A DNA stretch of 39,373 nt from a virus, in IMG/VR virus record IMGVR_UViG_3300021142_000081, positions 1 through 39,373 of that record; one strand, written 5' to 3'. The notes under the pieces were generated by a model. It had not been told where the DNA came from. It saw only the letters and a list, made by a program, of their open reading frames with translations, and did no database searches. Positions 1 through 39,373 of the stretch are shown one piece after another. The position numbers were made by a program, and so were the translations under genes. The first letter of the stretch is position 1, and each line of letters opens with the position of its first letter.

Positions 1-1507
1 CTACAGAAAGAGTTACAGGATTTTCATCAAATCCTATAGCATTTCCTATGAGAGAAGCTGTATTGTACACTTGCCATCTAAAAGCAGGAATTGATGTAGA
101 GCAGGTATTTTCTGTAAATACATCTTTATTTGTAATTATTGTAGCTCCTGAAGGAGGTGTTACACAAGGAGCTGGATTTCCATTTATGTCAATGCAGCCC
201 ATATTATCCCAATCATAAGGAGTTGATTTTCTTCCTGCTATATGAAATACAGCAGTATCTGGGGCATTTGTTCTTGTAAAAGAAATACCTACTCCATATA
301 CTTCATCTCCTAAATATCCTACAAAATTGCCTGAAATTTCAGGATTTTTGTAAGATCCTTCTTTCATTGAAACAGTTTGCCAGTAAATTGGCAGGTCAAT
401 CATTTCTGATTGAAGATTTAATATTCTGGGTTGCTGTAAATCGTATAGCATTAAATAGCCATTAGATTCAGTGATACCTTTAGCAGCTATATAAATAGGT
501 CTTCTGGATGTTACATCATCAATAGCAAGATTTTGCTGTATATTTGCATCTATTCCTGTATAAAGATAAGAAAGAGAAGATGAATTTGTCTGAATTGTCT
601 CTACAAGAAAAACAGAAGTTACAGTATTAATTGTTTTTAAAACAACAAGATTAATGTACTGAAAATCTGTGTTTAGGTTGGAAATCTGTAATTTTATTGA
701 TTTAGATACAGAATAGTCTGTAGCTATAGTTATTTGTTCTGTAAATAAAGGAATAGGATTTGTTACATGAAAGTAGTCTGTTACTTTATTTGAGTTTACA
801 TCAGAATAACAAAGGGCAAATTGATACATTCCTGCCTGATTCTGACCTCCTGAAACTACATCTGTTACATCTATTTTAGGGTAGCAGGTGGAAGGAAATA
901 TGTTAATTTTATTGCAATCTAATTCATCTGAATGAAGAATTGGACAATTTAAAAGAGTTTTATTCTGTAATTTAAGCTCAAAATCATCATAATCTATATA
1001 TCTCATAGGATTAAGTCCATCTGAAAAATATATTCTGACTCTGCAATCATCTATTTTTATCCATGACTGTATAGGAAAATCTATATTAAAATTGAGACAA
1101 GATGCATTTACAAATGTGTAGTAGTTTGTAGTTTCTGTCGGAGTTTGTTGCTCTAAAGGAGTATCTTCAACTACAGGATTATTACATTCTCCACAATATG
1201 CAGTTCTATCAGTAGAATCAAGATTTGATTGGTCATAAGTATAACCGATTTCTGATTCACCTGTTTGAGGATTTACAAGAAAATAAAAAGTAAGACCTAA
1301 AGCGGGAACTAAATTAGTATTTAATACTTTAAAACCTTTTAATCTACTGGACAATATATTAGAAGGCTCGTTTGTAATTTGAAACGAAGTATCATTATAA
1401 GAAAGAATACTACCATTATTAAGCAAAGAAAACTCTGTTTCTTTTAACATGGAAGGATTTTTCCACGACATGCCAATCTCAGGTTGATTTAATTGATTCT
1501 CAATCAT
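1..1507 (-). CDS. Large tail protein, partial (tail stabilization-type candidate)
   Basis: The open frame runs from an ATG at 1507 off the left edge, giving about 502 residues without a stop. The visible part is rich in beta-prone, Asn/Thr/Ser-rich sequence and has a CGEC cysteine pair near residue 106. It lies last in a run of conserved connector and tail genes, 18 nt after the preceding stop. In crAss-like phages a large protein distantly related to the P22 tail stabilization protein occupies a similar place, so that is my best guess. No catalytic motif is visible. The frame is sure; the role is inferred from position. Confidence 0.75.
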   Translation of the reverse strand, partial: MIENQLNQPEIGMSWKNPSMLKETEFSLLNNGSILSYNDTSFQITNEPSNILSSRLKGFKVLNTNLVPALGLTFYFLVNPQTGESEIGYTYDQSNLDSTDRTAYCGECNNPVVEDTPLEQQTPTETTNYYTFVNASCLNFNIDFPIQSWIKIDDCRVRIYFSDGLNPMRYIDYDDFELKLQNKTLLNCPILHSDELDCNKINIFPSTCYPKIDVTDVVSGGQNQAGMYQFALCYSDVNSNKVTDYFHVTNPIPLFTEQITIATDYSVSKSIKLQISNLNTDFQYINLVVLKTINTVTSVFLVETIQTNSSSLSYLYTGIDANIQQNLAIDDVTSRRPIYIAAKGITESNGYLMLYDLQQPRILNLQSEMIDLPIYWQTVSMKEGSYKNPEISGNFVGYLGDEVYGVGISFTRTNAPDTAVFHIAGRKSTPYDWDNMGCIDINGNPAPCVTPPSGATIITNKDVFTENTCSTSIPAFRWQVYNTASLIGNAIGFDENPVTLSV

Positions 1508-1525
1508 TTCTATATTACATTTTTA

Positions 1526-2506
1526 TCACACATGTTTGGAATTAATCACTTCATAAGCACTGAATTTTTTTCTAGTGCGCCTAGCCATTTCAACAAGAGT
1601 TTGGAAACTCGGAGTTTTACTGTAATTTATTGCCTGTAACATATATCGGTCAGCTTCCTGTTTAAGTAGTTGATATTTTTGTTGTACATTAGGATCATCT
1701 CCATTGAGCCATAACATTTGGAAATAATATTGCAAAAGATGCCATTCTATAGCTTTTTGTATAATTGGATCTTCTGGGATTAATGGAAGACCAGTGTCCA
1801 AATCTACTGGATACCTGTAATATCTCATATACATTACAGGATTTTTCAAAGTAGTGTAAATGTTATAAAACTCTCCTTGTTGTTCAATAGATGCTTCAAA
1901 AGGGGAAGCTGCATTTACACCTCTGAATTTTCCTTCAGAATCTCCTGGGAATTGAAAATTTTTATGATGGTGTTTTAGAGATTTATTTTTCCTTACTGTC
2001 ATTAATCTTGGATGATTCCATTCATATCTGTAAGCTTCTGTTCCTTGTACATAATCTATAGAAGATATTTTTTGTAGCACTTGTTCATTATTGTTTGTAA
2101 CCATACAGGATTCTACAGCAATTCCATTCATCATGGGATTTACATTTCCTGAACCTGGAATTCCATACCCACAAGTATTTTGTGCTACAAGTTCTGTTAT
2201 TTCCCTATTATAAATAATAAATCTGCTTTCTGGTTGAGGTATTTCTAGAGTCATTGGTCTATGCTCATCAAGAAGCCACAGGGAATTTAATAGAAAGTAG
2301 TCGCATGGAGCATCAGCTTTATTATCTTTTGCAAATATAATAGCATCAGCTAAATCATAAGCAGCAACCCCTAGCAAATCTATTACATACTTTATTTCTG
2401 AATAAAATCTACCAGTATCTAATAAATTAGATGCAGAATAATTGCTTAAATTATCTTCAATTCTGGCTAGGAGCCTCTCTGCACCCACCATTTTCATTTC
2501 TTGCAT
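1526..2506 (-). CDS. Conserved tail/connector structural protein (putative)
   Basis: 326 residues. A helical N-terminal third is followed by mixed sequence with the run NPVMYMRYYRYPVD and a basic C-terminal tail (RRTRKKF). No enzyme motif. The start overlaps the preceding gene by 50 nt; ATG codons at 2506, 2497 and 2491 are all possible. It sits between two probable tail-assembly genes and the large tail protein, so a neck, ring or tail-tube role is likely, but I infer this only from position. Confidence 0.7.
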   Translation of the reverse strand: MQEMKMVGAERLLARIEDNLSNYSASNLLDTGRFYSEIKYVIDLLGVAAYDLADAIIFAKDNKADAPCDYFLLNSLWLLDEHRPMTLEIPQPESRFIIYNREITELVAQNTCGYGIPGSGNVNPMMNGIAVESCMVTNNNEQVLQKISSIDYVQGTEAYRYEWNHPRLMTVRKNKSLKHHHKNFQFPGDSEGKFRGVNAASPFEASIEQQGEFYNIYTTLKNPVMYMRYYRYPVDLDTGLPLIPEDPIIQKAIEWHLLQYYFQMLWLNGDDPNVQQKYQLLKQEADRYMLQAINYSKTPSFQTLVEMARRTRKKFSAYEVINSKHV

Positions 2507-3128
2507 GTTCTTCTTGTTTATTTTTTTCAGCTAAAGCTTTTCTTTTATTACGCATAGCTCTTTTTCTCTTTACAGATCTGGAAACTGAATCTATCCCTCT
2601 GAGCTTAAAATCTTCTGCTTGCCATTCAAAATATTCTTTTCCCTGATTTACTCTTTCAACCATCATATCTGTCATTGCATCACACATAGAGAATTTATAA
2701 CAGGAGGCTTTTCTGAAATTACAATTTGATACATTAAACCAAATTGCATTGTAATCAAAAAAGTATCTTTTAAGATAGTTTTTATTTTTAGAATGGTGTA
2801 TTTCTGGAAATTTGTTATATTTTTTAAAAATTATAGCTTTTTTCCATTCTGGTAGATTAGATGTTTTTAAATTTTCCATCATCTCCTCTTTATCTTCATG
2901 GAAGATTTTAGGTTTATATTTGGAAATAATCAAAACTCCTGCTTCTTTATGAAGTTTAAAACCATCTGCATTATCCACTACCCATTTGGCTATTTCTTTA
3001 TTAAAGTTTCTTACTAAAGCTCTTATTCTGAAGTCAGTCATATGACTTTTTGTAATACCAAATCTTTCTCTGACCTTATCATAAAAATCTTCTGGGAATA
3101 CCTGATTTGAATTCTTTTTTAATTTCAT
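2457..3128 (-). CDS. Conserved structural-module protein of unknown function
   Basis: 223 residues. The N-terminal part is mixed helical (FPEDFYDKVRERFGI), the middle has scattered Cys residues, and the C-terminal 50 residues are strongly basic and helical (SVKRKRAMRNKRKALAEK). It begins 2 nt after the stop of the upstream gene and overlaps the downstream gene by 50 nt, so it is translated with the tail unit. I do not recognise a family. The basic tail could contact nucleic acid or another virion protein; this is a guess. Confidence 0.65.
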   Translation of the reverse strand: MKLKKNSNQVFPEDFYDKVRERFGITKSHMTDFRIRALVRNFNKEIAKWVVDNADGFKLHKEAGVLIISKYKPKIFHEDKEEMMENLKTSNLPEWKKAIIFKKYNKFPEIHHSKNKNYLKRYFFDYNAIWFNVSNCNFRKASCYKFSMCDAMTDMMVERVNQGKEYFEWQAEDFKLRGIDSVSRSVKRKRAMRNKRKALAEKNKQEEHARNENGGCREAPSQN

Positions 3129-3130
3129 AA

Positions 3131-3898
3131 TTAACTATCTAAACCATTTTTATCGTTAGTAAGAATTCGTTGTGCTGTTTTGTCAACCTCATTGAGGTCT
3201 GGATTGGAATCGGGGGTAATAGATTTATAAACCTTTGCAAGTCTGTTAATTAACTCTTTTTTTACGTCATTTTCGAGGTAAAAAGGACACACAAGTTGGT
3301 AATCTACTGGTCTTTTACATACAGTTTCTTCTGGTTGAGGGCAATTGGCACAAGGAGATTCAAAAGTATTAAAAATATCCACTTCATATTTATCTTTAAA
3401 ATATGCTTCTATTGTAACTTCTTCGGGTGCATATATATCTTTTTTAGGAATTGGAATATATAAATAGCCATTTCTGAAGAAATAATAATATTTATTTTTA
3501 TCTACATATTCTCTTTTTTGAATAGCATTCCATTGTCTTGGAGTTACAGGATCTTCAAAAGAAGATAAATTTATTGAAGAAATACCTTTTATTATATCTC
3601 CATGTGTAAATGTATACGTAGAGGGAAGAATTTGTTCACTCCTCATTAATTTTTGGCAAAGTCTTACTTCTACATCTGTACATTCTGAAACTGGAACTTC
3701 TACCATTTTTACGCATGGTAACACTGACCAACCTTCAGATAGTCTGGCTAGTTTCTTTTTTGCATCATTATCTTTTTTAATAAAGTCAGCAATAATACTT
3801 CTTGTTTCACTAACAATGAATCTAGGGGAAATAAAATCATCGAGTGATTCTGCCCTCATCATTGTAAGTATATCACTAATCCACTGAGATACAAGCAT
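3131..3898 (-). CDS. Putative head-tail connector / ring-type protein
   Basis: 255 residues. The N-terminal region is helical (WISDILTMMRAES), the middle beta-rich, and a cysteine cluster follows near residues 183-205 (CANC, then two single Cys), which may bind a metal. Overall layout resembles adaptor or ring proteins that extend the portal in podoviruses, and the position at the head of the tail unit fits. It is the first gene after a strong terminator (3992-4021) and a repeated promoter-like motif at 3958-3969, so it probably opens a transcript running left out of the window. Family assignment is tentative. Confidence 0.65.
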   Translation of the reverse strand: MLVSQWISDILTMMRAESLDDFISPRFIVSETRSIIADFIKKDNDAKKKLARLSEGWSVLPCVKMVEVPVSECTDVEVRLCQKLMRSEQILPSTYTFTHGDIIKGISSINLSSFEDPVTPRQWNAIQKREYVDKNKYYYFFRNGYLYIPIPKKDIYAPEEVTIEAYFKDKYEVDIFNTFESPCANCPQPEETVCKRPVDYQLVCPFYLENDVKKELINRLAKVYKSITPDSNPDLNEVDKTAQRILTNDKNGLDS

Positions 3899-3971
3899 TA
3901 AATTATATTTTGATTAAAAATAGGGAATATAATTGGAATTTGAAAATGTTTAATCAAATTAGGTTAGATTT
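3871..3971 (-). promoter_or_regulatory. Candidate phage promoter, copy 1 of motif ATYTAACCTAAT
   Basis: On the minus strand ATCTAACCTAAT (3958-3969) is followed after 26 nt by TATATTCC. The flanking 17-mer AAATCTAACCTAATTTG is identical to one upstream of the portal gene. It lies 60 nt from the ATG at 3898, just after a terminator. Repetition, spacing and location support a promoter; no transcript data. Confidence 0.5.
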
Positions 3972-3991
3972 ATGAATTAACATTTATTAAC

Positions 3992-4021
3992 AAAAATAGC
4001 CACCTTTTTAGGGATGGCTAT
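3992..4021 (-). terminator. Intrinsic terminator after the 4043-6395 unit
   Basis: Minus strand: ATAGCCA pairs with TGGCTAT, with an inner CC/GG step and a short A-rich loop, followed directly by TTTTTG. It stands 21 nt after the stop of the 70-residue gene, so it closes that transcription unit. Confidence 0.8.
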
Positions 4022-4042
4022 CCTGTTATTTTGGAAAAATTA

Positions 4043-4255
4043 TCATCTGAAATCTTCTGGCTTTAATTTATTTTCTTGTTCCTTTATATATTCCTGATAA
4101 TCCACTTCTTCCAAATTTCCCGACATTACATCAAGATTAAAACAAAATGTCAACAACTTTTCCCAAAACCAATTAGTTCCTTCCAAGAATATAACATCAT
4201 TTTTTATAGTTATGTACACTGGAATTATGCCCTTATAATAGCCTTTTACTTTCAT
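4043..4255 (-). CDS. Small hypothetical protein (70 aa)
   Basis: 70 residues, unknown family. The N-terminal half looks beta-rich (GYYKGIIPVYITI), the rest has Trp/Phe-rich (NWFWEK) and acidic segments. Its ATG overlaps the TGA of the metallophosphoesterase by 4 nt (ATGA), which indicates translational coupling, and a strong terminator follows its stop. It may be a partner of the phosphoesterase, but nothing in the sequence proves it. Confidence 0.7.
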   Translation of the reverse strand: MKVKGYYKGIIPVYITIKNDVIFLEGTNWFWEKLLTFCFNLDVMSGNLEEVDYQEYIKEQENKLKPEDFR

Positions 4256-5643
4256 ACTGTTTTATAGAATTCTCCTAAAATTCCTGGTTCTTTATCTGAA
4301 AAAATTAAAGCTGTTCCTCTTTTTTGATTTCCCGTAAAATTATTCTTATCATGCCAAGCATCTGTGCCAGAAATAGAAGAAAAATGTCTTACTACAACTC
4401 CATTAAATTCATCTTCTGATTGATGTACTTTCTTTTTACTAGAATGTAAATGGCCAAGTTGAATGATTCTAAAAGCAGATTCTCCCCACATTTGAGGGAC
4501 TTCTGTAGCTACTGTAAGAGGAAGTGTATTAGCATTTGTATCTCCATGACACCATGTTAGAAGATTTTTTCCCACAAGTTTGTGTTTTCTGTTTCTTGGT
4601 TCTGCATTTATACTAACCTGAGTGTCATTTCTATAATAGGCTTTTAGAGCTATTCCTAGATGTTGTTCTGAAAGTTCACAATGATTTCCATTAATATTGA
4701 TAAATTCTACTTCTGGAGCATATTGTTTTAATATTTCTATTCCTTCAGATATAAGCTCTAGGGCAGTTTGAAATACTTTTGAAGCTCTTGTATCACTTTC
4801 TACATATGTGCCAGCAGTAGTGGTTGATTTAAGAGAATCTGTATGCAGAGTATCTCCCAAAGTACTTAGAATAAACTTTTTAACTCCATAACACTGGTAT
4901 GCTTTTAGGGAAAGATATTTAATACAATCTAAAAACCTCTTTTTGGCAATTTCCAGATTGTATCTTTCTCCTGTTTCAGCTTCTGATACTAATTTACCGA
5001 GGTGCAAATCTGCAATATTAATAACTACTGTATGGGATAATTCCTTATTTTGAATTTTATCTTCCTGCCAATATTTAGCACTTGTATTGTTTTTAAATAT
5101 TGCAATGTTCTTATTATTTACAAAATCTGTAAATTCCTTCTTAAAATCTATTTCAGAGGCAGTTGTAGATTTCTTAATGCTGGAAAATAACACAGACATT
5201 CTATAGCCTACAGCTTGATCTTTAAACCAAATTTGGCTTATTTTAAACTCTTTTGGATCTATATTATATTTGACAAATATTTCTTCGTCTGTAGGCTTTT
5301 CTGTAACATTATCCTCCAACTTAGCTGTTCCTTTATCCCTATCTTCCTGATAGGTGTACTTGAAGTATCCTGGAAGAATTGATGTAGTATTTATAATTGA
5401 ATTAATATCCTGTGTTATTAATCCTTTACAAACACAATTACCTTTTGTACATTTATCCTCCAGACATTTTGGCTTAAATTGAGCAAATCTCTTTCTAATA
5501 TACTCAGGATCAATTGTTTCTTTAGCCAGAAAACTGATTTTCTCTGCTATTACTTTCCAACTGATTACTCCTTTTTCTTTTAAATCTTTAATTTCTGAGT
5601 AATATTTTTGAAAATAATTATCGACTGATTCTTTTTTAGTCAT
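4252..5643 (-). CDS. Calcineurin-like metallophosphoesterase
   Basis: 463 residues. The two-metal phosphoesterase motifs are all present: DLH at residues 212-214, GD at 263-264, GNH at 319-321, a lone His at 366 (CHGD) and GHLH at 397-400. Such enzymes hydrolyse phosphodiesters (SbcD/Mre11-type nucleases) or phosphomonoesters. The first 200 residues are a separate domain with a possible DNA-binding helix region and a cysteine group (Cys60, 65, 70, 72) that could bind zinc. Crassvirales often carry a phosphoesterase near tail genes. The substrate is unknown; a role in DNA processing or degradation is inferred. Confidence 0.9.
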   Translation of the reverse strand: MTKKESVDNYFQKYYSEIKDLKEKGVISWKVIAEKISFLAKETIDPEYIRKRFAQFKPKCLEDKCTKGNCVCKGLITQDINSIINTTSILPGYFKYTYQEDRDKGTAKLEDNVTEKPTDEEIFVKYNIDPKEFKISQIWFKDQAVGYRMSVLFSSIKKSTTASEIDFKKEFTDFVNNKNIAIFKNNTSAKYWQEDKIQNKELSHTVVINIADLHLGKLVSEAETGERYNLEIAKKRFLDCIKYLSLKAYQCYGVKKFILSTLGDTLHTDSLKSTTTAGTYVESDTRASKVFQTALELISEGIEILKQYAPEVEFININGNHCELSEQHLGIALKAYYRNDTQVSINAEPRNRKHKLVGKNLLTWCHGDTNANTLPLTVATEVPQMWGESAFRIIQLGHLHSSKKKVHQSEDEFNGVVVRHFSSISGTDAWHDKNNFTGNQKRGTALIFSDKEPGILGEFYKTV

Positions 5644-5649
5644 TTTTAT

Positions 5650-5898
5650 TTAATTTGGTGATTGTGGAATTGGTGGTGTGGGCGGAATCATAAAATATTC
5701 ATAGTTGTATTTGTAATTTGGAAAATGTTTCTTTAGCTCTTTATCATGATGAAATAAATCTTCATCATCTACAATTATGGATTCTTCCATATCTAATATT
5801 TCATTTCCAAATTCATCTTCATAATGTTCTATTTCCTTATCTATTGTTTCTATTAGATAGGGAACATTATATTTATCTAAGAATTCTTTAAAATTCAT
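5650..5898 (-). CDS. Small acidic hypothetical protein (82 aa)
   Basis: 82 residues, very acidic in the middle (EHYEDEFGNEILDMEESIIVDDED would be the region 22-45; key feature is 14 acidic residues there) and ending in a Pro-rich tail (PPTPPIPQSP). No family recognised. It lies 6 nt upstream of the phosphoesterase start and is probably cotranscribed with it. Confidence 0.65.
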   Translation of the reverse strand: MNFKEFLDKYNVPYLIETIDKEIEHYEDEFGNEILDMEESIIVDDEDLFHHDKELKKHFPNYKYNYEYFMIPPTPPIPQSPN

Positions 5899-5933
5899 AA
5901 TTTTTAATTATTTCAATGTAAAGATAGTAAAAT

Positions 5934-6395
5934 TTATTTAATATCCAAACTATGTCTGGATTTTAACATTTCTATCTTATGATCTATTATTTGTTTTATT
6001 TGGTTTCTTGTATATGTGGTTATTTGTCTATTAGTAAATCTTAAAGGAATATAACCTAAAGTGGCTAATCTTTTACTTCGTAAATTATCAGACTTAAGTC
6101 CTTCTTTGCTATTGTGTTGTCTACCATCACATTCAATAAATATATTATATGTTGTAAGAAGAAAATCAAGTATGTATAATTTAGGAACTTTCATAGTTGA
6201 TATAACTATGGGAACTTGAAATTCAAATTTATATCCTAACTCTTTAAGGTATTTGTAGAGTATTTTTTCTTGTGGAGTAGAATTTTCCCTCAATCCTGCT
6301 GCATTAGTTTCTCCTATCTTTTTAAGAAATATTATTCTTTCTTCTTTAGAATATCTTTTAGTTTTAACAGTTTTCTTCTTGACTTTTTTAGCCAT
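5934..6395 (-). CDS. DUF559-type endonuclease-like protein
   Basis: 153 residues from the ATG at 6395, chosen over 6440 because it follows an AAAACCAAGCAA leader typical of this window. The N-terminus is highly basic (KKVKKKTVKTKR). The core has the DUF559 / Vsr-like pattern: STPQEKILYKYLKELGYKF, then LDF, then FIECDGRQH, then RSKRLATLGY and LRF. This is a PD-(D/E)xK nuclease relative. It may be a free-standing homing nuclease or a repair/restriction nuclease. It is first in a small minus-strand unit with the phosphoesterase, which hints at nucleic-acid processing. Confidence 0.8.
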   Translation of the reverse strand: MAKKVKKKTVKTKRYSKEERIIFLKKIGETNAAGLRENSTPQEKILYKYLKELGYKFEFQVPIVISTMKVPKLYILDFLLTTYNIFIECDGRQHNSKEGLKSDNLRSKRLATLGYIPLRFTNRQITTYTRNQIKQIIDHKIEMLKSRHSLDIK

Positions 6396-6418
6396 TTGCT
6401 TGGTTTTTCTGAAAATAA

Positions 6419-6464
6419 AGTTTATATTTGTGGTACACAAGTATCAAATAGAATTAGGTTAAAT
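6419..6464 (-). promoter_or_regulatory. Candidate phage promoter, copy 3 of motif ATYTAACCTAAT
   Basis: Minus strand ATTTAACCTAAT (6453-6464) is followed after 26 nt by TATAAACT, the same spacing as the copies before the portal gene and the 3898 gene. It is 58 nt upstream of the ATG at 6395. Confidence 0.45.
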
Positions 6465-6503
6465 AAATGTTGATAAGTAATTTAACTTAATTTTGTTAAA
6501 AAT

Positions 6504-6533
6504 TTGGAAAGCACAAAAAGAATTATTATAATT
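6504..6533 (+). promoter_or_regulatory. Possible Bacteroidetes-type promoter for the small RNA
   Basis: TTTG followed about 20 nt later by TATAATTG, close to the Bacteroidetes consensus TTTG / TAnnTTTG, immediately before a structured RNA that ends in an intrinsic terminator. Confidence 0.4.
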
Positions 6534-6695
6534 GCAGCATAGTATTAAATACCCCTGAACGGTTGCTAATAACTAGGATAAATTTTGATTGTAACATAGA
6601 GTTATTATAAATTTTCTAGTTCTTACACTGGTTCAGGCTTTGTAAGGATTTTTGAAAGCAGTCCCCTACAAAGTAATTTGATAGGGGATTTTTTT
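6534..6695 (+). ncRNA. Rod-like structured small RNA of unknown family
   Basis: CCTGAAC (6554-6560) pairs with GTTCAGG (6631-6637); after a large internal loop AACTAG (6571-6576) pairs with CTAGTT (6616-6621), and TAAC (6592-6595) with GTTA (6601-6604) closes the tip. A short GCTTT/AAAGC hairpin follows and then an intrinsic terminator. The rod with a central bubble resembles 6S RNA in outline only. No open frame of note. Internal AACTAG/CTAGTT also occurs in the RNA at 37478-37578. Confidence 0.55.
6662..6695 (+). terminator. Intrinsic terminator of the small RNA
   Basis: TCCCCTA (6662-6668) pairs with TAGGGGA (6682-6688), followed by seven T. On the opposite strand there is no T run, so it serves the plus strand. 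Confidence 0.85.
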
Positions 6696-6699
6696 ATTA

Positions 6700-6990
6700 T
6701 ACTCTCTATGGGACGGGATAAGCCACCAGCAATAGAGTTTTAGTGCTACTGGGGGAATTCTACACAGCACAGCGATGGTACTAATTAATGAGTCGCAGGA
6801 TAGAAGGGAGGGTTAGATTACTTCCACAGTTGATTAATAGTTTACACATTCTAACTTGATGTAAACCTCTTACAGATGCAATGGCTCCAAAAGCATGTAT
6901 CATTAAGTGTAGTAATCACCCAGAAAAAATGGGAATAGATTACTATGCTCTAAACAGAAAACAATTCACCAAAAGCATACTAAAATACAA
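6700..6990 (+). ncRNA. Structured RNA-like leader upstream of the HNH gene
   Basis: No gene in this stretch, but several perfect helices on the plus strand: CTCTAT 6704-6709/ATAGAG 6732-6737; GTGCT 6743-6747/AGCAC 6766-6770; GCG+ACT/AGT+CGC at 6772-6796; GTTTACA 6840-6846/TGTAAAC 6860-6866; AGCAT 6892-6896/ATGCT 6945-6949 directly enclosing AGTAATC 6911-6917/GATTACT 6938-6944. It ends next to the ATG of the homing endonuclease. It could be the remains of a mobile intron or an untranslated leader; I could not find a group I core. Confidence 0.45.
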
Positions 6991-6993
6991 ACA

Positions 6994-7473
6994 ATGATCG
7001 AAGAAATCTGGAAAGAAATAAATGGGTTTGAAAATTATTCAATTTCAAGTTTAGGAAATGTTAGAAGTAATAAAACTTACGAGTTATTAAAACCATCTTT
7101 TCAACGCAAATACTTAAAAGTGGGATTATATAAAAGCAAAGTTGGTTATAGTACTTATACTATCCATAGACTTGTAGCCTTACATTTTATAGATAATCCT
7201 GAAAATAAGTGCCAAGTAAATCATATAAATTGTAATCCTAAAGATAACAGACTAGAAAATCTAGAATGGGTAACTAGAAAAGAAAATATGAGACATGCAT
7301 CTAATATGGGGTTATTGAAAGGTAAAAGTACAGTAATAAAGAGTTTTGATATAGACGAGATTATAAAAATTAAAGAGATGTATAATAATGGAAGTACTAT
7401 AGAAGAAATTGCTTCCTGCAAAAAAGTACCTCAATATATAATAAGAACTTTTGTTTTACATATAAGTATTTAA
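6994..7473 (+). CDS. HNH homing endonuclease (NUMOD4-HNH type)
   Basis: 159 residues. N-terminal NUMOD4-like segment (EIWKEINGFENYSISSLGNV, residues 4-23), then the HNH core with HRLVALHF, QVNHIN and NRLENLEWVT, followed by a helical C-terminal part (DEIIKIKEMYNNGSTIEEIA) that looks like a helix-turn-helix DNA-binding tail. Such enzymes nick or cut an unoccupied allele and spread their own gene. It is the only plus-strand gene between two minus-strand units, with structured RNA before it and a shared terminator after it. It is a free-standing mobile gene as far as I can see. Confidence 0.9.
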   Translation: MIEEIWKEINGFENYSISSLGNVRSNKTYELLKPSFQRKYLKVGLYKSKVGYSTYTIHRLVALHFIDNPENKCQVNHINCNPKDNRLENLEWVTRKENMRHASNMGLLKGKSTVIKSFDIDEIIKIKEMYNNGSTIEEIASCKKVPQYIIRTFVLHISI

Positions 7474-7510
7474 AATTTCTGGGGTGGCGATTTCTTCAAA
7501 TATATGGCAT

Positions 7511-7544
7511 AAAAAAGGCTACCATTTCTAGTAGCCTAATTTTA
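7511..7544. terminator. Bidirectional intrinsic terminator between HNH gene and lysozyme
   Basis: GGCTAC (7517-7522) pairs with GTAGCC (7531-7536). On the minus strand six T follow, ending the long structural/lysis unit; on the plus strand TAATTTT follows, ending the HNH transcript. Confidence 0.8.
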
Positions 7545-7558
7545 AAAACCAACATCTT

Positions 7559-8005
7559 TTATTTAGTGAAATATAAATCAGATTCTGCTTGTCTCCTCCT
7601 TACTAATCCTGGAAGAATTTGTGATCCTGCATGTGTCCATTTAGCAAATTCTGAAGCTATAGATGGATCATTAGGGTTGATATTAATTTTCTTTAGGAGT
7701 GTGCTTCCTGAGAGAGAAAGTGCCCCTAAATTATAACAAAATGATACTAGTGCATCAAATTGATTTTGAGTTAAAGGTTGTTTAACTAAAGTATTTACAC
7801 TAGTTTCATATTTAGGCAGAGTTTTAGCAAAAAGATCTTTAGCTCTTTGCAAAGAAATGACATCCTCAAGTTTTACTGGAGTTCCATCTTCATATCTTGT
7901 AGAACCATAACCTATAGTTGCTACTCCTACAGAATCAAGATATGCTTCTAGTTTGCATCCCTCAAATTCTGTTATTAAGTTTATTCCTGCTGCTCCTGTT
8001 GTCAT
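7559..8005 (-). CDS. Endolysin, GH24 (T4-type) lysozyme
   Basis: 148 residues, full length for a single-domain phage lysozyme. It cleaves the glycan strands of peptidoglycan. The GH24 catalytic triad spacing E-8aa-D-5aa-T is present at Glu15, Asp24 and Thr30 (FEG...YLD...ATIGYG), followed by NQFDALVSFCYNLG and the C-terminal PGLVRRRQAE box. No signal peptide, so it needs a holin for release; membrane proteins of the same unit lie just upstream. Last gene before the terminator at 7511-7544. Confidence 0.95.
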   Translation of the reverse strand: MTTGAAGINLITEFEGCKLEAYLDSVGVATIGYGSTRYEDGTPVKLEDVISLQRAKDLFAKTLPKYETSVNTLVKQPLTQNQFDALVSFCYNLGALSLSGSTLLKKININPNDPSIASEFAKWTHAGSQILPGLVRRRQAESDLYFTK

Positions 8006-8017
8006 TAATATATTATT

Positions 8018-8317
8018 TTAAGGATTAACAAATTCTCCTTCAACTGTAGAAGGAATTGTTCCCTGAATATCTGGAAATTTTGCTAATAGTTCTGAATACA
8101 GATATGCCCCTGAATTAAAACTGTTCCACCAAGTGTTATAATCTTTCCCTGAATAAGTTATTGATTTTGTGTCAATTATCTTTCCAGTTGAATCTTTTGC
8201 CTGATATTTTACAACAGATGTAAATGTCTTATTTAGAGGATTTATCGAAATAGTAAGACCTATAAAGCTCCATTTAGCATTTAATGTCTGTGCTGGTATA
8301 TTTATTGTACTTTCCAT
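8018..8317 (-). CDS. Hypothetical protein in the lysis cassette (99 aa)
   Basis: 99 residues, beta-rich N-terminal half (AKWSFIGLTISINP) and Trp/Tyr-rich C-terminal half (NTWWNSFNSGAYLYSELL). No membrane segment, no known motif. It lies 12 nt before the lysozyme start and directly after the spanin-like gene. Function unknown; it may be a virion protein rather than a lysis factor. Confidence 0.7.
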   Translation of the reverse strand: MESTINIPAQTLNAKWSFIGLTISINPLNKTFTSVVKYQAKDSTGKIIDTKSITYSGKDYNTWWNSFNSGAYLYSELLAKFPDIQGTIPSTVEGEFVNP

Positions 8318-8319
8318 AT

Positions 8320-9033
8320 TTATTTTATTACAAACGCTTTTAATAGTGCTATTACTATTGTTGCAGCAGTTGCTCCTGTTGCTGTTCCTATTAAAAATCC
8401 TTTAGTACCTTTATTTAGTTTCTGGTTTAAAACAATATTCTTAACATCTGTTGTTTTAAGATGGGAATTGCTGTGGGAAATTTTAACAACACTTTTAGTT
8501 TTAAACAGGTTTCCCTCTTCCCCTATTGTTACTACTGTGGAATCGGGAATAATTAAGTGATTGATTTCTATTCCATTTGATAGGACAGTTTCATCTATCT
8601 GATAGTCTTTGTTTATTATTTCTGCTCTCAAAGGCACTTGAATATATTCTGCTGAATCTTTTGTTATTACTTTTGCAGAATCTATGTAAGGAATCTTAAT
8701 ACTATCAAATTGTACAATAGTTTTATAAACTACTTGAGATTGCAAAGATTTCAGTCCTTCTATTTTCTCTATTTGTTTAACTATAGTATTATCCTTTTCA
8801 GCCAACAGTTGATTTTGTTCAACAATTGTTGAGCTATCTTCGGCTCTTTTTTCTATAAATGGCTGAAATTTAGAATATTCTGAAGTAAGTAGCTTATCCT
8901 GAAGTTTAAAATTCTCATTTTTATATTCACAGGATTTTGCCCCAAATAATATCAAAAGAAATATTAGAATAATAATTACAGAATATAGAAAATATTCTTT
9001 AAGTTTTGGGAATGTCTGACTGAGATTGATCAT
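8320..9033 (-). CDS. Membrane-anchored coiled-coil protein, spanin-like
   Basis: 237 residues. One hydrophobic helix near residues 17-33 (YSVIIILIFLLILFGA), then a long coiled coil (about 35-100), a beta-rich middle and a second hydrophobic segment at about 213-235 (GFLIGTATGATAATIVIALL). The long periplasmic coiled coil between membrane segments suggests an envelope-spanning lysis protein. It overlaps the preceding membrane-protein gene by 35 nt. A Cys at residue 35 follows the first helix, but the sequence before it does not match a lipobox well. Role inferred from topology and context. Confidence 0.65.
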   Translation of the reverse strand: MINLSQTFPKLKEYFLYSVIIILIFLLILFGAKSCEYKNENFKLQDKLLTSEYSKFQPFIEKRAEDSSTIVEQNQLLAEKDNTIVKQIEKIEGLKSLQSQVVYKTIVQFDSIKIPYIDSAKVITKDSAEYIQVPLRAEIINKDYQIDETVLSNGIEINHLIIPDSTVVTIGEEGNLFKTKSVVKISHSNSHLKTTDVKNIVLNQKLNKGTKGFLIGTATGATAATIVIALLKAFVIK

Positions 9034-9286
9034 TTGTGTTGGTTTTATCTAATTGTTTATCTTTAAAATTAAGTAAAGTATTGTAACCTGCATAACCTAG
9101 CCATCCTCCTATAACTATCATAAAGGAAGTGGCATCCATTGTTTTCATATTTTTGCCGAGATATACAATAGTATTACCTAACATAACTGAAAATACAATA
9201 AATCTCTCTATCTTTTTAGAAGATAGAACAGAAGGTTGTTCTGAAAATGTTAGATATAATTGATATCCAATTTCTTTTAAAGTCAT
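8999..9286 (-). CDS. Holin-like small membrane protein (95 aa)
   Basis: 95 residues with two hydrophobic segments (about 29-44, FIVFSVMLGNTIVYLG, and about 54-70, SFMIVIGGWLGYAGYN) and a hydrophilic Lys/Asp/Gln-rich tail. Two-helix topology and place between another membrane protein and the spanin-like gene fit a holin. Start ATG overlaps the upstream TGA (ATGA). Confidence 0.65.
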   Translation of the reverse strand: MTLKEIGYQLYLTFSEQPSVLSSKKIERFIVFSVMLGNTIVYLGKNMKTMDATSFMIVIGGWLGYAGYNTLLNFKDKQLDKTNTNDQSQSDIPKT

Positions 9287-9555
9287 TTTTTAAACTTTTT
9301 CTCATACTTGGCTTTACCCCACTCATACACATCTTTAGCCAATAAACCTCCTATACCCCCTATAATACCTATAGAGAATGCAATAAAAACCCTAGCAACT
9401 GACTGTAGAAAGAAATCTGCCATTGATGTAAAAACTACTCCTGCTGTTAAAAAATGTCCACTCCAGAATGAAATCTGAGTGTCCTTGTCTGATATATCTA
9501 TGTTAAATAGATGGCTAAATAAATGTCTGAATTTTTCAAATAGTGTGGTGTGCAT
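9283..9555 (-). CDS. Small membrane protein, second holin candidate (90 aa)
   Basis: 90 residues from the ATG at 9555; an upstream in-frame ATG at 9597 would overlap the preceding fibre gene by 38 nt, so the later start, 5 nt after that stop, is preferred. Two hydrophobic stretches (FLTAGVVFTSMADFFL and VFIAFSIGIIGGIGGLLA) and a basic tail (KAKYEKKFKK). Coupled by ATGA to the next membrane-protein gene. The two may act as a holin/antiholin pair; not testable from sequence. Confidence 0.65.
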   Translation of the reverse strand: MHTTLFEKFRHLFSHLFNIDISDKDTQISFWSGHFLTAGVVFTSMADFFLQSVARVFIAFSIGIIGGIGGLLAKDVYEWGKAKYEKKFKK

Positions 9556-9559
9556 ATTA

Positions 9560-10855
9560 TTACGGTGTTGAGGTAATGATAGCCCAAACAGAGCCATTCC
9601 AAAATTTCATCTTAGTTAATGTTGTATCAAAATAAAATTGACCTAAATAAGGAGATGTAGGTTCAGAAGCTGTAACTCCATTTACAACTGGAGCAGCCGA
9701 ACTAAATAGACCTGTGCCATCTTCTGTTAATACAAATCCAGAACCTGTTGCCATACCAGGGGCATAAAAAGAACTGTGAGTAGTTCCTATAGCAAATTGA
9801 TCATCTTGATTATCTGTGGCTCCTGTTCCTATACAAACAGAATTATTGTAACTAGAAACAGCATTTTTACCAATAGCTATATTATTAGTAATTCTTGTTC
9901 CTGTTGTAGTAGCATTAGATCCTATTGCTATACTATTGTCATTACTGGCAGAAGATTGATAACCAGCACTTATACCATTTAATCCCGCAACATTTGCTCT
10001 AAAACCCAAAGCTACTTGATAAGTAGCACTTTCGCTTCCAGAGGGTGTTGTAAAAGTAGTTTGATTACCTATTCCTATATTATGAACACTAGGCTGAGAA
10101 GAAATACCAGCTCCAATTAAAATATTAGGGTTGGTACTACCTTCATCAAAGTGCAACATCTGAACATTATTGGATTTAATATTAAATCCCACCCCATCTG
10201 TAGTGCCAAGAAAATTAACACTAGGGTCTGTACCAGAATTTCCTTGTAATCCCCATCCTATATAAGAAACAGGAGCTGATTGTAAAATACCACTAACATC
10301 TGTATATAAGAAATTTACAGGAGTGATTGTTCCAGAATCATCTCTGGAGTTTGGATAATTACCAAATTGAACAGTGTTAAAGTCATTAGAATAGGTAGTG
10401 CCATTTATACTTATAATACTACCAGAAGACATAAAATTACCTGTTCCTGCAAAGAGTCCAGATTGCATGGCTCCATCACTATAAATAAAAGTATAAGCCT
10501 GATTTGCATCAATTAGTCCTGAAGTACTTCCTACTTTATTATAATTTATAGGAATACCAAAGAATGTATTATTTATAGAGTTTTCAGCAGCAATTCCCTG
10601 AGAAAGATTGGTGAATAATAAATTATTATTGGCTATATCTACAACTCTGTTTCCTGTAAGAGAACCATCTGCATTATAAATATTAACTCCTGTACCTCCT
10701 GCAACCCAATTTCCCTGTCTGTTAAGAAAAGAGCTTGGATCTCCATCTGAAGAAATACCCAAACATCCATTAATTAAAGAACAAAAATCAGTCCTTAAAC
10801 AACAAATATTGTTCTCAAGTCTAAGTATCTTTTGTAAAATTATTCCTGATTCCAT
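9560..10855 (-). CDS. Fibre protein with YadA-head-like repeats
   Basis: 431 residues. N-terminal heptad-like segment with paired Cys (LENNICCLRTDFCSL), then a Gly/Asn/Ser-rich shaft. Around residues 290-360 are repeats of the A-I-G type (NSIAIGSNA, NIAIGKNAVS, NSVCIGTGA, DQFAIGT), as in trimeric YadA-type heads. The C-terminal end (YLGQFYFDTTLTKMKFWNG) resembles the ends of many tail fibres. A block YPNSRDDSGTITPVNFLYTD is shared with the upstream gene. Likely a trimeric receptor-binding or appendage fibre. Its ATG overlaps the upstream TAA by one base. Confidence 0.8.
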   Translation of the reverse strand: MESGIILQKILRLENNICCLRTDFCSLINGCLGISSDGDPSSFLNRQGNWVAGGTGVNIYNADGSLTGNRVVDIANNNLLFTNLSQGIAAENSINNTFFGIPINYNKVGSTSGLIDANQAYTFIYSDGAMQSGLFAGTGNFMSSGSIISINGTTYSNDFNTVQFGNYPNSRDDSGTITPVNFLYTDVSGILQSAPVSYIGWGLQGNSGTDPSVNFLGTTDGVGFNIKSNNVQMLHFDEGSTNPNILIGAGISSQPSVHNIGIGNQTTFTTPSGSESATYQVALGFRANVAGLNGISAGYQSSASNDNSIAIGSNATTTGTRITNNIAIGKNAVSSYNNSVCIGTGATDNQDDQFAIGTTHSSFYAPGMATGSGFVLTEDGTGLFSSAAPVVNGVTASEPTSPYLGQFYFDTTLTKMKFWNGSVWAIITSTP

Positions 10856-11613
10856 TATACTACTCTTGTGTAAGAACTTGTTGTTGTGTTATAATAACTC
10901 CAGCCAACTGGAAGACCTCCTGCTAAAGCTGCTGCATTATTTACATAAGATGGTAAAACAGCCAATAGTGTTTGAATATTTGTACTTAATAGTTTTCCAG
11001 TACCATCTGTATATAAAAAGTTGACTGGAACTACTGAACCAGAATCATCTCTTGTATTAGGATAGAAATCAGCTTTTACAGTTCCATCTCCATTTATAGC
11101 AAAAATTGGAACAAAGTTGGTTCCATCAAAAGCATTCCATCTTGTTTGAGGAGCAGATGTATTATTATTTCCATCAAATTCAAATCCAGTAGAATCAAAC
11201 TTTAATTGAATACCAGTATTAGGAACATTGGGGTCAGTGTAATTTATCTGGATTGAACCAAGCCCAGAAGTACCAAAACTATATCCTCCTGTTGCACCAG
11301 AAGGTAAAGCAAAATTAGAACTCCATACAATATTTGATGGAACTCCTGTATTTATACCGTCAGATATTAAAACACCTGTATTATCCTGATAGATAAGGCC
11401 ACTATACCTACCATCATCAAGAGGTTGATTAAATAATAAACTAAAGGGAGGACTACTTAAAGCATAACCTCCTGACAAACAATTTAGCACATTTGTACAT
11501 AAATTTTTATTTATGCAGCAAATTTCCTGACTCAGCCTATTTACAGTAATACCCAACCTTTTAAGATCCTGTACTTGTGTAAATCCTGCACCATTATCAA
11601 AACCAAGTCCCAT
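10855..11613 (-). CDS. Fibre/appendage protein, paralogue of the 9560-10855 product
   Basis: 252 residues. N-terminal helical segment with Cys pair (RLSQEICCINKNLCTNVLNC) like that of the next gene, then a Gly-rich beta shaft. The module YPNTRDDSGSVVPVNFLYTD near residue 190 matches the downstream protein, showing common descent. No enzyme motif. Probably forms or anchors a fibre together with its neighbour. A weak terminator lies upstream, so this pair may form a transcript of its own. Confidence 0.75.
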   Translation of the reverse strand: MGLGFDNGAGFTQVQDLKRLGITVNRLSQEICCINKNLCTNVLNCLSGGYALSSPPFSLLFNQPLDDGRYSGLIYQDNTGVLISDGINTGVPSNIVWSSNFALPSGATGGYSFGTSGLGSIQINYTDPNVPNTGIQLKFDSTGFEFDGNNNTSAPQTRWNAFDGTNFVPIFAINGDGTVKADFYPNTRDDSGSVVPVNFLYTDGTGKLLSTNIQTLLAVLPSYVNNAAALAGGLPVGWSYYNTTTSSYTRVV

Positions 11614-11633
11614 TTATATTAAATTAATTATTT

Positions 11634-11658
11634 TAAAAAACTCCCCATTTCAGAGGAG
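11634..11658 (-). terminator. Weak intrinsic terminator between fibre genes
   Basis: Minus strand TTCTCC pairs with GGGGAG across an 8-nt loop (two G-U pairs), followed by TTTTTT. It lies after the stop of the 11688-12761 gene. Confidence 0.45.
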
Positions 11659-11687
11659 AACCCTTGAGAAACCAACACCTCAGAGTT

Positions 11688-12761
11688 TTATGTTCTTTCT
11701 CCATTTATAGAAATAAAAACCTTGCCTCCTGCGGTTGTTTTTGAGGCAGATATTGTTATTGTTGAAGTACTTGTACCAGAACCTCCATAAGGATGATATG
11801 AATAATTTAGATTTAATGTAGGTATTTGAGTATTAATTACTGTACTTGCGGGTACAGTAATATCACTAATTGTAGTTCTTGTAACATCATCAGAAATGTG
11901 TATTAATCCATCATCAGTACCAGCAATTGCTTTTGTTACAGTAATCAGTATATTTACAATTTTAAATCCAAAAGGAAAATAAATAGAAGTAATTGCTTGC
12001 TCCCCTGATTCAAAACTCTTATCAAAAGAATATGTTTCCCATGTTCCTGTAGAACTTTGTATTTGAGAAAGAGTTATAGTACTAATGCTAGTTCCTGTGC
12101 CAATTGGTAAAATGTTAGCTCCTAAAGCTAAATCCTGCATATTGCCAGAAGAATCTGTAATCTTTAATGCAGAAGCTGTTCCTGTAGAAATTGCAGCATT
12201 AGCTACTGTGTGAGCTGTCAATTTTGAACCTGAAATACCTGTAGCTAATTCTGTATCTGTTACAGATCCAGCTACTAATTTTTGATGTCCATTTATTGTA
12301 TTTGCAGCTATTTCATCATTTGTTAAACTAAGTGCCTGACTTACAGTATGTAAATTAAGAGAGTTGGCTGCAATATTTGATCCAGTAATAGCAGTTCCTA
12401 AATTAGTAGAGGATATAATATTAGATTGTGAAAAATCTAAATCTACAGTATTTGTCCAAGAAGTTCCATTAAAGAAACATGTTATGGTTAAATGTTTTGT
12501 TAATTGGAGCTGAGTGATAGAAGTGCCAAAAATATTAAAAGTGACAGAATTGGTGGTAATATCAAGATTACCAGAGTATTTAAATATAAAAGTAGTGTCT
12601 GCTTGAGGAGTTCCTGTGGGAAATATAGAATAATTGGAAGTAGCAGTAGCTGATCCAGTTATATAATACACCTCTGTAGGTGAGTTTACATCAAGAAGTC
12701 CTGCAAATTCGCCACCTGAACCATCTAATGTAATAACAACTGAGGGAATAATTCTAGGCAT
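11688..12761 (-). CDS. Fibre-type structural protein
   Basis: 357 residues from the ATG at 12761 (MPRIIPSVV), one nucleotide after the upstream stop; the frame is open further upstream to 12821 but that would overlap the previous gene by 59 nt. The middle is Ser/Thr/Ala-rich with short repeats (ITGSNIAANSL, ISGSKLTAHTV) typical of beta-structured phage fibre shafts. The C-terminal part is beta-rich. Likely a tail or head fibre component. No cysteine-rich anchor domain, unlike its upstream neighbours. Confidence 0.75.
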   Translation of the reverse strand: MPRIIPSVVITLDGSGGEFAGLLDVNSPTEVYYITGSATATSNYSIFPTGTPQADTTFIFKYSGNLDITTNSVTFNIFGTSITQLQLTKHLTITCFFNGTSWTNTVDLDFSQSNIISSTNLGTAITGSNIAANSLNLHTVSQALSLTNDEIAANTINGHQKLVAGSVTDTELATGISGSKLTAHTVANAAISTGTASALKITDSSGNMQDLALGANILPIGTGTSISTITLSQIQSSTGTWETYSFDKSFESGEQAITSIYFPFGFKIVNILITVTKAIAGTDDGLIHISDDVTRTTISDITVPASTVINTQIPTLNLNYSYHPYGGSGTSTSTITISASKTTAGGKVFISINGERT

Positions 12762-12762
12762 A

Positions 12763-13812
12763 TTATATAAACTTTTTAACTTCTGTTGTAAAATCTGAAA
12801 AATGACAATAAATTGTCCCACTATTATTAACCATTGTTGCTACAATTTTAAGACCTGTTAAATCTATATTCGTAACAACTGCTCCGATACTTGTTGTAAC
12901 AGCAGAAACATTTGCGGCATTTCCCATTCTTACTGCTAAAGGACTTGTTTCTAAAGGAGTGGAAGATTTTGTATACACAGCACTAACTATTGCAGATGCC
13001 GCTGAAGGAGAAGTTACATCCTGAAGATTAAACTTTATTTTTCCAGAAAGAGATGCTCCAGAGGAAATTGGGGTAATTTGAAATCCTGCAAGATATACAA
13101 GAGTATTAGTTGCAGAATTTATAAAAGAAATATCTAAAACATCATTAGAGCCTACTTCTGCATTAAATGAAAATTCAATAACATCTTTAGTGGCTATATT
13201 TGCAAGTGTTGAAAAATTTAACACTTGTTGGAAGACATTTACTGTAGCTCCTGGAGAAACAGATATTTGTGGAAAATCATTTTGAACTATTCCTCCTGAA
13301 CTGGAAGTCGGGGGAGTATAATTAATTCTCCATACTCCTGATCCTTGATTACTTATATTTAAATAAGAAGGTGTATTAGTTGTAATACTATTAATAGAAG
13401 CACTACAACAACTTTGCAAACCAGCAATGCTTGTTTGAATATCAGAAATAGTATTTGTAAATACAGGATCTAAAGATACAGTATAAGTAGTTGTTCTACC
13501 AGAAGTAGTTGTTGCTACATCTATTTGATCTGTAGTTCCAGCAACATTATATATTGTTTGAACTCCAGAATTGCCTATTGTACAAAGTTTTGCATCAATA
13601 AGTCCAATTATTGTGTCATAATTGGTTCCTTTAGCTATACCCAAACAAGATGTAGTTGCTGAATTATAAAAAACGCAATTTCCTTCTGTCTGATTTAAGC
13701 AGCCACAATAGTTAGTGTTTGGAGTACATGAACTGCTACAGGAAGGTTGATAGCATCTGTTGCAAAAACCCCCATCAAACCAATAATTACATCCGTTACA
13801 GTATGAACTCAT
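12763..13812 (-). CDS. Cys-rich fibre/adaptor protein, family A
   Basis: 349 residues. The first 45 residues are strongly Cys-rich (CNGCNYWFDGGFCNRCYQP and more) and could bind zinc or form disulfides. Residues about 48-75 carry the family block CVFYN...CLGIAKG...IIGLID, also found in the next two upstream proteins. The rest is a beta-rich, Ser/Thr-rich shaft. I read it as an appendage protein that docks to the virion through the shared N-terminal module. Confidence 0.75.
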   Translation of the reverse strand: MSSYCNGCNYWFDGGFCNRCYQPSCSSSCTPNTNYCGCLNQTEGNCVFYNSATTSCLGIAKGTNYDTIIGLIDAKLCTIGNSGVQTIYNVAGTTDQIDVATTTSGRTTTYTVSLDPVFTNTISDIQTSIAGLQSCCSASINSITTNTPSYLNISNQGSGVWRINYTPPTSSSGGIVQNDFPQISVSPGATVNVFQQVLNFSTLANIATKDVIEFSFNAEVGSNDVLDISFINSATNTLVYLAGFQITPISSGASLSGKIKFNLQDVTSPSAASAIVSAVYTKSSTPLETSPLAVRMGNAANVSAVTTSIGAVVTNIDLTGLKIVATMVNNSGTIYCHFSDFTTEVKKFI

Positions 13813-13824
13813 TTTTTATATTAA

Positions 13825-15051
13825 TTAAGAGCTAGTTTTTTCAAAAGAAATATTAATCACAAACTCTGTACCATTATTTTCCATACGGGCAATAAGGTTT
13901 AGAATATATAAAAGGAAATATGGTTTATGTCCTCCTGTAGGGTTAATGACATCTGTTCCACTTCTCATAGAAACACCCTTTACAAAAGCTGTATCATAAA
14001 CTATATTCTGACTAGTGGATACAGATGCTGTAGATGATACTAAACTAAAACAGTTAGAAGCACAGTTATGAGTAGCCCCCATAAGTCCATAAAACAGAGC
14101 ATTAACAGAATTAAATGCTACTAAACTTCCTCCGCTTTTAGAACCAAAAGCTACAAATACACTAACATCATACACTCCATCCATTTGCATTGTAAATGCC
14201 CCAGATGTTTGATCATAAACAGGATCAAGTCCAGATGGAAAAGAGTTATTTACAACATTAAAGTTTTTACGCTGTACTGTTCCTGTGGCAATAGTATTAT
14301 AAGCACCATCTAATCTAATTGGATCATTTGCTGAATCCGAACCTCCATCCCATTGAAATGTTTTAACAAGTCTTGTTATTTTTATCTTTGGGGAAGAAGT
14401 GCTTGCAGAGGCATTGAGTATTTGATCTTGAGCAGAGTTGCCATTTGTCATTATAACAGTGACATCTCCCTGAGTAAATTTACTGGCAAGAACATCACAT
14501 GTATCTTGAAAATTTGTTACATTATCCACAAGAACTTTTCCAGCACAAGGAGCTGTAAAATCTACAGCACCTGTACCTCCATCATAAGTTATTGATAATG
14601 AGCTATCTGAAGATTCAACCTTATTAATCAAATAATCACAACCATCTGTTCCATTAGCTGAAACTTTTGCAGAACAAGGAGGAGTTTGAACTCCTGAAGG
14701 TGTTAACACCAGCACCTGACATCCAGATACTGTTCTTGTAGATACAGAAAGTAAGGCAGGATTTCCAGATACAATTTTAGTATTTAAATATCCACAACAA
14801 GCATCGCTTGATGATACTTTTACTCCAAGACTATTTCCTATAAGTCCTAATACAGTAGTTAAGGATTGTCCTGTAATTGGAGTAGATATACATGGAATAT
14901 TCTGTCCATTATAATATACACAATCTGAAGAAAGTACATCTGTACAAGCTACATTTTGTGGACAATCTCCAACACATAGAGGAGTTGGTATCAAAGAATT
15001 ACTTTGATTTAGGATATTTCCATTACAATTTGTGCAAGGAGGGTTTGTCAT
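13825..15051 (-). CDS. Cys-rich fibre/adaptor protein, family A
   Basis: 408 residues. The N-terminus has CTNCNGN and further Cys, followed by the shared block DCVYYNGQNIPC and a short helix (SLTTVLGLIGNSL). Central repeats include two similar segments starting PCSAKV and PCAGKV. The C-terminal 150 residues are beta-rich, ending in VINISFEKTSS. It begins 1 nt after the upstream stop. Probably an appendage protein; receptor or docking role unknown. Confidence 0.75.
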   Translation of the reverse strand: MTNPPCTNCNGNILNQSNSLIPTPLCVGDCPQNVACTDVLSSDCVYYNGQNIPCISTPITGQSLTTVLGLIGNSLGVKVSSSDACCGYLNTKIVSGNPALLSVSTRTVSGCQVLVLTPSGVQTPPCSAKVSANGTDGCDYLINKVESSDSSLSITYDGGTGAVDFTAPCAGKVLVDNVTNFQDTCDVLASKFTQGDVTVIMTNGNSAQDQILNASASTSSPKIKITRLVKTFQWDGGSDSANDPIRLDGAYNTIATGTVQRKNFNVVNNSFPSGLDPVYDQTSGAFTMQMDGVYDVSVFVAFGSKSGGSLVAFNSVNALFYGLMGATHNCASNCFSLVSSTASVSTSQNIVYDTAFVKGVSMRSGTDVINPTGGHKPYFLLYILNLIARMENNGTEFVINISFEKTSS

Positions 15052-15052
15052 A

Positions 15053-15706
15053 TTAGCAGGTTCCTAAATTAATTGGGAAAGAAGATGCAGCAGTAATATT
15101 ACTTTTTATACAAGAATTAGAATTTTCTAAACTCTGAATAGCTGTAGCAAAAGTTGAATTGGTATTGGTTTGAGTAGTAATAAACTGATTTATAGTACCT
15201 ATTTGCTGGTTTAACGAATTAATACTTGAAGTAAGAGTGCTTATTTGCTGATTAAATCCAGATATTTGTGTATTTAAATCACAAAGACAGTTTATAATAT
15301 TTTGAAGAGCAACAGAAAGCTTTACAGTTCCTGTAGTTACACAAGAATTAGCAGAACAGCATCTGTAATCAACAGTTACTAGAGGATCAATAGTATTCAC
15401 CTGATTTTGCAAAGCATCTAAAGAACTTTGTTGGGCACAGGCATCTTCTAACAAAAGAGCAAATAAATTTTTAATAGAAGGTTCTGTTGTACCCCAAAGA
15501 GTCTGAAGACATTGAGGGATTGTCACAGAAGACATATCTGTCTCCCCTATTAATGTACATAGTGCTGTAGCTATTTTATTTTCAATAGCTGTTAAACTAT
15601 CATTTGTACAAATCCCTAAACAAGGAATAGGTAAACCTGTCCAAGTAACACAATCTGTACTAACTAAAGGCTGACAACGATTATATATATATGAAGCAGA
15701 TTGCAT
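15053..15706 (-). CDS. Cys-rich coiled-coil adaptor protein, family A
   Basis: 217 residues. The shared block DCVTWTGLPIPCLGIC stands at residues 18-33 followed by a helix (SLTAIENKIATAL). The C-terminal half is a clear coiled coil (NTQISGFNQQISTLTSSINS, then NQQIGTINQF). Three family A genes lie side by side. This one lacks a long shaft and could form the stalk or a trimerising linker. Its start follows the upstream stop without a gap. Confidence 0.75.
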   Translation of the reverse strand: MQSASYIYNRCQPLVSTDCVTWTGLPIPCLGICTNDSLTAIENKIATALCTLIGETDMSSVTIPQCLQTLWGTTEPSIKNLFALLLEDACAQQSSLDALQNQVNTIDPLVTVDYRCCSANSCVTTGTVKLSVALQNIINCLCDLNTQISGFNQQISTLTSSINSLNQQIGTINQFITTQTNTNSTFATAIQSLENSNSCIKSNITAASSFPINLGTC

Positions 15707-15964
15707 TTATAGTTGATTAAGTTTATTTTGTATTTCTACAGTAATATCTGCAATTTTTATATTATTATAACAGCAATTGCAATGCTTTATTTCATCTAAT
15801 ATCTTCCAATAATCTCCAAGATATCTATAATTCTCATAGTATATAGTTAATCCAAGATTAAATCTTTGATTTGCTATATCTTTATTACCAAATTCAGCTA
15901 ATGCTTTTGAAATTCTTAATTGTAAATTAGTAATATATTCATCATTATATAAAGTATCTTCCAT
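15707..15964 (-). CDS. Small helical structural-module protein (85 aa)
   Basis: 85 residues, mostly helical, with a CNCC cluster at about residues 63-66 (HCNCCYNN). No recognised family. It starts 2 nt after the preceding stop and stops directly before the next start, so it is tightly coupled to the fibre genes. Possibly a small connector or chaperone. Confidence 0.65.
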   Translation of the reverse strand: MEDTLYNDEYITNLQLRISKALAEFGNKDIANQRFNLGLTIYYENYRYLGDYWKILDEIKHCNCCYNNIKIADITVEIQNKLNQL

Positions 15965-15966
15965 TT

Positions 15967-16539
15967 TTAGGGAATTCTGTTATATCCTTTATCAAAACAC
16001 TCTTCACAAAATAAAAGCTTATCAAGTAGTTTTCTACTAGCCTCATAAAGTTTTTGAGCTTCTTTATAATTATCTATACTTGTGTTTGCTTTTATAGAAT
16101 CCATATAAAGCCTAACTCTATTAAGAACTTTAAGTTTTTCAGGATTGTAGCAATTTTCACACTCAACTACATTCAATTTTAAAAGAGCCTGATGATATTG
16201 GCATTCTAAAAGATTTGTTCTAAACCAAGTATCTTCAAACCAAAATTGTTCATAAGGACATATACTTATTTTTGCTGTATATATGCCATCTGGTAAATCA
16301 GCCAAATCTTCATTCCTAGCTACATTTGTAATACCTAATGTATTACTATTCAGAATTATTGGGCCATTTTTAGCATAGTTTAATTCTATAGCTCTTCCAG
16401 GATTAAATGGAGTAACTACCTGAAGAACAGCTCCATCAAACCCCTGTGCAGGGGAATAATAAGAAGTGTCCAAAAGCCCAAAAGTTTTTACACTATGAGT
16501 TTCAAATATTGTAAAAGATAGTTTAGTGCTGGTTATCAT
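15967..16539 (-). CDS. Structural-module protein of unknown function (190 aa)
   Basis: 190 residues. The N-terminal 130 residues are beta-rich, the C-terminal 60 helical. Two CxxC pairs flank the helical part (CENC near 125, CEEC near 178), forming a possible zinc site. Its start overlaps the TGA of the zinc-ribbon peptide gene (ATGA). Probably a virion component tied to the fibre complex; family not recognised. Confidence 0.7.
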   Translation of the reverse strand: MITSTKLSFTIFETHSVKTFGLLDTSYYSPAQGFDGAVLQVVTPFNPGRAIELNYAKNGPIILNSNTLGITNVARNEDLADLPDGIYTAKISICPYEQFWFEDTWFRTNLLECQYHQALLKLNVVECENCYNPEKLKVLNRVRLYMDSIKANTSIDNYKEAQKLYEASRKLLDKLLFCEECFDKGYNRIP

Positions 16540-16658
16540 TTAAAAATTCTAAATCTTTTTAATCCTTTTGAAGTACATGTTGAACAAAGTCCATTACTTA
16601 GTTGACAAGCAGGTACTATTCTACCACAGTTTCTACATTTCGTTCCTTGACAGCTCAT
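16536..16658 (-). CDS. Zinc-ribbon micro-protein (40 aa)
   Basis: A 40-codon frame missed by length cut-offs. It has CxxC at residues 8-11 and 25-28 (KCRNCG and LCSTC), i.e. a treble-clef or zinc-ribbon knuckle pair, then a basic tail (KGLKRFRIFK). The ATG overlaps the GIY-YIG stop by 4 nt, and its TGA overlaps the next ATG by 4 nt. AAACCAACATAT precedes its ATG, matching leaders of other genes here. The double coupling and leader make it a real gene. Function unknown. Confidence 0.75.
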   Translation of the reverse strand: MSCQGTKCRNCGRIVPACQLSNGLCSTCTSKGLKRFRIFK

Positions 16659-17635
16659 ATATGTTGGTTTAATATTGAATAATAAAATTTATTTTTTGAT
16701 AACTTACCGTCTTTACATCTATCACTTATTATTGTTCTTGATGTATTGGTAAATTTACTGGCTTGATTATAATTTTTAAAAGTACCTAATATATTTCTAT
16801 CTGCATCTGAAACTTGAATAAAATAATGTTCAATTATTTTTACTGGCTCTACCTGATCTACTTTTTCATATTTGAAAATAAAACCATTAGTATAGTTAAA
16901 TTGTTTATTTAGTACTCTTGAAATTGCACCCTCGGATAATTTTAACTCACTTTGAGCATCTTCTGCACATCTCCACTCTCTTATAAATTTACCAGTTTTT
17001 GCACTATATTGAAAAACAGGAATTATATTTTTTATTTGTTTATAACCTTTTTTGGATTTCTTTTTATATTCTATGTTAGGTAAATCTTCATATCTAAAAA
17101 TATAATTACCTACTTTTTTACATTGACCTTTACAACATTTATATATTCCATTTAATTTATATTTCCTCTCTGTTTCTCTTAAACCTATGATTTTTTCAAT
17201 AAAATTCATGCTTAAATCGTAGATAAGAATTGTTTTAGATTTCTTATTATTTTTACCCTTTTGGGAATTTATAGAAACACTGCCAGTTGCTTTAGTACTT
17301 AGATTTAAAGAATTCTTTTTAAAATATTTCTTATTTGAATTTGCACAAAACAATGTATCTAAATATTCTTGTTCTACAGAACGAAGTTTTGTATTCCTCT
17401 CTTCTTTTGTTTTATAATTCAAAATAGTTTTTTCTAATATTTCAAAGCAAAAAGAATACTCTCCATATTTATTAAAAGATCTTTGAAGTTTTTTATTTTT
17501 ATGGTTATTATTTCTTAGAGCATTTAAATGTTGATTACCTCTTTTACAAATATCAAAAGAACTTCCTATATAAGATTTATTAGAACCAATAAAATAAATC
17601 ATGTAAATTCCAGCAAAGTGTTCTACTGCCTTCAT
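16655..17635 (-). CDS. GIY-YIG homing endonuclease with NUMOD1 repeats
   Basis: 326 residues. N-terminal GIY-YIG nuclease domain: GIY at 9-11, YIG at 22-24, Arg32, then LQRSFNKYGEYSFCFEILEK near 50-69. The second half holds two NUMOD1-like DNA-binding modules (about 208-255, IPVFQYSAKTGKFIREW; and about 270-322, NILGTFKNYNQASKFT). It nicks DNA at a recognition site to spread its own gene. It is inserted in the structural unit between a decoration-like gene and the zinc-ribbon gene, and has its own AAAAACCAACAAA leader. Confidence 0.92.
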   Translation of the reverse strand: MKAVEHFAGIYMIYFIGSNKSYIGSSFDICKRGNQHLNALRNNNHKNKKLQRSFNKYGEYSFCFEILEKTILNYKTKEERNTKLRSVEQEYLDTLFCANSNKKYFKKNSLNLSTKATGSVSINSQKGKNNKKSKTILIYDLSMNFIEKIIGLRETERKYKLNGIYKCCKGQCKKVGNYIFRYEDLPNIEYKKKSKKGYKQIKNIIPVFQYSAKTGKFIREWRCAEDAQSELKLSEGAISRVLNKQFNYTNGFIFKYEKVDQVEPVKIIEHYFIQVSDADRNILGTFKNYNQASKFTNTSRTIISDRCKDGKLSKNKFYYSILNQHI

Positions 17636-17655
17636 TTTGTTGGTTTTTAATTTAA

Positions 17656-18111
17656 TTAATCACAGTTTGGCAGACTTGCAACTATAGGCAAACTTCTATG
17701 AACCACACCAAGAGTTACTGGTATAAGTGTTACTGTGATTGAAAGTGTATATGTACTTGGAAAAATAGAACCTTCAAAACTAGATTGAATATTTCCTGTC
17801 CAAAAACCATTAGAATCCAAAGTAACTGAAGTAATTGCTCCAGCATTAGGGTATTCAGGAGCCGAAAGAACCACTTGAACAGTTTGTCCTGCAAGAGCAG
17901 CATCAGAAATAGTTACACCTGTAAATAATACTCCTGATGTTCCAGGAACTCCTGAACAACTAAATGCCCCAAGATTTACAGTAGGGTAACAACAGGGACT
18001 AAGAAGTAATGCTATATCTTTATATATACTTTTAGAAACCTGATTTCTCAACCATGCAAGTATAGAATCTTTTTTAGCTGCTGATGGATGTTGAGGAATT
18101 GCAATTGCCAT
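17656..18111 (-). CDS. Ig-like virion decoration/head-fibre protein candidate
   Basis: 151 residues. A helical N-terminal 40 residues (DSILAWLRNQVSKSIYKDIA) leads to a CC pair and then an Ig-like beta sandwich of about 100 residues (GVTISDAALAGQTVQVVLSA ... YTLSITVTLIP). Such folds decorate capsids and bind surface glycans. It is the first gene after a strong terminator, downstream of the large decoration-like gene. Role inferred. Confidence 0.7.
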   Translation of the reverse strand: MAIAIPQHPSAAKKDSILAWLRNQVSKSIYKDIALLLSPCCYPTVNLGAFSCSGVPGTSGVLFTGVTISDAALAGQTVQVVLSAPEYPNAGAITSVTLDSNGFWTGNIQSSFEGSIFPSTYTLSITVTLIPVTLGVVHRSLPIVASLPNCD

Positions 18112-18135
18112 ATTATTATTTTATATATTTTTTTA

Positions 18136-18179
18136 AAAAGAAAAAGGGGAGGAGTCCTTTTTAATGTATCCTCCCCTTT
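18136..18179 (-). terminator. Strong intrinsic terminator inside the structural block
   Basis: Minus strand: AAAGGGGAGGA pairs perfectly with TCCTCCCCTTT (18143-18179, 11 bp), followed by TTCTTTTT. It follows the 640-residue protein gene by about 25 nt and should reduce transcription into the downstream fibre genes. Confidence 0.88.
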
Positions 18180-18204
18180 AATGGGTTTAATTATTTAAAT
18201 ATTA

Positions 18205-20127
18205 TTATATATTCACTGGAGCTACTGGAGAGTTTGCAGAAGCAAGATAACCATTGATAGCTTGAGCAAATGCACCACCCTGACCTTGTGGGTAGAAGAA
18301 ATGCCATTCAAATGTTTCAATTGGAGAAGAACCAAATCCTGAGATGCTTTGAGCTTCTGCTGGAATTGTTTTAACTTCAAGAATGTATTCATCATAATAT
18401 CCTTGCAGATCAATTCCAAGTGTGTATGCCATAGAATCTCTTTCTGCTGGATTCAGTCTCCAAGGTTGATTGAAAGCATAGTTAGAAGCTATCAGTTGAT
18501 CAGCTACAACTCTACCATAACCAAATTCATATTGAACAGGAGATACAATTGTATGAGGAACATCAGGGTAGCAAAGTACACTATAATCATTTGGATCTGG
18601 ATTCCTTGTAGAAAGTGTAATAAACAGAGGTTCAAATTCATAAGGAACTTGTTTCAGGAAACATTCCTGAGCTTTTCTTTGCTCATAAATGCTTTCAAAC
18701 TTAACACCACAAACACAACCTGTACCATATCCTGTTTGACCAAGAACTTCCACCCATTTAAGACCTTGGAAAGCTACTGGAGTAGTCCATGTAAATGGAA
18801 CTGTATCACAAGAATCACAAGAAACATTATCAGAAAGTACTGTCAATTCATAGAGGGAAGTACAAGTACCTGTATTTGTAGTAACAAGACTTACACCATT
18901 TCCATAAATTGCCTGAAGTTGGGAAAGATATGTACCACCACAATCAGTATTTTTGATTGTAAGTTGGAAAGTTTTTTCTGCTTTAGAGCAAGTTTGAGTT
19001 GCTGTCCAAGGAGTTGTAACTGTAGTTGTAGCCACACAAACACTTTGAAGAGAACCTGCATCTGCAACAATATCACCTGCTACTGCTGATGGAGTTATAC
19101 CTGTTGAATTGTGTACTTCATAAACTGAAGTTACACCATCATAAGAAAGTCTGATTGCCGCTGAATCTGAATAATCACTCTTAATAGTGTTCAGATTAGC
19201 TGAAGTACCATTATCTTTACGTTTAACTGTAAACAGATAAACAGTAGGTACAAGAGTATATCCACTTGGACAAGTTGTACAATTTGGAATCAGAGGATTT
19301 ACTGTATCTACAAAAGCTGCTGGAGTACCAGTTACTGTCGAATGAGTAATGGAATATGTAGAAGTAATTCCATCATAAGAAACCCTTGTTACAATATCGC
19401 TAGGATACTGAGCTTGTACTTGAGCAAGTGCTATATTGTCACCAGTATCCTGAAGAACCAGATGGTAAGTTGTATAACTTACAGTTGGAAGACCTGAAGG
19501 AGTTTGGCAGCTAATAAGTTTACTTACTTTTACATAATCAGTAATCAATTGACCTCCAATAAGTTTTCTTGTTTGGAACTCACTAATTACAGCATCAGCT
19601 ATAATATTGCAATCAATAGTAGCTCCACAAGAATCTGTACAATCATTAGAACAAGGAAGATTTACACTAAATTGTTCTGTATATGTTGCATAGTGAGTGT
19701 CAGGAGTATCACCAAGAAGATTAGCTATTGGCTGACCACTTAGACTTACCCAGAAAGTAAAGTTTGTAGCTCCTGCTGGAACATTCAAAGTTTTACTTAC
19801 ATCTACACCATCAAAACCCAATGTAACTACCTGCGATTTACCCTTTTGAGCAGCTTTTGCATCCCATTTAGTAATTGAATAAGGGGTGATGGGAAGACTT
19901 TTATAAGTCTCATTACTCTTGGCAATACCAGGAACAAAAGAATCTGCTGGAGTACCTTGAGCAATTACAATTGCTTTATTTGTTACAAAGCTTGGAGCAG
20001 TTACTGCTTGCCAAGTATTAGCATCAAAGATACCTACACCTCCCACTGGAAGATTTACTGTAGTACCTGTAGAAGGAAGTTCTGATGTGCTAGAAACAAA
20101 CACATATCTATAGCTGTTTTGTGCCAT
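18205..20127 (-). CDS. Large virion structural protein with tandem repeats (auxiliary capsid/decoration candidate)
   Basis: 640 residues. After a beta-rich N-terminal 150 residues and a Cys-rich hinge (CSNDCTDSCGATIDC, about 159-173) come three related modules at about 218-282, 294-360 and 383-435, each with a beta strand, a helix and a Y-D-G-[IV]-T-S-x-Y-x-[IV] strand. The C-terminal 200 residues are mixed. No enzyme motif. It lies three genes after the major capsid gene and is followed by a very strong terminator, as expected of an abundant product. Possibly the auxiliary capsid protein of crAss-like phages; homology not verified. Confidence 0.75.
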   Translation of the reverse strand: MAQNSYRYVFVSSTSELPSTGTTVNLPVGGVGIFDANTWQAVTAPSFVTNKAIVIAQGTPADSFVPGIAKSNETYKSLPITPYSITKWDAKAAQKGKSQVVTLGFDGVDVSKTLNVPAGATNFTFWVSLSGQPIANLLGDTPDTHYATYTEQFSVNLPCSNDCTDSCGATIDCNIIADAVISEFQTRKLIGGQLITDYVKVSKLISCQTPSGLPTVSYTTYHLVLQDTGDNIALAQVQAQYPSDIVTRVSYDGITSTYSITHSTVTGTPAAFVDTVNPLIPNCTTCPSGYTLVPTVYLFTVKRKDNGTSANLNTIKSDYSDSAAIRLSYDGVTSVYEVHNSTGITPSAVAGDIVADAGSLQSVCVATTTVTTPWTATQTCSKAEKTFQLTIKNTDCGGTYLSQLQAIYGNGVSLVTTNTGTCTSLYELTVLSDNVSCDSCDTVPFTWTTPVAFQGLKWVEVLGQTGYGTGCVCGVKFESIYEQRKAQECFLKQVPYEFEPLFITLSTRNPDPNDYSVLCYPDVPHTIVSPVQYEFGYGRVVADQLIASNYAFNQPWRLNPAERDSMAYTLGIDLQGYYDEYILEVKTIPAEAQSISGFGSSPIETFEWHFFYPQGQGGAFAQAINGYLASANSPVAPVNI

Positions 20128-20144
20128 TTTTTATTTTATTTATC

Positions 20145-20810
20145 TTATTTTTCTGAAATTGTTCTGTCTTTACCAAATTGAAGTCCATTTGAATCTTGTA
20201 TATTTCTCATGAATTCTTCAGCAGTAAGGTTAATTATTTGATCTACATATTGATCTGCAATTATATCTAAAGGAATATCTGTAGAAGGTTGATTGTTAAT
20301 ATTAACATAGCCTGCTATGTCAATATCTGGAATCACTCTATAATATTCCATATCTACCTGTAATATATCAAAATCTGTTCTGTAAACTCTTAAATTTTGT
20401 CCCTGAACACTACAAAATGTCCACTCATAGTCAAAATCAGGTCTTTGGTTTACATCAAACTTTAATATCTGCTTATTTTGATTCTTTACTTCCCTTGAAT
20501 ATATTGTTCTTCTGCAATTAGCCCTTTGAGCTAAACAATAAGAACCTATATGCTGATAGAAATCATCAGGAAGTTCAAAATCTACATAAGTATCAGTAGA
20601 TTGAGGGTTTAGAATAGTTTTTGTAGTTACTGTCTGATAAAGATTATCAATCAGAATACTATCTTTGTTTTTGAGATTTCTCTCAACCCACCTATTCTTA
20701 CACTCATTAAATAAAAGAACAAACCTTGGCTTATCAAGAGCTATATTAGCTCCTGTATTATTTTTATTAATCTTTAGAAGAGTCTTCTGATATATTAACT
20801 CCGATTGCAT
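20145..20810 (-). CDS. Putative head-tail adaptor / ring protein
   Basis: 221 residues. Helical N-terminus (SELIYQKTLLKINKNN) followed by FNECKNRWVE, a central beta region and a C-terminal helical segment (ADQYVDQIINLTAEEFMRNI). The overall layout resembles the adaptor proteins that sit below the portal. It begins 3 nt after the preceding stop. I cannot confirm the family without a profile search; a connector role fits its place after the capsid gene. Confidence 0.65.
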   Translation of the reverse strand: MQSELIYQKTLLKINKNNTGANIALDKPRFVLLFNECKNRWVERNLKNKDSILIDNLYQTVTTKTILNPQSTDTYVDFELPDDFYQHIGSYCLAQRANCRRTIYSREVKNQNKQILKFDVNQRPDFDYEWTFCSVQGQNLRVYRTDFDILQVDMEYYRVIPDIDIAGYVNINNQPSTDIPLDIIADQYVDQIINLTAEEFMRNIQDSNGLQFGKDRTISEK

Positions 20811-20813
20811 TCA

Positions 20814-21776
20814 TTACTTATTATGCTTTTTATCTTCTTTAGCAACTGCTTCTCTAAGACCTGCTAATTCTGTTAGCATAGATGGCATTTCCAAAAATTC
20901 AATAGAACCTTCTTTAGTATTTCTATAATTCATAGAACCTCTATAGTACATATCATCTTTGCCATATTTTACAATTCCATAAAGAATTGCTTTTTCAAAC
21001 ATGTTATGAAGAAGAAGTTTTTCTTCTGACATTTCACAAGCTTCAATGAACTTTTTAGCAGTATCCTTATCAGATTCAATTGCATTATGAAGATTAAGTT
21101 CAAGATTAGAAATACTTCCTATCTTCTTCCTAATAAGACCTACATAGAAAGCAACTTCCCAAGGTCTGTTCTTATTAGCACCCTCCTTAAAGAGTTCATT
21201 AAGGTGGACATAAATCTTCTTTTTATCTGACAATTGTGTCTCAATAACTGTTTGCAGTTCATCATCTGTAGTCAGATAATACCTTGCATCCCTAAATTGA
21301 GGCTTCTTAATATCTTCCTTGGATTGAGGAAAATTTGGATTATTTGCAAGAACTAAAAGAGCAATTTTATCTCTGTGAGACATAGATGGTCTTAGATAAT
21401 TATCATGACCATTTACTCTTATTTTCAAATCCTGCCCAGTTTCTATAAGAACTGTAGCAAGCTCTGAAAACCATCCATCAGAAGTAGGATCAAGATAACC
21501 TGGTTGACCAATAAGGTTTTCCAGTTCTTCTTTAGCCTGTTTAATCCATTCTACTGCTTTGTCCTTTTCTTCTTTGGGCAAACTTAATATCTCTGGAGAG
21601 TGAATATCAAGTCCTGTATTTACAGCCCTATTTAGAGTTCTATTAAATCCTACTGTAATTGCCTGAACTGTTCCTGGAAAAGCACCCACTCCTTTTTTTG
21701 CAAGTTCTGGTTGATCTTTAGAGGGCACAGATTCTATACGATAGTTTTTACTAAAGTCTACTTTCTTAAATTTCAT
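20814..21776 (-). CDS. Conserved capsid-module structural protein
   Basis: 320 residues, hydrophilic and largely helical with many Lys/Glu. No signal peptide or enzyme motif. It directly follows the major capsid gene; the leader contains AAAAACCAACAA twice, giving a clear start at 21776. Crassvirales carry a conserved structural protein of similar size here. Exact virion location unknown. Confidence 0.7.
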   Translation of the reverse strand: MKFKKVDFSKNYRIESVPSKDQPELAKKGVGAFPGTVQAITVGFNRTLNRAVNTGLDIHSPEILSLPKEEKDKAVEWIKQAKEELENLIGQPGYLDPTSDGWFSELATVLIETGQDLKIRVNGHDNYLRPSMSHRDKIALLVLANNPNFPQSKEDIKKPQFRDARYYLTTDDELQTVIETQLSDKKKIYVHLNELFKEGANKNRPWEVAFYVGLIRKKIGSISNLELNLHNAIESDKDTAKKFIEACEMSEEKLLLHNMFEKAILYGIVKYGKDDMYYRGSMNYRNTKEGSIEFLEMPSMLTELAGLREAVAKEDKKHNK

Positions 21777-21813
21777 TTTGTTGTTGGTTTTTATGTTGTT
21801 GGTTTTTAATCTA

Positions 21814-23475
21814 TTACAGTAGTGTAATCAGTACACTTCTACCTGGATCTCTTAGCCATACAGAAGATTGTTCTTCAAGCATGATTGTAGTACCATCAAA
21901 CCTTGTTGATGCAAGAGATCCCTTTCCTACTGATACAGGATATGGAGAAGTTCTACCATTCAGATATGTATATTTAACACTTGGCATACCTGCATTTTTC
22001 ACCATGTAAACATTTGCCTGATTATCAAAACCCTTTGCAAATGTAACATCTTTTGAAGGTTTGAAAGCATTAGTAGAGTTTTCTTCAGTTACATCAAACA
22101 TTGCTGCTGTGTAGCTATATTTAGAAAGACCACCAATCCTTTCTTCATCCATATACCTATTGTATTCAGAATCAAAAGCAGGATTGTGTTCAATACTTAC
22201 ATGACCAAAACCTGGGAAAAACACCTTAGTAAACCTATAACCTGCTGACAGATCATAAGGATCTTTACCTTGTACAACCTTTATAGAGCTATTATCAAGT
22301 ACAGTACCAATTGCATTTGCAATATAAGCACCTTCTTGTGTAAATATCCTAGTGAGTTCATTTACAGCACCACGACCACCTACAAGTTTAATATACCTAT
22401 CAACATCTGCAATATCAGGACGATTCTTAAATACTTGAGAAAGCAGTTGTATAATTGTATCTTTTGTATACTTAGGAATCCTAAGCCAGTTACCATTTTT
22501 CATTTGCTGATACAGACCTTGAGAAACAATCTTATAGTTATTTCTTTGATCTTGCAGAACACCACCTTGACCCCACATCAAAGCCCTTTCCTGATCAAGC
22601 ATAAGTTGTTTGTAAAGAAGTACTTCAAACATTGGAACTACAGATACTGGTTGAGTATAATCAATTTTACCCTGACCATTGTTATTACCTATAGCTTGCC
22701 AGAAATCAGGATTTTTAGGGTTGAGATATGGAGCAAGTTCAGCTTCAAAAGAAGAAACATTTTCCATACCCTTAAGACCATCAAGTTTAATACGTTGAGC
22801 ATTACCTGTAATAGTCATTTCAACACCACGCTTGTTACCAATCTTATGGAGAAGACGCATAAAACCTGCTGATTGATTTACACCCTTAAAGTGTTCATCA
22901 TAAGCACCAAGAGTAGTACCAAGGGAGAAGTATTGTACACCTGGAGCCAAAGCCCTCTTATCTACATATTCAGTTCTTTCATTAGTGATAAGTTTCAGTT
23001 TATATTTAAAACCTTCACCAATTCTTGAACCCACTTCAACGATTACAAAGTTTTGACCATCACGAAGATCTGCTGCAATTATTTCATTTACATGGAATAT
23101 TGGGTCAAGATTACCATCACCTATAATTACTTCAAAAGGTTGACCATCAATACCTACAAATTCATTATCTCCAGAGAGATCTTGTTTTACTGTAGGCATT
23201 TCTAATGTATATGGTACATCAAAGGTAAATTCACCATCATCTCCATTTACATAGAGAGTATTTTTGGCAAGTTCAGTCATTTTCATGAGAGGAGTATTAA
23301 TCAGAGATACCTGATTAAACAAGCTCAAAATCCCAAGGTGAGTCCTGGTGGAAGCTGCGCCACCATCAAGAAAATTCATGATTTTATTAGCATCAGTGAA
23401 ATTACCTGCCATGCGGTAATCCAACCTATCAATCAATTGGTTATTACCAAAATTCTTAAATGTACCTAGTGCCAT
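21814..23475 (-). CDS. Major capsid protein (HK97-fold, crAss-type)
   Basis: 553 residues, slightly longer than the roughly 500 usual for crAss-type capsid proteins as I recall them. It starts MALGTFKNFGNNQLIDRLDY, then the N-arm region and a beta-rich core consistent with an HK97 fold; I could not identify individual fold landmarks beyond overall layout and length. It forms the icosahedral shell. Evidence is mainly the order portal, scaffold, this gene, connectors, plus general resemblance. It shares a probable promoter upstream of the scaffold gene with that gene and lies 14 nt after its stop. Confidence 0.88.
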   Translation of the reverse strand: MALGTFKNFGNNQLIDRLDYRMAGNFTDANKIMNFLDGGAASTRTHLGILSLFNQVSLINTPLMKMTELAKNTLYVNGDDGEFTFDVPYTLEMPTVKQDLSGDNEFVGIDGQPFEVIIGDGNLDPIFHVNEIIAADLRDGQNFVIVEVGSRIGEGFKYKLKLITNERTEYVDKRALAPGVQYFSLGTTLGAYDEHFKGVNQSAGFMRLLHKIGNKRGVEMTITGNAQRIKLDGLKGMENVSSFEAELAPYLNPKNPDFWQAIGNNNGQGKIDYTQPVSVVPMFEVLLYKQLMLDQERALMWGQGGVLQDQRNNYKIVSQGLYQQMKNGNWLRIPKYTKDTIIQLLSQVFKNRPDIADVDRYIKLVGGRGAVNELTRIFTQEGAYIANAIGTVLDNSSIKVVQGKDPYDLSAGYRFTKVFFPGFGHVSIEHNPAFDSEYNRYMDEERIGGLSKYSYTAAMFDVTEENSTNAFKPSKDVTFAKGFDNQANVYMVKNAGMPSVKYTYLNGRTSPYPVSVGKGSLASTRFDGTTIMLEEQSSVWLRDPGRSVLITLL

Positions 23476-23489
23476 TTTTTATTATTTGT

Positions 23490-24644
23490 TTATGTATTTT
23501 TAAATGTAAAAGCTGGTATTGTTTTCTTTCCCTTATCTGCTTTTACAGGTTCTGCTGATTTTGCATCAGAGAGTGTTTGTGCGGAGCCTTTAAGGAAATT
23601 CCAATTTTTCTTTGTTACTTCTTTTTCAGTCTTAGATTTTTCCTCAAAAGAGTCTATATCCTTTACAAATTTTATAAACTTGTAATATTTTTTAGGATCT
23701 GCAACTATCTCATTATATTTTACACCAAAAGCTGAAAACTTTTGACCTGTATTTTTATCTTCATAAGCTGCCTGAAATAGAAATTTATCCATTTCTTTCT
23801 TTTCTCTATCTGCCAGCTCTGAATCTGAGTATATTTCTTTCTTAAGAGAGCTATTAAACCTTTCAGCTTTTAGCCTATTATCTTCAGCAATTGCTTGCTG
23901 TTCCTGAATCATTGCCTGCCTTTCCTCATTAATAATTTTGAGGAGTTCTTTTTTAGATTCTTCAGCTTCAGATTTAAATTCATCCTCACCTTCATCTTTA
24001 AGTCTATTGACTTGTTTATCAATCCACTTCTTATCTTTACCCATAGCACTATAATACTCACGTATTAGTTGCTCCTGACCATCTGCATCTTCAGTTGATA
24101 TAGAATCTATATCTTTTTGGGTATTATAATTTTGGGCAAATGTTTCTATTGTACCCCCTGCTTTCAGGTATTCCATCAGCTCATTTGCTGATGAACCATA
24201 AGCAGCTTTTTCTTCTCCTAGTTCTTTTTTTGCAGCTTCTTTAGCTTGTAGCTTCCAGAGTTCTGCAAAATTCTCACCAGTAAGATCTATATTTTCCCTA
24301 TCTTCAAAATCAGTCCAAAGACCTTCTTCTATAAGATAGTTTGTTATTTCTTTATAATCTACTTTTTCAGAAGGCTTTTCAGGTTCTGTTTTTGTTTCTT
24401 CAGTAGTTTTTTGATTCTGCGAAAAACCAAGTAGAGAAAGGTTAGTGTTAGCATTTTCGTCTGTAATATCTACATCTTCCTCATCATCAGTTGATACAAT
24501 AGCCTTTTCCTTTTCAGGTTGGCTAGTTGGTTCTACTGTTGGTTTTTCTTCTTGGATTTTTGCATTAGGAACTTCTTGAGAGACATCAAAAAGTGTTACA
24601 TCATCCTCACCAAATGAGAATGGTACAATGGTTTGATCTGCCAT
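23490..24644 (-). CDS. Acidic coiled-coil protein, scaffold candidate
   Basis: 384 residues from the ATG at 24644 (MADQTIVPFSFGEDD). The frame is open to 24671, but the AAACCAACAACATATAAG leader and promoter favour the later start. Very acidic N-terminal 100 residues with low complexity, then long helical and coiled-coil stretches (about 210-280, EESKKELLKIINEERQAMIQ). This composition and the place between portal and major capsid protein are typical of scaffolding proteins, which guide procapsid assembly. No protease motif seen in it. Confidence 0.75.
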   Translation of the reverse strand: MADQTIVPFSFGEDDVTLFDVSQEVPNAKIQEEKPTVEPTSQPEKEKAIVSTDDEEDVDITDENANTNLSLLGFSQNQKTTEETKTEPEKPSEKVDYKEITNYLIEEGLWTDFEDRENIDLTGENFAELWKLQAKEAAKKELGEEKAAYGSSANELMEYLKAGGTIETFAQNYNTQKDIDSISTEDADGQEQLIREYYSAMGKDKKWIDKQVNRLKDEGEDEFKSEAEESKKELLKIINEERQAMIQEQQAIAEDNRLKAERFNSSLKKEIYSDSELADREKKEMDKFLFQAAYEDKNTGQKFSAFGVKYNEIVADPKKYYKFIKFVKDIDSFEEKSKTEKEVTKKNWNFLKGSAQTLSDAKSAEPVKADKGKKTIPAFTFKNT

Positions 24645-24668
24645 CTTATATGTTGTTGGTTTATACTG

Positions 24669-24700
24669 CAAATATAGATTATTGATTTAACAAATGCAAA
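24669..24700 (-). promoter_or_regulatory. Bacteroidetes-type promoter for scaffold and capsid genes
   Basis: Minus strand TTTG (24697-24700), 20 nt, then TATATTTG (24669-24676), an exact match to the Bacteroidetes -33 TTTG / -7 TAnnTTTG pattern. It is 25 nt before the scaffold ATG and lies in a 111-nt gap inside an otherwise tightly packed gene block. Confidence 0.65.
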
Positions 24701-24755
24701 TCAGGTGTCCTATATTTTATACATTTGTATTAGAGCAATTAATAAAGGAAAATTT

Positions 24756-24998
24756 TTAAATTTCTGTTTTTCTAAACTTTAATTTCCATAGATTATCTGC
24801 AAGATATTGTGAAAATTTTTCCACCTCTTCTTCAGTATATTCTTTCTTATAAATATGTAATAGTTCATGTATAGCTACCAATAAATATTCTTTTCCTTTA
24901 AGTCTTTCATCTAAATGAATTAAATTTTCATCTTTGAATGCAAGTCCCAAAGCTTTATTACGACCCAATTTCTTGTGTTCTATTGTAGTTTTTTTCAT
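24756..24998 (-). CDS. HExxH mini-protein (putative metallopeptidase)
   Basis: 80 residues. A zinc-protease signature HELLH stands at about residues 44-48 (VAIHELLHIYKKEY). There is room for only a minimal peptidase fold, and no clear third ligand motif; a Glu-rich helix follows (TEEEVEKFSQYL). Its ATG overlaps the portal TGA (ATGA), so it is made together with the portal. It could be a small capsid maturation or anti-defence peptidase, or an inactive relative. Enzyme activity is inferred from the motif only. Confidence 0.65.
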   Translation of the reverse strand: MKKTTIEHKKLGRNKALGLAFKDENLIHLDERLKGKEYLLVAIHELLHIYKKEYTEEEVEKFSQYLADNLWKLKFRKTEI

Positions 24999-27775
24999 TT
25001 TTTAGTAGGCTTTGGTTTTGCTTTTATTTTAAGACGTTCAATTTTCTGATCTGATGCCATTTTTTCTCTTTCCACACCAATCTTTTTAGTCTCTAATGCT
25101 TTTTTGGCTTCCAGATCTTTTCTCTTAAGAGAAAGTTCTTTATCCTTCTGTCCGATTTTTGCTTTTTCCAATTCATGAGATCTTTGAGATTCCTGCATCT
25201 TATGAGACAACTCTTTGGTTTTCAATGATATATCAGCAAGATGCTTAGATTGTTCTAAAGCTAGTTTTTCAGCATCCAACACATCTATTTTATTATCAGG
25301 AGAATCTTTTACATCAGCATCAAATCCAATACTGGATATTGTTGCCACTTGTATTTTATTTTCTCTATCTAATTGCTTCTGCTCTGCATCAAATTGTCTT
25401 TGTTTTTCTGCCTCTTGAGCTTGAGCCTGAAGTTGCTGCTGCTGCATTTGTTGCTCTTGTTGTTGCTGAGCCTGTTGATTTTTTTGTTGTTCCTGTTCAG
25501 CTTTTTCAATAGATTTTTGAATATCTGCAAGATTGTCATTTCTAACAATATCAATAAGAGAAGAAAGGGGAAGAAGGTTTTGGTTATTTTTCAGAATTAA
25601 TTCCTCAACAACCTGTTTCTTTCTCTGCATCTCTCCTGTATTATTAACATAAACTGCCAGATCTCTAAGCAGCAAGTCTCCAGCAGTAACTTTAATAAAT
25701 GCATCCCCTACATCTGTCATTATATAAGAGTCAGATAAATCCAACTCTCTTAAAGCACAAAACTGTGCAATATCAAGAATTGCTTCCAGTTTTCTTCTCC
25801 TGTAATTAGAAAACTGCTCAAAATATATTTCTGTAATGGCATAAGAGTTATTTACAGCAGTATTTGTTGCTGTAGCTGTCTCAGAAGCCTGAATAGTACC
25901 TTGTCTTTGTGGTGTTATACCTATTTGAAGAAAACCTTGCTGTTCTATCAGCATTGCTAAATTAATAGTTCTGACAATTCTCTCTGATTCATCCATATCC
26001 ATTACTTTCATGGAATATTGAAGAGAATTTTGATTTTGTGTTCCATTTGGAGCATCATCTACAACAGCAAGACCTATATTACTAGCCATTGTCATAAACT
26101 TTTCCATAGAATCTTCCCCTCCTAAATCTTTTATAGATGGAAGTAGGGAAGCTCCCATCAGAAAAAATTTTCCATTATTTTTCTGAGCTATCTGGTAAGA
26201 TTGATTGTAGAAAGCATTTACCAATATCTGATAGGGTTTGAGCAAATCTACAAGAGATTGGCTTCTGCCATTCCTGTTATTAAATATTTGCCCTATTACA
26301 GGAAGCTTACATTTGAATTGTAATGCTGGATTGTTTCCTTTAAACTGAAAAGGAGCAGGCATAACATCTATATAAATAGCACTTCTATCTTCAGAAGTCT
26401 GAGCTTTTTGGTAATTTACATTTACTTTTATACCTTGCCAAACCTGAGTTTGCCATGTCCAGCAAATTGTATTGGGTTCATCTGAATCTCTGTAAATTTC
26501 TTTAACCTCTTTAACCTCAAAAAGTTTAGGATCAAAGGTTTCATCTACAAGCATCACCTTACTCTCTCCAGTTTCAGGATTGACAATGTTTAATTTGCCA
26601 ACTTTTCTTTGAGATTTCCAATAACATTGTGTTACCTGAACCAAATCTGCCTGAGTAAAAAGATAATTTGTACCATCTGTAGATGGGTAAAACCCAAAAA
26701 TAGGAAATCCATAAGGAGATCCATCCATTGCATTATATCCTAAAGCTTGACCCTGAGCTTCTGTTAATGTATCATATTCCCTTGCATCTGCAAAAGGATA
26801 TAATGTAGCATTAAAAAATTCAGAGTAGACAGATCCATCCTTTTGATCTTTTTGATATTCTGGGTATAATGATTCTATTTGTTCTAGAGTCATTCTCCAG
26901 CCAAAAATATCTATAATCTGTGGTTTAGAGAGATATAATATCCTTCCTACATAATTTCCATCTTCTATATAATTAAGTTCTGGAGAATACTGGTAGAATG
27001 TATTTAATGTATTCCATGTTTCCACATTATACCCATCATTAGTAAGATATATATGTGAAAAACACCTATCAGCAACAAGCATATCATAAAATTCTTTTTG
27101 ATCCTGCTCATTAAGTCTAAATCTCTTCTTTACATTGAGAAGGATAGATTGCCCCCATGATTCTGCTGCTGTTCTGTAGTCATATGTAAGATATTTATTA
27201 ATAGCATCTGGAGTAAGTTCCTGATACTTTTGTTCAATCATTTGTTTATATTGATCCTGATCTTCCTGATTTTTAAAATTATTCTTTTCAGGATCAATTC
27301 CCATTGCAAGAAGCTTTTTATTTATTTCCTGAGTAAGTTCTTGCTGTATAAATGTATGTGTTAAATCAGTTTTAAGTCTTAATTTTTCATTGCTGGAATC
27401 TATATCCTCTGCCATAACCTGATGAATATCAGGTCTTTTTATATATTCACCTAGTAAAAGCTTTACAGCTTTGGTGGTAATATCATAGTGTTTCATGAAG
27501 CTAGGAAGCTTCATTTGTTCATATACTATAGAAGAAATATCATAGGCATCAAAACTATCTACATAATCTTCAAGATTAAACCTGCCCTGCATAATCTCAT
27601 AATTCTTTCTGAGATCAACATTATTATAAAAGATATACCTGCCAATTCCCTCAAGAGAATCCATTGTATCCTTCATCCATTTTGTGATTCCAAATCTATC
27701 TTTATCAATGTCAAATTTTTCCTTAAGACTGACCTGTTGTCTGGGAAGGGCTGAATTGACAGGGCGATTCATCAT
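24995..27775 (-). CDS. Portal protein
   Basis: 926 residues, long for a portal but usual for crAss-like phages. The portal dodecamer forms the DNA gate at one capsid vertex and docks TerL. It has an alpha/beta body of about 750 residues, then a Gln-rich low-complexity segment from about 757 (QQAQQQQEQQMQQQQLQ) and a charged coiled coil to the end (KPKPTKK). The direct place after TerL and before scaffold and capsid genes supports the call. It starts 88 nt after the TerL stop, behind a candidate phage promoter. Confidence 0.88.
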   Translation of the reverse strand: MMNRPVNSALPRQQVSLKEKFDIDKDRFGITKWMKDTMDSLEGIGRYIFYNNVDLRKNYEIMQGRFNLEDYVDSFDAYDISSIVYEQMKLPSFMKHYDITTKAVKLLLGEYIKRPDIHQVMAEDIDSSNEKLRLKTDLTHTFIQQELTQEINKKLLAMGIDPEKNNFKNQEDQDQYKQMIEQKYQELTPDAINKYLTYDYRTAAESWGQSILLNVKKRFRLNEQDQKEFYDMLVADRCFSHIYLTNDGYNVETWNTLNTFYQYSPELNYIEDGNYVGRILYLSKPQIIDIFGWRMTLEQIESLYPEYQKDQKDGSVYSEFFNATLYPFADAREYDTLTEAQGQALGYNAMDGSPYGFPIFGFYPSTDGTNYLFTQADLVQVTQCYWKSQRKVGKLNIVNPETGESKVMLVDETFDPKLFEVKEVKEIYRDSDEPNTICWTWQTQVWQGIKVNVNYQKAQTSEDRSAIYIDVMPAPFQFKGNNPALQFKCKLPVIGQIFNNRNGRSQSLVDLLKPYQILVNAFYNQSYQIAQKNNGKFFLMGASLLPSIKDLGGEDSMEKFMTMASNIGLAVVDDAPNGTQNQNSLQYSMKVMDMDESERIVRTINLAMLIEQQGFLQIGITPQRQGTIQASETATATNTAVNNSYAITEIYFEQFSNYRRRKLEAILDIAQFCALRELDLSDSYIMTDVGDAFIKVTAGDLLLRDLAVYVNNTGEMQRKKQVVEELILKNNQNLLPLSSLIDIVRNDNLADIQKSIEKAEQEQQKNQQAQQQQEQQMQQQQLQAQAQEAEKQRQFDAEQKQLDRENKIQVATISSIGFDADVKDSPDNKIDVLDAEKLALEQSKHLADISLKTKELSHKMQESQRSHELEKAKIGQKDKELSLKRKDLEAKKALETKKIGVEREKMASDQKIERLKIKAKPKPTKK

Positions 27776-27814
27776 AATATATCTATTAATTTATTAAAAC
27801 AACCCTAAATATAG

Positions 27815-27862
27815 GCATATAATTTTTCTAATTATAATTCCTAACCAAATTAGGTTAGATTT
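27815..27862 (-). promoter_or_regulatory. Candidate phage promoter, copy 2 of motif ATYTAACCTAAT
   Basis: Minus strand ATCTAACCTAAT (27849-27860) is followed after 27 nt by TATATGCC. AAATCTAACCTAATTTG is identical to the copy at 3955-3971. It begins right after the TerL stop, 74 nt before the portal ATG. The motif is also part of a hairpin CTAACC/GGTTAG, so a weak terminator or processing site is the alternative. Confidence 0.5.
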
Positions 27863-27863
27863 G

Positions 27864-30800
27864 TTAACCTCTCCCTCTTAACCATCTAGGAGTTGACATT
27901 CTTGTACCTTGTTTAAATGTACCAAAAGGAGTTTTTATGCTAGGAGTTTGTGATTCAATTACTTGGAAAAGAGTTGGTTTCTTCTTTGGTGTAGATGTAA
28001 TAGGGTATTTAATATCATAAAATTGAGCTAAAGTGAGGGCACAATACATTGATATAATTCTATCAAAGTTACCATCATGTACACCTCTTCCAGATGTCTT
28101 ACCTTTATATTGAATTAATTCCTGACATAACATTGTGTCTAGTATTCTGGTCAATCCTAATTGATATATCTCCTCCCCCTCTTCTGTAACAATAATATCT
28201 TCAGTATTTACATATTCTACAAGAAGGTTCATTCCATGTTTTTGATTTATAGTGGTGGCAGGAAACCCCATCTTTTTATTACCCCTGTATTTGGGGTTTA
28301 CATGAGTAAGTAAATCTGTTGTATCTGCCAGAAAATGAGATTTTCTTTTATGATAGAAATATTGAAGAAGGGTTCTTTCTGAATCTTCTATAATAACTCC
28401 GTCCACAGCATTATAAAATTCTGCTATCATAAGAGCAAGTTCATGAAATTCCTCAAGAGTAGTAAATCTTCCTGCCCAAGTTGCCACAGGTTGATTTTTA
28501 AACTGATCTAAAGGAGATATCATTCTTTTATAAACTACAATAGATGCCAAAGATACTTCTCCATCATTAGAATCATCATTGTTAATTGGGTCAATACCAA
28601 TGCAATATGTTCCATGTGGAACATTTTCTATAGGATGTTCAAATATACAAAGAGGAGCTTCTTTTTGATCTTTAGGGCCAACTGGGAACTTAATTATTGG
28701 TTTTTTATCAGAAAATGTCCAATTAACCTTACCTTCTGTATTTCTAAACAGGTCTGCATACACAGGATTATATTTTTCCAAAGTAATTTGGTGCATTTTA
28801 AGCCCTGGTACATTAAATTTATTGTTGGATTGAGACAGGAATATTTCCCTAGTAGTTTTAGGAAAATACATTGTGTGTTTAAGAAGAGCTGAAGAATCCT
28901 TGGATTCTTTTAGATTTTCTCTTTCCTTATCAATAAGAGTCTCATTTTCTTTTTTATCTGAAGCTAGTATTTTGACATTTTTTAAATTTGGATGTTTCTT
29001 TTCATCAACTCCTAGATATTCAGCAAATGATTTTTCATGTTTAGGGTAAGCATAAGACATCCACCCTGGAAGAAATAATCCACATTTTCTGGATTCATCA
29101 GGAACCTCACAAGCAAGAAAATTATAAGATTCTGGATTATCAAATAGGGTTTGGAAATCTCTAAAAGAATCCATATCACCACCTGTACCCATTACAAGGA
29201 ATGTTCCCCTCCACCCATTAGGAGTTGTTAAACCTGGAAGACCTGCAAGCAGAGCTTTTAGGAAATTACCTTTACCACCTTCATCTATTACACCTGCTGT
29301 AGGAGTTAAACCTGCAAGAGCTTCCTCATTATCTCCACCATCAAAGTTTCTTATAGCAAAACTACTCCAAGGAATTCTTTGATTTGTTTTAGCATCTTTG
29401 ATACCAAGGGTAACTTGTTTCTTCCAGTTATCTTCTATCTTGGATTTCATAAAGAAATCTGGCAATTCATTTATTCCCAAATCTATCTTATCTGTAATAA
29501 TCTTTATATCTGGTTCATTCAAACCTGAGACAACAACTTGGGAGTTTTTCCAACAAACAGCTTCCCATGCACAAAAAGAGGCTTCCAGCTCACTATTATG
29601 AGTTACTGTAAAGTTATCTGTAAGAAATAGTTTATCTTCATTTGCAACAGTTATACAAGTAGCAAGATTTTTTCTTACTTTTTGAATATTTACTATCCTT
29701 GTTTTGTTTATTTTTGATAAATCTCCTTTAGAAAATTTAAATCTTTCTATTTTTCTAGATAATTTGAATGGAGCAAAATTAATATATAGTTGAAAGTGGT
29801 ATGCATTCTTACATTTTATTCTCCCCCCATTCTTTGTATAGTATGATTCTCTAACAGTCCTTTTTAAATTTATACCCAAACTTCTGCAAAGAAAATAGAA
29901 ATCATCTGCTAATTGCTCAGAGGTCGTAGTGAATGAACAATCTCCTAATTTGGAAATTGTACCATCTGTATCCATAAGACCCTTTAAAAGTTCAATTCTT
30001 TGTTCTATAGAACTATATAGGTATTCTTTCGGAATATGTTTATTATGAATAAGATTTAATTTTCTTAATAGCACTAAAAGAATGTTTTTATCTTTTAATG
30101 TTTTATTATTTCCTCCTTTTATACCAGAAGTAATTCTATAGGTAATTCCATCTTCTTTTACAACCAGATTCAGTGTCTCGGCATAGATTTTTACATAGTC
30201 TATGATTTCATTATCTATAGATGTAATATCAGGACTTTTATTAGATCCATCTCCTAACCATAAACCAAGGAAATAAGGATCTATTTCTAAATCTTTAAAA
30301 GAATATTCAACAGGTGCATTATTAGGTATAGAATATAAATACTCAAAACATTTTTCTCCAGGCTTGTAAGAATTTTTTCTCTCCCTTTTATATTTTGATA
30401 TTAATTCTTTTGTGTTCATAGTGACAAATTTATCACCATGTCTATCTTTTTTACCAGTTTTCTTAGTTTGAAGATACCATAAATGGTCTTCACAGCAATA
30501 AAGTTTTCTTCCATCAAGCAAAGATATCTCATATATATCCTTTTCTCCTTGTGGAAATACTCCAGTAACCTTTGTAGGTTTACCATCAGCCCCAAATATA
30601 AAATCACCTACACATATATCCTCAATATTTATTGTACCATCCTGAGTATATAGTTTACTTCCATGCTCTAAAGCCTTACTAAAACGTCTAGTTCCAGCAG
30701 CAATAACTCCTTTTCTTCTTAAATTACCATTTTCATCCTTAAAATTCTTGGCTTCCCATATTTTATTAGTAAGTATCCACTCAGAATCTCGGAAATCTGG

Positions 30801-31013
30801 TTTTTGCCTAATTCTTCCTTTAGTTATGTGATCTGTAATAATAGTCCAAAGGTTACAGTGCCAATACAAAAAGGGGTTTATAAAAACCCCATCAATTGTT
30901 ATACCCTCTTTACATTTCTTTCTTTCAGCTTTCCAAAACTCATTATATTCATCTGAGTCTTTATCTGGAAGATTCTTTTGATTTATTAATAAATCCTTAC
31001 TTTCAAATATCAT
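27864..31013 (-). CDS. terL: Terminase large subunit (TerL) interrupted by an intein
   Basis: 1049 residues before splicing, 689 after. It is the packaging motor and nuclease. ATPase: Walker A in AAGTRRFSK (105-113) continuing with Ser474 after the intein; Walker B GVIDE with Asp577-Glu578. Nuclease: Asp808 (CIGIDP), Glu876-Asp877 (IIEDSER), and Asp980/Asp984 (HDGNFDR). The intein splits Walker A between Lys113 and Ser474, so an unspliced protein could not bind ATP normally. It starts 9 nt after the small gene before it. Confidence 0.95.
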   Translation of the reverse strand: MIFESKDLLINQKNLPDKDSDEYNEFWKAERKKCKEGITIDGVFINPFLYWHCNLWTIITDHITKGRIRQKPDFRDSEWILTNKIWEAKNFKDENGNLRRKGVIAAGTRRFSKALEHGSKLYTQDGTINIEDICVGDFIFGADGKPTKVTGVFPQGEKDIYEISLLDGRKLYCCEDHLWYLQTKKTGKKDRHGDKFVTMNTKELISKYKRERKNSYKPGEKCFEYLYSIPNNAPVEYSFKDLEIDPYFLGLWLGDGSNKSPDITSIDNEIIDYVKIYAETLNLVVKEDGITYRITSGIKGGNNKTLKDKNILLVLLRKLNLIHNKHIPKEYLYSSIEQRIELLKGLMDTDGTISKLGDCSFTTTSEQLADDFYFLCRSLGINLKRTVRESYYTKNGGRIKCKNAYHFQLYINFAPFKLSRKIERFKFSKGDLSKINKTRIVNIQKVRKNLATCITVANEDKLFLTDNFTVTHNSELEASFCAWEAVCWKNSQVVVSGLNEPDIKIITDKIDLGINELPDFFMKSKIEDNWKKQVTLGIKDAKTNQRIPWSSFAIRNFDGGDNEEALAGLTPTAGVIDEGGKGNFLKALLAGLPGLTTPNGWRGTFLVMGTGGDMDSFRDFQTLFDNPESYNFLACEVPDESRKCGLFLPGWMSYAYPKHEKSFAEYLGVDEKKHPNLKNVKILASDKKENETLIDKERENLKESKDSSALLKHTMYFPKTTREIFLSQSNNKFNVPGLKMHQITLEKYNPVYADLFRNTEGKVNWTFSDKKPIIKFPVGPKDQKEAPLCIFEHPIENVPHGTYCIGIDPINNDDSNDGEVSLASIVVYKRMISPLDQFKNQPVATWAGRFTTLEEFHELALMIAEFYNAVDGVIIEDSERTLLQYFYHKRKSHFLADTTDLLTHVNPKYRGNKKMGFPATTINQKHGMNLLVEYVNTEDIIVTEEGEEIYQLGLTRILDTMLCQELIQYKGKTSGRGVHDGNFDRIISMYCALTLAQFYDIKYPITSTPKKKPTLFQVIESQTPSIKTPFGTFKQGTRMSTPRWLRGRG
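29595..30674 (-). mobile_element. Class 3-type intein with LAGLIDADG endonuclease inside TerL
   Basis: 360 codons, TerL residues 114-473. It begins ALEHGSKLYT, with Ala rather than Cys/Ser, and ends FTVTHN before Ser. The class 3 signature W-C-T is present: Trp66 two residues after the block B His64 (EDHLW), Cys340 in block F (ATCITV) and Thr358 before the terminal His-Asn (THN). The endonuclease domain has the two LAGLIDADG-type helices LGLWLGDGS (136-144) and LLKGLMDTDG (229-238). Boundaries are set by the restored Walker A. Class 3 inteins use the block F Cys as first nucleophile and are thought to be of phage origin. Confidence 0.9.
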
Positions 31014-31022
31014 ATTAATTTT

Positions 31023-31355
31023 TTAATCATCATCTTCATCCCCAGAATTAAGAATTCCAGCTATTTTACCTCCTCCTCTTTTTTCTAGTTTAAGAGATTC
31101 TTTTTCTCTTACCTCATTCACTATCTTTATTATTTCCCCATAATCCTTTACAGCTTTAGATAAATCTGATCTTTGTTGCTCAATTGTGGCCACTACTACA
31201 GGTATTGTGCCCCCCGATTTTGTATCTCTCCAAGCAATTCTGTCAGAAAGTTCATCTAAAGGTCTTTTATCTACATAAGCTTTTAGCTCCCTGCTTTTAT
31301 TTTCAAGCCATTCCAGCTCAAAATCCACATATGTACTTTGTTGTTTTTTAGCCAT
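31023..31355 (-). CDS. Small charged protein before TerL (small terminase candidate)
   Basis: 110 residues, helical and highly charged, ending in an acidic tail (SGDEDDD). The middle and C-terminal part have a coiled-coil pattern (SKAVKDYGEIIKIVNEVREK). Its place directly before TerL is where many phages keep TerS, which recognises packaging DNA; I see no DNA-binding motif, so this is position-based only. Confidence 0.6.
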   Translation of the reverse strand: MAKKQQSTYVDFELEWLENKSRELKAYVDKRPLDELSDRIAWRDTKSGGTIPVVVATIEQQRSDLSKAVKDYGEIIKIVNEVREKESLKLEKRGGGKIAGILNSGDEDDD

Positions 31356-31360
31356 TAAAA

Positions 31361-31699
31361 TTAATTTTTTGAGAATTTATCAAAATTATTTTGAATTTGG
31401 GTTTTGTTCTCAGGCTTATTTATTGACTCAGCAACCTTTACAAGATTATCTCTATACTCAGAGATTTCTTTAGAATGTTCTGCAAGAGGTGTTTCTAAGT
31501 CTGTCTCCAGTATTTCTACTAAAAGAAAGAAATTAGACAAAGCACCTTTTAGCATATCATATTTAATAGCTACCTGCATTTGTTCAGTCTTGTCTGTAAT
31601 ATTTTTAATATTTGATACAGAGGCTTCTACATCAGATGAAAGATTCTTCATCAGTTGGAACATTGTATCAATTCTTTGGGTTATTTTTTCTTTATACAT
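31361..31699 (-). CDS. Helical hypothetical protein (112 aa)
   Basis: 112 residues, almost entirely helical with heptad-like spacing (MFQLMKNLSSDVEASVSNI ... ILETDLETPLAEHSKE). It overlaps the upstream gene by 8 nt and precedes the next start by 5 nt. Unknown family; may oligomerise. Confidence 0.65.
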   Translation of the reverse strand: MYKEKITQRIDTMFQLMKNLSSDVEASVSNIKNITDKTEQMQVAIKYDMLKGALSNFFLLVEILETDLETPLAEHSKEISEYRDNLVKVAESINKPENKTQIQNNFDKFSKN

Positions 31700-31922
31700 C
31701 TTCTTCCCATTTAACCTGATATTCTTCTCTCAGGAGTTCTGAATTCTTTTCTATCTTTCCTATAAGGGTATTATCATCCCATTTATATGGATTTTCCTCT
31801 CCTATGTGAGAAGTTAAAACACACATTAGTTCCGATAGGTGCATATCCTGAAATTCCTCAAAGTATTTTACAAGCCTATTTATTGCAAGACTTCTTTTTT
31901 GATATTGTTGCTTATCCTTCAT
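31692..31922 (-). CDS. Small hypothetical protein (76 aa)
   Basis: 76 residues, mixed charge, helical (RLVKYFEEFQDMHLSELMCV). It overlaps the zinc-binding gene upstream by 11 nt and the helical gene downstream by 8 nt. No family recognised. Confidence 0.6.
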   Translation of the reverse strand: MKDKQQYQKRSLAINRLVKYFEEFQDMHLSELMCVLTSHIGEENPYKWDDNTLIGKIEKNSELLREEYQVKWEEDV

Positions 31923-32289
31923 ATTTATTCCATTTAAGGGCTATTTGTTTATTATTTTGTTGATTATATATTCCTATTCCACATTCTGACTCTAAAGAAG
32001 CAGTTTTTATATTTACCACACATCCACACATACTGCAATGTAAATCTGTCCTATCTGTTTGATAATTATTACCAGTTAAATCCTTATACTCTTCAGATGT
32101 TCTTGCTTTAATTGAGTTTAAAGGGCAATCTATACAGATTAATCTTCTCCTGACAATCTCTTCCTGTTTATCTTCTGAAAGGCTTTCAAATTGAAACCTG
32201 ACATCATTTATAATACCTTCAGCAATCTTATCAATATTAGGAATTCCCTTTATTGCTGTTTTTATCCACTCCTTCAAATATCCACTCAT
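31912..32289 (-). CDS. Zinc-knuckle protein (125 aa)
   Basis: 125 residues. Helical N-terminal half, then CIDC (about 52-55) and CSMCGC (about 84-89), a likely zinc-binding site, with another Cys in SECGIG. Similar Cys-paired small proteins occur near the packaging genes of Bacteroidales phages in my recollection. It overlaps the upstream gene by 53 nt. Could bind nucleic acid; unproven. Confidence 0.65.
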   Translation of the reverse strand: MSGYLKEWIKTAIKGIPNIDKIAEGIINDVRFQFESLSEDKQEEIVRRRLICIDCPLNSIKARTSEEYKDLTGNNYQTDRTDLHCSMCGCVVNIKTASLESECGIGIYNQQNNKQIALKWNKYEG

Positions 32290-32719
32290 AATTAGCTTTT
32301 ATTTTTTCTGGTTTATTTATTTTTCTATAATTCTCATTATATTTTATCTGTTCTTTCATCCTTTCTTTTTTAAGTTCATCCACCTGTTTCCACAATATTC
32401 TGAATTCTTCTTTCCTTCCAAGAAATATATTTCCTATCATAGTACTTGAATCTAGATATTTCTCAGGATATTTTTGTTTTATACTTCTCATGGCCTTTAT
32501 AAGATGTCTTAAAGCTAGTTTTGCTTTTTTAAAATCCAAAACAAAAAATCCCAACCCATCTACTTGAATAGCAGGCTTTTCAGATTTTATAAGAACTTTT
32601 TTCCAATATTTCCAATACTCTTTAATGATGTATTCTTTTATTTCATCTCTTCTGGGATGATTTGGAAGAAAATCTGGATCATTAAAAGTATTTAATATAA
32701 TGCCATTATTTCCTATCAT
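32237..32719 (-). CDS. Basic hypothetical protein (160 aa)
   Basis: 160 residues, rich in Lys/Arg and aromatic residues, mainly helical (KAKLALRHLIKAMRSIKQKY; LWKQVDELKKERMKEQIKY). No catalytic motif. Overlaps both neighbours, so it belongs to the same polycistronic unit. A DNA or RNA contact role would fit the charge but is a guess. Confidence 0.65.
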   Translation of the reverse strand: MIGNNGIILNTFNDPDFLPNHPRRDEIKEYIIKEYWKYWKKVLIKSEKPAIQVDGLGFFVLDFKKAKLALRHLIKAMRSIKQKYPEKYLDSSTMIGNIFLGRKEEFRILWKQVDELKKERMKEQIKYNENYRKINKPEKIKANYEWIFEGVDKNSNKGNS

Positions 32720-33056
32720 TTGTTATTGTATATTGAAAAATAATCCTATCATTGTTTCCCCCAATAGCATAATCATTAGATATGGATTCTCCATATGTTG
32801 TTTTCTGTATAATTCCGTATTTACGAAACTTTGATATTAAATTAGATACAGCATTACTGGACTTAAAAAGTTTATTATCTACAAGATCAGTTTTAGTAAC
32901 TTTATTAAACCCATTAATTACAAAATAAGTGAGGGCAAAAACCTCTGTATCAGACAATATAAGTTTCTTAGTGACTGCAATAAGTTTAATTATTGTCTTC
33001 ACCATTTCAAACGAATTGACAGATTTATCATTTATATTTATCTTAATTCCAGTCAC
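32706..33056 (-). CDS. Winged-helix-like DNA-binding protein (putative)
   Basis: 116 residues. The central region reads like a winged helix: ILSDTEVFALTYFVINGF, then VTKTDLVDNKLFKSSNAVSN as helix-turn-helix, then LISKFRKYGIIQK and a beta wing. This could be a regulator or a small-terminase-like protein. It lies in the accessory cluster upstream of TerL. Fold call is from pattern only. Confidence 0.65.
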   Translation of the reverse strand: MTGIKININDKSVNSFEMVKTIIKLIAVTKKLILSDTEVFALTYFVINGFNKVTKTDLVDNKLFKSSNAVSNLISKFRKYGIIQKTTYGESISNDYAIGGNNDRIIFQYTITNDRK

Positions 33057-33067
33057 TTAGCTTAATT

Positions 33068-33451
33068 TTATTCAAAAAATACTGTATCAAATTCTTCAAT
33101 ACTGCAATTAATAAAAAGAACCTTTTCTGCAAATTTAAAATTAACTTCTACAAGATGTGTAGCATCTATAGCTTCCTGCCATGACTCTACATCCTCCTTT
33201 TTAAACCTAACCTTTTTATAAACAGGAGTGAGATCTTCTGGGTAGATGGCAAATTCCACATCTTCCTGCTCTTCCTCTTTTTCAGGATCACCTGAAATAA
33301 GCCTATTTATCCTCTCCTCTTCAAGTTCTTCTTTAGACTTCTTTTTGGATTTTTTTATTTCCTTTTTCTTTTCCTGAACCTTTTCAAAAATTTCTCTTTC
33401 ATGTATAAATTCAGCTTCTGCTAATATCCATCCTTGCTTACTTGTTACCAT
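33068..33451 (-). CDS. Highly charged hypothetical protein (127 aa)
   Basis: 127 residues. Residues about 25-62 form a Lys/Glu-rich helix (KKKEIKKSKKKSKEELEEER), followed by an acidic stretch and a more ordered C-terminal 55 residues (LVEVNFKFAEKVLFINCS). No family recognised. First small gene downstream of the glycosyltransferase. Confidence 0.65.
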   Translation of the reverse strand: MVTSKQGWILAEAEFIHEREIFEKVQEKKKEIKKSKKKSKEELEEERINRLISGDPEKEEEQEDVEFAIYPEDLTPVYKKVRFKKEDVESWQEAIDATHLVEVNFKFAEKVLFINCSIEEFDTVFFE

Positions 33452-33503
33452 TGTCTAATTTTTTGTACAATTATATGTAATTTATTTTAATTCTCCAAAC
33501 TCT

Positions 33504-34307
33504 TTAACATTTTTTAACAATTGATTTGTATTTCATCTTTATCTTATACCATAAATAAGAAAGTCTAAGTTTTAATGAATCTTCTTGTCCTAATTCAAAA
33601 GGTTGGGATTTTCTACCATACCAATTAATTCCTTTAGATGCTCCTACAGATTCCAAATGTATAGCCAATATTTCAGGAATAAGAATCCTTTTATTTCTGG
33701 GCCAATTTCTAACAAATTCCAAATCACAATGATCTGCTCCAATACTATTCTGAGGATATGCATCAAAAGATGATTTGTGAGCTAACTGAAAGAACCCTAG
33801 TGGCCTCCAACCAAGGAAATGACCCTCATCTCTCGCTTCTCCAAAATAATGCACTAATCTGGCTCCTAATGGAAATCCTGCTGTATGCAAAAGCCAATTC
33901 TGTTTAATTGAATCCCTTTTCTGAATATAATTTATCCAGTTTTCCAATCCTACACAATTAACCCTATCTACTCCATAAATACAAGAAATATCTAAAGGAA
34001 GTTTTTCCAGAATATACTTAGTCATTGAGGGAAGAATAATATCTGAATCCAAAAATAACACCCATGAATCCCCATCCACTAATTTTAAAGCCTCATTAAT
34101 ACCTGCATACTTATTAAAAATACCCTTTTCATAAAATACATCAGTTTGTAAACAATAAACATTATGATTGTCACATAAATCCTTTGTCTTTTGATCTTTA
34201 GTATCTGTTACAATAATCCATTGGTCAAATAATTGCTTATTCTCCAAAAGACTCCAACATAGAAAATCTGAATACCCCACACTTACAGTAATACAAGTAA
34301 TCTTCAT
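33504..34307 (-). CDS. Glycosyltransferase, GT-A fold (GT2-like)
   Basis: 267 residues. N-terminal Rossmann-like start (MKITCITVSVGYSDFL), then LVDGDSWVLFLDSDIILP with the metal-binding DxD at residues 87-89, a later HCDLEFVRNW box and HLES. These enzymes transfer a sugar from a nucleotide sugar. As first gene of the structural block it could glycosylate virion proteins, or alter host surface sugars. No membrane segment, so it acts in the cytoplasm. Acceptor unknown. Confidence 0.85.
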   Translation of the reverse strand: MKITCITVSVGYSDFLCWSLLENKQLFDQWIIVTDTKDQKTKDLCDNHNVYCLQTDVFYEKGIFNKYAGINEALKLVDGDSWVLFLDSDIILPSMTKYILEKLPLDISCIYGVDRVNCVGLENWINYIQKRDSIKQNWLLHTAGFPLGARLVHYFGEARDEGHFLGWRPLGFFQLAHKSSFDAYPQNSIGADHCDLEFVRNWPRNKRILIPEILAIHLESVGASKGINWYGRKSQPFELGQEDSLKLRLSYLWYKIKMKYKSIVKKC

Positions 34308-34732
34308 TAATTTTTAATTTTTCACGAATATACCTAATCAAAATTTAATACAATGTTAAAATATGTTAATAATATTCTAATCCCTGAAAATTTTCCAAAA
34401 TTTTTAAAATCTACTCTCTTTATATAGTTAAATGTCGAAACCCCCTACTAAAACCACTCCCCATCCTTGCTTGAGGGTTTGGTATATCCCCCGTATCAGA
34501 TATATGCAATCATTTTCAAACCACTATTAAACCACTTATCATCCTTGTTAATTGGGGAATATTATAGCCTTACATTGTTAAACTGTAATGTTGTAATATT
34601 ATAGAAACCACTTTCCATGAAAGATATGGAGGTGAATAGTGTTGGAATGTGTGAATGTTAATGTGTTTGGCTTATAATTTGCTTTCATCCTTATAGCTTA
34701 AGTATTTATTAATCATTAAAAACCAATGTGTT
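34308..34732. other. Divergent intergenic region
   Basis: About 425 nt between the leftward structural block and the rightward small genes. No convincing gene. It should hold promoters for both directions. One bulged hairpin is clear on the plus strand near 34610-34634 (CAC-T-TTCCAT against ATGGAG-GTG). Several C-rich patches (34440-34493) stand out from the AT-rich background; I see no repeat or origin-like iterons here. Confidence 0.5.
34325..34354 (-). promoter_or_regulatory. Possible promoter of the main minus-strand block
   Basis: Minus strand ATTG (34351-34354), 18 nt, then TATATTCG (34325-34332), a fair match to the Bacteroidetes consensus, 18 nt before the glycosyltransferase ATG. 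Confidence 0.35.
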
Positions 34733-35104
34733 ATGTCTAAAAAACTCACAGCCACTCTGCATGGCTTCTATGTAAAAAATGGCAGAAATGTTTATCGTTA
34801 TCTGGTAAATGGTACTCCTGAAGCAATCCAAGCTTATACTGAAGCTCAAGGAACAAACTTCAGGACTCACCAAGGAGAAGATGATGATAAGCTCAATGGT
34901 ACTCCTCTGTATTTCAGCACAAGACCTGAAGGTAAGTCTGTAGAGCTGGAAATCACACCAAATGGCAAAGTGGTAGTTGCCAAAGATGTCATTCAGGTGA
35001 TGGAGCAACAAATGCTGTTTGATGACAAAGTGCAAACAGAGCTTGCTAAAATAGCAGCTCAGCAGCAAGCCATCAGAATGAAACTGGTAGGCACAAATGC
35101 CTAA
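34733..35104 (+). CDS. Abundant-type small protein of unknown function (123 aa)
   Basis: 123 residues. Beta-rich N-terminal part (LTATLHGFYVKNGRNVYRYL; VELEITPNGKVVVA) and a helical C-terminal end (TELAKIAAQQQAIRMKL). Codon use is visibly richer in G/C than its neighbours (ctg, gcc, ggc), which often marks high expression. The beta core followed by a tail could suit a single-strand DNA-binding fold, but no motif confirms it. First gene of the rightward region; an AAAAACCAATGTGTT leader precedes the ATG. Confidence 0.75.
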   Translation: MSKKLTATLHGFYVKNGRNVYRYLVNGTPEAIQAYTEAQGTNFRTHQGEDDDKLNGTPLYFSTRPEGKSVELEITPNGKVVVAKDVIQVMEQQMLFDDKVQTELAKIAAQQQAIRMKLVGTNA

Positions 35105-35112
35105 ATATCACT

Positions 35113-35136
35113 AGGAGAGGGAGAAATCCCTCTTCT
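35113..35136 (+). ncRNA. 3' hairpin element E0 (AGGAG-GAAA type)
   Basis: AGGAGAGGGA-GAAA-TCCCTCTTCT, fully paired, then TTTTT; 8 nt after the stop of the 34733 gene. Shares AGGAG core and GNAA loop with five more elements; likely terminator and/or RNA 3' end. Confidence 0.7.
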
Positions 35137-35150
35137 TTTTTCATCTCTTT

Positions 35151-35246
35151 GGGAATCAATTGGTTATAAAGTTTGCAAATATCTTTAGAGTAGCACCTTA
35201 TATTGTGTGATGGTAAAAGAATATTGCTCTTAACTAATTGGTTCTC
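35151..35246 (+). ncRNA. Long-range helix element R-A
   Basis: GGGAATCAATTGGTTA (35151-35166) pairs along all 16 positions with TAACTAATTGGTTCTC (35231-35246), enclosing 64 nt. The 5' strand recurs at 36247 and 38599. Confidence 0.65.
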
Positions 35247-35261
35247 TTTTTCTTTCTTTTT

Positions 35262-35369
35262 GGTGCAAACTATTAATTTAGTTGGTCTTTAATACTTTGA
35301 GTATTAAGGGTTTAGGATACTTCACTTAAACTAGTGATTTAATTGCTCAAACCAAATAAACAAATTGTT
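35262..35369 (+). promoter_or_regulatory. Multi-hairpin leader element L-1
   Basis: GGTGCAAA, hairpin AACTA/TAGTT, TTGGT, hairpin CTTTAATACT/AGTATTAAGG, GTTTAGGAT, hairpin CACT/AGTG, then AAACCAAATAAA and the ATG at 35370. The same order occurs before the 37207 gene, with different stem sequences. Confidence 0.6.
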
Positions 35370-35804
35370 ATGAAAAGTATTATTAAGTTCTTATTTCCCA
35401 AGTTCTACAAAGAGATTATGAATGAAGGAGTTGAATGGTATCTTAATCAAGCAGATAACTCTGATTATTTAAGACCTGATCCAGATGAAGAATATCTTGA
35501 TGAGTTTGATGAAGAGGCTTGGAATAAGAAATGTGAAGAAGACAGAATTGCTTGGGAACAAGAGCAATCTGATGCTGAAGCAGAACTGGCTTATTTACAA
35601 TCTCTTGAGAATCAATCACTCCCTTGTAAAATAGGGGATTTCATCCATATCAAACCTAGAAATGGTATATATGAGGTGATTGAAGCTACTCCTGATTATT
35701 TCACTATCACCTGCAAGAGATGGCAACAGGAATATGAAAGAAAAGAAAGATCCTACAGAAAATCTACATACACTTGGGACAACTTCAAATGTCTCAAAGG
35801 ATAA
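35370..35804 (+). CDS. Acidic hypothetical protein (144 aa)
   Basis: 144 residues from the ATG at 35370 (MKSIIKFLFPKFY), chosen over an ATG at 35343 because AAACCAAATAAA lies just before it, as with other genes here. Short basic/hydrophobic N-terminus, a very acidic middle (about 31-75, DPDEEYLDEFDEEAW), then a beta-rich C-terminal domain (KIGDFIHIKPRNGIYEVIEA; YFTITCKRW). The C-terminal part looks like a small SH3-like barrel. Function unknown. Confidence 0.7.
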   Translation: MKSIIKFLFPKFYKEIMNEGVEWYLNQADNSDYLRPDPDEEYLDEFDEEAWNKKCEEDRIAWEQEQSDAEAELAYLQSLENQSLPCKIGDFIHIKPRNGIYEVIEATPDYFTITCKRWQQEYERKERSYRKSTYTWDNFKCLKG

Positions 35805-35817
35805 CATCTCTTTATAA

Positions 35818-35856
35818 GGTTTCAGGAGAGCTATAGAAATATAGCCTCTTGAGATC
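35818..35856 (+). ncRNA. 3' hairpin element E1
   Basis: GGTTTCA pairs with TGAGATC, AGGAG core with CTCT, bulged A, then GCTATA-GAAA-TATAGC; seven T follow. It starts 14 nt after the stop of the upstream gene. Confidence 0.75.
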
Positions 35857-35932
35857 TTTTTTATCCACTTAAGCTGTAGCATTCAATTGCAAATAATCAC
35901 TAAACATTTTTTAAACTCTAAATAAAACTAAC

Positions 35933-36187
35933 ATGAGACTATTCATTGATAATCACTACTTTATAAGTGTGATAGAAGAAAAAAGAGGATATAATTGTCA
36001 AATTATGGAACTAATACATGGTATAGGAATGTATCCAGCAACAATAACAGATAATCAATCAGATGTTGTTTCTGGTATTGTTCATGGGATATTTAAAGAA
36101 GAATCTAAAATCTGTAAAGATTTAAAGGAACTTTTTGAATACCATAAAGATTGTGTTGTAGAAATGATAACTGAAGGTATTTGTTAA
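35933..36187 (+). CDS. Hypothetical protein (84 aa)
   Basis: 84 residues. Mixed beta/helix (FIDNHYFISVIEEKRGYNCQ), ending in a helical acidic part (KDLKELFEYHKDCVVEMI). No family recognised. The start is supported by the leader AAATAAAACTAAC, and hairpin E2 follows 12 nt after the stop. Confidence 0.65.
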   Translation: MRLFIDNHYFISVIEEKRGYNCQIMELIHGIGMYPATITDNQSDVVSGIVHGIFKEESKICKDLKELFEYHKDCVVEMITEGIC

Positions 36188-36199
36188 ACTTCTAATTTG

Positions 36200-36235
36200 G
36201 GTTTCACTGGAGATAGCAATATCTTTGGTGAAATC
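36200..36235 (+). ncRNA. 3' hairpin element E2
   Basis: GGTTTCACTGGAGATA-GCAA-TATCTTTGGTGAAATC, paired throughout (several G-U), 12 nt after a stop codon. GGAG and GNAA loop as in the other E elements; T run short. Confidence 0.7.
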
Positions 36236-36246
36236 TTTATCTTATT

Positions 36247-36398
36247 GGGAATCAATTGATTATATAAGATTAGCTTTAAATAGCTAACCATTTTATTGTG
36301 TCCTGCTACTCCTAACAATGAGAAGCAATAACATAGAATAGATGAGGTTGTCAGCCTTTTTTCTATTACCATGCAGGATATATAATCTTTTGATTTCC
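36247..36398 (+). ncRNA. Long-range helix element R-B
   Basis: GGGAATCAATTGATTA (36247-36262) pairs with TAATCTTTTGATTTCC (36383-36398) as 9+5 bp around a TT/TT internal loop. Inside are TTAGCT/AGCTAA, TCCTGC/GCAGGA and ATAGAA/TTCTAT helices. Confidence 0.6.
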
Positions 36399-36427
36399 TT
36401 ATTATTAAACCAATTAAACCAAACAAT

Positions 36428-36613
36428 ATGCTAACATATAAAATACAACAAAAAGTAGGTGAAAATTACATAACCTTAAAAGATCATCAAGGATATGATA
36501 TGGAAGCCATTACACTAAGTAATGCTTGGTATATTATATATCTTTTCAGAATGAGGGAACAAACTGCTGTAGAATGCAGAATAGTAACCTCTAAAGGAGA
36601 ATATATATACTAA
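36428..36613 (+). CDS. Small hypothetical protein (61 aa)
   Basis: 61 residues, beta-rich (MLTYKIQQKVGENYITLKD ... AVECRIVTSKGEYIY). Leader AAACCAATTAAACCAAACAAT precedes the ATG; hairpin E3 begins 6 nt after the stop. Unknown family. Confidence 0.6.
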   Translation: MLTYKIQQKVGENYITLKDHQGYDMEAITLSNAWYIIYLFRMREQTAVECRIVTSKGEYIY

Positions 36614-36619
36614 TCTCTT

Positions 36620-36660
36620 TTTAGATCAGGAGTGAGAAGAAATTCTCCTCTTGATCTAAA
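36620..36660 (+). ncRNA. 3' hairpin element E3
   Basis: TTTAGATCAGGAG, bulged T, GAGAA-GAAA-TTCTC, CTCTTGATCTAAA; 14-bp outer helix. Starts 6 nt after the stop of the 61-residue gene. Confidence 0.75.
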
Positions 36661-37103
36661 TTTTAACATTTGTTTTATTGGGTTTCAGAAGATTGAGCCT
36701 AAAAATTAATTAGTTGATTATCAATTGATTACTTAAAAATAAATTGTTTTTCTCCTAGAGGAATATTTAATAAAAATCTTCAGTGAATTATTTATAATAT
36801 GTTAATAGATTTAGCATATTTCTATTCATTTAAATGATTTTTATTTTAATTATTCTGCATCAATGTATGAATAAAAGTATTTTATTGAGTTTTAAAGGCT
36901 TTCATTTAGTGACAAAATGTCAGTTGACTATGCCATAACTGCATATTTAATGACAAGTTGACATAAAAATGTGACAAAATGTCTTTATTTTAGAACCAAC
37001 AGCCATATTTTCTCAATGAAGTGTTTAAATTTCTTCAAAATTTCTTCATTTTCTCTCATTTCTTATACAATACATTATATAAAGGAAACATTTTAAAACC
37101 AAT
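36661..37103 (+). other. AT-rich gene-free stretch with repeated GTGACAAAATGTC
   Basis: About 440 nt without a convincing gene. It holds two exact copies of the 13-mer GTGACAAAATGTC (36909-36921 and 36971-36983), each with an inner GACA/TGTC inverted repeat, and extra TTGAC half-sites between them. Operator-like; the gene downstream starts at 37207. Confidence 0.45.
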
Positions 37104-37206
37104 GGTGCAAAAGGATAATCCCTTTGGTCTATTCTTTAATAGAATAGGTTTAGAATTGCTTGAATATTTTCAAGTACATAGCTGAAACCAAATAAAATTT
37201 AACAAC
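37104..37206 (+). promoter_or_regulatory. Multi-hairpin leader element L-2
   Basis: GGTGCAAA, hairpin AAAGG/CCTTT, TTGGT, hairpin CTATTC/GAATAG, GTTTAGAAT, hairpin CTTGA/TCAAG, then GAAACCAAATAAA and ATG. The conserved box ends 50 nt before the ATG, versus 51 nt in L-1. Confidence 0.6.
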
Positions 37207-37422
37207 ATGTTCATAGTATTAGTACAACAAACAGAAGGAAAAGGATTTGCTTCTAATCATGGATTCACATCTGATTATTTAGCAGAAAGAGCTAAATCCA
37301 CTTTTAATACATTAGAAAATGCTGCAAAAGCTGCTAACGAATTAGCTAAAAGATATCATGGAACTACATTTCAAGTATTTGAGTATATAGAAGCTTATAA
37401 AGCTAATATAGAAAAAGTCTAA
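37207..37422 (+). CDS. Small hypothetical protein (71 aa)
   Basis: 71 residues: N-terminal strand (MFIVLVQQT), flexible Gly/Ser loop, then helices (TFNTLENAAKAANELAKRY) and a last strand (TTFQVFEY). Compact alpha/beta fold likely; no family known to me. It shares its leader type (L) with the 35370 gene, hinting at joint control. Confidence 0.65.
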   Translation: MFIVLVQQTEGKGFASNHGFTSDYLAERAKSTFNTLENAAKAANELAKRYHGTTFQVFEYIEAYKANIEKV

Positions 37423-37432
37423 GCTTCTAAAT

Positions 37433-37466
37433 GGTTTACTGGAGATAGAAATGTCTCTGGTAAACC
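37433..37466 (+). ncRNA. 3' hairpin element E4
   Basis: GGTTTACTGGAGATA-GAAA-TGTCTCTGGTAAACC, continuous pairing, 10 nt after the stop. T run weak (TTATTTC). Confidence 0.7.
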
Positions 37467-37477
37467 TTATTTCTTTG

Positions 37478-37586
37478 GAACTAATAGATATTGGTGGATA
37501 AAAACTAGAATAAGCTCCTTAAAACTAAACTTTTACTAGTTACCTCACATGATAAAAATGGACAGTATCTATTAGTTCTTTTTTCT
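37478..37586 (+). ncRNA. Structured RNA with terminator (R-D)
   Basis: GAACTAATAGATA (37478-37490) pairs perfectly with TATCTATTAGTTC (37566-37578), 13 bp, followed by TTTTTT. Inside, AACTAG pairs with CTAGTT. CTTTG before it resembles the other R elements. Confidence 0.6.
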
Positions 37587-37615
37587 TATCATTTTAGAAT
37601 ATTTCTAAGAATGTA

Positions 37616-37730
37616 GTCTTCGATGACAAATAAGACCAATTTAGAGAGGAAACTTCTCGTGGTAGAAACATTGGTATAATAGTTAAGTCTATAGATACCG
37701 ATAAAGTATATCAGTTAGTGTAGTGACTAG
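37616..37730 (+). ncRNA. Further structured RNA-like stretch
   Basis: Helices GTCTT/AAGAC (37616-37636), ACCAAT/ATTGGT (37635-37675, enclosing GAGA/TCTC), GATA/TATC (37700-37712) and TTAGT/ACTAG (37715-37730). The first two exclude each other, which would allow a switch. No open frame. Confidence 0.35.
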
Positions 37731-37858
37731 CAAGAGAGTTTATAAATATTAGAAAACAAAAGAAATGAATAGCACTAAACATTCAAAGTATTTTATCTGA
37801 TAGAGAAGAATTTCCTCCATTTAATAAAATTTTAAATAACCAAATAAAAACAATAAAA

Positions 37859-38188
37859 ATGAAAAACATACAAATTAAACCTTACGATCTAGTTCCTAAA
37901 GAAATAAGAATACAGGTGTATAAGGAAGCTATTAAAAGAATAAAAACTAATACTCATAATCAATTAGGAATAGGAATTTGTCTAGTTATTCCTTGTATAT
38001 TATGGGGATTAGAATTTTTTTTAGATCCTGCTCCTAATGGTGATTATTGGACATTTAAAATAACTCAAGAAATGTTTCCTGAAATTACTGATGAAGTAAT
38101 AGACAGAATCAAAGAAGTAGATTCTGAAAAGAATCAAAATCGAATGAGAATAAAAGTTCTTGAGGAAATAGTTAAAGAATTGGAGTAA
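37859..38188 (+). CDS. Hypothetical protein (109 aa)
   Basis: 109 residues, helical N-terminus (EIRIQVYKEAIKRIK), a hydrophobic stretch near 36-55 (LGIGICLVIPCILWGLEFFL) that may be a buried helix or a membrane segment, and a charged coiled C-terminus (NRMRIKVLEEIVKELE). AACCAAATAAAAACAAT leader; hairpin E5 follows. Unknown family. Confidence 0.65.
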   Translation: MKNIQIKPYDLVPKEIRIQVYKEAIKRIKTNTHNQLGIGICLVIPCILWGLEFFLDPAPNGDYWTFKITQEMFPEITDEVIDRIKEVDSEKNQNRMRIKVLEEIVKELE

Positions 38189-38200
38189 TCTCTTTTATTT

Positions 38201-38235
38201 GGGTTCAGGAGTCCTAGAAATAGGCTCTTGAACTC
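38201..38235 (+). ncRNA. 3' hairpin element E5
   Basis: GGGTTCAGGAG, bulged T, CCTA-GAAA-TAGG, CTCTTGAACTC, then TTTTT; 12 nt after the stop of the 109-residue gene. Confidence 0.75.
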
Positions 38236-38259
38236 TTTTTACTCTTAAATCAAAAAAAC

Positions 38260-38385
38260 ATGTACAAAATATCAATTCTTAATCAGACAGTATTTTCTTC
38301 TAATAATTTAGAGGAATTTTCAAGAGCTATTATTGTTCTTGCTTCTTCTTCATGGAAAGATTCTATGGAGATATTTAAACCGTAA
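38260..38385 (+). CDS. Micro-protein (41 aa)
   Basis: 41 codons, preceded by TTAAATCAAAAAAAC, similar in base use to its neighbours. No motif; Ser-rich C-terminal half (VLASSSWKDSMEI). Supported by position between E5 and the next leader; otherwise weak. Confidence 0.45.
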   Translation: MYKISILNQTVFSSNNLEEFSRAIIVLASSSWKDSMEIFKP

Positions 38386-38415
38386 AATTATTAACCAATT
38401 TAAAACCAATACATT

Positions 38416-38592
38416 ATGTCAAAACCATTTTTTACAACAGTAAAAGCTACTTCTTCTACAACAACAATAAGGAAAGATAGAAGTACACAATCATTCAGAG
38501 GTGCTAATAATGGCAGGATTATTAATCCTGATCAATACAGACCTTCTAAAGAACCTGCATATATGACAAATAATTATGGAGGTAATTTTTAA
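38416..38592 (+). CDS. Micro-protein (58 aa), Ser/Thr/Asn-rich
   Basis: 58 codons with a TTTAAAACCAATACATT leader. Thr/Ser-rich N-terminus (TTVKATSSTTTIRKDRSTQS) and a Gly/Asn/Tyr-rich tail, likely disordered. The leader and the long R-C helix directly after its stop support it. Function unknown. Confidence 0.5.
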   Translation: MSKPFFTTVKATSSTTTIRKDRSTQSFRGANNGRIINPDQYRPSKEPAYMTNNYGGNF

Positions 38593-38598
38593 ATCTTT

Positions 38599-38655
38599 GA
38601 GAATCAATTAATTAAGCACAACATTGATAAAGTTGGAGGTGATTAGTTGATTCTC
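38599..38655 (+). ncRNA. Long-range helix element R-C
   Basis: GAGAATCAATTAATTA (38599-38614) pairs over 16 positions with TGATTAGTTGATTCTC (38640-38655), loop of 25 nt, then TTTCTT. Third copy of the helix, with compensatory changes. Confidence 0.65.
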
Positions 38656-38678
38656 TTTCTTATTCTGCGCAGATAAAA

Positions 38679-38765
38679 CAATTAGATTTCTCGTATTTAT
38701 TATGATACTAATTGGGTGAAGTTTATTACTGAAGCCTGAAAAACTCGCTTTAAGTTTTATTCACC
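38679..38765 (+). other. Two hairpins just upstream of the tRNA
   Basis: CAATTAG (38679-38685) pairs with CTAATTG (38708-38714), then GGTGAA (38715-38720) with TTCACC (38760-38765), the latter 7 nt before the tRNA. Possible processing signals. Confidence 0.4.
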
Positions 38766-38772
38766 ATTTTTT

Positions 38773-38846
38773 GGAGGTATAGTTTAAAGGAAAAACCTTG
38801 GATTTCTAATCCAAAGACATCTAGAGTTCAAATCTCAGTGCCTCCT
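38773..38846 (+). tRNA. tRNA-Arg (anticodon TCT)
   Basis: Acceptor GGAGGTA pairs with TGCCTCC; D arm GTTT/AAAC; anticodon stem TTGGA/TCCAA around TT-TCT-AA; T loop TTCAAAT with a stem that has one mismatch. It reads AGA, the favoured Arg codon in this AT-rich genome. No CCA in the gene. Confidence 0.88.
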
Positions 38847-38879
38847 CTATTTTTAAAAACATTTTAAACCCTAAATAAT

Positions 38880-39344
38880 ATGAAACATATAGAAATACCA
38901 ACTATACAATTAAGCTATCCTGTAGGAAAAGATATTATAAAAGCTATGAATTATGTAGAAACTGTACATAAGGTTCTAAAACCTCTTATTGGAGATTCTA
39001 ATGTTAATCTGTGGGTGAGAGGATCATCTGGAGCAATTTTAGGAGCATTATTAGCTGCGAGAATAGGTTCAAAAGCCAAAATAAATCATGTTAAAAAAGA
39101 AGGAGAAAGATCTCATCAGGGTGGTTATTCTTTTAATGTTGATGGTATTAATATAATTCTGGATGATTTTATTGCTTCAGGTGAAACTGTTAATAAAATA
39201 TATGAAGAAATGCAAAAGAGAGCCGCTAATGTAGATTACTTGATTGTTACAAGTCTATATTATAACACAAGATTAAATTTTGAACCTACTTACATAGTTT
39301 GTGATAATTCATTTGAATGTCTATCTCAAGAAATTGCAGCTTAA
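38880..39344 (+). CDS. Phosphoribosyltransferase-like protein
   Basis: 154 residues. The PRPP-binding loop is clear: NIILDDFIASGETVNKI at about 91-107, with the Asp pair 95-96. Upstream, NLWVRGSSGAILGALLA resembles the glycine-rich substrate loop of type I PRTases. These enzymes transfer the phosphoribosyl group between PRPP and a base (nucleotide salvage or de novo synthesis). The substrate cannot be read from sequence. AAACCCTAAATAAT leader. Stop is 29 nt before the window end. Confidence 0.82.
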   Translation: MKHIEIPTIQLSYPVGKDIIKAMNYVETVHKVLKPLIGDSNVNLWVRGSSGAILGALLAARIGSKAKINHVKKEGERSHQGGYSFNVDGINIILDDFIASGETVNKIYEEMQKRAANVDYLIVTSLYYNTRLNFEPTYIVCDNSFECLSQEIAA

Positions 39345-39373
39345 TTTAATTTTTTAGGTAATACAAGAAACAT

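What the first reader, a model, noticed from the sequence alone, without database searches (positions are those of the whole stretch)
35113..38235. Six 3' hairpins with an invariant AGGAG core and GNAA loop after consecutive genes
Elements E0-E5 start 7-14 nt after the stop codons at 35104, 35804, 36187, 36613, 37422 and 38188. Outer stems differ in sequence but keep pairing, while the AGGAG core and the GNAA loop stay the same; three copies also share a bulged base. A plain terminator would not need a conserved core, and the T run is poor in E2 and E4. I suggest a recognised 3' end, processing or stability element.
Basis: partly seen in the sequence, partly recalled or inferred. Interest (0 to 1): 0.8.

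Follow-up and report, generated by a model that had tools for sequence, protein, structure and literature searches.

The report
Conserved GGAG hairpins after phage genes
Six small RNA hairpins sit just behind six neighbouring early genes of a crAss-like phage, all carrying the same GGAG sequence while the rest of each stem changes, and relatives of this hairpin turn up behind genes of quite unrelated phages, which points to an undescribed RNA signal at mRNA ends and gene junctions.

Summary
Exactly six such hairpins lie in the window, all on the + strand, 6-12 nt behind six consecutive stop codons (0.05 expected in shuffles). Corrections: the invariant piece is GGAG, not AGGAG (E2 and E4 have UGGAG); the T tract is poor in E2, E3 and E4.

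Comparison takes it further. E4 is identical over 43 nt in a related phage (MCP 70% identical), beside an unrelated gene. That phage and three more crAss-like relatives carry, 2-11 nt behind a stop of the early strand, a sister form: a freely varying stem capped by GGAGAUARYWUCAAA. Across IMG/VR, 13 of 120 exact matches to the strict cap have five or more flanking pairs (1.0 expected); 11 of 21 noncoding matches do, against 2 of 99 coding ones. Rfam has no match. The cap occurs with T tracts (crAss-like phages, Patescibacteria) and without (SAR11-type and Firmicutes-type phages).

Most likely this is a 3'-end/intercistronic mRNA element with a sequence-specific cap, combined here with weak terminator function. 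Termination, processing and any recognising factor are inferred. Plain terminators are the main rival. The link between the window's GNAA form and the widespread cap is inference.

The parts
35113..35136 (+). E0: AGGAGAGGGA-GAAA-TCCCTCTTCT + TTTTTT, 8 nt after stop at 35104; weakest member
35816..35858 (+). E1 (class A): outer stem, CAGGAG, bulged A, 6 bp, GAAA, CTCTTG; 11 nt after stop at 35804
36199..36236 (+). E2 (class B): ACTGGAGATA-GCAA-TATCTTTGGT, 17 bp, no bulge; 11 nt after stop at 36187; poor T tract
36620..36660 (+). E3 (class A): CAGGAG, bulged T, 5 bp, GAAA, CTCTTG; 6 nt after stop at 36613; poor T tract
37433..37466 (+). E4 (class B): ACTGGAGATA-GAAA-TGTCTCTGGT; 10 nt after stop at 37422; 43 nt (37425-37467) identical in relative G003
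38201..38235 (+). E5 (class A): CAGGAG, bulged T, 4 bp, GAAA, CTCTTG; 12 nt after stop at 38188; next ATG only 24 nt downstream
34733..38188 (+). the six short early-strand genes of unknown function whose stops precede E0-E5 (34733-35104, 35370-35804, 35933-36187, 36428-36613, 37207-37422, 37859-38188)
35151..35247 (+). F1: long-helix element directly behind E0, GGGAATCAATTGGTTA...TAACTAATTGGTTCTC
36247..36402 (+). F2: long-helix element directly behind E2
37477..37578 (+). F4: long-helix element directly behind E4
38599..38656 (+). F5: long-helix element 6 nt behind the stop at 38592, no E hairpin before it

Best explanation
The six hairpins are 3'-end/intercistronic mRNA elements of the early transcription unit. 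Shown by sequence: each forms immediately behind a stop codon in sense RNA; stems are free to change as long as they pair; the GGAG strand near the tip is fixed; the same position and GGAG strand recur in related phages, and a stricter cap (GGAGAUARYWUCAAA, predicted as a 3x3 GGA/AAA internal loop, a GAU/AUC helix and a triloop) recurs at gene junctions of unrelated phages. Inferred: the hairpin ends or marks the 3' end of each early message, as a weak terminator where a T tract follows and otherwise as a cleavage-resistant or processed junction that blocks 3' exonucleases, and the GGAG strand or cap is what a protein (phage or host RNase, RNA-binding protein or RNA polymerase) recognises. The window's GNAA form is read as a derived version in which the mismatched GGA/AAA tip became paired.
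For: Six of six behind consecutive early-strand stops, none elsewhere, 0.05 expected. Compensatory changes in the stems with fixed GGAG. E4 identical in G003 behind an unrelated gene. Sister cap behind early-strand stops in G003 (65260), G002 (67279), G010 (90685) and L266. Unbiased test: 13 of 120 exact cap matches have 5 or more flanking pairs against 1.0 expected (p 6e-11), noncoding 11/21 against coding 2/99 (p 2e-8). Cap placed 6-12 nt after a stop in L200, L217, L223, L266, L312, L313, L393. Two related phages (L200, L313) keep it behind the same SSB-like gene with changed stems. T tracts are not universal: none in L217, L223, L393 or L276, so the cap is not simply part of a terminator.
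Against: No RNA data. T tracts follow most copies in crAss-like phages, so ordinary termination would explain their placement without any cap function. E5 and the G003 copy of E4 lie only 24 and 31 nt before the next ATG, awkward for a strong terminator but also leaving little room for separate messages. No candidate recognising protein was found. The kinship of the GNAA form with the GGAGAUARYWUCAAA cap rests on a shared 7-nt strand, shared position and their coexistence in G003, not on an intermediate.
Confidence: 0.45

Rival explanations
1. They are ordinary intrinsic terminators. The shared core is inherited from recent copying of one terminator between neighbouring genes, and the cap motif is merely a favourable hairpin tip.
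For: Placement right after stops; T tracts of 5-7 in E0, E1, E5 and most relatives; Patescibacteria copies are textbook T-tract terminators; the simple scan lists E0, E2 and E4 as terminator-like.
Against: Weak T tracts in E2, E3, E4 while conventional terminators of the same phage group mostly have a G+C-rich stem base and runs of 5-7 T. Stems have diverged completely while GGAG has not. The same cap sits between close gene pairs without any T tract in other phages.
Confidence: 0.27
2. Mobile regulatory cassettes, like the PeSL elements of T4-type phages: hairpin units moved between early genes by recombination, promoting gene shuffling.
For: 43-nt identity of E4 in two phages beside non-homologous genes; flanking genes are short orphans that are not shared between relatives.
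Against: Only one such recent transfer is seen; no common promoter motif was found downstream of the hairpins; stems covary, which sequence mobility does not require. Not exclusive with the main reading.
Confidence: 0.12
3. Operator or cleavage site: the GGAG strand is the target of a dedicated factor, e.g. a T4 RegB-like endoribonuclease that cuts GGAG in early messages, or a translational or antitermination regulator (lambda nut-like, with a UCUCUUU box before E1, E3, E5 and GNRA-type loops).
For: GGAG fixed while its partner strand changes between UCU, UUU and AAA; UCUCUUU follows the stop in all three class A copies.
Against: No RegB match in 11 records (its control was silent, so weak). 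In the E forms GGAG is base-paired, unlike RegB targets as known. The UCUCUUU box is missing before E0, E2, E4 and before the cap hairpins of the relatives.
Confidence: 0.12
4. DNA hairpins used as promoters by the virion RNA polymerase, as in phage N4.
For: The early region of crAss-like phages is thought to be transcribed by a virion polymerase (PMC10136315, PMC8375218).
Against: Distance to the next start varies from 24 to 546 nt while distance to the preceding stop is constant at 6-12 nt; sense-strand GNRA loops and G-U pairs fit RNA better.
Confidence: 0.03

Closest known systems
Intrinsic (Rho-independent) terminators
   Same: hairpin right behind a stop, T-rich tail in many copies
   Different: conserved GGAG strand or 15-nt cap; weak or missing T tract in many copies; A/T-rich stem base
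PeSL elements of T4-type phages (Arbiol 2010, Comeau 2014, known here through the citing paper PMC4503421)
   Same: repeated stem-loops between short, shuffling early genes; one copy shared between phages beside different genes
   Different: no promoter motif identified next to the hairpin; the conserved part is an RNA tip
T7 early-region RNase III sites and lambda sib (from own knowledge)
   Same: hairpins between early genes or behind a gene that set message ends and stability
   Different: those are recognised as long duplexes, without a fixed GGAG strand; no processing shown here
T4 RegB targets (own knowledge)
   Same: GGAG in early phage messages
   Different: GGAG is paired in the E forms; no RegB gene found
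L17 downstream element (Weinberg 2010, PMC2864571)
   Same: conserved structured RNA in a 3' untranslated region, called highly unusual in bacteria
   Different: ribosomal-protein context in Lactobacillales and Listeria; no Rfam match here

Membership tests
Intrinsic terminator | stem-loop followed at once by a run of about 5 or more U | tested here: inconclusive
   longest T run 6, 6, 3, 4, 3, 5 in E0-E5; 5-7 in relatives
Intrinsic terminator | G+C-rich stem base next to the U tract | tested here: not met
   E1-E5 stem bases are aagg/tctt, gggt/atct, ttta/taaa, ggtt/aacc, gggt/actc; most conventional terminators of the relatives have CCCC/GGGG-type bases
Intrinsic terminator | transcription ends there | not testable with these tools
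   no RNA data
Any Rfam 15 family | match to a covariance model | tested here: not met
   only a tRNA in the window; no credible match at the cap loci
T4-type PeSL | stem-loop shared between genomes beside different early genes | tested here: met
   E4 identical in G003 beside a non-homologous gene
T4-type PeSL | early promoter joined to the stem-loop | tested here: inconclusive
   only an A-rich leader upstream of starts; no shared promoter motif
Lambda nut site | boxA followed by a boxB hairpin | tested here: not met
   boxA-like UCUCUUU only before E1, E3, E5; absent before E0, E2, E4 and before the cap hairpins of relatives
T4 RegB target | RegB nuclease present | tested here: inconclusive
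   PF10715 silent in 11 records, and in the controls
N4 virion-polymerase promoter hairpin | fixed distance to the downstream transcript | tested here: inconclusive
   transcription starts unknown; distance to the next ATG runs from 24 to 546 nt
GGAGAUARYWUCAAA cap family (defined here) | 15-nt cap in a variable paired stem at a gene junction, in related and unrelated phages | tested here: met
   G002, G003, G010, L266 and unrelated phages
GGAGAUARYWUCAAA cap family (defined here) | window copies match the cap model R2 | tested here: not met
   no window hit with R2; E2 and E4 share only GGAGAUA and the position, E0, E1, E3, E5 only GGAG

The most novel reading that the evidence does not exclude
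GGAGAUARYWUCAAA-capped hairpins are an undescribed RNA signal used by unrelated phages, and a few Patescibacteria, at message ends and gene junctions, read by a conserved factor; the window's six hairpins are a local expansion of a derived form that serves the early genes of a crAss-like phage.
Probability: 0.3. Interest if true: 0.8.

Novelty: new variant of a known kind. Interest (0 to 1): 0.6.

Why it matters
Little is known of how crAss-like phages end and process their early messages, which a virion RNA polymerase is thought to make. A fixed RNA tip behind six consecutive genes gives a concrete handle for that. If the cap seen in unrelated phages is the same signal, it is an RNA motif missing from Rfam that several phage lineages use at gene ends, and the factor that reads it should be findable.

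Tried and rejected
Rfam, gathering and relaxed: nothing but a tRNA. TROVE/Y-RNA idea, from the TROVE gene in crAss001: no TROVE gene in seven records. Class A pattern in IMG/VR: 44 hits, about the number I estimated for chance, only four with a full inner stem and none with the window's bulge. CM from E2+E4 (R1): finds E1 weakly and the G003 copy strongly; other relatives at noise level; the G010 hit at 108353 is coding. DAC15 and phi14:2 cap hits are coding or unstemmed. Seven cap matches in Firmicutes genomes and one isolate-derived phage contig (L323, L340, L342, L363, L365, L366, L392) share one flanking sequence that reads as the end of a conserved reading frame and were set aside. Two of the 13 stemmed phage matches (L255, L262) are coding; L226 and L296 are doubtful. 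A shared promoter motif downstream of the hairpins was not found. Text search for the cap letters in papers: none. Search of 198 Bacteroidota genomes: one match, coding-like, in the genome used as centre.

Full report
What was claimed and what is there. They are there. A structural descriptor finds exactly these six in 39,373 bases, all on the + strand, against 0.05 per dinucleotide shuffle. They begin 6-12 nt behind six stop codons. Two sub-types exist. Class A (E1, E3, E5): UCAGGAG, one bulged base, 4-6 bp, GAAA, CUCUUGA. Class B (E2, E4): ACUGGAGAUA-GNAA-URUCUYUGGU without bulge. E0 is short and fits least well. The invariant part is GGAG, with C-G outside it in five copies and A-U closing a GNAA loop in all six. 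The stems outside and inside differ by changes on both sides that keep pairing, so this is not just recent duplication. T tracts are weak in E2, E3 and E4.

Where it lies. The window is an IMG/VR phage fragment of a divergent crAss-like phage: its TerL, portal and MCP match Crassvirales records or phage head-protein profiles, and a ring protein matches PF25702. The hairpins lie on the strand running away from the structural genes, in short orphan genes; by analogy with crAss001 and phi14:2 this is the early region (PMC8375218, PMC10136315). That is inference for this phage.

Relatives. Four related records were found: G003 (MCP 70%), G002 and G001 (50%), G010 (45%). E4 with its flanks is identical over 43 nt in G003, behind a different gene. 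At portal identities near 60% this means recent exchange or exceptional constraint. In G003, G002 and G010 the early strand also carries, 3-9 nt behind a stop, a sister hairpin: AGTTTAGCC-GGAGATAGTATCAAA-GGCTAAACT, TTGAGTTTTAGG-GGAGATAATATCAAA-CCTAAACTCAA and GGTTCAGA-GGAGATAACTTCAAA-TCTGAACC. A further crAss-like contig, L266 (portal about 30%), has it within 11 nt behind a stop. The 5' strand GGAGAUA is that of E2 and E4; the partner of GGA is AAA here, UUU in E2, UCU in E4 and class A.

Beyond crAss-like phages. A scan of IMG/VR for GGAGATARTATCAAA (stopped at 120 matches) gave 13 with five or more perfectly flanking pairs where 1.0 is expected. Noncoding matches split 11 with stem to 10 without, coding matches 2 to 97. 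The noncoding ones mostly sit 6-12 nt behind a stop and often 13-24 nt before the next start: L217 behind a capsid gene related to those of Firmicutes phages, L223 in a phage related to Pelagibacter phages, L200 and L313 behind an SSB-like gene, L312, L393. L276 and L389 have it directly before homing-endonuclease-like genes (identified by reading the translations). A genome scan added Patescibacteria copies that are T-tract terminators right behind genes. Among 198 Bacteroidota genomes the only hit was coding-like, in the genome used as centre, so this does not look like a host feature. Most members with T tracts come from crAss-like phages and Patescibacteria; L217, L223, L393 and L276 have none. 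The cap therefore is not simply part of a terminator. The fold is predicted as stem, 3x3 GGA/AAA loop, GAU/AUC, triloop. In an 18-member alignment the stem covaries strongly, but members were chosen for pairing, so the unbiased evidence is, not or 134.

Reading. Constant distance to the preceding stop and variable distance to the next start (24-546 nt) tie the hairpins to the end of the upstream gene. T tracts behind most copies in this phage group allow terminator function. The fixed GGAG strand, independent of its partner and of the stem, calls for recognition. I therefore favour a 3'-end/intercistronic element with a sequence-specific tip, acting as weak terminator and exonuclease barrier or processing junction. 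Shown: position, structure potential, covariation, recurrence. Inferred: termination, processing, recognition, and the kinship of the GNAA form with the widespread cap (R2 does not find the window copies).

Limits. No RNA data; scans used exact cap letters and were capped; several member contigs are unplaced fragments; L312 and L388 are near-identical copies; the original papers on PeSL elements could not be read.

Noticed in passing
window 35151-35247, 36247-36402, 37477-37578, 38599-38656; G003 67121-67205; G010 90176-90210 and 93552-93620: A second family of structured elements: a long closing helix (about GRGAATCAATTRRTTA paired with TAAYYAATTGATTCTC in the window) around an interior of very different length and sequence, T-rich after it. 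Three follow E0, E2 and E4; F5 and the G003 copy follow a stop directly. G010 seems to have its own version with another arm sequence (AGAATAGATTG...TTTCTATTCT).
   Followed up: partly
window 36737-36769; G002 67382-67414: A 33-nt noncoding stretch (AAATAAATTGTTTTTCTCCTAGAGGAATATTTA) is 94% identical to G002 although the capsid proteins are only 50% identical; it lies in the 546-nt gap behind E3.
   Followed up: no
window 27867-31013 (residues about 114-474): The large terminase carries an intein-like insert (Hint and LAGLIDADG domains); G003 lacks it in TerL but has a similar insert in a PhoH-like gene at 61926-63695.
   Followed up: partly
window 35807, 36614, 38189 (also 35144, 35243, 38652): UCUCUUU follows the stop in all three class A copies and is complementary to the AGGAG core, so it could compete with the 3' arm, or resemble a boxA.
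   Followed up: partly
L026 6623-6677 and 11514-11541 (G002 66623-66677, 71514-71541): Two G002 hairpins share TATCCTC...TATA-GTAA-TATA...GG(A/G)GG with different stem lengths: this relative may have its own set of alike 3' hairpins.
   Followed up: no
L276 3380-3410 (-), L389 12966-12984 (-): The GGAG-capped hairpin stands directly before the start codon of genes that read as homing endonucleases (GIY-YIG-like and LAGLIDADG-like), in L276 next to a T4-late-promoter-like TATAAATA.
   Followed up: no
L340, L342, L363, L365, L366, L323, L392: In Firmicutes genomes and a phage contig the same 15 letters sit at the stop codon of a conserved reading frame that ends in about HG(V/A)K(W/R)GK.RR, with short flanking pairs.
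   Followed up: no
window 38773-38847: tRNA-Arg (TCT) among the early genes.
   Followed up: no
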